64,000 nucleotides of DNA. It comes from Prorocentrum cordatum. Its lineage: Eukaryota; Sar; Dinophyceae; Prorocentrales; Prorocentraceae. Shown one piece after another: positions 1 to 64,000 of the stretch. The first letter of the stretch is position 1. Each line of letters opens with the position of its first letter. Made by a program: the position numbers and the translations under genes. The notes beneath the pieces are model-generated. The model made no database searches. It had not been told where the DNA came from and saw nothing but the letters and a program-made list of their open reading frames with translations. Location of the stretch: NCBI GenBank assembly GCA_963575745.1, contig CAUYUJ010014335.1, positions 306,001 through 370,000 on the forward strand, given 5' to 3'.

Positions 1-1015
1 GAGGGGGCCACCGGAGGATCCCTACATGGTCGGAGAGGGCCCCCAGAGGGCCCCAAGACGGGTTCAGGTCCCCATGGCGGGCGACGAGGGAGGGACCTGG
101 TACGGCCGAACTGGGCTCCCAGAGGGTCCAAAAAAGGCTTACCACGTTTCCCTAAAGACGGTCCAGGAGGCAGCTGGGAAGGCTCCCGTGTGCAGAAAAC
201 TAGCTTTTCCCATGGAAAAACGTATTACACTTCTATGAGATTCGCTTCTTATGTTCCATCGGCGGCCACGTCGGCCCCAAGGGCTCCCCAAATCGGCGCC
301 ACACGGTCCACGAGGCCCCCCCCATAGGGCACCAAGACAGCCTCAAGAGAGCGTCGAGCAGCACAAGAGAGCTCCAAACCAGCCCGAGAAAGTCCCCAGG
401 GGGCCCGAGGGAGCCACCGGAGAGGAGAGGACTCCATGAGAGCCCCAAGACGGCCCAGCTACCCATGACATGCCAAGAGGGGCCTGGGACAGCCGAAATG
501 GGCTCCCAGACGGGCCACAAAAGGCCCAGATTGACCCCCCACGATTGTCCAAGAGGCCGCTGAGAAGGCCCTCCAAAGGCACAAATCAAGCATTTTCAGC
601 TGGAAACCGTAAAGTTCTTGGATATTTGCTTTTCAGTTCTACCAGCGGTCGCGACGGCTCAAGAAGTTACCAAAATGGGTCCCCGACGGCCCCAGAGGCC
701 CCAAAGAGGGTTCCATGATGGGCTGAAGAGAGCTTCGAGCAGCACAGAAGAGCTACAAAACGGCCCAAGAGAGCTCCAGGGAGCACGAGGGGGCCACCAG
801 AAGATTCCTACATGGTCGGAGAGGGACCCAGGAGGGCCCCAAGACGGGCTGAACTCCACACGACGAGCCAAGAGGGACCCGGAACGGCCGAGATGGGCCC
901 CCAGACGGGACAACAAAGGCCCCAAAGGACTCCAAAGCAAGGCCCGGAAAGGCTCCAGAGACTACCACAAAGCTCCCCAAAAAGGCTCCCGGCACGCGGT
1001 CCAGTAGGCACCCAT
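1..1015. repeat. three imperfect ~390-bp tandem copies, G/C-rich
   Basis: The segment repeats itself about every 390 bases. The block with GGCCACCGGAGGATCC and ATGGTCGGAGAGGG near 10-45 recurs near 415-445 and again near 795-830. The block GTCGAGCAGCACAAGAGAGC near 350 recurs near 735. Short open frames exist in several phases, but they only translate the Gly/Pro/Arg-rich repeat. AT-richer spacers (about 185-250 and 585-640) separate the copies. Similar G-rich text on the opposite strand occurs near 22.9-23.1 kb and 49.4-49.8 kb, so this is probably a dispersed family rather than a gene. Confidence 0.7.
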
Positions 1016-1035
1016 GTACTGGGTGCGTCACGAGA

Positions 1036-1562
1036 AAGGTGGAGGAGGAGGAGGAGGAGGCGGAGGAGGAGGAGGAGGAGGAGAAGGAAGAGGAGGAGGA
1101 GGAGGAGGTTGAGGAGGAGGAGGAGGAGGCTGACAAGGACAAGGGCCAGGGCCAGGGGACAAGGGCCAGGGCAAGGACAAGGACAAGGACAAGGACAAGG
1201 ACAAGGACAAGGACAAGGACAAGGACAAGGAGGAGGAGGAGGAGGAGGAGGAGGAGGAGGAGGAGGAGGAGGAGAGGAGGAGGAGGAGGAGGAGGAGGAG
1301 GAGGAGGAGAGGAGGAGGAGGAGGAGGAGGTGGAGGGGGAGGGGGAGGGGAGGGGGAGGGGGAGGGGGGGGGGGGGGGGGGGGGAGGGGGAGGGGGGGAA
1401 GGGGGAGGGGGGAGGGGGAGGGGGAGGGGGGGGAGGGGGGAGGGGGGGGGGGGAGGGGGAGGGGAGGGGGGGGGGGGGGGAGGGAGTGGGAGGAGGAGGA
1501 GGAGGAGGGAGGAGGAGGAGGAGGAGGAGGAGGAGGAGGAGGAGGAGGAGGAGGAGGAGAGG
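1036..1562. repeat. GGA/GAG polypurine tract with AAGGAC hexamers
   Basis: A 500-base purine run made of GGA/GAG trinucleotides and long G runs. It contains an array of the hexamer AAGGAC between about 1165 and 1230. The same order (GCTGACAAGGACAAGGGC, AAGGAC array, then GGA repeats) recurs near 9444-9560 and 13688-13800. Every frame stays open because the repeat has no stop codons; these frames are not genes. Confidence 0.9.
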
Positions 1563-1822
1563 CGTTTCGGCCGCTGAAGGTACATCCAGGCATTGTACTG
1601 GCCAGCGGCCGAATCCCAGGCGTGCGCACATTACTTGTGCGCCGCGCTTGCCAGTCTTCTCTCTCTCTCTCTCGCCATCACGTTCCTTTCCAGGCCCTGC
1701 CGCGCTCGCAGCGAGCCTGCCTGGCACAGGAGGGCCAGATCAAAGAGAGCGCAGCTTCGGCTTCTATTGAGGCTAAACGCAGCAAAGGAGAAGGCAGAGA
1801 GAAGGCTCGCATCGCATCATAG
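1563..1822. other. unassigned spacer before the first open frame
   Basis: I see no recognisable gene here. There is a short TC run (about 1659-1672) and then ordinary mixed sequence up to a TAG at 1820-1822, which closes the frame used by the following open reading frame. Confidence 0.4.
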
Positions 1823-1912
1823 TTCTCGGGCATCGCAGGACGGGTATGGAAATGTTCGTGCAATCAAAGGAACCCGTTCCATTACAAGTGGTGTTGTGGC
1901 TGTGGGCTCAAG

Positions 1913-3337
1913 TTGCAAGGGCAGGCAGGCGACTCCAGCATTCAAGGCGCCCCGTGGTGGCGAGAGATCTCTCGAGGCGCTGCAACTTCCAGGGATCGCA
2001 GTCGCGGTGGAATCGACGGCGACATCAGGAAGCTGATTGCGAGTACGCCGCCGGCGACCCCAGCCCAGGCCAAGGCACATCCGCATGTTGTGCCACCCTT
2101 GGGCGATTCTGCCACGCACAACAATTATCGTCAGGAGGCGCGCAAGAGTTTGCACAATCTGGCTCAGCTCGCCATCTCTGCGCGTCAGCTCGACAAGGGC
2201 GACGAGGATGCAATGTACGACATGGCAGTAGTGAAGTTCTCGTTGATGTTGTTGCAGCCAGCTCACAAACTCTTGAAAGAGACCCGTCAGAAACGAGATC
2301 AGGCAAAAGGGCGGCGAGGACGAGTAAAGCAGCTACAAGTGCAGGAGACTACTGCGAAGGAGGAGGTTCTGCAGTTGGAGTCTTGCGTAGAGCAGCTCGA
2401 GGCAGAGCAGCAGCAGGAGGAGGAGGACTGGGTCGACGAAACCGAGGCAGACCCCTACATGCAATATCATCCGTCTGGTAGTGCAGGTTTGCCGTCCTCC
2501 TCTTCGGTTGGCTCCACTGCTGCAATGCAGCAGCAGATGATGCAGCAGTTTCAGGCCCAACAGCAGATGATGATGATGCCGCAGCAGCAGGCTTTCGAGT
2601 CGTTGATGGCCCAGATGTGTCAAAGAATGCAGGGATTGGTTGTGGGGCCAGCTGGGGCGGGGATTCAGCCCCCGCAGCAGGCGGCAGGAGTGGGGTTTCA
2701 TATGCCTGCTGGGATGCCAGGCCATCCGCCAGAGCCTGTTGGCCCCTTCCATCAGCCCCTGCCTGGTTCCACGGCGACACCAGAGCCACCAGTGCCTGCC
2801 CCACCTTTCTCAGTGACGGGCAAGGGGGTCGGCGAGGACAAAGGCAAGGCCGCTCGTGGATCCGACCCGTGCCCGACCTCCCCCACGGTGCCGATGGGCG
2901 CCACGCAGCAGCGCCGGCTCTTCCCGAACACGCAGCAGACGAGGGACCAGCTGGACTTCTTGCTCAGCACGCAGGGCTACGAGTACATGCAGAAGCTCCG
3001 CGCGGCCGACGCAGCTCAGGAGGCAACGGCGATGGCGGCCAATGGCATCCCAGGCCAAGCGGCGGCGGGCGGGGCATTGGAGGCTACGACTGGCGTAGGG
3101 GCTGGGACCTCGGCGGCTGGAGGGGCGGCGGCTGGGGCATCGGGGGCTATGATGGGCTCGGCCACGGCGGTGGACTCTCCGCTGTCGCCGACCCCCCCCC
3201 CCTCCCCCCCCGCGAACATGGCGATTGCGCTGGGGGCGGCGGAGCGCATGCGACCTCGTGCGGAGGATGCTGCGACGCCCAACAACAGGGCCCACAAGTA
3301 CCAGCGCGCGGAGAGCGAGTTGGAGGGGAGTCTCTAG
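1913..3337 (+). CDS. putative ORF1 (coiled-coil, Gln-rich) of the LINE-like element
   Basis: An open frame runs without a stop from 1823 to 3337 (TAG at the end), about 500 codons. Its first ATG is only at 2213, so the true start is uncertain; the upstream part still looks coding. The protein has a helical segment around HNNYRQEARKSLHNLAQL, a charged Lys/Arg stretch, a Glu/Gln-rich probable coiled coil (about 2320-2440), a Gln/Met-rich stretch from CAG repeats (2520-2600), then a Pro/Ala/Gly-rich tail. It lies just upstream of the RNase H, endonuclease and RT pieces of a LINE-like element, so an ORF1 or Gag-like RNA-binding role is my best guess. I recognise no named domain. A host gene of unknown function cannot be excluded. 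Confidence 0.4.
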   Translation: MQGQAGDSSIQGAPWWREISRGAATSRDRSRGGIDGDIRKLIASTPPATPAQAKAHPHVVPPLGDSATHNNYRQEARKSLHNLAQLAISARQLDKGDEDAMYDMAVVKFSLMLLQPAHKLLKETRQKRDQAKGRRGRVKQLQVQETTAKEEVLQLESCVEQLEAEQQQEEEDWVDETEADPYMQYHPSGSAGLPSSSSVGSTAAMQQQMMQQFQAQQQMMMMPQQQAFESLMAQMCQRMQGLVVGPAGAGIQPPQQAAGVGFHMPAGMPGHPPEPVGPFHQPLPGSTATPEPPVPAPPFSVTGKGVGEDKGKAARGSDPCPTSPTVPMGATQQRRLFPNTQQTRDQLDFLLSTQGYEYMQKLRAADAAQEATAMAANGIPGQAAAGGALEATTGVGAGTSAAGGAAAGASGAMMGSATAVDSPLSPTPPPSPPANMAIALGAAERMRPRAEDAATPNNRAHKYQRAESELEGSL

Positions 3338-3615
3338 GTGCGAAGGCTCTTGTCGCGGGCTGGGGGGAGGCCCGACTAGTTAAGAATAAGCTCCAGGGAT
3401 GGCTTCCAGTGTTTCATGCTTTTGATTTTCCAGGTGGTGTGGCTCAGGACGGTGTCCGTTCAAAAGATCAGGCCATGGGTGTCGTACATAGGTTCAAGCA
3501 TCCTACCCCGCGTGTGGGAAATACAAGGGGCTGGAACGCCGCGACACCCACCTTCCCTAGTAGCGTCAAGAGCAGCTGTTGCGGGTGTGTGTGTAACTAG
3601 GGCCCCCCTCAGCCA
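3338..3615. other. unassigned spacer
   Basis: Between the putative ORF1 and the next open frame I see only mixed sequence and no motif I can support. Confidence 0.4.
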
Positions 3616-4005
3616 ATGTTCCCCCTATGCGTGGCCCTTTTCGCAGGTCGTCGCACCTCTCGCCGCCGCGCTGACAGGGTCAGTCAGCTCAGCGTCGGTG
3701 TTACCTCTCCTTCCTCGTCCTTGAGCCCCGCTCCCTCTCCTTCCTCGCATTATTGGTGGGGAAGGGGGGCCTCGGCTGAGACCGCTGAGGCGCCCCCACC
3801 CCTCTATTGCCTTAATGCCCCACCGGCGCCGGGCAAGAATGCGAGGCAGCCGACGGCCAGTAAGATGAGCAAGAAAGTCCGTTTTAGCTTAAAACCTGAG
3901 GTTAGGGAATATGACCCAGCAGAGCTTTGGTATCTGAACATGAATTCAAGTATGTTTCAACTGTTCAGCAACAGCAAGCAGTGCAAGGTAGTGCACATAG
4001 CTTAA
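3616..4005 (+). pseudogene. linker open frame with a KVRFS motif
   Basis: An open frame of about 130 codons ending at 4005. Its N-terminal part is Ser/Pro/Arg-rich and low in complexity. A second ATG at 3865 opens MSKKVRFSLKPEVREYDP, which contains KVRFS followed by hydrophobic and acidic residues. Short K-V-x-F patterns of this kind occur in dinoflagellate retroelement polyproteins and also resemble protein phosphatase 1 docking motifs; I cannot tell which applies. It sits directly upstream of the RNase H fragment and is probably the N-terminal linker of the same polyprotein, cut off by a stop at 4003-4005. Confidence 0.35.
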
Positions 4006-4204
4006 TGTCAAGTCAAGTAGGGCTAGCAGCATGCTTTTCGGGCCACAGCCTCCCGTCCCAGGCCTTTCTGATCCCAGGTCTAGCGAGTCTCGAGGGGGTG
4101 ACACCTCTAGGCTGGATGATGGGGGGGGTGCAGATCTGTGTGAGGGCGTTGGATAATGACCCACTCATCAGAATCGTTGAAGACGCGCCGGCCATGGAGC
4201 TCGA

Positions 4205-5070
<866 letters not shown>

Positions 5071-5223
5071 CTTGCCCCCCAGTCTCGCTGAGCAGGTGTG
5101 TTCCAATGCCTCAACTCGTTGGGGGCGGCTCCTGGGGGCCGATGCTGACTTACTTGCTTGCGAGCCCCAAGATCGTTCGAGGGCCCATGTCGAGCAGGCG
5201 GTTCTGCCGAAAGCGTGTCTTGT

Positions 5224-6130
5224 TGATGTTGAGGGCAGCCCCCCCCCCCCCCCCCTGCCTGCGGGGGAAGAGGTGGAAGAGGTGGAGGTGCGTCTCAAGC
5301 TTGCACAATTTTATGCGCAAAGCTTTAGCAGGGATTTTCGTCAGGACACGCAGGGGGTTGTGCGTCTCAACAGATCGGAGATTCTCAAGCAGCAGTTTGG
5401 AGATGAGCGTTTCGCCATCCTTGGCTTTCAGGAGGCTCGTAACGAGAGGGGTATGCGTGTTGTGGGGGGCAACCTGTTCTTGGCCGTCTCTAGTGGGCAC
5501 TGTGAGTACAATCTGGGGCGTGAGGTTTGGTTCAACTTACAGGGGCCCCATGCTAAACAGGGGGGGGGGTTGGGCGTTCGGTTGCACAGGGATCATGTCA
5601 GGATTGCGTGGCAGGACCCCCGGATCTTGCTGGTTGTCGTCTCTGCCCCCCACTTTCGACAATATTCTGGTTGGACACGCTCCTCGCTCAAAAGGCAAGG
5701 CTGCTGATAGAGAGGCCATCTGGTCCAAAATCGGAGAGCTCTCGGGGAGGTGTGATGTCTCGTTTGGGTTTGTTGATGCGAATGCTCGCACTGGCTCGAT
5801 TGCGTCGCCGTGGATTGGAAATGCTGCGGGGGCCCAGGAGGAGGATGATAATGGAAGAGAGTTTCATCCCTGGCTCAGTGAAGCCACGCTTCACGCTGCC
5901 AACACGATGCACGCTGATACGTGGCCGGCCACGTGGGCCAGTCGCTCGGGGGGCACGCATCAGATTGATTATTTGCTCCTGTCCCCTTCTCTGCTTCCTG
6001 CCGCTCATGATGTCAGAGTCCTGGTCGATCTCGAGCATGCGAGGGGGCGCGAAGATCATGGCCTCATCTCGGCCAGGGTTGCTTGGAAAGGGATGGGCGG
6101 ACATGACCCAAGAGTGACCGCCCTAGGTTG
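5224..6130 (+). pseudogene. APE-type endonuclease domain of the LINE
   Basis: This domain nicks target DNA for target-primed reverse transcription. In the first phase (to about 5655) are KLAQFYAQSF, the active-site Glu motif ILGFQEARNERG and a strand ending VVVSAPHF. After a one-base shift near a C run at about 5645-5660 the next phase gives GHAPRSKGKAADREAIW, SFGFVDANARTGS (the GDxN-like motif), SRSGGTHQIDYLLLSP and ARGREDHGLISA, matching the conserved Ser/Thr-x-x-x-Asp and Asp-His regions of the exonuclease-endonuclease-phosphatase fold. Two phases mean it is inactive as it stands. Identification is strong because the motifs occur in the correct order. Confidence 0.8.
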
Positions 6131-6800
6131 GACAGAGCCAAGTTTCAGAACAGCCAATGTTGCGACAAGTTTCGGCCCCTGTTAGCCTCGGTTTCGTTGA
6201 CCCCCTGGGAGTGTGAGCTCAACGAGCACACTAGGCAAGCCAATGCCAACGCGTGGGATTGCGCTAAGGAGGCTTTCGCTGCGACGGAGAAGAGGACTAG
6301 GAAGCCCTACATCTGACAACACCAGGGCTCTTGCGCAGGTGCGCCGCGCCATCAGGAAAGGTCTTGCGATTGCCAAGGGCACGCGGCTGACTGAGGATAG
6401 TAGTCTGACGGGGGGCCCTGGCATCCCCAGAACCGTGGCCCCGCCCGTTGGGACCGTCCTTGGGGGGAAGAAAACCCAAGGTCCCCAGGCTCGGAAAGAG
6501 AAGTGGGACTCTGCCTCGTTTGCGCTTGCTCTGGAGAGTGGGTCACTAAGTTCCTTGAGATTGCTGCTGTTGCCTCCCTCTTGGAAGCAGATCGAGGCCA
6601 ATGAATGGCGTTTGCACATTGTCTCCTTCATCTCCTCTTCCACCCTTGTCCTGCATGAAAACGCCGCATCGAGAACATGCTGAGTTCCTTCAGAGGGAAG
6701 CTGGAAAAGTTACTCTCTCTCTCGACGCCAAGGTTCCTGCGAGCGCCTGGAGAGAGAGATTAAGGTTCGCTTGCGTTGTTCTGGACAAAAGAAAAAACCA
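6131..6800 (+). pseudogene. endonuclease-RT linker, broken
   Basis: Short pieces in several phases, such as WECELNEHTRQANANAWDC near 6207-6265 and HAEFLQREAGKVTLSL near 6676-6723, look like the charged linker that lies between endonuclease and RT in these elements. Stops and frame changes are frequent. No catalytic motif is visible and boundaries are approximate. Confidence 0.4.
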
Positions 6801-6817
6801 TGGTGTCGCCTATGCGG

Positions 6818-7581
6818 CTGGACGCTAAGGGCGAGGCTCCAGGTCCTGATGGCTGGGCGGGGGGAGGTCGTTGGAGCTGCCCCCGAGGAGATGAGTCGCA
6901 TATTCCACCCCGTCATGGCGAAAGCTAGTGTTGCCATGCGTGAGCCCACTGACTGGACATGCGGGTACATTGCGGGTCAACGTTTGAGGTCAACGTTGAG
7001 AAAACGGTTTTCCTTTTGCGTTTTGGCGGAGAAGGGCCCAGACAGGCCCGAGTCGACATGCGCGTTGAGCATCGCATGACTGTGAGTGGGGATCAGGCTG
7101 CTGCGAAGGCCCCTGTTGTTCGTGCTCATAAGCTTTTGGGAAGCATGATTATGGATTCGGGGGCCATGTGTGCCGAGGTTGCCTATAGGGTGTCCACCGT
7201 GGCAGGGGAATTTCGAAGCGTTGCTCGGCTCGCAACAGCTTCCCCCCCCCCCTCCCCTATTTTGTCAGGCAGGTTGGCGAGGCGCTCTTGGCCTCCAAGT
7301 TGCCGTTTAATGCTTCCACCTGGGGTCCCATGGCCGGCAAAGTGATGGACAGGATGGAGTCTCAGCACGCCAAGGTTTACAAGGCGTGTCTCGGGTTGCC
7401 GCTGAGCAACAACGGCGATGACAAATTCAGGGATGACCACGTTCTGCACCTGGCGCAGCGATCTCCTCTGTCTCGTGTCCTCTCCATTGCTCGTCTGCGC
7501 TATCTTGTCCGCCTTCTCCGTCATGTCCCTCCTATGCTCAGGGTGATGTTAGATATGATTCAAGGAGGACCCAACCAGTAG
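6818..7581 (+). pseudogene. reverse transcriptase remnant lacking the catalytic core
   Basis: The fingers motif LDAKGEAPGPDGW is present near 6821-6858. The sequence then degenerates and reappears near 6980 as the later palm region TFEVNVEKTVFLLRF. The FADD/YADD-type catalytic box that should lie between is missing; only about 120 bases separate the motifs. After that come HKLLGSMIMDSG (about 7130) and, in another phase, LPFNASTWGPM, VYKACLGLPLSNNG and LSIARLRYLVRLLRHVP (7303-7540), typical of the thumb and C-terminal region of LINE polyproteins. Enzymatically dead. Confidence 0.7.
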
Positions 7582-7588
7582 ACCGCTC

Positions 7589-8110
7589 TTGTTCGGGGGG
7601 GCTGCGAGTGGCTCAATGAGTTTCACCTCGGGCAGCGAGGTGCCCGGGACCGGGGCCCTGGTCGACGGGGCTAGTTTTGCGCGCTGCTGCCCCGCAAAAA
7701 TTCGCACCACGATTGTGCCCGTTGCCTCTAGGGCTAGATTTCACCATCGAGAGAGGTATTTCACCAGGCAGTTGGATGCGCAGTTAAGTGAGATGAACGT
7801 TGGAACTGAGCTTGAGGACAGCTCGAACCGCATTCGACCTGCGCAGGGGGTGTTCTTCTGCTACGAGTGTGGATTTCACATTAGCTCGAAGCGGGTTCTG
7901 GCCATGCATGTTGGAAAGGCGCATAAGCGGGAGAGTAGCATCCTGTCGTGAGTTGTGGGCACCGTATGTCAGGTGTGCTTGGATGTGCATCATACCCCTG
8001 GCCGACTTGTGAAGCACCTGGCTAGAAGCCCCAAGTGTAGGATTGCCTGGCCGTGCTCTGGGAGGAGGCCTCTCGAGGAGGAGTTGCAGTTTTGGAGAAG
8101 CCTTGATGCG
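7589..8110 (+). pseudogene. zinc-finger region of the LINE polyprotein
   Basis: Two Cys/His motifs follow the RT remnant. CYECGFHISSKRVLAMHVG followed by KAH (about 7858-7923) fits C2H2 spacing, Cx2C...Hx3-5H. Near 7967-8045 a second motif, VCQVCLDVHHTPGRLVKHL, has the same Cx2C then His spacing. A stop (TGA at 7949-7951) and a frame change lie between them. Paired C2H2 fingers in this position are usual in dinoflagellate LINE polyproteins and probably bind nucleic acid. Confidence 0.65.
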
Positions 8111-8214
8111 GCCACTCAGAAGCAGAATCGGGCCAGGCACCTCGCTGAGAACTTTGCTGAGGTCCCCGCCTGTCGTGCTTTGGCCCCCTCGTTGCGTTAC
8201 CCAGAGAGGGGGAA

Positions 8215-8628
8215 GTGTCGCCCCTGGTGGTTCAGGATCCGATCGCTCTTGACCCCGAGCCCTTGCTCGCCCCCCGTCCGACTGCCCCGCCCACGGGGGC
8301 GCCCATCAAGTTTGCGTTGCATCTCTTCTCGGGCCAGAGGAGGGAGGCGGATGTGCAGCTCTTTCTCGATAGGTTCGCGGGTGATTCCGACCTTCGCATT
8401 GCTACGTTGTCTCTCGATGTGGTGAATGACGCCATTTTAGGAGATCCGAGCAAGCTTGAAGTGGTGATTTTGTCTGCAGATGCTGCAGGAGGGATAGGTT
8501 TCTGCCGTGCTTGCGGGACCCCCCTGCGAAACTTGGTCCAGTGCGAGGTTTGCGGTTTTCCCTGATCGTCCTCGTCAGCCACGGCCGGTTAGATCGCGTG
8601 AGTTCCCGTGGGGTACCAAGGGTCTCCG

Positions 8629-8661
<33 letters not shown>

Positions 8662-9187
8662 AAAAAAAAGAGAAAGAGAGATGGAACAAGTCAGGCTTGG
8701 CAGTGCTCTGCCCAGAACTACATTTTTTTGCATGCTGGTTGTCATGCCCATGTTCCTACGATTTTGGAGCACCCCAGCACCAGTGTTCATCGTCCCCACG
8801 CCCCCTCGTCCTGGCTCCTGGATCAGTTGCAACGTCTTAAGGGTAAGCCCTACGTTAACTATGTACACATTCACCAGTGTATGTTTGGAGCTACGGACAA
8901 GAAACGGACTTCCTTGCTGGCGGTGCGCTGTGCTTCTCTAGGCCGTATTGTGGCTGCTTGCCAGAATGGAGGGCTCTGTGATCAGAGCCACCAGCACGAG
9001 ATTTTACAGGGGACAGGAGGATGGGCAGTGGCGCACGAGCAAGGCCAACACGTATCCCCCTCGTCATTGTCAGTTCCTTGCTTCCAATCTGTTTGGGGAG
9101 ATCTGTCTGAGAGATGAGTGCACCGAGGTGAACGGGGGCTATTGGGAGATTCCGAGTGTTGTGCCCCTCCTTTTTTTGTTCCGCTAG
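8215..9187 (+). pseudogene. C-terminal methyltransferase-like domain of the LINE, copy in A1
   Basis: The frame from 8215 reads FALHLFSGQRREADVQLFLD and LSLDVVNDAILGDPSKLE, resembling the start of a Rossmann-type methyltransferase domain (LFSG as the nucleotide loop, LSLDVV as the next acidic strand). Near 8475 a small deletion relative to the second copy (12695 onward) throws it out of phase, so the PPCETWS motif appears only in another frame. Further pieces, LEHPSTSVHRPHAPSSW and VHIHQCMFGA, then DGQWRTSKANTYPPRHC, follow to about 9187. An AG microsatellite (8636-8680) interrupts it. The substrate is unknown; I infer the methyltransferase-like nature from motifs only. Confidence 0.6.
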
Positions 9188-10176
9188 ACCCCTACCTCCA
9201 ACGTGAGAGGGGGGCAGACTGCATGTTGCGTAATCCGCGTTGATCTCTCGTCCCTTGCCCTTTCCCCCTTCCTTTTCCCCCCTCTCCAGGAACGGCAGCG
9301 GACACTTTCATGCCGTCAAAGTCGAGTCGAGTCGAGGAGGGGGGGGGAAGGGGGAAGTGGGAGAGGGGGAGGAGGAGCATGAGCAGTAGGAGGGGGTGGA
9401 GGAGGAGCAGGGGCATGAGGAGGAGGAGGAGGAGGGGGAGGAGGCTGACAAGGACAAGGGCAAGGACAAGGACAAGGGCAACGACAAGGACAAGGACAAG
9501 GACAAGGAGGAGGAGGAGGAGGAGGAGGAGGAGGGAGGAGGAGGAGGATGGGGAGGAGGGGGAGGGAGGGACGGAGGGAGGGGGGGAGGGAGGGGAGGAG
9601 GTGGGGAAGGAGGAGGAAGAGGAGGAGAAGGAGGAGGAGGAGGAGGAGGAGGGGGAGGAGGAGGAGGAGGAGGAGGAGGAGGAGGAGGGGAGGCGGAGGA
9701 GGGGGAGGAGGAGGAGGAGGAGGAGGAGGAGGAGGAGGAGGGAGGGAAACGAGAGGAGGAGGACCATGGGAGGAGGAGGAGGAGGACGAGGAGGAGCAGG
9801 AGCAGGAGCAGGAGCAGGAGGAGGAGGAGGCGGAGGACGAGGAGGAGGAGTAGGAGGAGGGGGAGAACGATCAGCAGGAAGAAGAGGGGGAAGAGGAGGG
9901 CGAAGAGGAGGAGGGACATTGCTCTTGTAAGATTATATTGTCCTCTGATTCTCGGGCTCGGGGAAGGCTGCTGAGGACGAGGAGGCAAGGGGAGCGCAGG
10001 ATGAAGAGGGCTCGAGAGGAGGAAGGAGGTGAAGTAGTTAGGTGAAGGAACACAGGGAGGGACACGCCGAAGAGCGGGGAAGACAGGGAGGCGGAGGAGA
10101 AGGAGGAGGGAGACGAGGAGGAGGAGGTGAAGGAACAGGGATCCCTGTTCAGGGAAACACCGACGAGGATCTATAT
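8411..10176 (+). repeat. unit A, first copy (A1)
   Basis: This segment aligns with 12698-14275 from CTCTCGATGTGGTGAATGAC to CACCGACGAGGATCTATAT. It holds the LINE C-terminus, a polypyrimidine stretch (about 9246-9290) and then the purine/AAGGAC tract. Length differences are mostly in the microsatellites. Together with unit B it forms a tandem duplication. Confidence 0.9.
9340..10140. repeat. GGA-rich polypurine tract with AAGGAC array
   Basis: Purine-only repeats with AAGGAC hexamers (about 9450-9510) and GGAGCA repeats (about 9795-9815), ending in a less pure purine-rich stretch to about 10140. Long Leu/Ser/Pro frames on the other strand are artefacts of the repeat. Confidence 0.9.
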
Positions 10177-10328
10177 CCGTAAGGGCTTCGCCCCCTGCCG
10201 CCGGCCCCCTCTCTCGGAGAATGGGCCATGGAAGAGCTAAGTCATGAGGCCTTGGCGCTGTCGTGAAGCAGTATCGAAACTTCATGCGAAGCCGAGTCGC
10301 AATCAGCAAAACCAACTGATCACAAGAG

Positions 10329-10445
10329 GGGTTACCACACCTGGCGATTGGTAAGACGTGTATGGTTTAAGGGCTTGGTTACCACACCTTGCGATGAAAG
10401 GGCCGAGGGAGTTCTCGCAGTTTGGGTTACCACGCCTTGCGATGG
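10329..10445. repeat. three copies of GGTTACCACACCTTGCGATG
   Basis: The motif occurs at about 10331, 10378 and 10426, 47-48 bases apart with diverged spacers. It directly precedes the 73-bp satellite and may be an older array. Confidence 0.75.
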
Positions 10446-10454
10446 ATGTGCGTG

Positions 10455-10900
10455 ATGGGTGGCACCGAATTTCAGAAATGTGGCAAATCCCCTGTGTTTT
10501 TGGACCCTGACCCCGCGGATCTGCGTGAGGGGTGGCACCGAATTTCAGAAATGTGGCAAATCCCATGTGTTTTTGGACCCTGACCCCGCGGATCTGCGTG
10601 AGGGGTGGCACCGAATTTCAGAAATGTGGCAAATCCCATGTGTTTTTGGACCCTGACCCCGCGGATCTGCGTGAGGGGTGGCACCGAATTTCAGAAATGT
10701 GGCAAATCCCATGTGTTTTTGGACCCTGACCCCGCGGATCTGCGTGAGGGGTGGCACCGAATTTCAGAAATGTGGCAAATCCCATGTGTTTTTTGGACCC
10801 TGACCCCGCGGATCTGCGTGAGGGGTGGCACCGAATTTCAGAAATGTGGCAAATCCCGTGTGTTTTTGGACCCTGACCCCGCGGATCTGCGTGAGGGGTG
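10455..10900. repeat. 73-bp satellite, six units
   Basis: The unit starts GGTGGCACCGAATTTCAGAA and includes ATGTGGCAAATCCCATGTG and ACCCCGCGGATCTGCGTGAG. Five spacings are 73 bases; one unit is 74 because of an extra T near 10791. Units are almost identical apart from the first and last, so the array is recent or homogenised. 73 is not a multiple of 3, so the open frames inside it cycle through phases. Confidence 0.95.
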
Positions 10901-10988
10901 TCGATTTCGAGCCCACCCAGCAATTCAGACAACGCGCCCAGGGGAGGCTAAAAGTCTTGTTTGGGCCTCCCCCCCCCTCGCGCGGTCA

Positions 10989-11047
10989 ATCAACTAGTTA
11001 CAGTAACCAGCAAGAAGTCAACTAGTTACAGTAACCAGCAAGAAGCA
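10989..11047. repeat. 28-bp direct duplication
   Basis: TCAACTAGTTACAGTAACCA plus GCAAGAAG occurs twice in tandem. It contains the near-palindrome GTTACAGTAAC. Confidence 0.85.
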
Positions 11048-11235
11048 GAACTGTAACACTGGAAACTACAAACTACAACTGGTACAGGAAACTGCGAATC
11101 ACGGTCCTACAGCCTGGTGGCCCCACAAGGGGGCCGGCTGATATATGTATATATATATACACATATGAAAATAAGATGATGGGAAGAGGGAGACGGGGAA
11201 GAGCAGGAGGGGAAGGGGACTGCAGTGGACCAGGG

Positions 11236-11516
11236 ATGATGACGGCGATGACGCTGATGATGATGATGATGTTGATGATGATGATGACGATGACCATGCC
11301 GACGACGCCGACGACGACCAACAAGATGTTGATGATGTGGATGATGATGCTGAAAAGTACGATGATGATGATGTCGATGATGGTCACGATGTTGATGATA
11401 ATGGTGGTACTGATGATTGTTGTGATGGTGATGGTGAAGGTGACCATGATCATGGCGATGACGATGAAGATGACGGGGATGAGGATGACAACGATGACTA
11501 TGATCATGACCCCAGC
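11236..11516. repeat. degenerate GATGAT tract
   Basis: GAT-rich sequence that would encode Asp-rich peptide in one frame and Met/Thr-rich in another. The duplicated tract at 14408-14694 differs by small indels such as an added GAT. No gene features flank it. Confidence 0.8.
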
Positions 11517-11853
11517 TAGAACTTGAGCGCGCGCGAAGCGCGCGCGATGGTTCCTAGGGTGTACATATATCTATCTGTGTGTATCCTTTCCAGGGCGCTC
11601 CAGAACGCTCCCAGAGCTTTCTGGAACGCTCTGAGCAGGCCGCGGCGCCCGATACATCCTCCAGAGCCGCCGGATCTCAGAGATTCTCGATCCGGGGGGA
11701 AGGGGCCCTCGAGGGCCCCTGGGCCCGTCAGGGCCCGGGAGGGGGCCTTCGGGGCCCGACGAGGGCACCATACCTTTTCCCCCCTCTCCCTCGTTGATCG
11801 CCCCCCCCGTGCACTCGCGCCCAGATCGATCCTCACCCGCATCCGTCCTCGTC

Positions 11854-12117
11854 CTTGCTTGGGCGTGGCCGATTTTAATAGGATTTCTTTTGTGAGGATT
11901 TCAGTCGGAGTCCTTCTGTGGCCAATGTCAATCGGACTGTTTTTGAGGAGGTTGTTAGAGGGAACCAGGGGGAGAAAGAAACATAACCAAAACATGTGAA
12001 GTCATGGATGTTTGTGAATGTTGCTGTGTTTTTGAATGTGTTTGTTTGAGTATGGTTTCGGGTATTTTAAAAATTGTTCGTCCAGAGTCCCCCTGTAGGG
12101 GGACGTGCCCGACCTGA
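11854..12117 (+). mobile_element. family I inverted-repeat transposon in B1 (264 bp)
   Basis: The right end is CCTGTAGGGGGACGTGCCCG followed by ACCTGA; the left end, CTTGCTTGGGCGTGGCC, is a decayed inverted copy. A perfect 8-bp target duplication, TCCTCGTC, flanks it (11846-11853 and 12118-12125). The interior is AT-richer than its surroundings and has no coding capacity, so it must be mobilised in trans. 8-bp duplications are typical of hAT-like DNA transposons; I assign the superfamily only tentatively. Confidence 0.75.
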
Positions 12118-12400
12118 TCCTCGTCCTGGCCTCGCCTTGCAAGTCGCCCGCCCTGCGGCCGGCGGCGGGGTGGCGCCAGGCGAGCGCGGCCAGCCTCGGC
12201 GGCCAGGGCACCGCGGGCGCCGGGCTCGCGGGGCGCGGGGGCCGCCAGGCCCCGCCGCGCCGCCCCCCGCCGAGGGGGGCCCTCGGGCGGCCCCTGCGGG
12301 GGGGGCCTCGGGCGGCCCGCCAGTTCGATGCTCCTTTGGGGGGCGACAATCCCAGAGATCCGAGGCACTAACAAAAATCAAGACGGAGGGTTTTCGCAAT
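12118..12400. other. GC-rich block of unit B, no gene called
   Basis: Very GC-rich sequence with long open frames on both strands full of Arg, Gly, Pro and Ala. The matching block at 15296-15578 is nearly identical. I see no domain and treat it as non-coding. Confidence 0.5.
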
Positions 12401-12410
12401 TTTTTCCGCC

Positions 12411-12510
12411 CCGGGGGGCCCTCGCCGGGCCCCGGGACCATCAAAAACTGTTCAGGACGAGAATCCGGTCTTGGGGAGTGGATCGATACTTCTGGGGATC
12501 GCGTCTGGAC
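12411..12510 (+). repeat. ~100-bp dispersed repeat (copies at 15590 and 17295)
   Basis: GGCCCTCGCCGGGCCCCGGG, then AGGACGAGAATCCGGTCTTG, then GTGGATCGATACTTCTGGGG. A diverged third copy lies at about 17295-17395 (ACCGGTCTTGGGGAAGGGGTCGAGACTTTTGGGGTCG). Confidence 0.75.
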
Positions 12511-12672
12511 AAAATGGCGACATCGGATCTCTGGGATGTTCCAGCCTACTCTAGCTTTGATCACCAGTCGGAATTTCGAGCACCACGAGAGTACCTACCC
12601 AAACTGGAGGGCTCTCATGTGTCGGGCTCTGGGAGGCGACACTCCTCCGACACGGTTTCGATATGGTTCTGA

Positions 12673-13440
12673 GTGCTCGAACGTATTTATGGGATGTCTC
12701 TCGATGTGGTGAATGACGCCATTTTAGGAGATCTGAGCAAGCTTGAAGTGGTGAGATTTTGGCTGCAGATGCTGCAGGAGGGACAGGTTTCTGCCGTGCT
12801 TGCGGGACCCCCCTGCGAAACTTGGTCCAGTGCGAGGTTTGCGGTTTTCCCTGATCGTCCTCGTCAGCCACGGCCGGTTAGATCGCGTGAGTTCCCGTGG
12901 GGTATCAAGGGTCTCCGTGTGAGAGAGAGAAAGAGAGATGGAACAAGTCAGGCTTGGCAGTGCTCTGCCCAGAACTACATGTTTTGCATGCTGGTTGTCA
13001 TGCCCATGTTCCTACGATTTTGGAGCACCCCAGCACCAGTGTTCATCGTCCCCACGCCCCCTCGCCCTGGCTCCTGGATCAGTTGCAACGTCTTAAGGGT
13101 AAACCCTACGTTAACTATGTGCACATTCACCAGTGTATGTTTGGAGCTACGTACAAGAAACGGACTTCCTTGCTGGCGGTGCGCTGTGCTTCTCTAGGCC
13201 GTATTGTTGCTGCCTGCCAGAATGGAGGGCTCTGTGATCAGAGCCACCAGCACGAGATTTTACTTACAGGGGACAGGAGGATGGGCAGTGGCGCACGAGC
13301 AAGGCCAACACGTATCCCCCTCGTCTCTGTCAGTTCCTTGCTTCCAATCTGTTTTGGGAGATCTGTCTGAGAGATGAGTGCACCGAGGTGGACGGGGGCT
13401 ATTGGGAGATTCCGAGTGTTGTGGCCCCCCCTTTTTTTGT
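12673..13440 (+). pseudogene. C-terminal methyltransferase-like domain of the LINE, copy in A2
   Basis: The open frame 12673-13197 reads MSLDVVNDAILGDLSKLEV, RFWLQMLQEGQVSAVLAG and then PPCETWSSARFAVFP with VRSREFPWGIKGL. PPCETWS resembles the PPC catalytic-loop motif of methyltransferases and is conserved in dinoflagellate LINE C-termini. In another phase the continuation ILEHPSTSVHRPHAP, VHIHQCMFGATYKKRTS and LLAVRC is visible (about 13020-13180). The N-terminal half of the domain (LHLFSG) is missing because the duplication starts inside it. It is a 5'-truncated fragment that cannot be functional, but it shows the original motif that A1 has lost. Confidence 0.65.
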
Positions 13441-14275
13441 TCCGCTAGACCCCTACCTCCAACGTGAGAGGGGGGCAGACTGCATGTTGCGTAATCCGCG
13501 TTAGTCTCTCGTCCCTTGCCTTTTCCCCCTTCCTTTCCCCCCTCTCCAGGAACGGCAGCGGACACTCTCATGCCGTCAAAGTCGAGTCGAGTCGAGGCGG
13601 GGGGGGGAGGTGGGAGAGGGGGAGGAGGAGCATGAGCAGTAGGAGGGGGAGGAGGAGGAGCAGGGGCATGAGGAGGAGGAGGAGGAGGCTGACAAGGACA
13701 AGGGGCAAGGACAAGGGGCAAACGACAAGGACAAGGACAAGGAGGAGGCGGAGGAGGGGAGGAGGAGAAGGAGGAGGAGGAGGAGGAGGAGGAGGGAGGG
13801 GAGGAGGTGGGGAGGAGGAGGAGGAGGGAGGAGGAGTGGGGGGAGGAGGAGGAGGAGGACCATGAACAGTAGGAGGAGGAGGAGGAGGAGGAGGCAGGAG
13901 CAGGAGCAGGAGCAGGAGGAGGAGGAGGAGGCGGAGAACGAGGAGGAGGAGTAGGAGGAGGGGGAGAACGATCAGCAGGAAGAAGAGGCGGAAGAGGAGG
14001 GCGAAGAGGAGGAGGGACATTGCTCTTGTAAGATTATCTTGTCCTCTGATTATCGGGCTCGGGGAAGGCTGCTGAGGACGAGGAGGCAAGGGGAGCGCAG
14101 GATGAAGAGGGCTCGAGAGGAGGAAGGAGGTGAAATAGTTAGGTGAAGGAACACAGGGAGGGACACGCCGAAGAGCGGGGAAGACAGGGAGGCGGAGGAG
14201 AAGGAGGAGGGAGACGAGGAGGAGGAGGTGAAGGAACAGGGATCCCTTTTCAGGGAAACACCGACGAGGATCTAT
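12698..14275 (+). repeat. unit A, second copy (A2)
   Basis: Second copy of the 8411-10176 unit. It begins inside the LINE C-terminal coding region at the same base as A1. It preserves the methyltransferase-like frame better than A1 and lacks most of the AG microsatellite found there. Confidence 0.9.
13610..14005. repeat. GGA-rich polypurine tract of A2
   Basis: Counterpart of the tract at 9340-10140, with AAGGAC/AAGGGGC repeats at about 13690-13740. Shorter than in A1. Confidence 0.9.
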
Positions 14276-14279
14276 ATAT

Positions 14280-14282
14280 TGC

Positions 14283-14322
<40 letters not shown>

Positions 14323-14340
14323 GTATATATACACATATGA
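14280..14340. repeat. (TA)n microsatellite at the A2/B2 join
   Basis: TA dinucleotides mark the junction where segment X sits in the first copy. Confidence 0.85.
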
Positions 14341-15872
14341 AAATAAGATGATGGGAAGAGGGAGACGGGGAAGAGCAGGAGGGTAAGGGGACTGCAGTGG
14401 ACCAGGGATGATGACGGCGATGACGCTGATGATGATGATGATGATGATGTTGATGATGATGACGATGACCATGCCGACGACGCCGACGACGACCAACAAG
14501 ATGTTGATGATGTGGATGATGATGATGCTGAAAAGTACGATGATGATGATGTCGATGATGGTCACGATGTTGATGATAATGGTGGTACTGATGATTGTTG
14601 TGATGGTGATGGTGAAGGTGACCATGATCATGGCGATGACGATGAAGATGACGGGGATGAGGATGACAACGATGACTATGATCATGACCCCAGCTAGAAC
14701 TTGAGCGCGCGCGAAGCGCGCGCGATGGTTCCTAGGGTGTACATATATCTATCTGTGTGTATCCTTTCCAGGGCGCTCCAGAACGCTCCCAGAGCTTTCT
14801 GGAACGCTCTGAGCAGGCCGCGGCGCCCGATACATCCTCCAGAGCCGCCGGATCTCAGAGATTCTCGATCCGGGGGGAAGGGGCCCTCGAGGGCCCCTGG
14901 GCCCGTCAGGGCCCGGGAGGGGGCCTTCGGGGCCCGACGAGGGCACCATACCTTTTCCCCCCTCTCCCTCGTTGATCGCCCCCCCCGTGCACTCGCGCCC
15001 AGATCGATCCTCACCCGCATCCGTCCTCGTCCTTGCTTGGGCGTGGCCGATTTTAATAGGATTCCTTTTGTGAGGATTTCAGTCGGAGTCCTTCTGTGGC
15101 CAATGTCAATCGGACTGTTTTTGAGGAGGTTGTGAGAGGGAACCAGGGGGAGAAAGAAACATAACCAAAACATGTGAAGTCATGGATGTTTGTGAATGTT
15201 GCTGTGTTTTTGAATGTGTTTGTTTGAGTATGGTTTCGGGTATTTTAAAAATTGTTCGTCCAGAGTCCCCCTGTAGGGGGACGTGCCCGACCTGATCCTC
15301 GTCCTGGCCTCGCCTTGCAAGTCGCCCGCCCTGCGGCCGGCGGCGGGGTGGCGCCAGGCGAGCGCGGCCAGCCTCGGCGGCCAGGGCACCGCGGGCGCCG
15401 GGCTCGCGGGGCGCGGGGGCCGCCAGGCCCCGCCGCGCCGCCCCCCGCCGAGGGGGGCCCTCGGGCGGCCCCTGCGGGGGGGGCCTCGGGCGGCCCGCCA
15501 GTTCGATGCTCCTTTGGGGGGCGACAATCCCAGAGATCCGAGGCACTAACAAAAATCAAGACGGAGGGTTTTCGCAATTTTTTCCGCCCCGGGGGGCCCT
15601 CGCCGGGCCCCGGGACCATCAAAAAACTATTCAGGACGAGAATCCGGTCTTGGGGAGTGGATCGATACTTCTGGGGATCGCGTCTGGACAAAATGGCGAC
15701 ATCGGATCTCTGGGATGTTCCAGCCTACTCTAGCTTTGATCACCAGTCAGCATTTCGAGCACCACGAGAGTACCCAAACTGGAGGGCTCTCATGTGTCGG
15801 GCTCTGGGAGGCGACACTCCTCCGACACGGTTTCGATATGGTTCTGAGTGCTCGAACGTATTTATGGGATGT
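14341..15872 (+). repeat. unit B, second copy (B2)
   Basis: Near-identical to 11163-12697. It ends at CGTATTTATGGGATGT and is followed by GGTCCTGAAG, which is unique in the window and marks the right end of the tandem duplication. Confidence 0.95.
15032..15295 (+). mobile_element. family I inverted-repeat transposon in B2 (264 bp)
   Basis: Duplicated with unit B from the 11854-12117 copy rather than inserted independently; the flanking 8-bp duplication TCCTCGTC (15024-15031 and 15296-15303) is the same. Confidence 0.75.
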
Positions 15873-16280
15873 GGTCCTGAAGTACGATGGGAGCAACACA
15901 AGTTTTTGGGTGCCTGGCGGATGTGTTCGACTCCAGTTCGACTCGAGTCCGGCTCCAGTCCGACTCGCGTTCGGCTCGAGTGCGACCCAGGCTCGGGTCG
16001 GATGTGAGGACCTGCATGCAAGACGTTGAAATAAGGTCGGCCACGCGAAGAGGAGGGGTGGCAGGGCTCGTTTCGATTCCTCCGATCCGAGTCAGATCGA
16101 TTCCGACGAGTTCCGATTCCGATGCGATGCGACTTCGGATTCCGATGTGGCTTCCGATCTCTCCATGGGGCCCCGCTACCGTGCCGATTGCCGCCGATTC
16201 GACTCCTCCCGACTTGGCTGCCGATTCCCGCCGATCCGATTCGTCTCGATCGCCGATTCGACTTATCGATTCGATTATGG
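15873..16280. repeat. degenerate CGATTCCGAT/GACTCGAG-rich DNA
   Basis: Many variants of GATTCCGAT, CGATTCGAT and CGACTCGAGT follow one another (for example 15930-16000 and 16070-16275). Open frames are incidental. Similar text is found near 62690-62860. Confidence 0.6.
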
Positions 16281-16435
16281 GCTCTCCTGGGGCGGAGGGG
16301 GAAGGCTACTCAGAAGCACCCCTGCTTCTCAGAAGGCGCAGGCCTTTTCTGTAGATGTGAAGGCCGGCGCCTTCCAAGAAGCAGCATGCTTCTAAGCAGC
16401 CTGCCCCCCTCCTCCTACCCCTCTCTGCGCGCCGC
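16281..16435. mobile_element. family IV inverted-repeat element
   Basis: The core CAGAAGCACCCCTGCTTCTC, AGAAGGCGCAGGCCTT and AAGGCCGGCGCCTTCCAAG makes nested palindromes. The outer ends (GGCGGAGGGGGAAGG and the complement of CCCTCTCTGCGCGCCGCC) are imperfect inverted repeats. Closely similar to 17704-17860. Confidence 0.55.
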
Positions 16436-16767
16436 CAATAAGGACCACGTAGGAAGGGGTCAGGAGTGGCTCGGGCCGTTCCTTCGGTCTAGATTCTCGA
16501 TCGGGGAACCTGCTTGGCCGAGAGTAACAAGAACAGCCCCGTCGTTCCTCATGTGGCGTTTCTTCAAGTAGCACGATGGCTGTACCTCCCCACGTGCGGA
16601 GTTGGAAACCCACCCACGGGGAATGCGAGTGGTTCAAACCCAAGGAGTGCCGGGAGGAGTGGACGAGCCGGTATCTGCAAGAGCCCTACCGGAGAGCTGT
16701 TTGGACAACCCCCGCACGGCGCGGCGCGTTCGCCCGATGGGACCCCCAGAGGAGGACGTGTGTTAGC

Positions 16768-17100
16768 CCAGTGTGTGTGTGTGTGTGTGTGTTACCTCGT
16801 TCGGTCGGCGCTGGCCGTCGTAGGACCGTCCGCCTGCGTCGACTAGAAGGGCGTCCGTGGGCGAGCACACGTTTCAGAGCCCCGAATCATCAGGGGTAAC
16901 TCGGGTCAGGGATAACTCGGGTTCCTTTTTCGGGAACCCGAACCCGAGTTACCCCGGACCCGAGTTACCCCGGATGACTCGGGCGTCCAGAGCCCCGAAT
17001 CATCAGGGGTAACTCGGGTCAGGGATAACTCGGGTTCGTTTTTCGGGAACCCAAACCCGAGTTACCCCGGACCCGAGTTACCCCGGATAACTCGGGCGCC

Positions 17101-17134
<34 letters not shown>

Positions 17135-17215
17135 CTCGTTCGGTCGGCGCTGGCCGTCGTAGGACCGTCCGCCTGCGTCGTCTAGAAGGGCGTCCGTGGG
17201 CGAGCGCACGTTGGC
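16768..17215. repeat. palindromic ~112-bp doublet between two GT-run duplicates
   Basis: Two copies of a block (GT run, TTACCTCGTTCGGTCGGCGC, TAGGACCGTCCGCCTGCGTC, AAGGGCGTCCGTGGGCGAGC) lie at about 16768-16872 and 17104-17212. Between them are two tandem copies of a ~112-bp unit (16876-16987 and 16988-17100) rich in GGGTAACTCGGGT and ACCCGAGTTACCCC, which can fold into long hairpins around the centre TTCCTTTTTCGGGAA. Confidence 0.85.
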
Positions 17216-17703
17216 GCTGACGCGTTCGTTCTTCGCCCCAGACCCACTCGGTTCGTGAACACATCTCGATGGGGGGGGTCACAAGTTGCAGCCTTCGGGA
17301 GCCCTCGCCGGACCCGGGGCCGTCAAGGCACGACTCAGGACGACAAACCGGTCTTGGGGAAGGGGTCGAGACTTTTGGGGTCGACGGCATGGAACAAGAA
17401 TCATAGCGTCGGGGGTCTGGGACCCCAGACACCCGAGTTCGTGATGTTGGTTGCTGCAGCGTGGCTGGACTAGAGGTATGGATCCCTTTCCGGGGCCGGC
17501 TCTTCATTCTGAGGCGTTTCCGGCGGGTGGTAATGGTGGGTGACTTAGATGGGGGGGGGAAGAGAAGGACCATGAACGGGCACTGCAGGGCCTCTTTTGG
17601 GCCTCTGCTGGCCCCAAAATGATCCCTCCTGGGGCCTAAAATGCCCTATTGAGGCCCTTGACTTCACCCCCCATTTGGGCAACCCTCCATCTCGGCCACT
17701 CGC

Positions 17704-17860
17704 AGAGGGGGGTGGGGGAAGGGGAAGAGCTTCTTCGAAGCACCCCTGCTTCTTAGAAGGCGCGGGCCTTCTCTACAGATCTATGGCCGCCGCCTTCTAA
17801 GAAGCAGCCTCCTTCTAAGAAGCCCTCACCCCTCGCGCCACCCCCTTGTGCGCGCCGTCA
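17704..17860. mobile_element. family IV inverted-repeat element
   Basis: Same order as 16281-16435: GAAGCACCCCTGCTTCTTAG, AAGGCGCGGGCCTTCTC, CGCCGCCTTCTAAGAAGCAG. The ends GAGGGGGGTGGGGGAAGG and TGCGCGCCGTC are imperfect inverted repeats. No coding capacity. Confidence 0.55.
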
Positions 17861-18032
17861 ACTCGACGGTGCCAGGGCCCGGTCCAGGTCACCCAGGAGC
17901 CGAAAACGGCCAAGGGTTTCGCTGTGTCCCTTGTCACGGCGCAAGGGTGTCAGGGAGCGGCCATCGGCGGCACACGTTTCGTCCTGCCACCGCCGCGCCT
18001 CGGGCTGGGGCCGGAGGTCAGAGGAGTAAGGA

Positions 18033-18187
18033 TTAAGTCGGGCCTGGCCCTCCAGGAGGAATATCCAAACATAGTCCAAAAATAGTATGAAGACTATTTT
18101 TTGACTTTTTTACGACGTGTTGAGAATTGTTGGGTATTCTTAGTTTTCCGCCCAGGGTCCTCCTGGAGGGGGACATGCCCGACCTAA
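18033..18187 (+). mobile_element. family I inverted-repeat transposon (155 bp)
   Basis: The left end TTAAGTCGGGCCTGGCCCTC and the right end GGGACATGCCCGACCTAA are inverted copies, extended inward by CCAGGAGG and CCTCCTGG. Flanking 8-mers AGTAAGGA (18025-18032) and AGCAAGAA (18188-18195) match at six of eight positions, as expected for an aged target duplication. The interior is AT-rich and non-coding. Confidence 0.75.
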
Positions 18188-18766
18188 AGCAAGAAGTGCT
18201 CACCGATACCAATGCGCATCTCTGTCGCACGGCTGGACTCGCCTGTACAAGACTGGTCAGAAAGCACCCTGGGAGAGGCCATTGCAATGATTAGCAGCAG
18301 CGGTGCTCCGATATGAGGCTTACGCCATTCGGCCGACCCCCAGCAGTGTGTGCGCGTGTTGCTTGCCATTATCGGTGTGATGCCTGCGTGCAGTTGTTGC
18401 CGATTCGTCCTCCTCGTTCTCCGCATCTCTGGCGGAGCTTCTCGGGGGCCGCTTGGAGGCCTAGGGGACGGCCTCATGGAGCTTTTTCAGGGCGCCCGCG
18501 GAAAATTCCATGGGCTATTGCCGGCCCTTGGAACTCTCGGGGGCAGTTTTCGGGGCCTGGAGCTGTCCAAAGGCCGTCCGCGACGAAAACCTAGTCGCGG
18601 GGATGGAGCCAGGTGCTGGGTTTACGTCGTCCCGGGCGTTGCCAAGGTGCCCGGCTGGCCTCCAGCGACCTCTCAGAGGCCCCTCACTTCCGAGTTGCCT
18701 CCTCTCTGCATCGGCAGTCGCTGAAGTTCAACCAGGCCAGAGCCTGGCCAAGGGGGGGGAGGGGCG

Positions 18767-19198
18767 GTGCTTCGGCCCGCAAGGTCCAGCCGCACCAATC
18801 CTCTGGTGGCTGTTTCGGCTCGCGAGGCCAAAGCCAAACTCGAGAACGAAGTTCGACGTAGATCGGAGAAGCACCGTGCTCCGAAAGCGAATTCTTACGC
18901 TCTACACTCCATGTCCATCCAGATGTTCGCCCAGACGGCGGAGTACGAGGCGCCCTGCAGCGCGACGCTGGCTGCCCGTCCGCCTCCGGGTCTCGTGGAG
19001 GAAATCGACGTCGCCGCGTGGGGCGGCGTTGGTGCTCGCATCTTCTGGGCCCTCGAGGCCTGCGAGGACGTTGGGGGCATCGACGAAGTTCGGCGGCGAG
19101 CCCAGCGGAGAAGCCAGAGGCGGCCGGCCTTCTCAGAGAACGCGGCCGGGCCCTTCAGAAGCCCCGCAGCTTTCCGAGAAGCCGCCTCCGTCTGGTAA
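18767..19198 (+). CDS. unknown open frame with an IDVAAWGGVG motif
   Basis: An open frame of 143 codons ending at TAA 19196-19198. The N-terminal half is basic (EAKAKLENEVRRRSEKHR); the middle reads VEEIDVAAWGGVGARIFWALE followed by ACEDVGGIDE. A similar peptide (DIDVTAWQGVGKLMWTALG, then SFEDEDDD) is encoded at about 24617-24690, and its conservation at protein level with diverged DNA suggests both derive from a real coding sequence. I recognise no family. The C-terminal part overlaps family IV-like AGAAG repeats and may be non-coding. Confidence 0.3.
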   Translation: MLRPARSSRTNPLVAVSAREAKAKLENEVRRRSEKHRAPKANSYALHSMSIQMFAQTAEYEAPCSATLAARPPPGLVEEIDVAAWGGVGARIFWALEACEDVGGIDEVRRRAQRRSQRRPAFSENAAGPFRSPAAFREAASVW

Positions 19199-19320
19199 GG
19201 GGGTTCGGCAGCTTCTCACAGAGGGCCTTCGAATCTTCGGAGAAGGCAGGCGCGGCCCATTCGACCCCTCATCAGCAAACCGTCCCCTTTCGTGACGCCC
19301 CCCCTCGCCTCGCCCTACGA
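19085..19320. mobile_element. possible family IV element
   Basis: Begins GGCGGCGAGCCCAGCGGAGA, contains GGCCTTCTCAGAGAACGCGG and several CTTCTnAGAAG-like pairs, and ends CCCCCCCTCGCCTCGCC. Less clear than the copies at 16.3 and 17.7 kb. Confidence 0.4.
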
Positions 19321-19350
19321 CGTGTGTGTGTGTGTGTGGGTGTTTGTGTG

Positions 19351-19402
<52 letters not shown>

Positions 19403-19790
19403 TGTGTGTGTGTGTGTGTGTGTGTTTGTGTGTGAGGGTGTTTGTGTGTGTGTGTGCGTGAGTGCGTGCGTGCGTGTGCGTGTGTGTGTGCGTGTGTGTG
19501 TGTGTGTGTGTCTGAGTGTGTCTGAGTGCGTGTGTGAGTGAGTGAGTGAGTGAGTGTGTGTGTGTGTGCCTCCTCCTTCCTCTCTCTGCATTGTGGCCGA
19601 ATTTACGTTCGTTTATCTTCCAACGCTTCATCGCCAGCGCAGTCACCCTGCCCAGCCGCCGACGCAAAATAGTTGTGTGTTATGTGTGTGTTGTGTGTGT
19701 GTGCGTGTGTGCTTTTGTGTGTGTGCGTTTTCTTTTTGTGTGTGTGTGTTTGTGTGTGTGTTTGTGTGTGTGTGTGTGCGGCCGGCGGGA
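19320..19790. repeat. (GT)n / GTGC microsatellites
   Basis: Long GT, GTGC and GAGT runs at 19320-19568, then a second GT tract at about 19673-19782 after a short unique stretch. The Thr-His open frames on the other strand are artefacts. Confidence 0.95.
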
Positions 19791-20062
19791 AGCCTGGAGG
19801 GCGAGGACGGCGTCGCGGAAGGGGATGATCATAACCAGGGGTCGGCGAGGCCGCGCCCGAGAGAAGGCCCTCCCCCCGCCCTCCCCCCCCCCGGGCTCGC
19901 CGCCGAGCACTGCAGCGGGGAGCGCTCTGCAGGGGAGTGGGAGGGCAGGGGTGCGGCAGGCTCGCGACCGCGCGGACGTGGCGGAAGCCCCAGCGCGGGC
20001 GCGCAGGGAGGAGCGCCGGCAGCGGCCCGGGACCAGCCGATGTCGAGCGGTCTGCGCTGTCG

Positions 20063-20225
20063 TGAAGTCGGGCATGTTCTTCTACAGGAGGAGCGCTCAA
20101 GAATGGTTAAACAAACAAATGGTCTGGTGACGATGTTTCGTGCTCTTCTGTCTATTGCTGAGTACTTGTTTTGATTGGTGCTTTTTGGTCCCAAATCAGC
20201 CTGCAGGAGGACGTGCCCGACCTGA
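20063..20225 (+). mobile_element. family I inverted-repeat transposon (163 bp)
   Basis: Left end TGAAGTCGGGCATGTTCTTC, right end GAGGACGTGCCCGACCTGA; CTACAGGAGG and CCTGCAGGAGG add to the inverted repeats. Flanking 8-mers CGCTGTCG and CGCTAGCG match at six of eight positions. Confidence 0.7.
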
Positions 20226-20624
20226 CGCTAGCGGAGAGCCGCGACCATTCAACGTTGAAGGATACACGCGGCACTGGAGGTAAGGCCCAATGCCCAAGTG
20301 TCGCCGGAACGTCGGCTACCCGTCGCTCCTGCTCCTTCAACGAGAAGGTGTTCAGCGGTCCACGCGGGTGTCAGAAGCCAACGTGTCATCGCGGCGTGGA
20401 CCTGCCTACCGACAACTCTTCATAGGTGTCCCTCGGTGTCTGGCCTCAGTCTCTCCGACTTTGTGTGAGTCATGCTCCCTCCCGATCTTCTCCTGTTCGG
20501 AGTTTACCGGGAGCCTCCTTGAAGGTCTCGGGGCTATCCGAGGGTACATCGGTCCGTCGGGGTAGTCCTGCGGCTGCTAGGGCGATCTGCCCCCCGCATG
20601 TCTGCCATTTCGATACAACTCTCA

Positions 20625-20795
20625 CTCGCTTCGTGGCCCCATTGGGAGCTCTGCCGAAGGCCCCAGTGGCGGGCGTCACGCCCGTTTCGGCGTACCCCAT
20701 CACACGTTTGATGGCCACATATGGAGCTCCACCGAAGGCCCCAGTCGCGACGTTCGCATCTGGGCATCACGCCCATTCGGGTCATCGTGGTGTTA
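20625..20795. repeat. two ~85-bp tandem units
   Basis: GGGAGCTCTGCCGAAGGCCC to ATCACACG (about 20641-20707) is repeated as TGGAGCTCCACCGAAGGCCC to GGTCATCG (about 20723-20788), with the element GCATCACGCCC or GCGTCACGCCC in both. Confidence 0.65.
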
Positions 20796-20884
20796 TACGT
20801 AGCACCCCGCAATTGCGGATAAGAGTGAGGGGGCGGGCGCGGGCGACGCGGGCGTCGAGCCGGCGGACCTCGTGGCCCTGACCT

Positions 20885-21240
20885 TCCCTGTCGATGGAGC
20901 CCTCCTCCTCCTCATCCTGCTCCCCCTCCTCCTCTTCCTCGTCCGCGTCATCGTCCTCATCGTCGTCGTCGTCCGCCTCCTCCTCCACCTCCTCCTCCTT
21001 TTCCTCCTTTTCTTCCTCCTCCTCATCATCCTCCCCCATCCCGATCCTCCCTCCTCTCCTTTCCGTCGTCGTCGTTCTCCTCCTCCCCCTCCTCCTCCCT
21101 CCTTTCTCGTCGTCCCCCTCCGTCCCCCCTCCTTTTCCTCCTCGCCCTCGTCGTCGGCCTCCTCTTCGTCCTCGTACTCGTCGTCGTCGTCCTCCTCCTC
21201 CTCCTCCTCCTGCTCCTCGCCCTGCTCCTCCTCCCCTTCT
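20885..21240. repeat. TCC/CCT polypyrimidine tract
   Basis: CTC and TCG trinucleotides dominate. Ser-rich and Leu-rich frames on one strand and Glu/Arg-rich frames on the other are artefacts. Confidence 0.9.
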
Positions 21241-21284
21241 CCGCGGAGCGCGCGTGCGCGCGCCTGGGGGGTGGGTCGCGGGCT

Positions 21285-22250
21285 TGTTCAGTGAACGTAG
21301 TTTAGGTCACGGGTGGGTCGCGGGCTCCACCTCCACCTGGAAGGAATCCAACAACAGCCCGCCGCAGGCGCCGAAAATTTTGATTTGTAAACTGAACGCG
21401 GTTTGGGTCGCGGGTGGGTCGCAGGTTCTCCATTTGGAACGGATGCAAAAGAAGCCCGCCGCAGGGGTCGAGGGGTGGGGTGGGTCGAGGGTGGGTCGCG
21501 GTGGGGTCGCGGTGGGGTCGCGGTGGGTCGCGGGTGGGTCGCGGGCGCGGGGTGGGTCGAAAATTTTGGGTGGGTCGGGGGTGGGTCGCGGGTGGGTCGC
21601 GGGTGGGTCGCGGTGGGTCGCGGGTGGGTCGCGGGCGCGGGGTGGGTCGCAGGTGGGTCGCAGGGTCTCCACCTGGAACGGATGCAAAGGATACCCGCCG
21701 CAGGCGCCGAAAATTTTGGTGGGTCGCGGTGGGCGGGTGGGTCGCGGGTGGGTCGGTGGGTCGCGGGTGGGTCGCGGGTGGGTCGCGGGTGGGTCGCGGG
21801 TGGGTCTCCGGGGGGTCGGGGGTGGACGGGTCGCGGTTGGGTCGCGGTGGGTCGCGGGGTAGGTCGCGGGCGCGGGGTGGGTCGCAGGTGGGTCGCAGGG
21901 TCTCCGCCTGGAGCGGATGCAAAGGATACCCGCCGCAGGCGCCGAAAATTTTGGGTGGGTCGCGGGGTGGGTCGCGGGGTGGGTCGCGGGTGGGTCGCGG
22001 TTGGTCGCGGGTGGGTCGCGGGTGGGTCGCGGGGTGGGTCGCGGCTGGGTCGCGGGTGGGTCGCCGCTGGGTCGCGGGTGGGTCGCCTCGGGGTGGACGG
22101 GTCGCGGGGTGGGTCGCTGGTGGGTCGCGGGTGGGTCGCAAGTGGGTTGCGGGTTTGGTCGCGGGTGGGTCGCGGGTGGGTCGCGGGTGGGTCGCGGGTG
22201 GGTCGCGGGGTGGGTCGCGGGGTGGGTCGCGGGGCGGGTCGCGAGTGGGA
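21285..22250. repeat. GGGTCGCGGGT minisatellite array with embedded unit
   Basis: About 1 kb of GGGTGGGTCGCG variants, 9-12 bases each. A different block, about 60 bases with GGAACGGATGCAAAGGATAC and CCGCCGCAGGCGCCGAAAAT, is embedded near 21335, 21430, 21665 and 21905. The array has no stop codon in several frames on both strands, giving overlapping open frames above 300 codons that are not genes. Confidence 0.95.
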
Positions 22251-22319
22251 CGACGACAACAACAAACAACAAACAACAACAACAAGACTCCGCATCGCGG
22301 AATTTCCTTTCAGCCACGC

Positions 22320-24400
22320 ACCCAGGGAAAGTGAATGACCGTTCGGTTCAGCCCCCTCACTTTGATAAGTTCCCTCGGGGGGCGTTCTGGCCCGCTGAAG
22401 CGCCGTCTATTGTTGCCAGGAGGGTCGTTTGGAATCACATTGGAATCCACGTGTGTGAGTTTCCAGGGCTGGCATCTCAAAAGCATTGACTTGAAAAGTC
22501 ATGTATGGTCCAATGCTTTTACCCCACCAGGGGCGTCCTTGAATATTGCTTCAGCGCCTCAGAGTGGCCTTCGGGGTGCGGGTCGTCTTGAGTAGACGTT
22601 TGGGCATGGGCGGGTTATGGTTCCATCTAGGCCGTCGTGGCCAGTTTTCAGTCTGCTGTCGGTCCTTGGACGTCTTGATATGTCTTGAAATCGTCTGGGC
22701 CCCCACCCTGAGAGTCCTGGGGAGCCCCCGACACCACGCATCGTACAATGAACGAGTCAGTGGCATACGCCGCACCGCCGACCCCGTCGGAGTCCTGGAT
22801 ACATCTCTCCTGGGAGGTGTTGCGGTAGAAGCATCTTGGCGCCCTGCGTGCACATGCCAAACACAAAGCCCACACCGTGCTCAACAGGGGCCCTGCTTAC
22901 GGAGCTGTGTTCGGACCCGCTCTTGGGGGCACGTTGGGAGTCCTGGGGGCCTCTGTGATCTGCTGTGGGGGAGGGCTCCTGGGGCATCTTGCAGTTCCCA
23001 CCTCTCGGGCTCCTCTCGGGAGTTCCCGTGGGGGTCTCTTGGGCAGTCCGTTTGCATCGTCCATGTGTTGGGGCCCCTCCGGGTCCGCTTTGGGAGCTTG
23101 ATGTGCTGTCTCGGGTCGATCTCGGGGGCTTGCTGCGCTGCCTCTTGACACCCTGGAGATCGAGAAGGCGAGTCTGATTCTCAATCGAAAGAGTACAGTG
23201 GAGGCCCATGCCAAGAAACACCCTGCTTCCCTCCAGGGTGCCCTGGTTTTCTTGGGTTCCGATGTTTCTCCTATGGAAAGCGTGACGTTCCCACACCAAG
23301 AATCCATGGACGTCATGGGGTCTCAGGCTTGGGTGTCTTGTGGAAGGTTTCTTGTGGACTGGCCTCCACTGTGATCGTCCGAGTCTCTTGCGGGGGGACC
23401 TTTGTGCGCTTCGTGCGGGACTCTTGTGCCTGCCCTTCGGCTGGGGCCGTTTTCGCGCGGGAGACTTGATTGAAGTCGTCTCGCAAGAAGCAGCGCATAC
23501 CGAAAATCACAAAGGGGGAGACGTCGATTGTCGGAACTCCATGCTAGCAGCGTGTCTGTGCGTACGTCGTGCACGCTGCTTTGACTGACTGACTGACTGA
23601 GTGAAGCCGTGCATCCTTCGCGGACTCGTGGGCACATTGAGCGAAACAAACTACAACGGAATGTACAACTGCACGAGCACAGGGGGAAGGGCAGGGAGGG
23701 AGGGGGGCGGAGAAGCATATCACAAAAGCTTGTAAACTGACATCGCCCTGTCTTGTCTCGGGCGGCCCCGGCGCCTGCGCAGGGCCCAATTCTAGGTGGC
23801 ATCGTCGGCGTCGCACACTAGTTGTTTAACTAGTGAGGCGTCGTTATGGGAAGAGATTTTCTGATATAGGTTTGCTTGCCGATCGCGTAGATTCGCGGAC
23901 AAAGGCTGGGAACCGGCGCTATCTAGCACAGTAGCATTCGAAGTTGTTTGGAAAAAAATGAAGGCGGCATCGTCACAGTGGCGTTTCCCCCAACCATCTT
24001 TGGCTTACGGATTTCCTTTTGCCTGTGAAGAGAATCGGTGTGCACCGGGCTTGGCCGGCCAACCCTCCTCGGGTGTCTTCGTGCGGGTGCGTTGGTTCTT
24101 TGCTCTTGGTTCTGCGTTGCCTTGCTCAGGTTCCTTGGGCTTGGTTTCTTGGTTGTTCCTTGGTCTTGGTTCCTTGGTCCTGGTTCTCGGTTCCGTCGTT
24201 CCTTGGTATTGCTTCCCTGGTGCCCTGGTCGTGGTTCTCAGGCTCCTTGGTCTCGGTCCCTTACTTCTTTGGACGTGGTTCTCTGCTGCCTTGCCACGCA
24301 GCGCCCAGGAATGCCAAGCAATACGCTGCAGAGTGCCAAGCAATGCCACGCACCGCGCCGAAGCAATAGGACATTTCGCCCTAATGGGTCGCGCCAGGTT
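22320..24400. other. no gene recognised
   Basis: Contains G-rich degenerate text (about 22900-23110, GGGGGCCTCT-like), a TGAC tetranucleotide run (about 23580-23602) and GGTTC/CTTGG-rich sequence (about 24090-24290, TTGGTTCC and TTGGTCCT variants). No motif supports a coding region. Confidence 0.5.
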
Positions 24401-24447
24401 CATCTGTAGGTCCCAGCGGACACACGCAGGCTTGCAACAGCCCCCCA

Positions 24448-24733
24448 GGATGAAGAGTTCGTCGATTTTGTCTCATGGAAGCGCGCCGCCGAGCCCCCCG
24501 ATGCGGAGACCACGAGCACCGCTGGCAGCGATTGCGCCAGCGACGCTGACTGCGGAGGCCATGGTGCCTCAACCGCGGACACCAGCGCTGCAGACGATCA
24601 GTCCGAGGCTGATGCCGACATCGACGTCACTGCGTGGCAGGGCGTGGGCAAGCTCATGTGGACCGCGCTGGGCAGCTTCGAGGACGAGGACGACGACCCA
24701 CTGCAGCGGCGGCTCCTCCAGCAGGCTCCGTGA
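24448..24733 (+). pseudogene. acidic open frame sharing the IDV-AW-GVG motif
   Basis: From about 24448 the frame reads QDEEFVDFVSWKRAAE, a Thr/Ser/Ala/Asp-rich middle, DIDVTAWQGVGKLMWTALG and SFEDEDDDPLQRRLLQQAP before TGA at 24731-24733. No ATG opens it. The motif is shared with 18985-19060. Function unknown; possibly a fragment of a host gene or a retroelement gag-like region. Confidence 0.35.
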
Positions 24734-26190
24734 GGGCCGTCCGCCACCTCCCGGCCTGCGAGGTCCATTCCGTATGTCAAGCGGGGAGGCGCGCTTCCGC
24801 GCTCATCCGCGGATTGCTCCTTGTCCGCGTGCGCTGCGCAGCAGCAGCGGGGAAACAGAGCCCGCCGCCGCTCCGTCGGGAAGTTGAGGCCCTTCTCGTC
24901 CGTCGGGATGCCACCCGGGCCCGACAGGTGGCGTTCACTAAACGGCCCTGGGCGTTTGTTAAACAGCCCTGCCCTGTTCGATTCCTTCTTTGGGCGCATT
25001 TACTAAGCGATGTTGCGTGTCGGGGTGGTTCTTATCGGCGTGGATGGTTTGTCCTCTAGTGGTTGCATGTAGTCATTGGCCAGCCCTCTTGGTGCCATTC
25101 TCCCCTGCGGGCCCCAGAGGGAGCCTCAGGATCCTAAGGCAGGTCAAGCAGCCCCTGCCCAAGACTGCGGCTCGGCAGGCTGCAGAAGACGACTCCGCAG
25201 GCTGCAGAGCCTTCCTATGGTGCCCTCATGGTGTCCGGGCGGGTGGGTGGCAAGACCTGTTATACAAATCAGGCTTTCCAGCGAGGATAGAAAGAGGGCC
25301 GAGGGAAGATGGCTGAGGAAGGACGGAGGAGTGAGGAGGGACAGAGGGAGGAATGGACAGGCCAGAGTTTCGTGGCGGGGGGGGCGAGAAAGCAGGAGAG
25401 AGAATTGAAGGTTCATGAAAGGGGGGAAGGATAAAGGAATATTAAAGCGCGAGGAGCGGGGGAGAACGAGGAGGGAGGAGAGAAGTGGGGGGAGGAGAGA
25501 ATAGGGAGGTGGGAGGCACGAGGAAGGCGAAGAGAGCGAGGAGCGAGGAGGGAGCAAGGAGGCCAGAGGCAGGGACGGAGGCCGGCGCGCTTTCTGGCCA
25601 GAATCCAGAGGGGAATCAGGCCGTTGCGACGAGGGCTCCCCGAAAGGCCCAAGAGGCACTCTTGAAGTCGGCAGGCGCAGAAGTGCGGAGACGATCAGGC
25701 GCTGGTCGGTCTACCGGCGGGGCGCGCGGAAATTATTTGGGGCTATCTGGAAAAGCGGAGAGCGGAGCAGAGGTCAAGACAAAACCTTTCATATTGCGCA
25801 GACATTCTATGGGCGTGCCAGCGGAGATGACGTGCGGGCTGCGTAGCAAGCGGCGGTTGGTCAGATCCAGAATGTGTAGAACAAGTATGTCTGAGAAGGT
25901 ACAGAGCGACAACGAAGTGGTAGACCCATGTGTACTTCGGGCTGCGACTCAGCGGTGACTGAAACGCGGACTGAAGGGGATGCCCTTGAACGGACACACG
26001 GTGAACAGGAAGGGTGAGCCCGGAGGCGGTGAACTTGGACAGGTGCGTAGGCGGTTGCCAGATAATTGGCAATTCCAGAAAGGTCAATCCTGGAGCCAAG
26101 AGTGACCAGATAGGCTTCCACACGTGAAGTCATTGGGCGGGTGGCCATGGGAGACACAATGAACATGTCCAAATCCCAAACCTACTGCTA
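24734..26190. other. no gene recognised
   Basis: Includes a GGGGAGGA-type purine-rich stretch (about 25290-25600). I see no domain and no convincing repeat boundary. Confidence 0.45.
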
Positions 26191-26292
26191 CTGAAAACTT
26201 CTCAGATGGCCAGGGGGAGTCTGAGAAGCTCGGCCGCCTTCTGACAAGCCCTCATCCTTCTCCTTTGCCCCCCTTCGCTCGCCGCTGGGAGG
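26190..26292. mobile_element. family IV element, right part only
   Basis: CTTCTCAGATGGCCAGGGGG, GAGAAGCTCGGCCGCCTTCTG and the end CCCCCTTCGCTCGCCGC match the other family IV copies; the left terminal repeat is not visible. Confidence 0.4.
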
Positions 26293-26982
26293 AGGAGACT
26301 TTTTCTTTGCCATGCCCCCCCCCCCCGACAGGACGTGGCGGCGGTTGCGGCGCCCGAGAGCCCCTTGCCCGAGCTGTGGCTGGACGGGGCCTCCGCGAGT
26401 TCCGCCTCGGGCTCTTCCGAGGAGGCCTTCGGGCGGAGCTCCTCCTCCTGCCCCCCCTCCGCCTCCCGCCTTTTGCTTCTGCTCCTCCTCCTCCTCCTCT
26501 TCCTCCTCCTCCTTCCTGTCCTCCATCACCATCAACATCAACAGCACCAACAACAACAAGAACAGCATCACCACCATCCTGCATCCTACACACTACGCCC
26601 TGCATCCTCTTCAAACTCACCCTACACATGACTCGACAACTTTTGTTTACCTATACGACCACCTTGCGGGTGATAAGGAGGTTGTGGGGGGTGGGGGGAG
26701 GGGGGTGGCTCATGACGACAACTGTGATGAACGTGGTGGTGATGGGCGATGATGGTGTGGATGACGTGGCGGATTTTTTGTTTGTTCCTTCGCTTGGGCG
26801 ATTTGTGTCGTTCGGTTTGCCGCTGCGCGACGCGGCACTCAGCCCACGACGTCCCAGTCGACGATGGGTGCATTGGCAGTGCTTGGTGCGTGCGTCCGGA
26901 CCTCTCCTATCCTGGCTTGGGAGTCACGCTGGCAGTGCCTGGCGTCGACGAGCACCCTCCGCCCAGCGTCGGTGGAGACGAC

Positions 26983-27155
26983 GAGCAACCATGATGAGCA
27001 ACCATGATGAGCAACCGGCGGGACAATGATGAGCAACCATGATGAGCAACCGGCGGGACAATGATGAGCAACCATGGTGAGCAACCGGCGCCTGCGGGAC
27101 CATGATGAGCAACCATGATGAGCGACCATGATGAGCAACCGGCGGGCAACCGACG
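26983..27155. repeat. ~14-bp minisatellite ACCATGATGAGCA
   Basis: ACCATGATGAGCA recurs about ten times, alternating with ACCGGCGGGACAATGATGAG variants. It is GAT/ATG-rich and creates repeated start and stop signals but no gene. Confidence 0.85.
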
Positions 27156-27489
27156 GGACAACGTGGGCTACCGCTTGACAAGGCCGGGGGGGCAGACGTT
27201 TGCGTTGGCGGACCCCTAGCGACAGCAGAGCGAAGTCCTCTCGCTGGCCCACGCAGCTTCGCCTCGCCCGCGCGCGCGGCACGAGCACGAACTCGAATCT
27301 CGATTTCCCGGCGGGGGGGTTCCGTTACACTGCGATCTCACCCCCGACCTCCGATAACCATGTATATGTATGCGTGTGCGTAGAACATATACATATGTAC
27401 ATGCATGACCGTTTACGCGCGTCGCAGGTCTATACTGGGGGGAGCATCGTCGATCGCCGTTTCCATCCGCAGCCCTTTTTCTAGCCTTA

Positions 27490-27578
27490 TGAGGCCTCGG
27501 GCGAGCCGACACCTTATCGCTTTGGTGGTCGGCCCGAGGCCTCAGCTGGCCCCCCAAACCTGAAGGTTTGCGGGGGCC
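27490..27578. other. two consecutive hairpins
   Basis: 27490-27544 pairs TGAGGCCTCGGGC with GGCCCGAGGCCTCA. 27548-27578 pairs GGCCCCCCAAACCT with AGGTTTGCGGGGGCC around GA. They lie 160 bases upstream of the retroelement frame starting at 27741. Confidence 0.7.
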
Positions 27579-27740
27579 GATTCTGGCCGCTTCGTCTCAG
27601 GCCTGGTCTGCCCCAGGTCTGGGCTGTCGCCATTCGCCCCTGGCGCTCCCGCGGCTGGGGCCCCGGCGGCCCTGCCTGGCGGTGCGGGGCGCGCAGGCGC
27701 GCGCAGCTGGCGACCGCGGCGCTGGGGCGGCGGCCGACTG

Positions 27741-28212
27741 ATGGCGGAGGATCCGACCGGCGACCTTTACACGCCGACGGGCAAGGACGGGCCCCTGGGG
27801 GAGGCGGCGCTCGCGGCGTTCGCCGCCGAGGAGGGGCCGCAAGAGCTGTTCGAAGGCAAGGCTTACCTCTCGACGGGCTAAGACGCGGAGGGCTCGGTTC
27901 AGTAGAGCTTCGTTTGGGTTGCGGAGCGGATCTCCGTCGGTGCGGAGGTGTTCGCTCGGCCGCGCTTCCTCTTCTCGGACGACCCTTACTGGGATTGGCG
28001 GGCGTCGAGCCCAGGCGAGCGCGGTGGTATCGTAACGCGCCCTCTGATCCACGCGCGCCTCCACTCGGAGTGCGAGGTCGCGGAGCCGCGCGGCTGCTTG
28101 GAGCTCATCCAAATTGCGGGCGCGCGGCCCGTGGGTGGCGACGAGCTCAGGGAGGCGACAGCCCGGGGGCGCCTTGGCCAGCCGACCAGTTCGGGCCGAG
28201 GGCGCCCGTGCG
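27741..28212 (+). pseudogene. 5' part of the methyltransferase-carrying retroelement
   Basis: From the ATG at 27741 one phase reads MAEDPTGDLYTPTGKDGPLG, then AALAAFAAEEGPQELFEG, a TAA (27879-27881), DAEGSVQ, a TAG (27903-27905), then SFVWVAERISVGAEVFARP, FLFSDDPYWDWRASSPGE and LECLELIQIAG-like text up to the insertion point. If the copia element and one GTGCG are removed the phase continues into GPPPAAAAKRRRAAAEASP (36410-36447). I therefore read it as the N-terminal gag-like part of the element that resumes at 36405. No named domain; two stops show decay. Confidence 0.5.
28208..28212. repeat. target-site duplication GTGCG (left)
   Basis: Identical to 36405-36409; the two copies bracket the copia element. 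Five-base duplications are normal for Ty1/copia integration. Confidence 0.75.
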
Positions 28213-28569
28213 CGCAAGTTCCAGAGTGCAAGCCTGAGCAGGTCATCCATATTACGTGATACATATGAGCCACCGTGTGTACAGGTCCTTGGGTGCGGGG
28301 CCCAAAGTGGTGTACCCTACGAGGCTCTGGTGTTGTCTTGGGCAAGTTCTAGGGGCACGGGTTCCGCGATGGGACCGTTGTAACATGCACGTGCGTGCGC
28401 GGCAATCTGTTTGCAGGTTTTATGTCACCGCTTGCCATTTCTGTCGAGCGAGCGCCCCCTCGCTTGTGCTCGCGGGCACGTGTTTTGATGGGGGCTCTGT
28501 GGGCAGAGCCCGACCGCGAGAAAGGAGAACAAGCTTGAGACGCTGTGCGTATTCCGCCAACGACTTGCA
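28213..28569 (+). repeat. 5' LTR (357 bp)
   Basis: Begins CGCAAGTTCCAGAGTGCAAG and ends CGCCAACGACTTGCA; GCAAGT and ACTTGC form the short terminal inverted repeat. It differs from the 3' LTR by substitutions, single-base indels and one 12-base difference near CCGACCGCGAG. Confidence 0.9.
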
Positions 28570-28588
28570 TGGTGGCAAGAGCTCGTGG
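28570..28588 (+). promoter_or_regulatory. putative tRNA primer-binding site
   Basis: TGGTGGCAAGAGCTCGTGG starts with TGG directly after the LTR, as expected for pairing with a tRNA 3' CCA end. It loosely resembles the initiator-Met type TGGTANCAGAGC; I cannot verify the tRNA. Confidence 0.5.
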
Positions 28589-28639
28589 TTGACGACGCGA
28601 AGATCCACGGAGGACCGCGATGAAGGAGGAGCATCGCGG

Positions 28640-29860
28640 CGACGGGGTGCCAGGCTGGGATGGAGATCCTAAGACCTGGCGGACGCATCGACGGAAGGCA
28701 CTCCAGTACCAGGAGGGCACGAAGAGCTAAGACAGGCACCTGCGTGGCCCGAGGCCCGAGGCGAGGCTCACGGGCAGAGCAGAGGTTGCAGTGGAGCGCT
28801 GTAAGTCAGGCTGGCTCCCGAGAGATGACGGGGTGGAGCTCCTCTCGGCGTGGCTGGAGCACCGCCGCTCGCGCCAGGCGGCCTCGGGCGTGGGACAGGA
28901 GCTGGGGGCGTTCTTGATAAAGACCAGGCGCAGGAAGCTCGAGCCCACGCAGCGGTGGACGGACAGATTCGAGACCGGGCACCAGTGCCTTCGACGCGCG
29001 CTGGCGCGTGCACTCGGCCACCCGACTCCGAGCCCCCCCATCGATATCGAGCTGGACCCCTAAACGTTGGAGATGGGTGGGAGTGGAGAATGGAGAGAAC
29101 GACGAGGGGCCGAGCTGGACGTGGGAGTACACCGACGGCCGAGGAGAAGAGGAGACAGGCTCGCGCACCTGGGGCGCCACCATTGACGATGACGCCGAGG
29201 AGGAGCTGGACGATATGCCAGAGGTCTCCCCGAGCATCGCGCGCGGTTGGCTGATGCTCGTGCGCGCGGCCATCCTGACCGCCACTGGTGGCTCGTTGGA
29301 GGCCGGCGCGATCCGCGACAAGTTCATCTCGACCTGGGAGGGCGACGACCTGGCAGAGCGAGACGGACGCGCCAGATACCCGAAGGCCTACGCGGCGCAG
29401 ATGGGAGATGATGACCGCGCCAGGCTCGACGAGGAGGACGTGGAGCAGGGCGCGGGCAGCATCGCAGCCGAGCAAGGGCACAGGGAGTTCGAAGAAGAAC
29501 CTGACATGGCCGAAGCCAATGATGAGGAGATCGGGTCGCACATGGCCGCCCAGCAGGAGGAGGCCGAGGCATTGGCTGCAATGCACGCGGCCCAGCGTGC
29601 CCTTCGCCAGGCTCGCGAAGCGCAGGCTGACTGCAGGCTGAGCCGCGGCATCCACCGCGGGGGCCGGCCAGGGAGTCAAGCGCATGGTGGTGGCCGAGGA
29701 GCCGGCGGAGGGTTCCCAGCGGGATCTCGTCGGCCGATGGGAAACCAGCATGGTGGCCGGGGGATGATTCAACCCCCGAACAAGGGATAGGAGAAGTTTC
29801 CGAGGTGTGGAGGTGGTCATTGGCTCCAGGATTGCCCTGGCCGCCACGATCCTCGCCTCG
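28640..29860 (+). pseudogene. copia Gag with incomplete zinc knuckle
   Basis: Gag packages element RNA. The N-terminal part reads GVPGWDGDPKTWRTHRRKAL, then a TAA stop (28728-28730), GPRPEARLTGRAEVAVERC and GWLPRDDGVELLSAWLEHRR. After a frameshift near 29055 the next phase gives PEVSPSIARGWLMLVRAAIL, an acidic helical stretch, QQEEAEALAAMHAAQRALRQ and a Gly/Arg-rich tail. A TAG (29788-29790) precedes the knuckle KFPRCGGGHWLQDC, which keeps the Cx4Hx4C part but lacks the first Cys. The layout (tryptophan-rich head, acidic helices, knuckle) matches copia Gag in dinoflagellates. Confidence 0.75.
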
Positions 29861-29868
29861 GCCCCAAG

Positions 29869-30697
29869 ATGAACAACGTGCCCGAGGCGAGCGCAAAGTT
29901 GGCCACCCGCACGGAGGAGCTGAAGTTCAACCTAGCGGCCGCCATGGTCGCCGAGCAGGAGTCTGGGGACTCACCGAGCGAGGCGATGTTCGCTGAGCAG
30001 GCCATCTTGGAGGGCAAGGGGATCGTCGACTTAGGCTGCGCGGACACCATGGGTGGTGAGCGTGCGCTCGACATCGCGGCCGGAGAAGCATGGCGACGCG
30101 AGGCTCCGTGACGCGAACCTCAGCTACCAGCCGGCGTGCAGCTTCGGGCACGGGGAGAAGGAGCGCGCCTACGGACAGGTGAAGTTCGGGATCACGGGCG
30201 CGGGCAACGAGGGGGACATCGCGATCAACGGGTCCGCGAAGGATGTCCCGATCCTCGTGTCGAAGAAGGTGCTCAAGAAGCTAGGGGCGGTCATTGACTG
30301 TGACACGGGTGTCGCAGTGTTCGTGAAGCTTGCCCCGAATATCCCCGTGCAGCTGGAGGGGTCGCCCGATGGCGGACACTACTACATGAGCCTGGTGGGC
30401 GACATCCTGGAGCACCGAGTGCAGGACCCCGTCAGGCTGCGTAGTTCCATGAAGATCAGCCAGCACGTCTCTGAGTGGGGCAGGCCGGATCCGGCCGCCG
30501 AGATGGGGGAGGTGCTGTTCGGATCCGACCAGTCCGAGGAAGATGGGGAATACTCACACCAACTTCCCTTCCCTCACGTCGCCAGCATTCCCGTGGGGTC
30601 GAGCGAGGGATTCCGAACAGTCCGAGACCCCGGGAGGCCGCAAGCAGATGCGGAGAGGGACCAGCGAGCCCAACGAGATCTCCAGCTTTTGGATTGA
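29869..30697 (+). pseudogene. copia aspartic protease (retropepsin-like)
   Basis: The first phase carries GIVDLGCADTMGG, the retropepsin-like active-site region (about 30020-30060), in which the usual D-S/T-G triplet is D-L-G. After a frameshift near 30060-30090 the next phase reads FGHGEKERAYGQVKFGITGA, VPILVSKKVLKKLGAVIDCD and VFVKLAPNIPVQLEGSPDGG. The hydrophobic LxxLGAVID strand is characteristic of this protease family. It would cleave the polyprotein; the frameshift, and perhaps the altered triplet, make it inactive. It ends at TGA 30695-30697. Confidence 0.75.
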
Positions 30698-31090
30698 TCG
30701 ACGCGGTGCAGCCTGCACCCCCAGAACCAACATATACTCGACCGCTGCCAGCGGATGGCAGCCAGATGTTCGGCGGCAGCTCCGTCGGAGGAGCGCTCCA
30801 GCTGGCCCGCGTCAGCGCCGCATGCAGGTGCAAGCCCGAGATGGGGAATGCCAGCTTCCAGCAGGGAGGTGCATCATCTCCGCATGGCGGAGGCGGTGGA
30901 GCTGTTCAGAGAGCTGGGTTCGCCCTTCAGCCCGGCCTAGTCGATGGACGAGCTGAGGCACACCATGAAGGAGGCCCTCTTCCCGAGGGACGAGAGCGCC
31001 TCCCAGAAAGCCCTGGAGGGGATCAGCACCATGGAGAAGCAGGAGCTGGTCTAGAAGGCAGAGGAGGTCGGAGCCCACCGCACGCCGAAC

Positions 31091-31615
31091 ATGACGAACG
31101 CAGCGATGAAGCTAGAGATCCGCAAGGCCGTGCTGATGAAGACGAAGCCCGAGCCGACGGACTTCATGGGTTTCGGCAAGCACGGGGCCCTGACGTGCCG
31201 GCAGGTCCGGATCCAGTGCCCGTCCTACGCCGAGTGGGCCCAGAAGGAGGCCAGCACCGACAGCAGCTGGGAGCTCACCCAGTGTGTCTCGTGGCTCAAC
31301 GAGATGAAGGTAGTCCAGGAGATGGCCAAGGGCCCGGTGGAAGCTCCAGTGGAGCCTACCAGGGCACGAGGGGGCGCGAGGTCATCTCGTCGGCGCACAA
31401 TGGACGTGATGATGGAGGACGAGCTCGGCGAGGAGACGTTGCGATCGGCCCACCAGGAGGAGCTGACAGCCAACCGCCAGGCACAGAAGGAGATGCTGGC
31501 GGCTCTGGGCCAGCTCAACCAGAGGCTGGAGCGCCTCGAGGCGCCGAGGGCTCCGAGTTCCGCGGACAGTTGTATCGCAGTGGAGCACAGTCAGAGTGGT
31601 CCGGCCGGGGTCTGA
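31091..31615 (+). CDS. accessory module with MGFGKHG motif
   Basis: An ATG-opened frame of 174 codons: MTNAAMKLEIRKAVLMKTKP, then DFMGFGKHGALTCRQVRIQC, SYAEWAQKEA and a Ser/Arg-rich linker leading to a helical EELTANRQAQKEMLAALGQ stretch. The pattern fGKHkG-Y-W resembles a small domain found in dinoflagellate copia polyproteins and in some exonuclease-related proteins. Its role is unknown; position between protease and integrase argues for a polyprotein piece rather than a separate gene. The preceding 30.7-31.09 kb is broken. Confidence 0.5.
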   Translation: MTNAAMKLEIRKAVLMKTKPEPTDFMGFGKHGALTCRQVRIQCPSYAEWAQKEASTDSSWELTQCVSWLNEMKVVQEMAKGPVEAPVEPTRARGGARSSRRRTMDVMMEDELGEETLRSAHQEELTANRQAQKEMLAALGQLNQRLERLEAPRAPSSADSCIAVEHSQSGPAGV

Positions 31616-32575
31616 ACTATGTCAAGGAGCTCGACCCCAGGAAGCAGCGCTGGCTCGCGAAGTGCATCAGGGGGGGCAACAGCAACGAGGACTTCGAGGC
31701 GCTGATTGCACATGGGGGGGGTCCAGCTCATGGAGCTGGCCTGTAGCCCCGCATCCATCCTGAGCACGAAGATGGCCGAGAAGTTTGGCGAGGAGGCCGC
31801 GCAACGGGTCAGCTCGTGGAGCAGCCACAAGCTCGGGGCGGCCCAGGGCAATCAGAAGGCCCGGGGGGCCCGGGACAAGGCCGAGCCCGACCACCTCTGG
31901 ATCAGCACTCGGTGTGGTCCCCTGTCCACGCTGACACTCGGTTTCAACGCCTCCAACCCAGGGCAGAGATGGCCAGAAAACGACGGCTCCAAGCGATCAA
32001 AGAGTACAAGGGCGCGGTGCAATTGGTGTACGACCAGGTGGCCCAGGGGGGGCACGCCCACTGGGAGTGGCCCATCAAGTGCGAAGGATGGGGCCATGCC
32101 TTGATTCGCCAGATGATCGAGGCCTGCTCAATGACCGCGGTGAAGGTGGCCGGGTGCCAGCTCGGGGTCAAGAATGAGAAGGGAGAGCCCCTCTTGCAGG
32201 AGTGGCTCATCGCTACGACCTCACCGAAGATGGCGGCTCGGATGGCCACAGAGTGCCCAGGAGGTCGCCGGCATGGTGAGCTCATGGGCGGGGGCCTCAC
32301 GGCCTCGACAAGCTACTACACGGACGAGTTCGCCCAGAGGACCGCGCGGGCCATGATCGAGGGGGCCGCGCCGGACTACCACGAGCTCTTCAGGAGCATG
32401 CCTGCAGAGAATGAGACCAACGAGCACGCCTTCGCGGGGCAACGGGAGTCGAACTCGCACGCCGAGGACCCTGGCTCCAAGGAGTACCAGAAGATCATGC
32501 AGTGGCTCACGTCTGTGCACCGAGGGTCCGGTCACAGCTCCAAGGCGTCCATGCTGCATGCGCTGCAGAGGAAAG
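31616..32575 (+). pseudogene. copia accessory methyltransferase-like module
   Basis: The phase of 31706 reads MELACSPASILSTKMAEKFG and HLWISTRCGPLSTLT (about 31891-31935); after a frameshift near 31940 the next phase gives KRRLQAIKEYKGAVQLVYDQ, GHAHWEWPIKCEGWGHALI, KVAGCQLGVKNEKG and STSYYTDEFAQRTARAMIEG. Acidic or polar CSP near the start, then (I/S)T-CGP-S-L, is the order expected for a Rossmann-fold enzyme whose catalytic loop resembles the PPC loop of cytosine methyltransferases; here it is RCGP. I infer this from pattern alone. The module is common in dinoflagellate copia elements and has no experimentally known function that I know of. Confidence 0.5.
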
Positions 32576-33490
32576 GGGGTGAGCTCCATGGTGATGGGGG
32601 CGGCCCAGGACTTCCACTGCGGGGCGCGCGAGGAGGCGAACAACCACCGCCCGACGCACCCGCCCGTCAGTCTCGCGGCCATACCCCCGAAGTGGAAGCA
32701 GATCCAGGCGGACCAGTTCGAGTGGGAGCACCCGCGGACGAAGCTCAAGGCCAAGTTTTCGCTGATCGTTGACGAGAACTGCAAGGTCGGGGTCACTAAG
32801 CTGTTATACCACATGGTGGGTCAGGACCTCCACAGGAATCCCGTCTGGGCAGACCTCAAGAGCTTCTACGAGGAAAGGTGGCTACCGTACTTCGGGAAGC
32901 CGCAGCGCGTGAAGGTGGACCCCGAGGGCTCCTGGATGTACAAGCAGGCCGCCCAGTATTTTGACTCGGACTCCATCGGGTACGAGCCGAGCCCCGGCCA
33001 GGCTCACTGGCGCATTTCCCTTGCGGAAGAGGCGATCCAGGCAACCAAGGGGACGATGGACAAGCTCGTGACTGAGAACCCGGACATGTCCACCGAAGAG
33101 GCCCTGGCCCGCGCCACCGCAGCCAGGATTTCCCGGGAGGGCGCGCGGGGCCACTCCCCCTTGCAGCGCGCGCTGGGAAGGGCCCCTGACCTGGACGGCC
33201 ACTTCTTCGAGAGCGACTTCGACGAGCTGCCCTGCGTCGAGGCCCAGCGGGTCGACAAGGAGTATGGCGAGAACTACATGAGGATGTGCGCGGCCGAGCA
33301 GGAGTACCTGAGGCAGGTGCACCTGCGTCGCCTGAGTCGCGCAGAGAATGCCAAGAACCAGTTGCTCAAGGCCGTGGCGCCTGGCATGTGGGTGCGCTAT
33401 TTCCGCAAGGAGACAGGCGAGGTCAAAGGCCGATTCAAAAGGGCTCGCGCGGGTGCTCGCTGCGGAGACGAGCTGGCCCGTGGACGGTGA
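32576..33490 (+). CDS. copia integrase (D,D35E)
   Basis: Integrase inserts the cDNA. The zinc-binding HHCC region starts in the previous phase (VHRGSGHSSKASMLHALQRK, about 32517-32576); after a shift at the G run near 32575 the frame continues with DFHCGAREEAN, where the second Cys of the expected CxxC is replaced by Arg. The core is intact: Asp in IQADQFEWEHP (codon 32711), Asp in RVKVDPEGSWM (codon 32918) and Glu in WRISLAEEAIQ (codon 33026), exactly 35 residues after the second Asp. The C-terminal part has GMWVRYFRKETGEVKGRF before the phase breaks again near 33440. Open frame 32411-33490 covers it. Confidence 0.8.
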   Translation, partial: GVSSMVMGAAQDFHCGAREEANNHRPTHPPVSLAAIPPKWKQIQADQFEWEHPRTKLKAKFSLIVDENCKVGVTKLLYHMVGQDLHRNPVWADLKSFYEERWLPYFGKPQRVKVDPEGSWMYKQAAQYFDSDSIGYEPSPGQAHWRISLAEEAIQATKGTMDKLVTENPDMSTEEALARATAARISREGARGHSPLQRALGRAPDLDGHFFESDFDELPCVEAQRVDKEYGENYMRMCAAEQEYLRQVHLRRLSRAENAKNQLLKAVAPGMWVRYFRKETGEVKGRFKRARAGARCGDELARGR

Positions 33491-33752
33491 CCTTGGAGCA
33501 AACGCGACATTGCATCCAGATCGTGCCGGACCTGTGGTCTGGTTGGTCCGGGCAGGACGCATCATCAAGGTGGATGTGTGCCAGATCCGAGCTGCGTCCA
33601 CGCGGGAGATCGCCTGCGCTGAGCTCGGGGCGGGCAAGGACACGCCCTGGACCGCGAACGCATTCATGAATCAGGCGATGCGGCAGGAGTGCCGGGACTT
33701 TTCGTGACTCGACCCCACGGAGCAGGACTAGGAACTCGCATCCTGGGCGGAG
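33440..33752 (+). pseudogene. integrase-RT linker with two stops
   Basis: The phase of 33348 reads GLARVLAAETSW and VWLVRAGRIIKVDVCQIRAAS before TGA (33705-33707), then TAG (33729-33731), after which the same phase enters the RT frame. The strand pattern VVWLVRAGRII-V---QIR is the usual C-terminal DNA-binding end of copia integrase. Confidence 0.6.
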
Positions 33753-35792
33753 GTGCCTGAACCAGCGCCTCCAGTGAAGAAGGCCCGCCACGAGGAGCCG
33801 CCCAGTGAGACCAAGTCCGAGCGCAACCAGATCCCTGTGCGCAGGGCGATTCGGAAGAATACACCACCGCCAGGAGGAGTGGCCAGCATCGCGAAGGCAG
33901 CCCGGGCTGCGCAGGCAGAGGATATCACGATGGAAAGGGCTGCCCTGATGGCCAAGGCATCCTCGGATGCACGATCCTTCTGGGCACGGCAGGGGACATC
34001 CCTGGGGATCTCGGTCGAGCTGCCCCCGGCAGGACAGCCCCTGAAGCAGGCCACGAGACGCATGAGCACCTACATGGCAGGCCAACTGAAAAGTGGGAAG
34101 CGAGAGATCGCAGAGCGGACCCTCGCCCTGGTGGAGGTGGCGAAGTTCAGCGTCGCCAAGGCCACCGAGGTGAACAACTACGTGATATCCTCCGCGCTGG
34201 AATCCATGCCGCCTGGGGCCACCCCGCCACCAGAGGATGTAATGCGCATGCGGTGGATCCTGGAGTGGAAGATGGATGAGACTACGAGTGAGAAGAAACC
34301 CAAGGCCCGGATCGTGGTCTTGGGTTACATGGATCCTGAGTACGAGCACCGGCCGACGACCGCACCAACCATGACCAGGACCTCCCGGCACCCGGTGCTG
34401 CAGGCTATGGCGTGGCTCGGGTTCAAGGGTTACAAGGCCGACGTGACAGTAGCGTTTACCCAGAACCGGGAGATCAAGCACGACCTGTTCGGGATGCCCG
34501 TGGAGGAGCTGGCCGTCGCCCTGGGGATGCTCGAAGGGGTTGCGATGCGACTGCGGAAGGCAGGCTATGGGCTCGTGGAGGCAGCCATCGAGTGGTTCAT
34601 GACGGTGGGCGAGGCCCTGGAGGAGTTCGGCTGGACGCAGATGAAGATGGACCCATGCGTTTTGGCACTCCACGGCCAATCCCACGGCCAGGACACCAGC
34701 TTCACGAAGGAGGCCATGGGTCTATTCACGGGGTCCGAGGTAATGGGCGAGCTGATCGCGGCGGAGGGCGACCTGGACATTGTGGCTATCGCAGGGCCCC
34801 GCGTGGATGACTTCCTGCTCGGAGGGAAGGAGACGGACCCCAGGTGGATCGAAGCCCGGAAGAAGATCGAAGAGCGGTTCAAGTGGAACGTATGGGAGAC
34901 CGAGAATTTCATGCAGACTGTTGTCCGGATCCGGCAGCTTCCAGATATGAGCTTCAAGATGGACCAGAGTGAGCATGTCAAGACCATCGAGAAGGCAGTC
35001 GTGAGCCCGGGGCGAAAGAAGAACAAGGACGCCCCGACCACCGACAAGGAGAAGGGGCAGCTGAGGGCAATCCTGGGTGCCATCGGCTGGCGCTCCGAGC
35101 AGTCAGGCCCCGTGCACTCGGCGGGCGCAAGCCTGTTGCTAAGCGCGATGCCGTCCTCCACCGTGCAGACCCCCGTGGACACGAACCGCCTGGTGGACAG
35201 GGTGCTGGAGGGAGCAGACCTCCCCGTGGGCATCTACAGCCATTCTAGCGCGCAGGTGATCGTTCCCATCGAGTGGTCAGATTCCTCGGAAGCGAACCGC
35301 CCCGACGGAAAATCCACCAAGGGACTTGTCACAGAGATGGCCCCACTACGCATCATGCAGGGAGATGAGTCAGACGTGAGCATGATATCATGGAAGTCAG
35401 GAAAGATCCACCGAGAGTGCCGGAGTTCAGTATCATGTGAGACCCGATCAGCTGTGGACGGTGAGGACGAACTGTTCGGGGTCAAGCTCCAGGGCTTGGA
35501 GATGCTCGGCAATCAGATCGACTGGCGCAACTCGGAAGGGACACTCAGTCAGTTACCCGCCGCCCTCGTGGTGGACGCAAAGGGTCTCTACGACAAGTTG
35601 CAGACCACGGTGTACACATTCCGCGGCAAGGAAAAGAGAATTGACGTGGAGGCCATGACCTTGAAGGAGGGATCGGCGGCGTCCAACAACTGGGTGCTGT
35701 GGGCGCACGGAGACGCTCAGCTGGCGAACTTTTTGACGAAGGGGCACGAGCCTGGACAGCTGGGGATGTACTACAACAGTGGCCACAGGTGA
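33753..35792 (+). CDS. copia reverse transcriptase and RNase H, intact frame
   Basis: A 679-codon open frame with no ATG at its 5' end; it is part of a polyprotein. RT (about residues 150-400): MRMRWILEWKM, KPKARIVVLGYMDPEYE, RPTTAPTMTRTSRHPVLQ, GYKADVTVAFTQNREIK with the first catalytic Asp, LRKAGYGLVEAAIEWF, then the catalytic box AGPRVDDFLLGG (the usual Y/H-V-D-D has Arg). RNase H (about residues 500-670): VPIEWSDSSEANRPDG, ISWKSGKIHRECRS, SCETRSAVDGEDE, LVVDAKGLYDKLQ and WVLWAHGDAQLANFLTKG, giving Asp, Glu, Asp and Asp in order. The TGA at 35790-35792 falls where related elements have Trp after GHR, and the phase stays open to 36005. Confidence 0.9.
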   Translation: MPEPAPPVKKARHEEPPSETKSERNQIPVRRAIRKNTPPPGGVASIAKAARAAQAEDITMERAALMAKASSDARSFWARQGTSLGISVELPPAGQPLKQATRRMSTYMAGQLKSGKREIAERTLALVEVAKFSVAKATEVNNYVISSALESMPPGATPPPEDVMRMRWILEWKMDETTSEKKPKARIVVLGYMDPEYEHRPTTAPTMTRTSRHPVLQAMAWLGFKGYKADVTVAFTQNREIKHDLFGMPVEELAVALGMLEGVAMRLRKAGYGLVEAAIEWFMTVGEALEEFGWTQMKMDPCVLALHGQSHGQDTSFTKEAMGLFTGSEVMGELIAAEGDLDIVAIAGPRVDDFLLGGKETDPRWIEARKKIEERFKWNVWETENFMQTVVRIRQLPDMSFKMDQSEHVKTIEKAVVSPGRKKNKDAPTTDKEKGQLRAILGAIGWRSEQSGPVHSAGASLLLSAMPSSTVQTPVDTNRLVDRVLEGADLPVGIYSHSSAQVIVPIEWSDSSEANRPDGKSTKGLVTEMAPLRIMQGDESDVSMISWKSGKIHRECRSSVSCETRSAVDGEDELFGVKLQGLEMLGNQIDWRNSEGTLSQLPAALVVDAKGLYDKLQTTVYTFRGKEKRIDVEAMTLKEGSAASNNWVLWAHGDAQLANFLTKGHEPGQLGMYYNSGHR

Positions 35793-36005
35793 AAGCTGAT
35801 TCATGACGCCAAGTACCAGAGGTCTAAGAAGCGGAAGGCCGCGGGGACCCTTCCGTTCGAGAGCGCCCCCCCTGGAGTGCTGCGCCATGGAGATGCAGGA
35901 GACGGTGCCGCGCACGCTGCAGCAGGTACTGGAACCAGTCCCGTGGGCGTCCCCGAATACGAGGCGGTTTCTGATTACAGCAGTGATGGAGAGCTTACGG
36001 ACTGA
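35793..36005 (+). pseudogene. C-terminal tail of copia pol beyond a TGA
   Basis: In phase with the RT frame: KLIHDAKYQRSKKRKAAGT, then an acidic/Ala-Gly tail ending VSDYSSDGELTD and TGA at 36003-36005. Basic KKRK clusters are common in these tails. Read-through of TGA is less likely than a TGG to TGA mutation. Confidence 0.5.
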
Positions 36006-36035
36006 ACCATGCTCAGCTTGGAGAACCCTTATCCG

Positions 36036-36404
36036 CGCAAGCTTCAGAGTGCAAGCCTGAGCAGGTCATCCATATTACGTGATGCATATGAGCCACCGTG
36101 TGTGCAGGTCCATAGGTGCGGGGCCCAAAGTGGTGTACCCTACGAAGCTCTGGAGTTTTCATGGGTAAGTTTTTGGGGCACGGGTGCCGTGATGGGACCG
36201 TTGTAACATGCACGTGCGTGTGTGACAATATGTTTGCAGGTGTTATGTCACCGCTTGCCATTCTGTCAAGCGAGCGCCCCCTCGCTTGTGCTCGCGGGCA
36301 CGCGTTTTGATGGGGGCTCTGTGAGCAGAGCCCGGTCGGACGGCCGACCGCGAGAGAGGAAGACAAGTTTGAGACGCTGTGCGTATGCCGCCAACGACTT
36401 GCAG
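36036..36404 (+). repeat. 3' LTR (369 bp)
   Basis: Starts CGCAAGCTTCAGAGTGCAAG, ends GCCAACGACTTGCA. A GGTCGGACGGCC insertion-like difference near 36330 accounts for the 12-base length excess over the 5' LTR. No clear polypurine tract precedes it. Confidence 0.9.
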
Positions 36405-36409
36405 TGCGG
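36405..36409. repeat. target-site duplication GTGCG (right)
   Basis: Matches 28208-28212 exactly, directly after the 3' LTR. Confidence 0.75.
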
Positions 36410-36461
36410 CCCCCCCCCCCGCTGCGGCCGCCAAGAGGAGGCGCGCGGCCGCCGAAGCTTC

Positions 36462-37365
36462 GCCCTGAATGACTTGCGGGGCCCAGGGCCGGCAGCGGGG
36501 CCTGCCGCGGCGCGCCGCGCGGCCCTGCGCGGCAAGCTCAAGCAGGCGCAGGACCAGTTCTCGCGAATGCAGCAGCAGCGCCGCGACGGTGCGGAGGACG
36601 AGCTGGTCGACTTCGAGAAGGACGAGGACGCAGACGCGAGGTCGCAGGGCCAGGTGGGCCCTCGCGGCCCTGCTGCGGGGAAGCGCGCGCTCGCCGACGT
36701 GCCGGGGGATCCGGTCCGCAAGGCATCAAAGACTGGGCCAGGTGGGCTCGTCGGCGATGCGAGGAGCGCTGTGCCAGGCGGGCCCGCTCCCAGCGGTGGA
36801 GGCGCGACCATGCAGGAGCAGCTCGCGGCGCTCGTCAAGGCGCTCCAGAGCGCGGCCAGGAGCTCGGACGAGGCATCCGGCGACATCTTGTCCCGAAGGG
36901 CCTCGCTTCACGTCGCGCCCACTGCGGGAAGCTGTCGCTCGAGCATCCTGTACGCTTGGCCGAGATGAGCCTGGCGCAGATGGCGGAGTATTTCGGCTCG
37001 CAGGACGGCGCTGCGTCTGTCGACCCCCATGGTCCCAACGTCCTGCGCCCCCTCCTCTCGGTCTACCTGCCGCAGCACCCCGCGAAGGAGATCGGCGGGA
37101 AAATCAACCGCGAAATGCGAGCGATCGCAGAGGCGCTCGACCTGCTGCTGCAGGGCCGCACAGCAGCCGTCGCCGACATCCTCGCCCAAGGTTCAAGGCG
37201 ATCCAGGTGGCGGTCAACAACGGGGACTGGTCGGCGGCCAAGTGGCTGGAGCTGATACCGCCGAGGGACCAGCCGCTCGCCCTTCGCAGCGAGGGGGGAT
37301 AGGTGCTCGCGGACATCCAGCACGGGGAGCTCAAGCTGGAGGAGCTGGCCTCGCGACTCCGCTAG
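36462..37365 (+). pseudogene. gag-like protein region
   Basis: The first phase gives GPAAARRAALRGKLKQAQDQ, EDELVDFEKDEDADARS, MQEQLAALVKALQSAARSSD and ISRRASLHV-like text. After a shift near 36955 the next phase has LAEMSLAQMAEYFGSQDG, VLRPLLSVYLPQHPAKEIGG and REMRAIAEALDLLLQGRTAA with VADILAQ; a further shift gives RFKAIQVAVNNGDWSAAKWL and ELIP, then TAG at 37300-37302 and a second stop at 37363. The sequence (L-x-YF, RE-A-A-DLLLQGR, LA-RF-A---NGDW--A--LE) is the typical helical region of gag-like proteins in dinoflagellate elements and probably binds element RNA. Confidence 0.6.
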
Positions 37366-37669
37366 GGAGTCGGCTGGGGCGAGGCGGGGGCAGCGCTGCC
37401 CACTCGCCCTGCGGGCCAGGCAGGGGGGGCCCTGCGACTGCGCAGCCGCCTGCTCGCCGGCCTGCCGACCCAGCGCGCGTCGCGGGGGCCGACGGGACGG
37501 CGGCGGAGAGGGGGCCCGCCCTTGGCCGAGTTGCCACAGCAGCTCGCCCCTGGAAGGAGACCATGGCGAAGCGCCCGAAGAAGCATGGGGAGACGGCCGA
37601 GGCGTACGAGGCCCGCATCAAGTCTCTCCTGCCGCCTTGCCGAGGGCGCTCGCGCCCTTGGGCGCCGCC

Positions 37670-38020
37670 GGTGCCCCCCGACGCCATTCTGCCACGGAGC
37701 CCCGTTGCGTGGCGAAATGCTCCGTGGCCGCCAGAGGGGCCTCTGCAGAGGCCGCCGCCGGCGCCACGGGGGCCGCTGCGGGCGCCGCCAGGGCCCCCCG
37801 AGGCGATTCTGCCACGGGGCCCCGCTGCGTGGCGAAATCCCCCGTGGCCGCCAAAGCCGCGGGGGCCGCCGCGAGCGCCGCCAGGGCCCCCGGGGGCCCG
37901 CCCGGCCGGGGCCGCCGAGGCCCGCGACACAAGACACATCATGTCACAGGCGCCCCGCGCCCCCCGAGGCCATTCTGCCGCGGAGCCCCGCCGTGTGGCA
38001 AAATTCTTCTTGGCCGCCGG
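37670..38020 (+). repeat. three ~120-145-bp repeats, ATTCTGCCACGGAGCCCCG
   Basis: GCCATTCTGCCACGGAGCCC with TGCGTGGCGAAATGC occurs near 37683, again near 37803 (GCGATTCTGCCACGGGGCCC) and a diverged copy near 37970 (GCCATTCTGCCGCGGAGCCC). It lies inside the linker of the retroelement and reads in any frame without function. Confidence 0.8.
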
Positions 38021-38179
38021 AGGGGCTTCTCAGGCCGCCGCCGAGGCAGTGGGGGAGGCGCGGCTGGCAGCTCGCGGCGCGGGCCCGGCGCCGCGCGGGC
38101 TGGAGTCTGAGGGCGCCCCCTGCGACGCGGCGGAAGCGGCGGGGGCCCGAGTAGGGGGCGAGGCGCCGCCGGGCGGGGG

Positions 38180-39135
38180 CCGGTCCCTCGAGGGGACCTC
38201 GGCGGACTTCGAGGCGTGGAGGCGCATGGTCCGCATCGAGTCCGGGTCCATGCTGACGGCCGTCGACCTCGCCGTCGCGCTGCTGGCCCTCGCCGTCGCG
38301 GACCCTGGAGGTCTGGGCGCCCTCGCCAGGGAGTTCACGAAGCGTGCGTCCTCAAAGCGGAGGAGCGGTGGTCGAGGGCGGGGATATTGCCGCTGCCCCT
38401 GCCAGCCTTCTCCTTGGCCAGGCGATGGATGCACGGCAGGCATGGGCATTGCCGCAGCAGGTGCCGTTCCGTTCACGCGGCCAAGAACGTGGTGCTGCAG
38501 TCCTTGCTCCACTTTGAGGCGCTGGGCCTCGATCCATCACGCCGCGGGCGCGCGGTGCCCAGCTGGCAGCACGGTGGCTCGCCGACGCCGGCGCGGCAGC
38601 AGGCCGTGGCGCACTTCCTCTCGCGGGCATAGGTCTTCGCCAGGGAGCCCTCGATCTGCGGGCGTGGAGGTGCTTGCGCTCTCGGCCGCCCTGGTCAACG
38701 CGGCGGTCGACTACGGCGGGGGGCGGGTCGTCGAGGCACTTCCCTGCGCGCTCGCCGAGCTGGCGCCTGGCTTCCCGCAGGCCGAGCACGCGGCCGCGCT
38801 GGAGGGCCCCACGGTCGCTCTGAGGCCCGAGAGCGAGTGGCCCAACCCGCCCCCGCGGGCGCGGGTCAACGTCGGGTCCGACGCTGAGTGGGGGACCCTG
38901 GCCGTGCACCTGGCCAAGCTGAACATGTGCGCCGTGCTTGAACCGCGCGAGGTGCTCCACGTGCGAGGGGCCCCGCCCCTCAACGGCCCGTCCCCGGTCA
39001 GAGAAGGAACGGGGGCGCCATGCGCTGGGGCCGAGCAGGTCACCAGGTTGATCCTCAACGCGGTGCCGGGCAAGCCCTTCGTCGGCGAGGCGTGCGCGCT
39101 CGCGGCCTCGACGGGATCGGGCGGCGCTGCGCCTG
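38180..39135 (+). pseudogene. RT N-terminal region of the methyltransferase-carrying element
   Basis: One phase reads SADFEAWRRM and SMLTAVDLAVALLALAVADP; another RRGDILPLPLPAFSLARRWM-like text (about 38385-38420) and VVLQSLLHFEALGLDPSRRG; the first phase resumes with VEVLALSAALVNAAVDYGGG, RVNVGSDAEWGTLAVHLAKL and NMCAVLEPREVLHVRGAPPL plus QVTRLILNAVPGKP. The last segment is the RT fingers region that precedes the first catalytic Asp in this family. Frameshifts are frequent. Confidence 0.55.
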
Positions 39136-39830
39136 CCTGAAGGGCCCCTGCTGCTGTGGTCGGGCGACGACCAGAAGGGGCCCTTCTTCGCGTGGCGGAC
39201 CCCGCCCTGCTGGCGCGCGCCCACGGCCGTCGGGAGGCTTTCGGCGTGAAGCCTCCGCGCGTCTTCTCGGCCTCGGCGGTCATCTCCATGGCCTGGATGC
39301 ACGCGGCCCCACTCTTCCCGCACATGCATCAGCGTTTGTGCCGGCTGCCGCCGCCGATGTGCGCCGGCCCGCCGCCCAGGGCGGAGCGGCGGAAGGGCGC
39401 CGAGAGGCCGCTTGTCATCGGCAAGCAGGGGCCCATCCTTGCGCCCGCGCGGCAGGTGCACATCGACGACTTCGACGCGCCAGAGATCGTGGAGCAGGCA
39501 GCGGCGATGGAGCTCGCCGGGGCACAGGCAGCAGAGTACCGGGCGCTCGCCCGCAGCAGCGGCGCGCGGGCGAAGGTGGCGACCTCCTCCGACAAGGCCC
39601 GCCTCCACCAGCTGCAGGTGGAGAGGATGGGGGCCTCGGTCGACGGCGTCTCGGGGCGGATTGCAGCGCCGCTCGACAAGGCGTTCAGCACCTGCGCCTT
39701 GGCTCCGGCGACCCTCGACCCGGAGCTTGTCCCGTGGAGGCAGGCCATGGCCGTCTTGGGCCGCCTCGCGAGGATCTCCGAGTCCCGTCACCCTCTGCCC
39801 AGCATCCTCACATCCGCATGGCGGTTGTCG
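39136..39830 (+). pseudogene. RT palm of the methyltransferase-carrying element
   Basis: The first catalytic region appears as LRLPEGPLLLWSGDDQKGPF (about 39125-39190) in one phase, then REAFGVKPPRVFSASAVISM and AWMHAAPLFPHMHQRL (39230-39340) and the catalytic box RQVHIDDFDAPEI (about 39450-39485) in the phase of 39156. HIDD is a variant of the YxDD box. Downstream KARLHQLQVERMGASVDGVS and GRIAAP fit the connecting thumb. The two Asp of the box are intact, but the domain is split over two phases. Confidence 0.6.
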
Positions 39831-40099
39831 GAGCCGAAGGTGGAGGTCTTCCTCGCGCGGGAGGTGAGGGAGGAGCTGATGACTGCGCTCCTCATCGCCC
39901 CGCCGGCACCGGTCTCGCTGCGCAGCCGCCTCGAGGGCATGACGTCCTGCTCGGCGGCGGCGTCTACGTCTCGACGGGGCTCCGCGAACGCGCGGAGGCG
40001 ACCGTTCCCGTCTCAAGCGAGCCCGGCGCGCAGCTGGGAGCAGGTGCGAGGGCCCTCGGCCTCCCCGTCGACCCGCGCGCGCCCTGGACTCGCGCCAAA

Positions 40100-40790
40100 C
40101 CGCGGGTGCCTCGCCACGTCGTCGCGACTGTGCTCGGTGTGCTTTGCGCCGGGCTCTTCGACGGGATCGGCGGCTTGGCGGCGGCGGTCTCGCGGCTGCC
40201 CGCGCGCGTCGTCGGCTGGGTTGGCGCGGAGACGGACGCCGAGGCGAGGGGGATCATGCGCCTCAGGTGGCCTGGCGCCGTCGATTGGGGCGACGTGAAG
40301 ACGGCCTCCGCCCAGGCGATCAACGACCTGCGCGAGGCCTACCAGTCCGACGTGGACCCTGTCATCGCGGCGGCAGGCAGCCCGCGCCAGGAGCCCACTG
40401 GGCTGAATGCGGTAGTTCGAGGGCTGGCGGGCCCCGAGAACTCTGCGTTTTTCGAGGTGCCGCGGATCTTCGGGCTCTTGCAGCAGGCGTTCGGCGAGCG
40501 CTTCCAGCGGTTCGTCGAGAAAGCAGCGAGCATGACGGCCGGCCGACAGCGCGCGCGGCATGAGCGAGGCCCTCGCGGGGGATATTTCAACGTCGGTCCC
40601 CACTGCCAGTTGCGCGCGGACAAGGGGGAAGAGGGCAACCGCCGCAAGTGCCGTCGCAGCGTCACAGGGGGCGCGCCCACCACTCGCCGCGCCGACGGCC
40701 CGACCGCGCAGAGGTGCGAATCGGAGGGGGCATCGGCAGCGCGGGGAAGCGGGGGGCACGGGCGGCTGCGTCGGGCCACAGGCAAGTAGC
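40100..40790 (+). pseudogene. DNA (cytosine-5) methyltransferase domain, catalytic Cys replaced
   Basis: A C5-methyltransferase would methylate cytosine in DNA. In one phase: VLCAGLFDGIGGLAAAVSRL (motif I, FxGxG-type SAM loop, 40154-40174), VGWVGAETDAEARG (motif II acidic), WGDVKTAS (motif III), then AAAGSPRQEPTGLNAV, where motif IV should be GSPCQ: the Cys codon is CGC (Arg) at 40385-40387, a single-base change from TGC. FFEVPRIFGLLQQAFGERF and FVEKAASM follow, the second replacing the ENV motif (motif VI) by EKA. The best match is the DNMT3-like type captured by dinoflagellate elements. Target-recognition and motif IX/X regions are not recognisable after 40560. Catalytically dead as read. 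Confidence 0.75.
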
Positions 40791-42300
40791 TCCAACAGGG
40801 TGGCGACCAGGGGCGTGCAACCAGAGGGCGGCAAGGAATGGTCGCTGCACGGAGAAAAGCAGAACGCGGTGCAGATCGCCAATTTGAGCTGCAACGAGCG
40901 CACCGAAAAGGCGGTCTATTTGGCGTCTCTATTGCGCGCAATCCGCAAGCAGCAGATGGGGTGGCCCAGGGTAATGACTTTTCGCAGATCGGGATTTCGA
41001 TTCACTTGCTGGACGCCCCCAAGTCGCAGAGGGGCGCGCCCATATAGCCACTGGTGCCTGTCGGAGCATCGAGGGCCCGCTTCCACAGCCAGCTGTTCGG
41101 ATGCCCGCGTGGGAAGATCGAGATACAACGGGGGCGCGGTCTTCGAGCGCCTGGGCGAGGCGCGCATGCCGCTGGCGATCAGGGGGGCAAGCAGGAGATC
41201 GCGCTCGGCCCATTAGCCGACAGCGAGGATGCGGATGACGAGTAGTTCGGCGGCGGGTGGAGGGAGCCAGACAATTTTGCGCGCCATGCCTTGGTGTCGC
41301 GCCCCCGCACCGCTTCACTCAGGCCGAGCAGGGCGCGGGTGAACCATGCAGCTCGGCGGGCAATGCCCGAACTTTTTGTCTGGAGGCACACATGAAGAGC
41401 CAGGAGAAACGGCGAGGCGAACCATGATTAATGGATTACCAGGCCCTTACGCAGTGCGAGAGCCTACTCCAATGACACACCTTATACAGTCCACTTGCGC
41501 CTCCCGCAGGCGATGGGCCATGGGCACAGGTCGAGAGGGGACATCGGCATCGCGTGCCATTGCATACACATGTATGAAAGCATCTGTTTCGCCGGGCTCT
41601 CGGCGATGCAGGCGTTGCAGACATTTGCCGGCGTCGCAGCAATCGCGCATGCTGCAATTCGCTCCCAAGGCCAACCACAAAACCATCGGCCCACGCGATA
41701 CCGAATCAGGGCGCAGGCTGAGTCACATCGAGAGCCGGACGTGCCACATAAACCTGCGCCAGAACAGCATGGGAACCATCTGCGCGCTGATGAACTACGC
41801 GAACGGGTCGCGGGATTTGATCACCCAATGGCCACAGGAGGTGAATATCCTTGAGTCGGGCGACGGCCCCGAACGGATGGGCCGGGGCCAGAGAGAAGGA
41901 GAGGTGGGGCAGGTCATATGCAATTGGGAAGTAGACCACCACCAGGGGTTCCCCCAAAGCACAGCAGCGAGTCCCGACCCTGCTGAAATTGAGTGCCAGC
42001 GCGCGAACAGTGCCAGACGGGATCGAGTGTGCGTCAAATATCCAGAACGCCTCGCGTCGGCATCCATGGCGGAATAAGTCCCGCGGCTGATGATGGTGGA
42101 ATTGCTGGGGTGGGTGGGTGGGAATGCAACTGCTACTGTATCGTAACACGTCGACGGTCAGGATGAGTCATGAGTAGAGCAGCTGGTAGTGAATAGCTAC
42201 CCTGTAAGGTTGAGAGGGGGTTGTATTACTCCTCCTCGCTATCACGAGACGCGCGCTTGCGCTTCGGAGGGTCCTTTCTGCCGGCGCTTCGGCGGCCAGG
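40791..42300. other. no gene recognised
   Basis: Open frames up to 243 codons (41346-42077) exist, but their composition (Cys, Arg and Met-rich) and lack of motifs do not support coding. No tandem or inverted repeat stands out. Confidence 0.45.
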
Positions 42301-42306
42301 CTACAT

Positions 42307-42470
42307 TCAGGATGGGAAATAACACACAGACGCATTTAATCGTCGATCCCCAGGAAAATAGTTGAAAATATGGGAAGTGGGGGGAGCACAAAAACCCAGA
42401 ACAGATGGGAAAGTATAGGGAATCCTTTTTATTTGTGTCTATTTATTTGTGTGCCCCAGGACCCCTTCAA
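42307..42470. mobile_element. family III short dispersed element
   Basis: TCAGGATGGGAAATAACACA to CCAGGACCCCTTCAA. It shares AATATGGGAAGTGGGGGGA, then AAAACCCAGAA and AGGGAATCCTTTTTATTTGT with three other copies (45556, 53217, 59896). The ends have weak inverted similarity (ACACACAGAC and GTGTCTATTT). Not autonomous. Confidence 0.8.
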
Positions 42471-42940
42471 TCACGCAGTGGTCCAGGTTTCTCTTGCGAT
42501 TGCAGGGCTGACGACCCCCAAGATCCTTTACGTTACCTTACCTCCCAGCCCCTCGTTTCACAACCTTTCCTCGTCCCCGTCAGCATTCCGACCCCCGGCT
42601 CGCGCTTTTTGTCTCTCGCTCATCCCCACCTCCTCCCCCCGCCCTTTGTTCGCCACCTCCTCCTCCAAAGCCCGGTCAGACATCCCGACCTTTCGACCGT
42701 GCCCCTTGCCTGTCGCCGGAAGTGTTGGTCGCAATGTTTGGCGTCCTGGGGTATGTTGGCGGACCGAACGGTGGAGTTTCAGCGCCGCTCCCGCGTGGCA
42801 GATTGGTTGGCGCCGCCCCCGCTGACTAAAGCAGGGCCTAGCCAGGATCCCTCGCCCGCATTACCGCGAGCTGCTCCCGGACGGCCCTGCGGTGGTGTTT
42901 GTGGGATCCCGAGCCGCAGCAAGATTGGCCTGGCATTCAA

Positions 42941-43169
42941 GCAGTGGCGAAGCGTCCTGGCGTGCCTACCTATAGTCCTACTAAACAATATTTTAGGAAC
43001 CTTGTGTGGTTCCCACAAAATGTTATCAGAACATTTCTGGCTGGGACTGTCTTGTTTGATCACATCTGGTTGATGTTCGAAGAACATTGTTTTTGTTTTT
43101 AGGACATGCTCGGGTTCCAATAACATTTCGTGGCAGGGCTATAGGAATGCCGGGACGGTCGGTCCCTGC
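42941..43169. mobile_element. family II inverted-repeat transposon (229 bp)
   Basis: Ends GCAGTGGCGAAGCGTCCTGG and GACGGTCGGTCCCTGC are imperfect inverted repeats, continued inward by CCTATAGTCCTAC and GGCTATAGG. TCAA flanks both sides (42937-42940 and 43170-43173). The interior has repeats of GAACAT/ATGTTC and no coding capacity. Aligns throughout with 56825-57050. Confidence 0.75.
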
Positions 43170-44450
43170 TCAACGCATGACAAAACAGCCAGGGCGCTTC
43201 CTTGGAAAGCCCGAGGATGCCTTCCAGGGCGCTTCCGTGCCCAGCCCGAGAGGACCCGCCGAAAAGCCTGCTTGGGCAGCCCGAGGGTACCTGCGCGGAC
43301 GTCTCCCTCCGCGCGGGTCCGAGTGTTGAGGGCTTGGCGACTCGAGCAGGTAGGGGTTGCCAGGGGCTCGGGTGGACACGTTGAGAGAGGGGTGATCCAA
43401 CGGGTATCTGTCCATCCTCTTGCTGTGTCTGTTTCGCGGGCCCAGGGCGTAGCTGGAATGATCGACGGTCAGCGCATCTCCAGCCATCGTCGTTGGACGA
43501 TGGCTGGAAATATTGTGGATGCTTAGGATGTGGGCATCTTGAGAGCTTGTTGGGTTGTTTAGGAGGTCCAATTGGTGGCCTCGTCAAGGCCTCCTGGACG
43601 GCTTCGAGGGACCCAGAGAAGGGGAGGAGTGGGGGCCTCTTTGAAGTCTCCAGGCCAGAGGGAACAACGGTTGGTTTTCCAACCAGTTTCGTGAGATGTG
43701 TTCGCGGACCACTTGTTGTCCTTTTTTAAGGCCGTCTCGAAGGCATCATTCATGCGTTCTTTGGGGCTTCGGGGACTCCGAGGCGTCCTGGACGTTCTTG
43801 GGTCTGAAAATGTCAGCATGTTGTAAAGTCAGTCAGAAGCCAGAAGCTGTTCAACGCCATGGGTCCTTCGGGCCAGCCCCCCAGAGCTTCCAAAGCGCTC
43901 CCTAGCACGGCGTCTATGGCTCCAGAGCAAGGGCACGCGACGAGGCCCCAGAAGCTGGCAGGAACCGCCAGGCGCACCTGTGAGATCAGGCGTCCGTGGC
44001 CTCCACGAACAGTGGACCACCAAAGGCCTCAGGGATCTCCACCACAGCTGGCACGAGTGTCAGAAAAACCCTTGCGTTTGAGGGGTGCCCTTGCGTGTTC
44101 GTGGTTGGGCTCTCCACCTTGGCATGTTTTCAGCTTGGGGCATGTCAATGACCCCTGGTCTTTGGCAAGGGGCTCGTACTCCTGACCCGCGCTCTTGTGG
44201 CCATGCTTTGCCTACACATGGACCTTCAAGGACCTGTGGGCACTCCACTGCAGGTTAGCACCGCGTTGATGCAGCGGCGATCTCGGCGCAGTGGCCCAGA
44301 ATCGGCCGGCCTTGAGCGGTCTGCATCGTCGGCACGCCGCGATCGTTGCGGGCCGCAGCGACCCGCGCGGTGCTGGTGGCTAAAAGCAGGCGCCCATCGC
44401 GACCTGAACCCGTCGCATGACCCAGGGGCGCGGAGGTGGATGTCCTGATC
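43170..44450. other. no gene recognised
   Basis: Mixed sequence with G-rich phrases such as GGCCTCGTCAAGGCCTCC and GGGGCTTCGGGGAC. No domain or clear repeat boundary. Confidence 0.45.
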
Positions 44451-44590
44451 GGCCTGTTTTCCACCACCACCACCATAAGTTGTAGGGGGAGGGGGTCCTC
44501 CTCCACCTCCTCCTCCTCCTTTCCGTCCTCCTCCTCGTCCTCCTTCTTCCCCCTCCAACTTATGGTGGTGGTGGTGGTGGAAAACAGGCC
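44451..44590. other. 140-bp foldback (inverted repeat with CCT-rich loop)
   Basis: Left arm GGCCTGTTTTCCACCACCAC and CACCATAAGTTG, right arm CAACTTATGGTGGTGG and GGTGGTGGAAAACAGGCC. The loop is CTCC-rich. No target duplication was found. Confidence 0.85.
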
Positions 44591-44653
44591 CATCATGTCA
44601 TTTGCGGTGTTCTGCGCTTAGCTCTGCACAATGATCCCTCTGGGACGCCTTGC

Positions 44654-44803
44654 GTTGGGTCGGGCCTGTCTCTCTACAGGCAGGTTTTGGACGAAATTGA
44701 AAAATAGGCAACAAATGCCAAAAAGTACCCAACCCATCCTCCCCAGACTATGTTTTCATTTTTGTTCCAATATTCATCCTGTAGAGGGACAGGCCCGACT
44801 CGA
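44654..44803 (+). mobile_element. family I inverted-repeat transposon (150 bp)
   Basis: Left end TTGGGTCGGGCCTGTCTCTC then TACAGG; right end CCTGTAGAGGGACAGGCCCG then ACTCGA. A perfect 8-bp target duplication, GCCTTGCG, lies at 44646-44653 and 44804-44811. AT-rich interior. Confidence 0.85.
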
Positions 44804-45023
44804 GCCTTGCGGCCGCGTGCTCTGTGGCCTCCCTTGGCCCCTCTGCTCCGATGCCGGGCGCCCTCGCCGCGGCCTCGAGGCGATCGCGCAGCACTCGCCG
44901 CACGCGTTCGTGCAGGGCACCGAGGCGCTGGACAGGCAGAAGCTCAATCAGCTGGAGCAGCACTTCTTCATCATGACTGAGGAGGACCCGCGCCCACAGA
45001 GTCAGGCGAGGGGCAAGTGCTGA
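44804..45023 (+). pseudogene. short open frame, unknown
   Basis: Directly after the family I element one phase reads RPLGLEAIAQHSPHAFVQGT-like text, EALDRQKLNQLEQHFFIMTE and EDPRPQSQARGKC before TGA at 45021-45023. It looks like protein-coding sequence of a gene fragment, perhaps interrupted by the element, but I recognise no family. Confidence 0.3.
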
Positions 45024-45555
45024 TACCGGTGCTCGTGCTTCGTGGTTGCCTTGCGGGGCCTCCCGGGAGGCCCTCGTCGCCACGGCTGGATCTGATTCGA
45101 CATTCTGGTCGGAGTGCACCCCGGGAGAGGTCTGGTATCGGAATCTGTCTTGGCTTCTACAGGTTTCCCCGCCCAGTCGGCCAATCCAGCGGCCCATCTC
45201 CCCCTCCGCCCCTCGGCCGCCCAGCTTCCACCTTCCCCCTCCTCGTGTGGCTTCCAGCACGAAGAGAACGGGTCCTACTGCTGTCAGCCGTTCGGACCCC
45301 CCCCCTCGGGCCATTCCCCTCCTATTTGGAATTCCTCAAGAATTGCTGCCTCGCCCTCGAGCCTCACCTCCCTTCGCTCCTCCTCGTCCGCATCCTTGTC
45401 GCAGGAGCTGGCCAGCTGCATGGGCTTGAGCGGTCAGTGCATCGTTGCAAACGGCCCGCTAGAGGCTTCGGGGGTCAGCATGTTTGCCATGTGCCAAGTA
45501 TGTTTGCAATACTTGCCCATGCCACTACTGCAGCTTCCGGAGTTGTCAGAAATAC

Positions 45556-45715
45556 TCAGGAGGGAGAGAAGAACAAGCACAATTACTCGTCGATCCCCAG
45601 GGAAGATGGAAAAGTATGGAAAGTGGGGGGAAGACGAAAACCTAGAAAATATTAGAACATATAGGGAATCCTGGGATGTGTGTCTATCTATGTGTGTGTC
45701 CCGGGACCCCTGCAA
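45556..45715. mobile_element. family III short dispersed element
   Basis: TCAGGAGGGAGAGAAGAACA to CGGGACCCCTGCAA; more diverged than the other copies. Confidence 0.75.
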
Positions 45716-45954
45716 GTACCTCGATAGTTCCAGTTCGTTGAGCAGGTTGGTCACGAACAGTTGCCTTACATGCAGCGAGCATACTCCCGCGAGGGCCGTG
45801 GAGACAGTGAAGACAGCATGTGTGGTTATTGCATGCTCTTCCTCCTCGCCCTCGCCCTCGCCCTCGTCCTCCTCCTCCTCCTCCTGCTTCTCCTCCTCCC
45901 CCTCGTCCTCCCCCTACTCCCCCCTCATCCTCCCGCCCTCCCTCCTCTAGAAGG

Positions 45955-46990
45955 AAGTTGCGTGTGGTACAGTATACGTGGCGCAATCTGTGTGGCGCAA
46001 GGTCTGTGGTGCAACATATGTGGTGCGGTGAATTTCTGCTCGCAGGGAGTTGGCAACTCCGCTGCTCGCGCAATCGTCCCACCCAGCCACCCGCAACTTG
46101 GTCTGCCAGTCCCATGCGTCGGCGATTGCGATGAGTGCGTGGTGTTGGCTGGTGCATCCATGCGCTCGCGCTAGGCCGCGTATGCTCGCGCGCGCAGCGG
46201 CCAGCTAGTTTGGCGCGACCGACTTGGCTTCGGTGGCGCTGACTGCTGGGCTAATCCCAGCGGGCACTTCACTCCAAGTCGGCGACTTGGGCGGGCGCGG
46301 CATCATGGCAACGACGACAACGACACTCCGAGTTTCTTAATCAGCTTCGGGGGGGCCTCACCCCCTCCGACAGCCACAGATCGACCCCCGTTGCGGGCAG
46401 CCACCGCGCGCCGAAGGCGCTCCGACCCCCGTCGCGGCGCGACGACGAAATGAGGTTGACCCCCGTCGGGGGGGGTTATTCCCCACGTTTTTTTGAAGAA
46501 ACGCAGAGCAGACACAATGCTGATAGTAGCGGCGCTGGTGACGATGACGGCGCCGATGTTGATGACGCCGGCGACGATGACAGTGTCCTCGCGTCGGTGA
46601 TGAAGGTTTTGGAAGGAGCTCAACATGCACGCCGCTGGCGCGCGAAAGTGGCCCGCATGGTATCACTTGACACGGATCGTGCCTTCCCCAGCACGCGCGC
46701 AAGGGCGTTTGAATGATGTCGGCATGCGGCGCAGGAGGCCCGCTTGGCAGAATTATAGAACAGGTTCAAAAATGGTGGTTCCCCTTCGAATTCGCAAGAG
46801 CGAAAGCGCACGTTTTTTTCAAACCTGATGTTGCGAAACCACGTGTTTTTTGGTGTCGGGACAGTCGTTTTTTGAATTGTCGACGAGCCCCGAGGTTTTT
46901 GACGGATTTCGGCATGCAATTCGTCCCGTTGTTTGCAGAGGGATCTGCGCGCCAGCAAACGCGCAAGGGCGTTTGAATGTTTTCGACATG
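45955..46990. repeat. ATGCGCGCGC-rich module, first copy
   Basis: Contains CGCGCAATCGTCCCACCCA (about 46067), CTAGTTTGGCGCGACCGACT (about 46206), a GATGAC-rich stretch (46535-46585), and sub-units with GCGCAAGGGCGTTTGAATGA then TCGGCATGC near 46700, 46900 and 46960. The same order recurs at 47455 and, shorter, at 48470. Confidence 0.7.
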
Positions 46991-47454
46991 CGCGCGCGAA
47001 GCCCGCACGGTAGCAATAGATGGACATGATGGGAAGCCGGTGGTTTTCAGGAGAACTCGCAAGACCGCAAGCGCAAGTTTTTTCTTGCCATGTGTTTGTT
47101 GCGTACCGTTTGGGCACTCGATTTCGAAATCTTTACAACATCATTTTTTTATAGTAATTTCAGCGTGCGCGACAACCCGCGCGTGTGCACTTCGTTTCAT
47201 TTGCTGCAAGGGATGCTAGAACATTGTTTGTTTGTGATGAACGAGTGCTCTCGCATAGCTCGTTACAAAAGATGACGGGGGGGTCGATACCTGTTTGGCT
47301 GGGATGATACGAATTCATGTTCAGGATGGACGATTGGGCTGAATCGTATGTGAATCGCAATACGAAAAAAGGGAGACAGACAATCCCAGAGGGGGATATT
47401 TATTTCCTTAAGAAAGGAACATCCACCCTGCCGCACCTTAGTCTTAGTGTGTCC
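46991..47454. other. spacer between module copies
   Basis: Mixed AT-richer sequence with no gene or repeat that I can support. Confidence 0.4.
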
Positions 47455-48260
47455 ACTGTTCGCGCAATCGTCCCACCCACCCACCCGCAATTTGGTTTGC
47501 AAATCCTAGGCGGCGGCGGTGGCGATGATTAATTTGCGCTGGCTGGCGCATCGCTGCGGTCGCGCTAGCGCGCGCCGGCTCGCGCACTGACTGGCAAGCT
47601 AGTCTGGCGCGACCGACGCGGCCGTTGTGGCGCTGACCGTCGGGGACCTTCCCAAGGTCGCAGGAGCGCTGGCGCGCGGGCGCTTCAGTGCGAGTCAGTG
47701 ACCGAGGCGGGCGCGGTAGCATGGCGACGTCGAAATGGCAGGTACTATGTTGATTGTAGCGGTGATGGTGACGACGATGATGATGACGAAGGCCAACGAT
47801 GGCGACGATGCTGACCACGCGGATGACGACGATGGTGTTCACGCGTTCGACATGCGCGCGTCGTGGCCGGCGGGCGCGAGCGTTTTGCATGGTAATGTGT
47901 GGCGGGTCGTGGCCCCCCAAGCACGCTCGTAAGACCGTTTGACTGATTTTGGCATGCGCGCGCGAGAGGCCAATTTGGCAGCCAGCATTTGGCGAGCACG
48001 TTGGGGAAACGACGGTTGTATCACGACGTCATCGCAACGCGCGCGCATTTGTTTGTTGCTTGTCGCTGCGCGAAACCACCAGTTCGATTTTGATGACCCC
48101 ACAAACCCACGGATTTTGAGTGATTTTGGCATGCGCGCGCGACGTCGCGCGCGTGCGGATTTGCTTGGCTTACTTGTTGCAAGGGGTTTTGGACAATTGA
48201 TGGGTTGTGATAGTCGCGTCGCGCGCACCGTAATATTTTCTGAGGATGCATGGGGGGTCG
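47455..48260. repeat. ATGCGCGCGC-rich module, second copy
   Basis: CGCGCAATCGTCCCACCCAC (47461), TAGTCTGGCGCGACCGACGC (47600), GATGATGATGACGAAGGCC (47777) and sub-units TTTGACTGATTTTGGCATGC (47937) and TTGAGTGATTTTGGCATGCG (48117). About three quarters of the first copy's landmarks are present in the same order. Confidence 0.7.
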
Positions 48261-48464
48261 AGCCCGGTTTGGAGGGGATGGTTTGGATTTGTACGGAAAG
48301 TGGACGGGGCGGCAGAAGAATCTGAATTTGCATATCCCCATGGGGAGGGGCAGCACGTCTTGGGGGAGGATGGGGAATTTACCTTTCCAGTGGATAAGAG
48401 AAGCTACGTGGCGCAAATAATTCTGAACTGTTTGGGGTTGTTAATTCCACTGCGGGCGTCGAGG

Positions 48465-49130
48465 TGCAAGCTATGTGGTGCAACTTGCGTGGGTTTAATA
48501 TCACCAGTGCTGCAGTGCGATCTCGCGCCCAGAGCGGCCAGTCACTTTGGCTGAGCCGACGCGGCCGTCAAGGCGGTGACCGATGGGGATCTTCCCTGAG
48601 CGTCTCACAGGCCGCGTTGGCGCGCAGGCGCACCATTGCGGGTCGGTGACTCGGGCGGGCGCGGTGTCAGAATGATGTCGGCAAACGGCGGAAACGATGA
48701 TGAAACTAGCGAGGATGGCGACGACGGTTACGATGATTACGGCAAAGCCAATGACGGTGCCGAATATGTTTACGTGTCGTTGGTGAAGGTTTGAGATGGA
48801 TTCCAGCATGCGCGCGCGGCCGACGTGTGCGAGCGGCCCGCTTATAGCATCTGACAGGGAATGTGCTCCCGCCAGCACACGCGCAATGCCGTTCGACTCA
48901 TTTCGACTCGCGCTCGAGAGGTCCGCTTGGTCCCATTTGACGAACACGTTGAGAACCCCATGGTTTCTTATCTCAAGACCTTTCGCACAACTGTGTTGGC
49001 AACGCATCGCAAGTCCGAGTGTTGTCCGTGTTAAAACATGACTTCGTGATCATAGATTTCAAATCCTCGCGACACCCTTTCCGTTTTTGTGTATTCCGAC
49101 ATGCGCGCTCGACGACACGCGCGTGTGGAT
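48465..49130. repeat. ATGCGCGCGC-rich module, third copy
   Basis: GAGCGGCCAGTCACTTTGGC (48531), GATGATGAAACTAGCGAGGA (48697) and sub-units CATGCGCGCGCGGCCGACG (48808), CGTTCGACTCATTTCGACTC (48892) and TTCCGACATGCGCGCTCG (49094). More diverged and shorter. Confidence 0.6.
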
Positions 49131-49430
49131 TGTATGTTGCCTTTGTTGGCCGGGCTTTTTAATTTTCTGTTTTTCTATGAAGGGATGTGCGGGCATAGTA
49201 TTATTCCAAAAGGATTATGGGGCGGGCGGTATCGCGACTACCCGGGATGATACGAATTATTATTTAAGATGCGCGATGCGGCAAAGTCATGGGGAACATT
49301 GTAATGTTCCAGGGGGGGCCGGGAATTTTGTGGGGTAGAGTTCAGGTTCGTCTCAAAACAGCGAACTACTGTGAAGGCCTTACGGCCGGTGCCGCCGACA
49401 TTGCATGGCGGCGACAACGACGACCAAAAC

Positions 49431-49800
49431 GACGAAACTCTCGGGGGCCTCCTGAGGGTAGTTTGGGGGCCTTTTGGGAAGCACTTGGGGGCCGCTTGGG
49501 AGCCTCGAAAGGGCCTCCTGGGGTTTCATGGGGGTCTCTTGGGGTCCTCTTGGGGCTTCTCGGGGGGCTTCGTAGGGGCCTCTGGGGGTGTCCTGAGAGC
49601 TTCTCAAGCCGAGGGCTCGAAATGTCCGTTCGGGTCCCGCGTCTGGGCTCCCTCTTACAACCGTCTTGAGAGGCCTCTTGGACGGTCATGGGGCCCTCTT
49701 CGGTTGTTTTGGGGCTCTCTTGGACTCCTCTTGGGCCATCTTGGGGCAGTCTTGGGGGCCTCTTGGCCTGTCTTGGAGCGTCGGGAAGCTGACAAGGCGA
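49431..49800. repeat. G-rich degenerate repeats (TTGGGGGCCTCT type)
   Basis: Variants of GGGGGCCTCTTGG and CTTGGGGTC follow one another about every 12-20 bases. They resemble the reverse complement of the text at 1-1000 (GCCCCAAGACGG). Open frames are incidental. Confidence 0.6.
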
Positions 49801-52560
49801 GAATGCCGAAATCTTTCAAAAAGCTGAGGGACATCTTGGATTTGTGTTCCTTGGTGCCCTCTTTAGAATTCTCCTTGGAGGCCTCTTGGGACGTTTCCGA
49901 AACCTTTTGAGCCGTCTGGAGGCTACTTCGGCGATTTGGACCACTATTTCGGCGAGTCGGGGCCCTCGAGGACCGTCTTGGGGGCATCTTGGCGCATTTT
50001 TGCCGCGTCTTGGGGCTTTTCTGGGCCCCCGAACCGCCGGGGGGGGTCGTACCTGACCCCGGGACTCCCTCGGACCCCCCCCCTCCCCGGCGGGGACGGG
50101 ATCAAAGGGAAGGGGCTTCCCTTCGACTGCACTACAACGTTGCTCAATTTCGCTGTGGCTGGCGCGCTCGACGACGACAACGACCACGACGACGACGACG
50201 ACGAGTCAAACAGAACAGCCTCTTCCACACGCCAACAGGGTCGGCTGATTTGTTGCAACCCATGTGGTGCAATCTATGTAGTGCGAGGCATGTGCTTTAG
50301 GCTACGTGGTGCAGTCTACGTGGTGTGAGCTATGATCTGCGGGCTATGCTGTGTGAGCAGCGTCGACGGACGGCGGCGACAAGCGGCAAGATCGACAACA
50401 AGCCTGCCGGTCCGAGAGCCAGACCCTCTTTCTCGTAAGAGAAGTAAGGAATTGTAAGTACAGCCGTGGTTTGGGAATCAGTGGCAAGGGGACGATGAAG
50501 GATCAACCTGGCAAACGAAAGCCTCGCCAAATCTGCGAGAGAAAGCCTGTCCAGTGTGGCAGCCTGGCGATGAACGGTGCCTGCGGTCGGTCTTGAAATC
50601 GGCAGCGAGACAACGCGCCGCAGTGCTCTGAGGTAACGTGCTCCCACGCGTCAGATAGAAACCGGGGCAGCGAAACAGCTGAGTATCGTCAATCAGATCA
50701 GCAGATTAGTGGAGTAAAGGACTGCGCGGCACGGCATTTTGGCAGCGCGGCGGGCAACGATCGTGTCACCAATCATGTGTCGGGGAGCTCCCGCGAAGCC
50801 ACAGACACTGGGGCACTGATTCGTCGGGAGAATGAGGCAGCCAGTGCACCAGACAATAAAGCCTGGGCTACGACGCCACGATGCAACGATACAGCGGCTC
50901 CCGCAACGAGCACGTTGCAATCTCGGTTCCGCCGTAAGTGCATACGTAAATGTAGTTACACGCCGATGCCGATTTGTTCAACGAGGTGCAACGAGCAGCG
51001 AGACACATATGATGCCAATCGCCGCACCCGCACTGAGGCAAGCGACCGGAAACGGCGCAACAAGACGTGACAGTGTGGGCGACGAGGCAAGTGGGCAGGG
51101 AAGCAGCTAGGCGGGCAGCGGGTGTGGACCAACGGGCCCGCCAGGCGAGGCAGACACAGAATTTGCAATGACGCAAACATGCAACATACTAACGGGTCAG
51201 CGAAGCGAGACACGAAAGCCGAATTCAGTGGGGCTACGAGGCAGAATAACAGCGTAGACCAGCGGGCGACAAGCGCACCTCACGAGCATTCAAAGACACG
51301 GGTGCACGAGGGCATCGGGGAGGGAACCAGGCGCAGCACGCAGGGAGGCAGCAACGAGAAGCAGCAACTGGGCAGTGAGACCGTGAGAGAAAAGGCAAGA
51401 TCGGGATGGGCCAGTGAGGCGGCGGGGCAATGAGCCGACCAGGCAGGCATTCGGGAAGCCGGGCAACGAGGCGACCGGGCCGGCACCGAGCACACCACGC
51501 ATTAGGGCGAGGCATCGGGGCAAAGCAACATGGGACGCGGGGCGATTGGGCAGCGCGGCCTGCCACGAGCGGGCCACGCACTGAGGCCACACGGCAACGG
51601 GGCCACGCAGCAGGGAACGGGAGGAGGAGGCATGGCGGCAGCACGGTAAGGGCAGTGAGGCGGACGGTGGGCGGTGCACGCAATGATTTGCCAACGCAAG
51701 GGGGTGCTTGCGATGGGATAGCGATGCAACGAGGCGATTGGCCATTTGGCGACGGTGCAGCGAGGCCAGCACCTAGAGGGCAACGGCGTGAAGGGGACAC
51801 GGGGCAATCATTCGAGACATTGTGGCAGCGAGGCAATTCGTGGACCACGAAGTAACAAAAACGGGGACACCAGGCAACGGTCAAGCGGTAACAAGGCAAG
51901 TTTTCTGACCATAAGCAATCCACAGAAGCGGACCCCAGGACGTTGACAAATCCGACGCATTTGGTTTGAATGTGTTCGATTGGCCGCACAAACAATGAGT
52001 ATGATTGGCATCGGTGCTATGACTCACATTCGAGGCAGCGTCCAGGGCTGAGTGATTATGCATTTGGAGGGCCGCATCTGTACCAGCGCGAGGGAGAATG
52101 CGCCCGAAGCGGAAGAGGTGGCATTGAGAAGTGCGAGGCGCAGATAATCGCGTTTGGGGAGCCTTGCGTCGTTGGAAGACGACTAGATGCAAGCAGGATG
52201 GGCAACAGCTGGGTGGGGAGCGGAAGGAGTGGAGGTAGAGAGAGAAGAGGACAATGACGAGGATCATGTTAATAAGACGGGTGAGTAGCAGCAGCATGAA
52301 TAGGAGCAGGGGCGGGAGAGGCATGATGCTGCGCAGTAGCAACAGGGAGGACGAAACGGTAGAGGAGTCAGGAGGACGGAGGAGGGAGGCCAGAAGAGGA
52401 TGCGAGAGTGAAGTAGGGGGAGGACGGCGAGGAGGTGGACGAGGAGGAGGCGGAGGAGACAAGGAGGAGGAATAGGAAGGGGATTCGTCTGACATCCACG
52501 GCCGAGGACCCCAATCAGATGGGGCAGACATATGACAGGTCGACAGTTAACTCCGGATCT
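49801..52560. other. no gene recognised
   Basis: Long open frames occur on both strands, but none shows a motif. Around 51100-51850 the text is rich in GGCAACGNGGC and GGGCAACGAGGC variants, a degenerate repeat of about 12-20 bases. Around 52250-52470 it is AGGAGGAC-rich. Confidence 0.45.
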
Positions 52561-53046
52561 CTTCGGATGAAGCCCTTTGCTGAGCTGTCTCCCAGTCTCG
52601 CTCTTGCGCGGGTCAGCGAGGGGAATGCATGCCTTCGCCAACTGACCGAGGCGAGCACCGGAGGTGGAGCAGCCGCACCGTTTTGGCAAACACACACGAA
52701 CGACCCGCCGCTGCGGTCGACCACCACGCAACGGTGTCCCATCGCTCGTGGAACTCGAGGCTGGACACGAAGGTGTTGGCGACACCTACCGTCCAGAGGC
52801 CTGCACACCAGGCGCGAGCCCCTCAACCAATCGGGGCACTGCCAAAATAACGGCGGGGAGAGGCTGCCCGACCACGATCCACGCGAGGGGTACTCGCACT
52901 GCGGGGGCCCGACTCCGTCCGGGGACGTCGGCGGCCAACGTGGCACAGGCTGTGCCGAGAGCAGCAGCGCCGCCCGCGCCACAGAAACCGGCCGGCCCAA
53001 CCTGCGAGGCTCGGCGGGGGACGCATCCGGATGTGATGCCGCCCCC

Positions 53047-53216
53047 ATCTCTGCGGCCTCGTCGTTGCCCGGTCGTTGCCCGGACGGCGGAAGTGCTCGT
53101 CCCCAGGGAGGTCAGGGACGAGGGGAAGGCGGGCGGCCGCTTCGTCCACACCTGCAATGCAGCCGTCGGGCCGGGCGTCAGCCTGCAACAGCAATCCACT
53201 GTACGGCCGCTTACAA
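53047..53216 (-). pseudogene. RNase H C-terminal fragment, second copy
   Basis: A diverged direct duplicate of 53375-53543, ending in the same CCGCTTACAA. On the minus strand it encodes VPDLPGDEHFRRPGNDRA; the Asp after GND-x-A is not followed by the usual A-D pattern. Family III element 53217-53376 lies between the duplicates. Confidence 0.45.
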
Positions 53217-53376
53217 TCAGGAGGGAAAAAAACACAGACACAATGAATCGTCGATTCCGTAGAAAATATTGGAAAATGTGGGAAGTGGGGGGAAAACGAA
53301 GACCCAGAAAATATGGAAAATATTGGGAATCCTTTTATTAGTGTCTATTTATGTGTGTGCCCCTGGCCCCCTTCAA
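53217..53376. mobile_element. family III short dispersed element
   Basis: TCAGGAGGGAAAAAAACACA to CTGGCCCCCTTCAA, sitting exactly between two 169-bp direct repeats (53047-53216 and 53375-53543). Confidence 0.8.
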
Positions 53377-53543
53377 TCTCTGCGGCCTTGTCGGCCCAGT
53401 CGTTGCCCGGACGGCGGACGTACTCGTCCTTGGGGAGGTCAGGGTCGAGGGCCAGGCGGGCAGCCACCTCGTCCACACCTGCAATGCAACCGTCGGACAG
53501 GGCATCATCTTGCAAAACCAATCCACGATATGGCCGCTTACAA
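53375..53543 (-). pseudogene. RNase H C-terminal fragment, first copy
   Basis: On the minus strand: DGCIAGVDEVAARLALDPDL, PKDEYVRRPGNDWADKAAE. GNDWADKAA matches the conserved GNxxADxxA end of RNase H. It lies downstream of the Cys/His region of the same element, as expected for a C-terminal RNase H. Confidence 0.5.
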
Positions 53544-53599
53544 GAGCACGGGGTCCCGGCTTGAATAAGGAACACGTACGCTTCAAAAGGGGGTTCGTT

Positions 53600-54118
53600 T
53601 CTTATTACCTGGAATCGGGGGGTTTCGTTCCCTTTTCATCTTCCCCTTGGTCGGGCCCAATGCTGTACTGGTCGAGGCGGAAGCAGGCAGATGTTGAGAC
53701 AGCATTCGCGCAGATCCGCCCTCAGCCTGCGGCCGGGAGGCGAGAAGGGCAGCCGAGGAAGCCAGGCGACGCGAGCTCGGCAGCCTGGCTGGACTGAGGA
53801 TCAGAAGAAGAGAGCGGCCCACAGATCGGGGGCGGCAAAGAGGGGGGTGATGACTAGGGGGGGGGATTTCATGGCGGGGACCATGATATGTCCCAGATTT
53901 CATGGCGCCTCTTCTTGTTTCATTACGTCCCTGGCCCCCCGCTGGGCCGCGCACATGCCGCCGGTCATGATTTGCACCCCCCCCCTTGGACACCCCCCTA
54001 TTGGCCGCTCCCGAACATAGCAGGGCCAGCAAATCGCCACCGGCCGAAAGCATGACCGCTCCGAAACCAGCGGCATAATTCGTTGATGGGTGATTTCGTG
54101 GGCGAGCCATCTTTAAAT
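53600..54118. other. no gene recognised
   Basis: Between the RNase H duplicate and the knuckle region I see mixed sequence with short C/G runs. It may be degenerate LINE sequence. Confidence 0.4.
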
Positions 54119-54829
54119 TCAGCTCCCTTCCCCTTGAGGCTGAGTGGCCGTCGGCACAGCAGAACTACTGGAGGCGCTAGGCAAATTACGAAAAACTTCA
54201 TTCTCGCGCGCGGCGTCCTGCCCTAGGGCGGTGGGCCACCAGTCGCCTGGATGTGGGAAGAGACCTCTCTCCAAGAGCAACATATCTTCATCTGAGAGGT
54301 CTTCATTTCGAGCCAGCGCCAGCACCTCAGGGTCGATCAACTCGGTGCGGTCGAGCTCGCACTCCTGGCACTTCCACAACCTGTGGTAGACCGTATCGCC
54401 TAGTTGGCCACAAAGCGGGCAGATGTCAGGGACCTGGTAACTGGCAGCCACGACACGCGAGAGGGGCCAGAGGCCACGGCGCGACACCGTACGGATGCAA
54501 CCCTTGTCTAAGGGCGAAATGTTACGAGAGGCGAGCCCTTCGAAAAGACTGGCGAAACACGACCCGGATCCGGAGGCGTGCTTGTCTCCCGTGTCCTGTT
54601 CCAGAAGCCGGTCCAAAATCGGCCTGTAGGGGGACATGCCCGACCTAAGGGTAGCGGCGGTGTCAATCAACCAGACTTCACGTGCGCAGCTCACACTCGG
54701 CGCAGCCGTGCCAAGCCAGATGAGGTCGCCCTCCAGGCGCAACAGGGAGCACAGAGACCGTTCGCCCGAGATTGGTTTTGGAGTGGTGCCCGCAGGCCTT
54801 CGAACCTTGGCGAGCTCCCCGTCAGACAT
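54119..54829 (-). pseudogene. LINE Cys/His knuckle region
   Basis: A 236-codon minus-strand open frame. Near its end is ICPLCGQLGDTVYHRLWKCQ, a CPLC-x10-HRLWxC knuckle (Cx2C...HxxxxC) typical of the region after RT in these elements, followed by EDMLLLERGLFPHPGDWWPT. RGLFPHPGD is a phrase I associate with dinoflagellate LINE polyproteins. Upstream GLASRNISPLDKGCIRTVSR and RRGLWPLSRVVAASYQVPD lead to it. Near the N-terminus, TLRSGMSPYRP is the translation of a family I-type right end (about 54622-54648). Confidence 0.7.
54622..54648 (+). repeat. orphan family I right end
   Basis: CCTGTAGGGGGACATGCCCG then ACCTAA matches the right terminus of family I; no left end or target duplication was found upstream. 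It is read through by the minus-strand LINE frame as SGMSPYR. Confidence 0.55.
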
Positions 54830-54856
54830 CTCGTGGACTTCACAGCCGTACTGGAG

Positions 54857-55043
54857 TTAAGTCGGGCGTGTCCCCCTACGGGGAGTTTCGACGAAAAAAA
54901 TACCCTGAAAATAATCAACAAATAATCCAAACATAGTCTGGGAATTACTTTTTTAATATTTGTTTACCTTTTGGGGGTATGTTTGGGGGGTATTTTCTAT
55001 TTTTCGTCGAAAATACCCCTGTAGGGGGACACGCCCGACATAA
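54857..55043. mobile_element. family I inverted-repeat transposon (187 bp), best copy
   Basis: Left end TTAAGTCGGGCGTGTCCCCC TACGGGG, right end CCTGTAGGGGGACACGCCCG ACATAA, with a further paired block TTTCGACGAAAAA / TTTTTCGTCGAAA. A perfect 8-bp target duplication TACTGGAG lies at 54849-54856 and 55044-55051. The AT-rich interior has no open frame of note. It interrupts the minus-strand LINE between the knuckle and RT regions. Confidence 0.92.
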
Positions 55044-55479
55044 TACTGGAGGGCTGGGAGGGCTCCGGCGCAGAAAAATAGCCTCGTATGATGGGTCCCT
55101 CGCCCGATAGGGCCCCCCGCTGCAGGAACCAGACGCCGGGTGCGGCGGAACGCCTCAGTGGTCCGGGCTTTGGCCCTGGCCTTCCTGCCCCGGACCCGGC
55201 GGGCACGGCCTCTCGTCGGCGCCACCCCGCACATTTCTACTACACTAGGGGAGCAACAAGTGACATAAACATATGAACTCGGAGGTCCGCGCGGATTTCT
55301 CGGATCGGCGCTGGGGGCCCCTCCCTGGCGCGCGGAGCGCGCCTGGGGCGGCGCCGGAGGCGCCGCCTGGGGGGCCCAGCGCCTCCGAGTTTTTACGTTT
55401 ATGTCACTTTTTGTTCCCCTATACATGTGCGTCGCCCCCCCCCGGGGGCGACGCGCGCACCGAGACATTTTATAGTATG

Positions 55480-56620
55480 CGTGTCGCGGCGGGCGCTTTC
55501 CAGGCTGGAAATTCCAGCCACACCGCTCGGGAAAGGATGTACTACAAGATGGGTATACTGTATGTCCGGGTCGGACGCCCGCCTCCAAGGAGAACATATA
55601 ATTCTAGTATGTCTCTGTGCGTCCCATCTCGTGTCGACCACACCCAGGTTCACCACGCTATCTTTGATCCTTCGGAGCCGAGTGGAGCTGATCGCCAGAA
55701 GAGAGAAGGCCAGACACAACATCATCTTCCGATCCGATGGCCTGCAGGCCAGCGTCGTCAATGCGTGTCGAAAGCGTCTAAACCAAACCTGCGGACAAAG
55801 GTAGTGGCGAAGCCGCATCCGGCCACGATGCCAAACCTCGCGAAAAGCGGCGGATCGACCGAGCGGGCCAGAGCGATAGGCAGCTAAGCAGACGGCAGTG
55901 ACTGTAGGGTTGAAGCCGTGCATGCCGCAGCGGAGCTTTAGCAGCCTAAGGGTGATCTGCTCGTAATACTTGAGCGTGTCCCAGAGGAAAGTGGCGGCCA
56001 CGTCCCCCCCCTGCCGACGCCCGCCTCCGAGCGGAGGCATTGCCGCCACACCACGTCCTGAGCCCCATGATGCTTCCCGGCGGCCCAGTATGGCCGAACA
56101 TGGCGAGCTTCCCACTCGAGTGCGATGGATGGGTCGTCTGGCCCGGGCCCACAAACGATACGGGCTGCCAAACACTCCAATTGGCCAGAAGCCCGACGAG
56201 GGTTAGGCCAACAAGGCCACTAAGGAAAGCACGCAGCTGCCGAGGCAACATCCCACAGTGCTCAGTGACCTCACACAGCCTGACCGGACAATGGAGGGAG
56301 GGGTCGCACTTAACGCAACGCAATGGTGTCTCATGTGTGGAACCCGTCCAGGCCCACCGCCGTGATGCGGGAGAAGCGCCGAGACAGAGAGCGTAGCTCA
56401 CTAGGCTCAAAGGCGGGGAGGGGGGTGCCCAAAGTACCCCTCGGGGTTGGGGCAAACCAGGCGATCGCAAAGATGGATTAAGGGGGCGATTAGCGACGGG
56501 TCGTTTCCATGGGAAATCGCGGATTTCAGATGCCGAACGAGGCGGCACCGTCCGCATTTTGGGGAGGGCACCTCCCCCGATCCATGGATTTGACGACCGC
56601 GCGCTTAATCCATGGATCGC
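55480..56620 (-). pseudogene. LINE reverse transcriptase region
   Basis: On the minus strand one phase (55399-56175) has VAATFLWDTLKYYEQITLRL, LLKLRCGMHGFNPTVTAVCL and AAYRSGPLGRSAAFREVWHR, resembling the RT stretch that starts with the catalytic-strand Asp (LWDxxKYYE) in dinoflagellate LINEs. Another phase has VCGPGPDDPSIALEWEARHV and RPYWAAGKHHGAQDVVWRQC just upstream. The later YADD box is not evident. Two or more frameshifts. Confidence 0.6.
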
Positions 56621-56824
56621 TAATCCATGTTTGCGCGCCCCCGAGTAAAAAGTCAGACGCCTTCCAAAGCCTTTGAAAACGAACACGCTCGGCACACGAG
56701 AGCCCCCCAGGGCCTGAAACCGCCACCCCGACGAGCGAACGCGCAGGAGTAGGTCGGCAGGCCTGGGGATCTACGCTGACCTGATGCACGCGGCGGGCCT
56801 CCTGAATGATGCCATCCAAGTCTA

Positions 56825-57050
56825 GCAGTGGCGGAGCGTCCCGGCGTACCTATAGGCCTACGAAACAATGTTCTAAGAACCTTTCGTGGTTTCCACGAAA
56901 TGTTCTTAGAACATTTCTGGCTGGGACCGTCTTGTTTTAACGCACTTGGGTGGATGTTCTAAGAACATTGTTTTTGTTATTAGAACATTTTTGGGTTCTA
57001 AGAACATTTCGTGGTAGGACTATAGGAATGCCGAGACGGTCGGTCCCTGC
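56825..57050. mobile_element. family II inverted-repeat transposon (226 bp)
   Basis: Ends GCAGTGGCGGAGCGTCCCGG and GACGGTCGGTCCCTGC, flanked by TCTA (56821-56824) and TCAA (57051-57054). Contains several GTTCTAAGAAC/ATGTTCTTAGAAC palindromes. Aligns with 42941-43169. Confidence 0.75.
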
Positions 57051-57399
57051 TCAAACAAGAGCCAAGCGCTCCAATCTTTGCTCGACTGGGTGCGGAACGA
57101 GGCACTCGCAGCGCCCAGGTGCTGGCAGGCAGACGGGCGCAAGTCGAGACAGTCCCGCCTGCCAGCTTCCGGAGGGGCATGCCGCCACGCCCGAGTGGCG
57201 CATTGCACGTCGGTAAAAATTTGATGATCGACTCCCCCTTCGGGGGTGGATTGACCTCCTACCCTGACACGTCGATTAGGGCATTGGCCGTTTTCGGTTC
57301 GCGAGAGGGCGTCGCGGCCGTCATTTCTGCGGTTCGAGGTCCGTCGGTTTCGGTCCCAGGCTGTTTTCCCTAGAGTGAGGTTAACGAAAGGGAGGTTTG

Positions 57400-57967
57400 T
57401 CCACCGCCGAGTAAAAAATTGATGATCGACTCCCCCTGGTGTTCCGAAACGAAGGGGGCGAGCTCACAAAGCAGGCAGGCATGGCAAGACGGTGGCCCTG
57501 GATCAAGCCCCTTGGCCTCCGCCCCAACTTGGAGGAAGGCGTGAAAGGTGGTGTGAGGCCACCACACGGAACGCAGGATGGGGTATCTAGGAGCCACCCG
57601 GTCATGCCCCAAAATAGGCCTCCACCAAGTCTGAACCTCCTTTCCCCTGGCCGTCACATACGGAAGAACGACCCCCATGGTACGACCGACAGCTCCTTTT
57701 CGCACGTGCTGGCCCAAGATTTGTGGGCCTTGGTGAGAAGAGAACCCACCCTTCCACCATGTCCCACTGCTGCGCCTGGGCCCGGGCGACGCGCAAATCG
57801 AGCGAGGCCATCGCTTGATCGTAATCGAGCGGGCAGGGCGCAGGATCGATTGGGGCATCCACGGGGAGCGGAGGCGGCTTCCGAAAAGACAGCGATCGCA
57901 AAGCAGCCAGGAAACGCAAGTCCACAGGCCGATGAAGGTAAACACACATCAAACAGATCGACGGCAA
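57400..57967 (-). pseudogene. LINE linker between endonuclease and RT
   Basis: Minus-strand pieces VYLHRPVDLRFLAALRSLSF, DQAMASLDLRVARAQAQQW and DMVEGWVLFSPRP in one phase, and WWPHTTFHAFLQVGAEAKGL, SCHACLLCELAPFVSEHQGE in another. The order and the charged/aromatic phrases match the linker that follows the endonuclease in dinoflagellate LINEs. Confidence 0.55.
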
Positions 57968-57969
57968 TT

Positions 57970-58160
57970 GAGCTTACGGCCTCTCGAGGCAAGAAGAGAT
58001 CACGAAGAAATCGATCTTCTGCGGGCTGCCGTGCGGGAAGCAGGTGGGCTCGTCGGAGACGACAACCTGCGCCTCGAGGTTCTGGGGGAACTCAGCCTCG
58101 TACAACTGCCTGGGCTCCTATTTGAAGTCGCACCCGAGAAAGTATGGCAATCCACAGACT
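57970..58160 (-). pseudogene. LINE endonuclease C-terminal end
   Basis: On the minus strand, YFLGCDFK, a stop, EPRQLYEAEFPQNLEAQVVV and SDEPTCFPHGSPQKIDFFVI with SSCL. PTCF-x-IDFFVIS is the loop and strand of the endonuclease carrying the Asp that interacts with the metal. Only this end of the domain is preserved. Confidence 0.5.
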
Positions 58161-58169
58161 GACAGACTC

Positions 58170-58960
58170 GCACCCAAGTTTCCCAGCAGGTCCAAGTTAC
58201 CCTCAGACAGCCCCTCGCAATCGTGAAGATGAAGAGGAATAGGAAGGGAAAGAGGATCTGGAAGAGGAGGAGGAGGAGGAAGACGACGGCGATGAGTAGT
58301 AGCACGAGCAGGAGGATCAAGGCGGAGAGGTTGGAAGAGGCGCAGAACACGAGCGGTCCATGGATGGTGAGCTGGTTGCGTTCACAGACTTGGGATGGGA
58401 GATCCTCAGCCTGTGGGTCGTCAGCGCCCAGGCTTCTGCGACGCTGCAGCTCTTCCTCCTGCTGTCTCCGCGCGCGCGCCGTCTGTGCCGTCCTGGGCTC
58501 GAACCACACAGTGTTTGGGCGATTTCGTAGACCGTGTTCGTTTTGATTGCGTTTCGCAGCAGAGGCGGGACGAAGACCGAACGAGGAAAACCGAAAACAT
58601 AACCAGCACCAAACACACTGGTCAGCTCGAGCCCCGGTGTCGTCCCCGCCGCCATCCGCGCCAGCGCCCTCTGCCTCCTCGCTCCGCCAGCTCGGCTCCG
58701 TGCCTCCTCGGAGAGACTCACTACTCTTCCGCAACCCGTCTGTGCTCGCCTGCAGCTTGCGACAGTGACCCATCGGAGGGTGTGTTTCGTCGCCACCGCT
58801 TGGCGCGTGTCGAGCTGCCCGCCTACTACGGTCGGAGCGAGGTACAAGAGCGAGGTCGGTTCGAGGAGGGTACCCTAGTGGTCTTCGTGCCTGTTGGAAG
58901 TTCTCGTGCATCTTGGGGAGGGTACCCTTGGGTGTTCTGCGTGTTTTGGCCGGTGAAGGG
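58170..58960. other. no gene recognised
   Basis: A 362-codon minus-strand open frame (58000-59088) crosses this region. Its hydrophobic stretch (LILLLVLLLIAVVFLLLLLF) comes from a GAGGA/GAAGAG-rich purine tract (58225-58300), so I do not accept it as a membrane protein. Confidence 0.4.
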
Positions 58961-59895
58961 TCTCGTGTTCTTGAGGGATGTGTTCGTTGGCCTAGGTCCG
59001 ATTGTAGAAGAGACACAGCAACCCTAGCAGACATCACTTGGCGTACTACCACGCCTCGGAGCGGCAGGTGGTACGGTGGTGGATTCATGAAAGGACGGCG
59101 TCAGCGAACGATCAGGCGAATGCGGGCAGAAAAGACACTGTTGGTAGTCGTATTGTCCACGACCACGAGCGCCCCTCCCCAGCTTGAATGTACATGGGGT
59201 GGTGCTAAGGGCACCTGGAGGTTTCCAGCGATCCTGGCGGCGTCCACTTGCAACAACCTTGGAGATTGCCCCTCTCTCAGTGCTCCTCGTGCCAGTCAGC
59301 GCCGCCCCCTGTCCCCTCCTCTGCGTCCCGTCCTCCGCTTGCTTCGCCCCTCCTTTCCATGGTTGATCTGGCCAATCCGAGTGTTTTTCCATGTTTTCAT
59401 TGCCCATATGATTCTCCCCCCATTCTTGTTCCAGCTCATTCGATCTGTCCTTATCCATGACAAGCTTCCTTTCCCGAGCTGGTCTCTGCGCGGGATTCGA
59501 GCGTGTCTACGGATAGTTGGGCGCCCCGGAGGCGCTGTGCTTGCAGTTCGCAGTGCTTTACGGAATGTGGATGTGCCTTGGGAAGGGTTGCATTCGATTC
59601 GGTTGTTTGTTGTCTTTCTGTGTCCGCGTGCTTGTTTTGGCCCAAGCCTTCCGTGTCTGTGCACTCGGGCCTACGGGATACGGCAGGCTTTGGTCCCATC
59701 CCCCGCATCACGCTTCCTCCATTCCTCTCTCCCCTCCTGCCTCCTACGTCTCCTTCTCCTGCCCCTTGCCCCCGTACCTCCTGCATCCTACCCGTAGCCC
59801 ACCTCGCCTCTTGTGCGCCTCGCAGCTGCTGCCCACGTCGCCGGCGTCGGCACCTCTGCGGGCACACGGGCAGGCCAGCCCATCACTTCATGATC
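58961..59895. other. no gene recognised
   Basis: Mixed sequence with CCTCCT-rich and CCTTGCCCCC-rich stretches. Open frames of 200-294 codons carry no motif. Confidence 0.4.
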
Positions 59896-60061
59896 TCAAG
59901 AGGAAAAAAAACACACACAGACACAATGAATCCTCGATTTCCCAGAAAATACACAAAAATATGGGAAGTGGGGGGGAAGACAAAAACCAAACAAATATAG
60001 GAAAATATGGGGAATCTTTTTATTAGTGTGTATTTGTTTGTGTGTCCGAGGGCCCCTTCAA
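59896..60061. mobile_element. family III short dispersed element
   Basis: TCAAGAGGAAAAAAAACACA to AGGGCCCCTTCAA; AATATGGGAAGTGGGGGGGA and GGGAATCTTTTTATTAGTGT are shared with the other copies. Confidence 0.8.
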
Positions 60062-60299
60062 TGATCACCCGACACCCCCACGATCAAATTATCCGAAATC
60101 ATTTTGGTGTCTGCGCTCTCCTTGGGCTGCGTGGGCGCGTTGGCGCGCTCGGCGTCGACGCCCACGCGCGCGAGTGTCGAGCTCGTTTGACTTGCATGTC
60201 GGTGCGCTGTCACGGGCACGACGGGGTAGCGCATTTCCCTCGCTCCAGGTTGATCGCGGAGGGAAATCATAACACATTTCGGTTTGGGGCGGCGCTCCC

Positions 60300-60515
60300 C
60301 ACATCTGAAATTCAGATTGGCCCTGTCTGAAATTCAGATTGCCCTTGTCCGCAATTGAGATTGCCCCCCCTGGGGACTCGGGAGAGGCGTTCAGCATGAG
60401 ACTTCTGCACAAAAGTGTTTCTGATTGGCCTGGTCTGAAATTCAGTGTGACCGGGTCTGAAATTCAGATTGGCCCAGTCTGAATTTCAGATTGTTTTGGT
60501 CTGAATTTCAGATGT
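60300..60515. repeat. cluster of TCTGAAATTCAGA palindromes
   Basis: TCTGAAATTCAGATTGGCCC and variants occur about seven times (60303-60365 and 60435-60512), spaced about 21-23 bases with a gap in the middle. The 13-bp core TCTGAAATTCAGA is a perfect palindrome. Confidence 0.85.
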
Positions 60516-61024
60516 GGTGGCTCCGCGTAGCAGAATTCTTCGGTTTGATGCCGTTGCCCATGGGGCGAACTTGGTCGACGGTTGTTGTCTTGCGTGGTTG
60601 CGACATGTGACATGAGATGCTCTTGCCATTCTGTTAGGGTAGCTGGCACTCGAAGCCCCGATGTTCCCTTGGACGTGGCGCGCCTTGCGGTTGCGGAAAA
60701 CATAGAAAGTCGATGTATCATGGTTGGGAGTGTCTGGTGATGACCACGCAGTCACCAGCGAGGCGCCGTCTGATTCGGACCATAATCATTAATCATTATC
60801 CCCCTTTCGGCGGCGATCCTCGGGGGAAGTGAGACGGGGCCCGCCTTGAAAGGAACAACACATCGTTGAATCATAAATTATCTTGACCCCTTCCCTCTCC
60901 CAAGGATGGCGTTGGCACCTGCTTTGGCTTGACAGGCGTTGTGGTGGCTGGCAGGCGGCCTCTGTGGGCGCAATGGGCGTGGCGAGGCTGCATGTCAAAA
61001 ACAGTCTGGATGACGTGGTGGTAA

Positions 61025-61204
61025 GCGGCGAGCGAGGGGGGTGGAGTGAGAAGGGGCGGGCCTTCTCAGAAGGCTCGGGAGCCCCCCTGGCCTCCTGGGA
61101 AGTTGTCGAAGACTTCCGCGAAGACGCAAACAACCTTTTAAGAAGGCCCGCGGCCGTGGAGAAGCCCCGCCGCCTGCTTCTCACCTCCCCCCATCGCTCG
61201 CCGC
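61025..61204. mobile_element. family IV inverted-repeat element (180 bp), clearest copy
   Basis: GCGGCGAGCGAGGGGGGTGG then AGTGAGAAGG at the left and CTTCTCACCTCCCCCCATCG then CTCGCCGC at the right are inverted repeats of about 28 bases. Inside are GGGCCTTCTCAGAAGGCTCG and TTTTAAGAAGGCCCGCGG. No matching target duplication was found. Confidence 0.7.
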
Positions 61205-63480
61205 CGAGACCCTCCTCGATGCCGCGAATGATGCCACGGTAGCCTCGGCGCATGCGGGTGGCGGCGCGGGCCACCCACGCGCGCTGAGGCTACTGCGATT
61301 CGATCTGCGGCCCGCGATGCGACCTCGACCAGCCAGGTTGCCACTAGAGAAAATCGAGCTGGGGTCGCTCCCAAGATCCAGTGCATTCGTACACTTGGTG
61401 TCGCTCGAATGTGTGCTGATGTTTGTTTTTCCAGTTGCACCCGCGCAGGCCGCTTTGCCGAGCCGTGATGAGATCGTGCCGTGGGCGCACGGACTCCTTG
61501 TGCGCTGGGAGCCACACGTGCGTGGTGCCATGTGCACGTGGTGTTGTCGGATTCGTGTGGTGCTTTGCGTGTGCGTTGAATTGCGTGCGTGTGGAGTCTT
61601 GTGCGTTGTGCCGTGCGCGTGCGGTGGTACTTGTGCGTTCGGAAACTCATGGAAGTCTCGTGGGAATGTCCTGGTGAACACTTGGACGTCTTGGAATTGT
61701 CGACAGGATCTTGCGGGGGCAAAGACGTAGTCGGCGGTCTTGGAGTTCTCTCGATGTGGTCTGATCCTCCTATCTAGATCGCTACCCATCTAGGGCAGAT
61801 ATTGGCCCATTTTGGACGGCGCTCGATCTCCCCACATATCGAAAAGACGAAGCTGCGGTTTGTGAGCCGAAGAGGGCACCTCCCCAATGAAGGGGGTCCT
61901 AGGCCCGCCGTCGCGCACGGATCGAAGACGGCACAGACAGTGTTCGATCTGTGCGCCTCAGGTTTTCAATATTTTTGTCGGCAGAAAGAGAGTGTTGGAA
62001 CCTTCGGGCTGGAAGGTGCGTCGCACCAGCCAGCCATTGCGTCGACGACCCCGCTGGCTCAACCCACAACGTAGGCATCATTACGCCCATCGCTGTTTAT
62101 CTGCATTTTATTAACGCGGGGATGGGTGGTTGGTGCTTCGCTCTGCAAGTCGTGCCAGTCACAATGTCAAGAACCATGTCGATGCGCATTCTTTATTGCC
62201 GCGTGTGGCTGCATCTGCATGGATGCCATCATGGCTGCGTACAGGCCGTAATCTCTATGTGGTAGTCATTTATATTGTGGTTTGGCATGCAGTATGATCT
62301 GGACGAGTGACGCGATTTACGCGTTTGGTCTACGCGTGCAGAGAAGGTTGTTGTTGGCTTACGGACCGAGCATTTGGGCACGGTCATGCAGATGGTAGTC
62401 CACGTTTCATGTTGGTTGTGCACACCACAGAGTCAGACCTTCTGGAATTCATCGCCACATACCGTTTTCAAACTCGATCGTCATTGCATCTGGCACTGCT
62501 TCCACCATCACTGGAGGCGCCGCTCAGCAAACAGCGATGCCCTAGAAGTTGCCACGTACACTCTCCCAGTGGCGATCGAGGTGCGAGCCGCCAAAAGGAG
62601 TTCTTGCTCTGTCGTCGACAACCTTGGGCCTTGGCTTCCCCATCGCGTGACCACGTCTTCCCCTTGTCCCGCACGTCTACCATTGGGACTGCATATGTCG
62701 GGCAGTATCCGCTTCGATTCCGATATCCCGACGATCCGATGCGGGCCGATGTTTGCATGGCAGTGTCGTGCACCTTGGCGTTGGCCATTCGATGCGGTTC
62801 CGACTCCGCGCCGGTGTGGCTCATTCCGATGCAAGATCCGATCCCACCCGATCGCTGGAAGCGAGGGATGGGAGGTCATAGGCGACATACCTTTCGCAGT
62901 GTCTATCGCGGCGCATTTCTTTCATCTAAGACGTACCTGGCAGGAGGTGGCTTCCCAGTGCAACCGGCATGCTTGAACTGGACATATATATATAGCCGCA
63001 TTGCCCAGAAGTGTTGTAGCGAGATAAGACATGGATAGCAGAAAGAGCCAAGTAATATAGACAGCACCAACCTCGATTTCTCAGCTTGATTGAAACCTTG
63101 GCTGTGGTGACTGAGGCAACACATGTGAAGAGTACAAGTTGCCACGGAAAGGTCACGAGAATGTGAGGTATCGCAATTATTACAATGGTGCGTTTGAACA
63201 GCGCGCGTCGGCCTACATGTAGTCATGTCTGGGACGGGGGCATGAACACGATCTCAACTTATCGTGGCCACCCAGCGTGGTCCCCCTCAGCGAAATTACA
63301 CCGATAAGTGATTCAACATACTTTTACACTTGTAGCTCGAGCGGCACATGCTTCCCTCATCCCGCGGGAGTAGTGCTCGAAGCGGCTACGCTGAGTGATC
63401 AGCGTTGGAAGAACAAGACGGTGTCATTGAAGCACATGGTTGCCTGCATGTGGTAGAGTCAAGACGCTGAAGTAACAACC
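61205..63480. other. no gene recognised
   Basis: Contains GTGTGTGC/GTGCGT-rich stretches (61510-61640) and CGATCCGAT-rich stretches (62690-62860). The 243-codon frame at 62307-63038 shows no domain. Confidence 0.45.
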
Positions 63481-63776
63481 ACTTTGAGATCAGCGGGGAG
63501 CCTGGGTTTCAAGCCGTTTCCTAGATCCAGGGCGCGGAATTCGGTCGTGGCCGAGGCTCGCGCGGCTGCCCGAGAATTTGTGCTAGGTGTCCGTGGGGAC
63601 TGGGCGGAGATGCGCCTGAGGTGTCCTTCTGCTGGCTCGGGGGAACGTAAGACTCGAGTACGCCAGAACTAGGGTTTGCCGACGCTTTTCGCGTCTTAGA
63701 TTCTGACGGTCCAGTGTTCGTGGGATGCTTGCAGCGGGAGTTCGCGTCAAGTTCCAGAGTGGGTCTCGTCAGCTTC

Positions 63777-64000
63777 ATGATGGCCTCTCAAGGCCAACCC
63801 GAGTCCCCGGAACTCGAGTCGCTCGTCTCCCCGATGGGTACGTCTGCACCTCTTGTGAGGCGGGCACCTCTGGCTCGGCGGCGCGATCCGAACCCGACCC
63901 TCGCCGATCTGCTGTTCGGGCGGCTCGACGGCGAGCGCGCGGCGAGCGCGTGGCGAGGTCCGAGGCCTCCTCCCGCCCCCGTCGGTGCGGGAGCAGTCAT
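63777..64000 (+). CDS. possible 5' end of a gene, runs off the window
   Basis: From the tandem ATGs at 63777 and 63780 the frame is open to the edge: MMASQGQPESPELESLVSPM, then GTSAPLVRRAPLARRRDPN, TLADLLFGRLDGERAASAW and Pro-rich sequence. The same phase is open upstream to a TAA at 63648-63650, so the start could be further left. Amino-acid use (Leu/Ala/Arg/Pro, GC-rich third positions) is consistent with coding. No domain is visible; I cannot tell a host gene from a retroelement. Confidence 0.35.
   Translation, partial: MMASQGQPESPELESLVSPMGTSAPLVRRAPLARRRDPNPTLADLLFGRLDGERAASAWRGPRPPPAPVGAGAV

Follow-up and report, generated by a model that had tools for sequence, protein, structure and literature searches.

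The origin of introns is a long-standing question, and in dinoflagellates transposons are thought to make introns. Across eukaryotes, introners are known that have terminal inverted repeats and duplicate their target (Gozashti et al. 2022, PMC9860276); the text of that survey reports that the insertion site provides both splice sites in Florenciella and that in Symbiodinium 4-bp duplications give the donor. The Aureococcus introner has an 8-bp duplication (PMC9860276) and inverted ends (PMC7789003), and introners of Amoebophrya, a dinoflagellate relative, carry inverted and direct repeats at their boundaries (PMC7789003). A survey of five dinoflagellate genomes (Roy et al. 2023) is described in PMC11453091. 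In Prorocentrum cordatum introners are known as a class with inverted repeats at both intron ends, which Dougan et al. 2023 (PMC10666404) take to suggest that active DNA transposons of non-autonomous type are at work. Their definition is purely structural and asks for inverted repeats 8-20 nt long and, no farther than 30 bases from the intron ends, direct repeats of 3-5 nt; the text compared here names neither a family nor an end sequence for the class and mentions no target preference or 8-bp duplication. The same text reports a G+C content of 59.7% for the genome of strain CCMP1329 and, for P. cordatum introns, 51.4% GC donors, 23.8% GA donors and 79.7% AGG acceptors (PMC10666404, Table 2).

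Here we characterize Family I, whose members are very probably high-copy miniature non-autonomous cut-and-paste transposons with a target duplication that can supply both splice sites. The family belongs to the introners' known class and we do not claim that it is unpublished. Its ends were not found in the searchable introner and dinoflagellate MITE literature, a body that excludes most subscription papers and all supplements, in agreement with a preliminary description of the locus that knew of no named element with this end. Like the introners surveyed in the text of PMC9860276, Family I appears to consist of non-autonomous DNA transposons that can become introns, but it differs from them in sequence, in an 8-bp duplication giving both splice sites and in a palindromic target preference. 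The 8-bp duplication and inverted ends are shared with the Aureococcus introner, and the inverted and direct repeats with those of Amoebophrya, although as far as the text of PMC7789003 describes them the direct repeats of the latter measure 3-5 nt, a large number of their splice sites are non-canonical and no family-specific inverted repeat is reported.

The stretch of DNA analyzed (the window) spans 64,000 nucleotides of a P. cordatum contig. The copy at 54857-55043 starts with TTAAGTCGGGC and ends with GCCCGACATAA, its inverted arms occupy 54857-54883 and 55017-55043, and its single-strand fold has a z of -9.9. The long matching ends and perfect duplication originally reported there are borne out. 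The other copies named in the preliminary description are all present, although the start given as 44654 lies one base early (Table 1). Its tally of three perfect and two 6-of-8 duplications also stands, the copies at 11854 and 15032 having rightly been counted as one event since both lie inside a single tandem duplication (11141-12697 and 14313-15872, 98.7% identical) that carries one Family I insertion twice. The left end of the 11854 element is diverged.

Table 1. Family I features in the window. E values are for a profile built from copies that include four of those listed (E 7.3e-29 to 2.9e-33) and the copy in stretch L021; slashes mark predicted splice boundaries.
Feature	Coordinates	Strand	Evidence
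Family I element, 187 bp	54857..55043	+	profile positions 1-149, E 6.5e-30; 27-nt arms at 93%
Left target duplication TACTGGAG	54849..54856	n/a	direct reading; single octamer in empty paralogs
Right target duplication TACTGGAG	55044..55051	n/a	direct reading
Family I element	18033..18187	+	duplication AGTAAGGA and AGCAAGAA, 6/8; E 2.9e-33
Family I element	20063..20225	+	duplication CGCTGTCG and CGCTAGCG, 6/8; E 7.3e-29
Family I element	44655..44803	-	GCCTTGCG on both sides; minus strand CGCAAG/GC, splice-ready; E 1.1e-32
Diverged Family I element	11854..12117	+	TCCTCGTC on both sides; duplication on minus strand GACGAG/GA, splice-ready; profile positions 25-148, E 2e-14
Second copy of the 11854 insertion	15032..15295	+	TCCTCGTC on both sides; E 2e-14; via tandem duplication
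Partial Family I copy, right end only	54611..54648	+	profile positions 112-149, E 2.7e-9; three paralogs compared

When the flanks of 54857-55043 were joined with one TACTGGAG (285 long) and searched against the same genome, three paralogs without the element were found to span the junction, namely C12644 (83%, query positions 1-281), C4447 (80%, 42-242) and C14869 (70%, 3-188); two other matches stop short of the junction and are uninformative. A single octamer is present at each empty site, TACTGGAG in C4447 and TACCGGAG in C12644, that of C14869 being more altered with a one-base indel. At the partial copy the window and the paralogs diverge precisely where the element ends, and by eye the window picks up again at a point approximately 200 bp farther downstream in the paralogs. 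Compared in this way, 54611-54648 would appear to record an insertion followed by deletion of the other half of the element and adjoining host sequence. A coding motif ancestral to the element ends was also considered for this segment and was dropped, the paralogs indicating a truncated insertion. The host sequence (54122-54856, minus strand), together with C12644, C4447 and C14869, is multi-copy and apparently coding, with Family I inserted twice. It carries the motif CPLCG...HRLWKC, which we take to resemble a retroelement zinc knuckle, the sequence perhaps being a retroelement. Searches with its translation gave no relatives at E <= 0.01, no NCBIfam match at E <= 0.1, no Pfam match other than a C1 domain that fell short of the cut-off, and four weak and unconvincing matches to solved structures (best E 0.27). 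Elsewhere in the window, the sole strong lead in a Pfam scan of 20 open frames was a reverse transcriptase just under cut-off (RVT_2, E 6.3e-7) in a 686-aa frame at 33732-35789 on the plus strand. An Rfam search of the window at gathering thresholds returned nothing. Repeats of the unit TCTGAAATTCAGATTGGCCC occupy 60303-60535, where seven overlapping copies of a 58-nt unit are listed.

The complete genome (4,128,499,153 bases in 21,875 contigs) was searched for GTCGGGC and GCCCGAC 100-130 bp apart, yielding 10,910 places compared with 1,571 for a reversed-pattern control. From 50 listed distinct places six were dropped by eye, the end consensus being absent beyond the 7 bases (C1:1638963, C2:971391, C3:748944, C5:116710, C26:549025 and C32:40249), and the remaining 44 were combined with four window copies and the L021 copy to give a set of 49 in whose choice the flanks played no part. 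Addition of the 11854 copy gave a set of 50 insertions. A single 149-bp consensus with inverted ends accommodates all 49 elements, most interior columns being 0.6-0.9 conserved and identity to the consensus ranging from 0.708 to 0.872 (median 0.804). The earlier view that the interiors share almost nothing but AT-richness can no longer be upheld, the interiors being one sequence family; the impression is understandable given a median pairwise interior identity of just 0.59. Mean G+C is 0.456 in the elements and 0.642 in the flanks. The duplications are better kept than the interior sequences, and the family may therefore have been diverse already before these copies landed. Family I is short and present in many copies, with inverted ends, a fixed-length 8-bp duplication and empty sites, as in a MITE. 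A profile search of 168,157 bp of sample stretches (L005-L022, taken at fixed positions on evenly spaced contig numbers and not picked for the element) gave six copies, some partial, or approximately one per 28 kb, one of them (L021) also being in the profile. Very roughly, these six events would correspond to a genome-wide copy number of about 150,000, with at least two-fold uncertainty either way. One of the six copies, a 607-bp long form at L011:8258-8864, has Family I ends and core with extra GC-rich sequence and no obvious coding.

The preliminary description had proposed a genome-wide check of the flanking repeats, and in the 44 genome-wide and five other copies 8-bp repeats were present above chance. 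A direct repeat begins exactly 4 bp outside GTCGGGC, with duplication columns 1-8 agreeing in 34-37 of the 49 copies and the columns just outside in 9-20. The repeat is perfect in 16 copies, matches at seven of eight positions in 10 and at six in eight, giving 34 with at least six matches, the other 15 having fewer; among 2352 mispaired left and right flanks none was perfect and six matched at seven bases. The flank-column and mispairing results define the element as TTAA-GTCGGGC...GCCCGAC-NTAA with an 8-bp target duplication. Together with the empty sites, these data uphold its original classification, a DNA transposon that is non-autonomous, has TTAAGTCGGGC ends and duplicates 8 bp of its target.

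A genome search for kinesin motor domains with PF00225 gave 136 matches, from which 20 stretches were chosen that either showed a short gap separating contiguous matches or contained extra sequence internally. The Family I profile matched one, L082 on C10907 (profile positions 6-147, E 7.9e-31). This stretch has the layout ...ATCCACGAGGTGCAG/GATTCATTCGGGTATG...GTGCCCGACCTGTGTGCAG/GATGCCGCC..., with GTGCAGGA perfect on both sides of the element. Judged by protein homology, the predicted intron consists of exactly one element plus one duplication (AG/GA...AG/GA), the GA donor and the AG acceptor both lying within the duplication. Taking out 169 nt leaves one open frame containing GQTGSGKT, NSSRSH and LVDLAGSE, presumed hallmarks of kinesins, and this frame aligns across the junction to solved kinesins (best E 1.8e-32), while the insert if retained brings stops and a frame shift (169 mod 3 = 1). 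In an intron-free paralog, C14428, 99 nt align to the joined exons without a gap at 85%, with 43 of 49 bases identical at the junction and GTGCAGGA present once; the intron gain is thus seen against a paralog rather than against another strain or species. From the sequence, the L082 element is precisely a predicted kinesin intron, a role missed by the preliminary description. A Family I copy can on this evidence be an intron, and this one case puts the family among introners.

A DHC_N2 search for dyneins gave 43 matches with 12 short gaps, and none of the three stretches fetched contained Family I; a DEAD-helicase search gave 51 matches in the genome, among them two places with extra sequence. 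The segment at L007:196-346 was considered as an intron and set aside, its flanks seeming to be another repeat. Another family that resembles introners occupies 55246-55421 of the window; its ends are of the type AGGGGAACAA...TGACATAAACATA and its interior is a GC-rich hairpin. By eye it also lies in gaps between coding matches in kinesin stretches L077, L078, L079 and L087 and dynein stretch L099, with AG/GA-type junctions where inspected.

Target-site composition was determined for those 34 copies whose repeats agree at six or more positions. With strands pooled, positions 3-6 of the duplication are C (0.58), T (0.62), A (0.62) and G (0.58), against a flank background of approximately 0.33 for each of C and G and 0.17 for each of A and T, indicating a palindromic preference, nnCTAGnn. 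Left duplication copies match CTAG at a mean of 2.08 of four positions compared with 1.02 for control 8-mers from the same flanks. Since the centre of the site tends to CTAG, AG tends to fall at positions 5-6 on either strand, and it was found there in the downstream duplication, on either strand, in 23 of 50 insertions compared with 12.7% of control 8-mers. Splice-ready pairs, in which the downstream copy has AG at positions 5-6 and the upstream copy has GT, GC or GA at 7-8, occur in 8 of the 50 insertions compared with 3.7% of control 8-mers, a control that treats single 8-mers as perfectly duplicated; in two of the eight the duplications are poor (L004, 4/8; L055, 1/8), leaving six. The 54857 copy itself is not splice-ready, its minus strand reading CTCCAG/TA without a legal donor. 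By itself, the insertion preference would thus seem to make it likelier that an insertion in a gene is spliceable.

An alternative to which we give a low probability is that Family I is a plain MITE family, intergenic and intronic, to which the label 'introner' would not properly apply, the kinesin intron being a rare accident. In keeping with this, only one of the 23 chosen kinesin and dynein stretches contains Family I, and in L046 a presumptive aldo/keto-reductase-like exon, in our reading the sole recognizable exon in the translations, seems not to include the neighbouring element. The 49 copies likewise show little sign of exon insertion. When their flanks were joined at 285 bp, 25 were open at the right phase compared with 19-21 at wrong ones (a count of 3 at k=4 was disregarded, the stretches ending there); the corresponding values were 27 and 21-26 at 250 bp, 32 and 29-33 at 200 bp (no phase effect), and 43-44 and 39-41 at 150 bp. 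Random genome stretches were open at 0.47 to 0.70. Given this small phase effect and the openness of random stretches, most copies seem to lie outside exons, and exonic insertion as the rule was rejected, the 49 empty sites showing at most a small phase effect. Against the plain-MITE interpretation, however, stand the exact removal, predicted from the sequence, of the kinesin intron with both splice sites in the duplication and the over-representation of splice-ready duplications. Rarity is moreover compatible with the label, since in exons introner families generally form a minority.

Less probable still is that Family I adds codons in the manner of the Aureococcus introner, splicing from its own GT donor to the AG of the second duplication and leaving 6 nt (two codons) in the message. 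Each end has a GT 4 nt within it, positions 5-6 of the duplication are often AG, and on the minus strand the 54857 copy would keep its frame open; splicing from the GT of GTCGGGC was also appealing by eye on the first ten or so copies. The kinesin intron, a single case, contradicts it, as there this GT is mutated (TTCGGGT) and exact removal alone restores the kinesin protein and fits the intron-free paralog. The Aureococcus introner, as described in the text of PMC9860276, carries both splice sites and adds 12 bp to the transcript, in contrast to the exact removal predicted for the kinesin intron. That the copies reflect chance pairing of a 7-bp motif, in a genome rich in GC and with repeats chosen by eye, has almost no probability and is refuted, for although the reversed-pattern control still yields places and the six dropped places resembled chance, the 8-bp duplications are tied to the ends with no similarity immediately outside, and a shared consensus and empty sites are found.

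The preferred reading, that Family I consists of miniature cut-and-paste transposons able to become introns, calls for a transposase. A gene with the same ends, as sought in line with the preliminary description, was looked for among hAT transposases: the genome search with PF05699 gave eight matches, none with Family I ends within approximately 1.5 kb on each side (about 3 kb). The eight Dimer_Tnp_hAT matches (L063-L070), two equal in score, lie mostly in long open frames. The end consensus of hAT elements is YARNG. The ends of Family I begin with TTAAG, the second base being T at 0.69 in the left end and 0.80 read from the right end, and since these ends do not fit YARNG the family is not filed as hAT. 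An 8-bp duplication with a TA centre (nnnTAnnn) is nevertheless shared with the hAT element TcBuster, as described in the text of PMC3499496.

In the mechanism that we propose, a transposase encoded elsewhere would recognize the approximately 25-bp inverted ends (TTAAGTCGGGC...) and mobilize the elements in trans. Insertion would take place at 8-bp sites with the preference nnCTAGnn, all 8 bp being duplicated, and the CTAG centre would tend to place AG at positions 5-6 of both copies of the duplication, whichever strand the gene uses. Exact removal of the insert with one duplication would leave the message unchanged and the transposon would become an intron. We infer that the target preference predisposes copies to this fate. 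It is conceivable, though we hold this only tentatively, that the palindromic preference pre-adapts insertions as introns in either orientation. If several introner families of this lineage were alike, donors would be whatever follows AG-type exon targets, which if true would help explain the wide dinoflagellate use of GC and GA donors and AGG acceptors. The rule, an 8-bp duplication that has AG at its positions 5-6 and the donor at 7-8, is checkable against every annotated intron of the published genome, and it would link the target preference of a transposase to the odd splice-site usage of the lineage.
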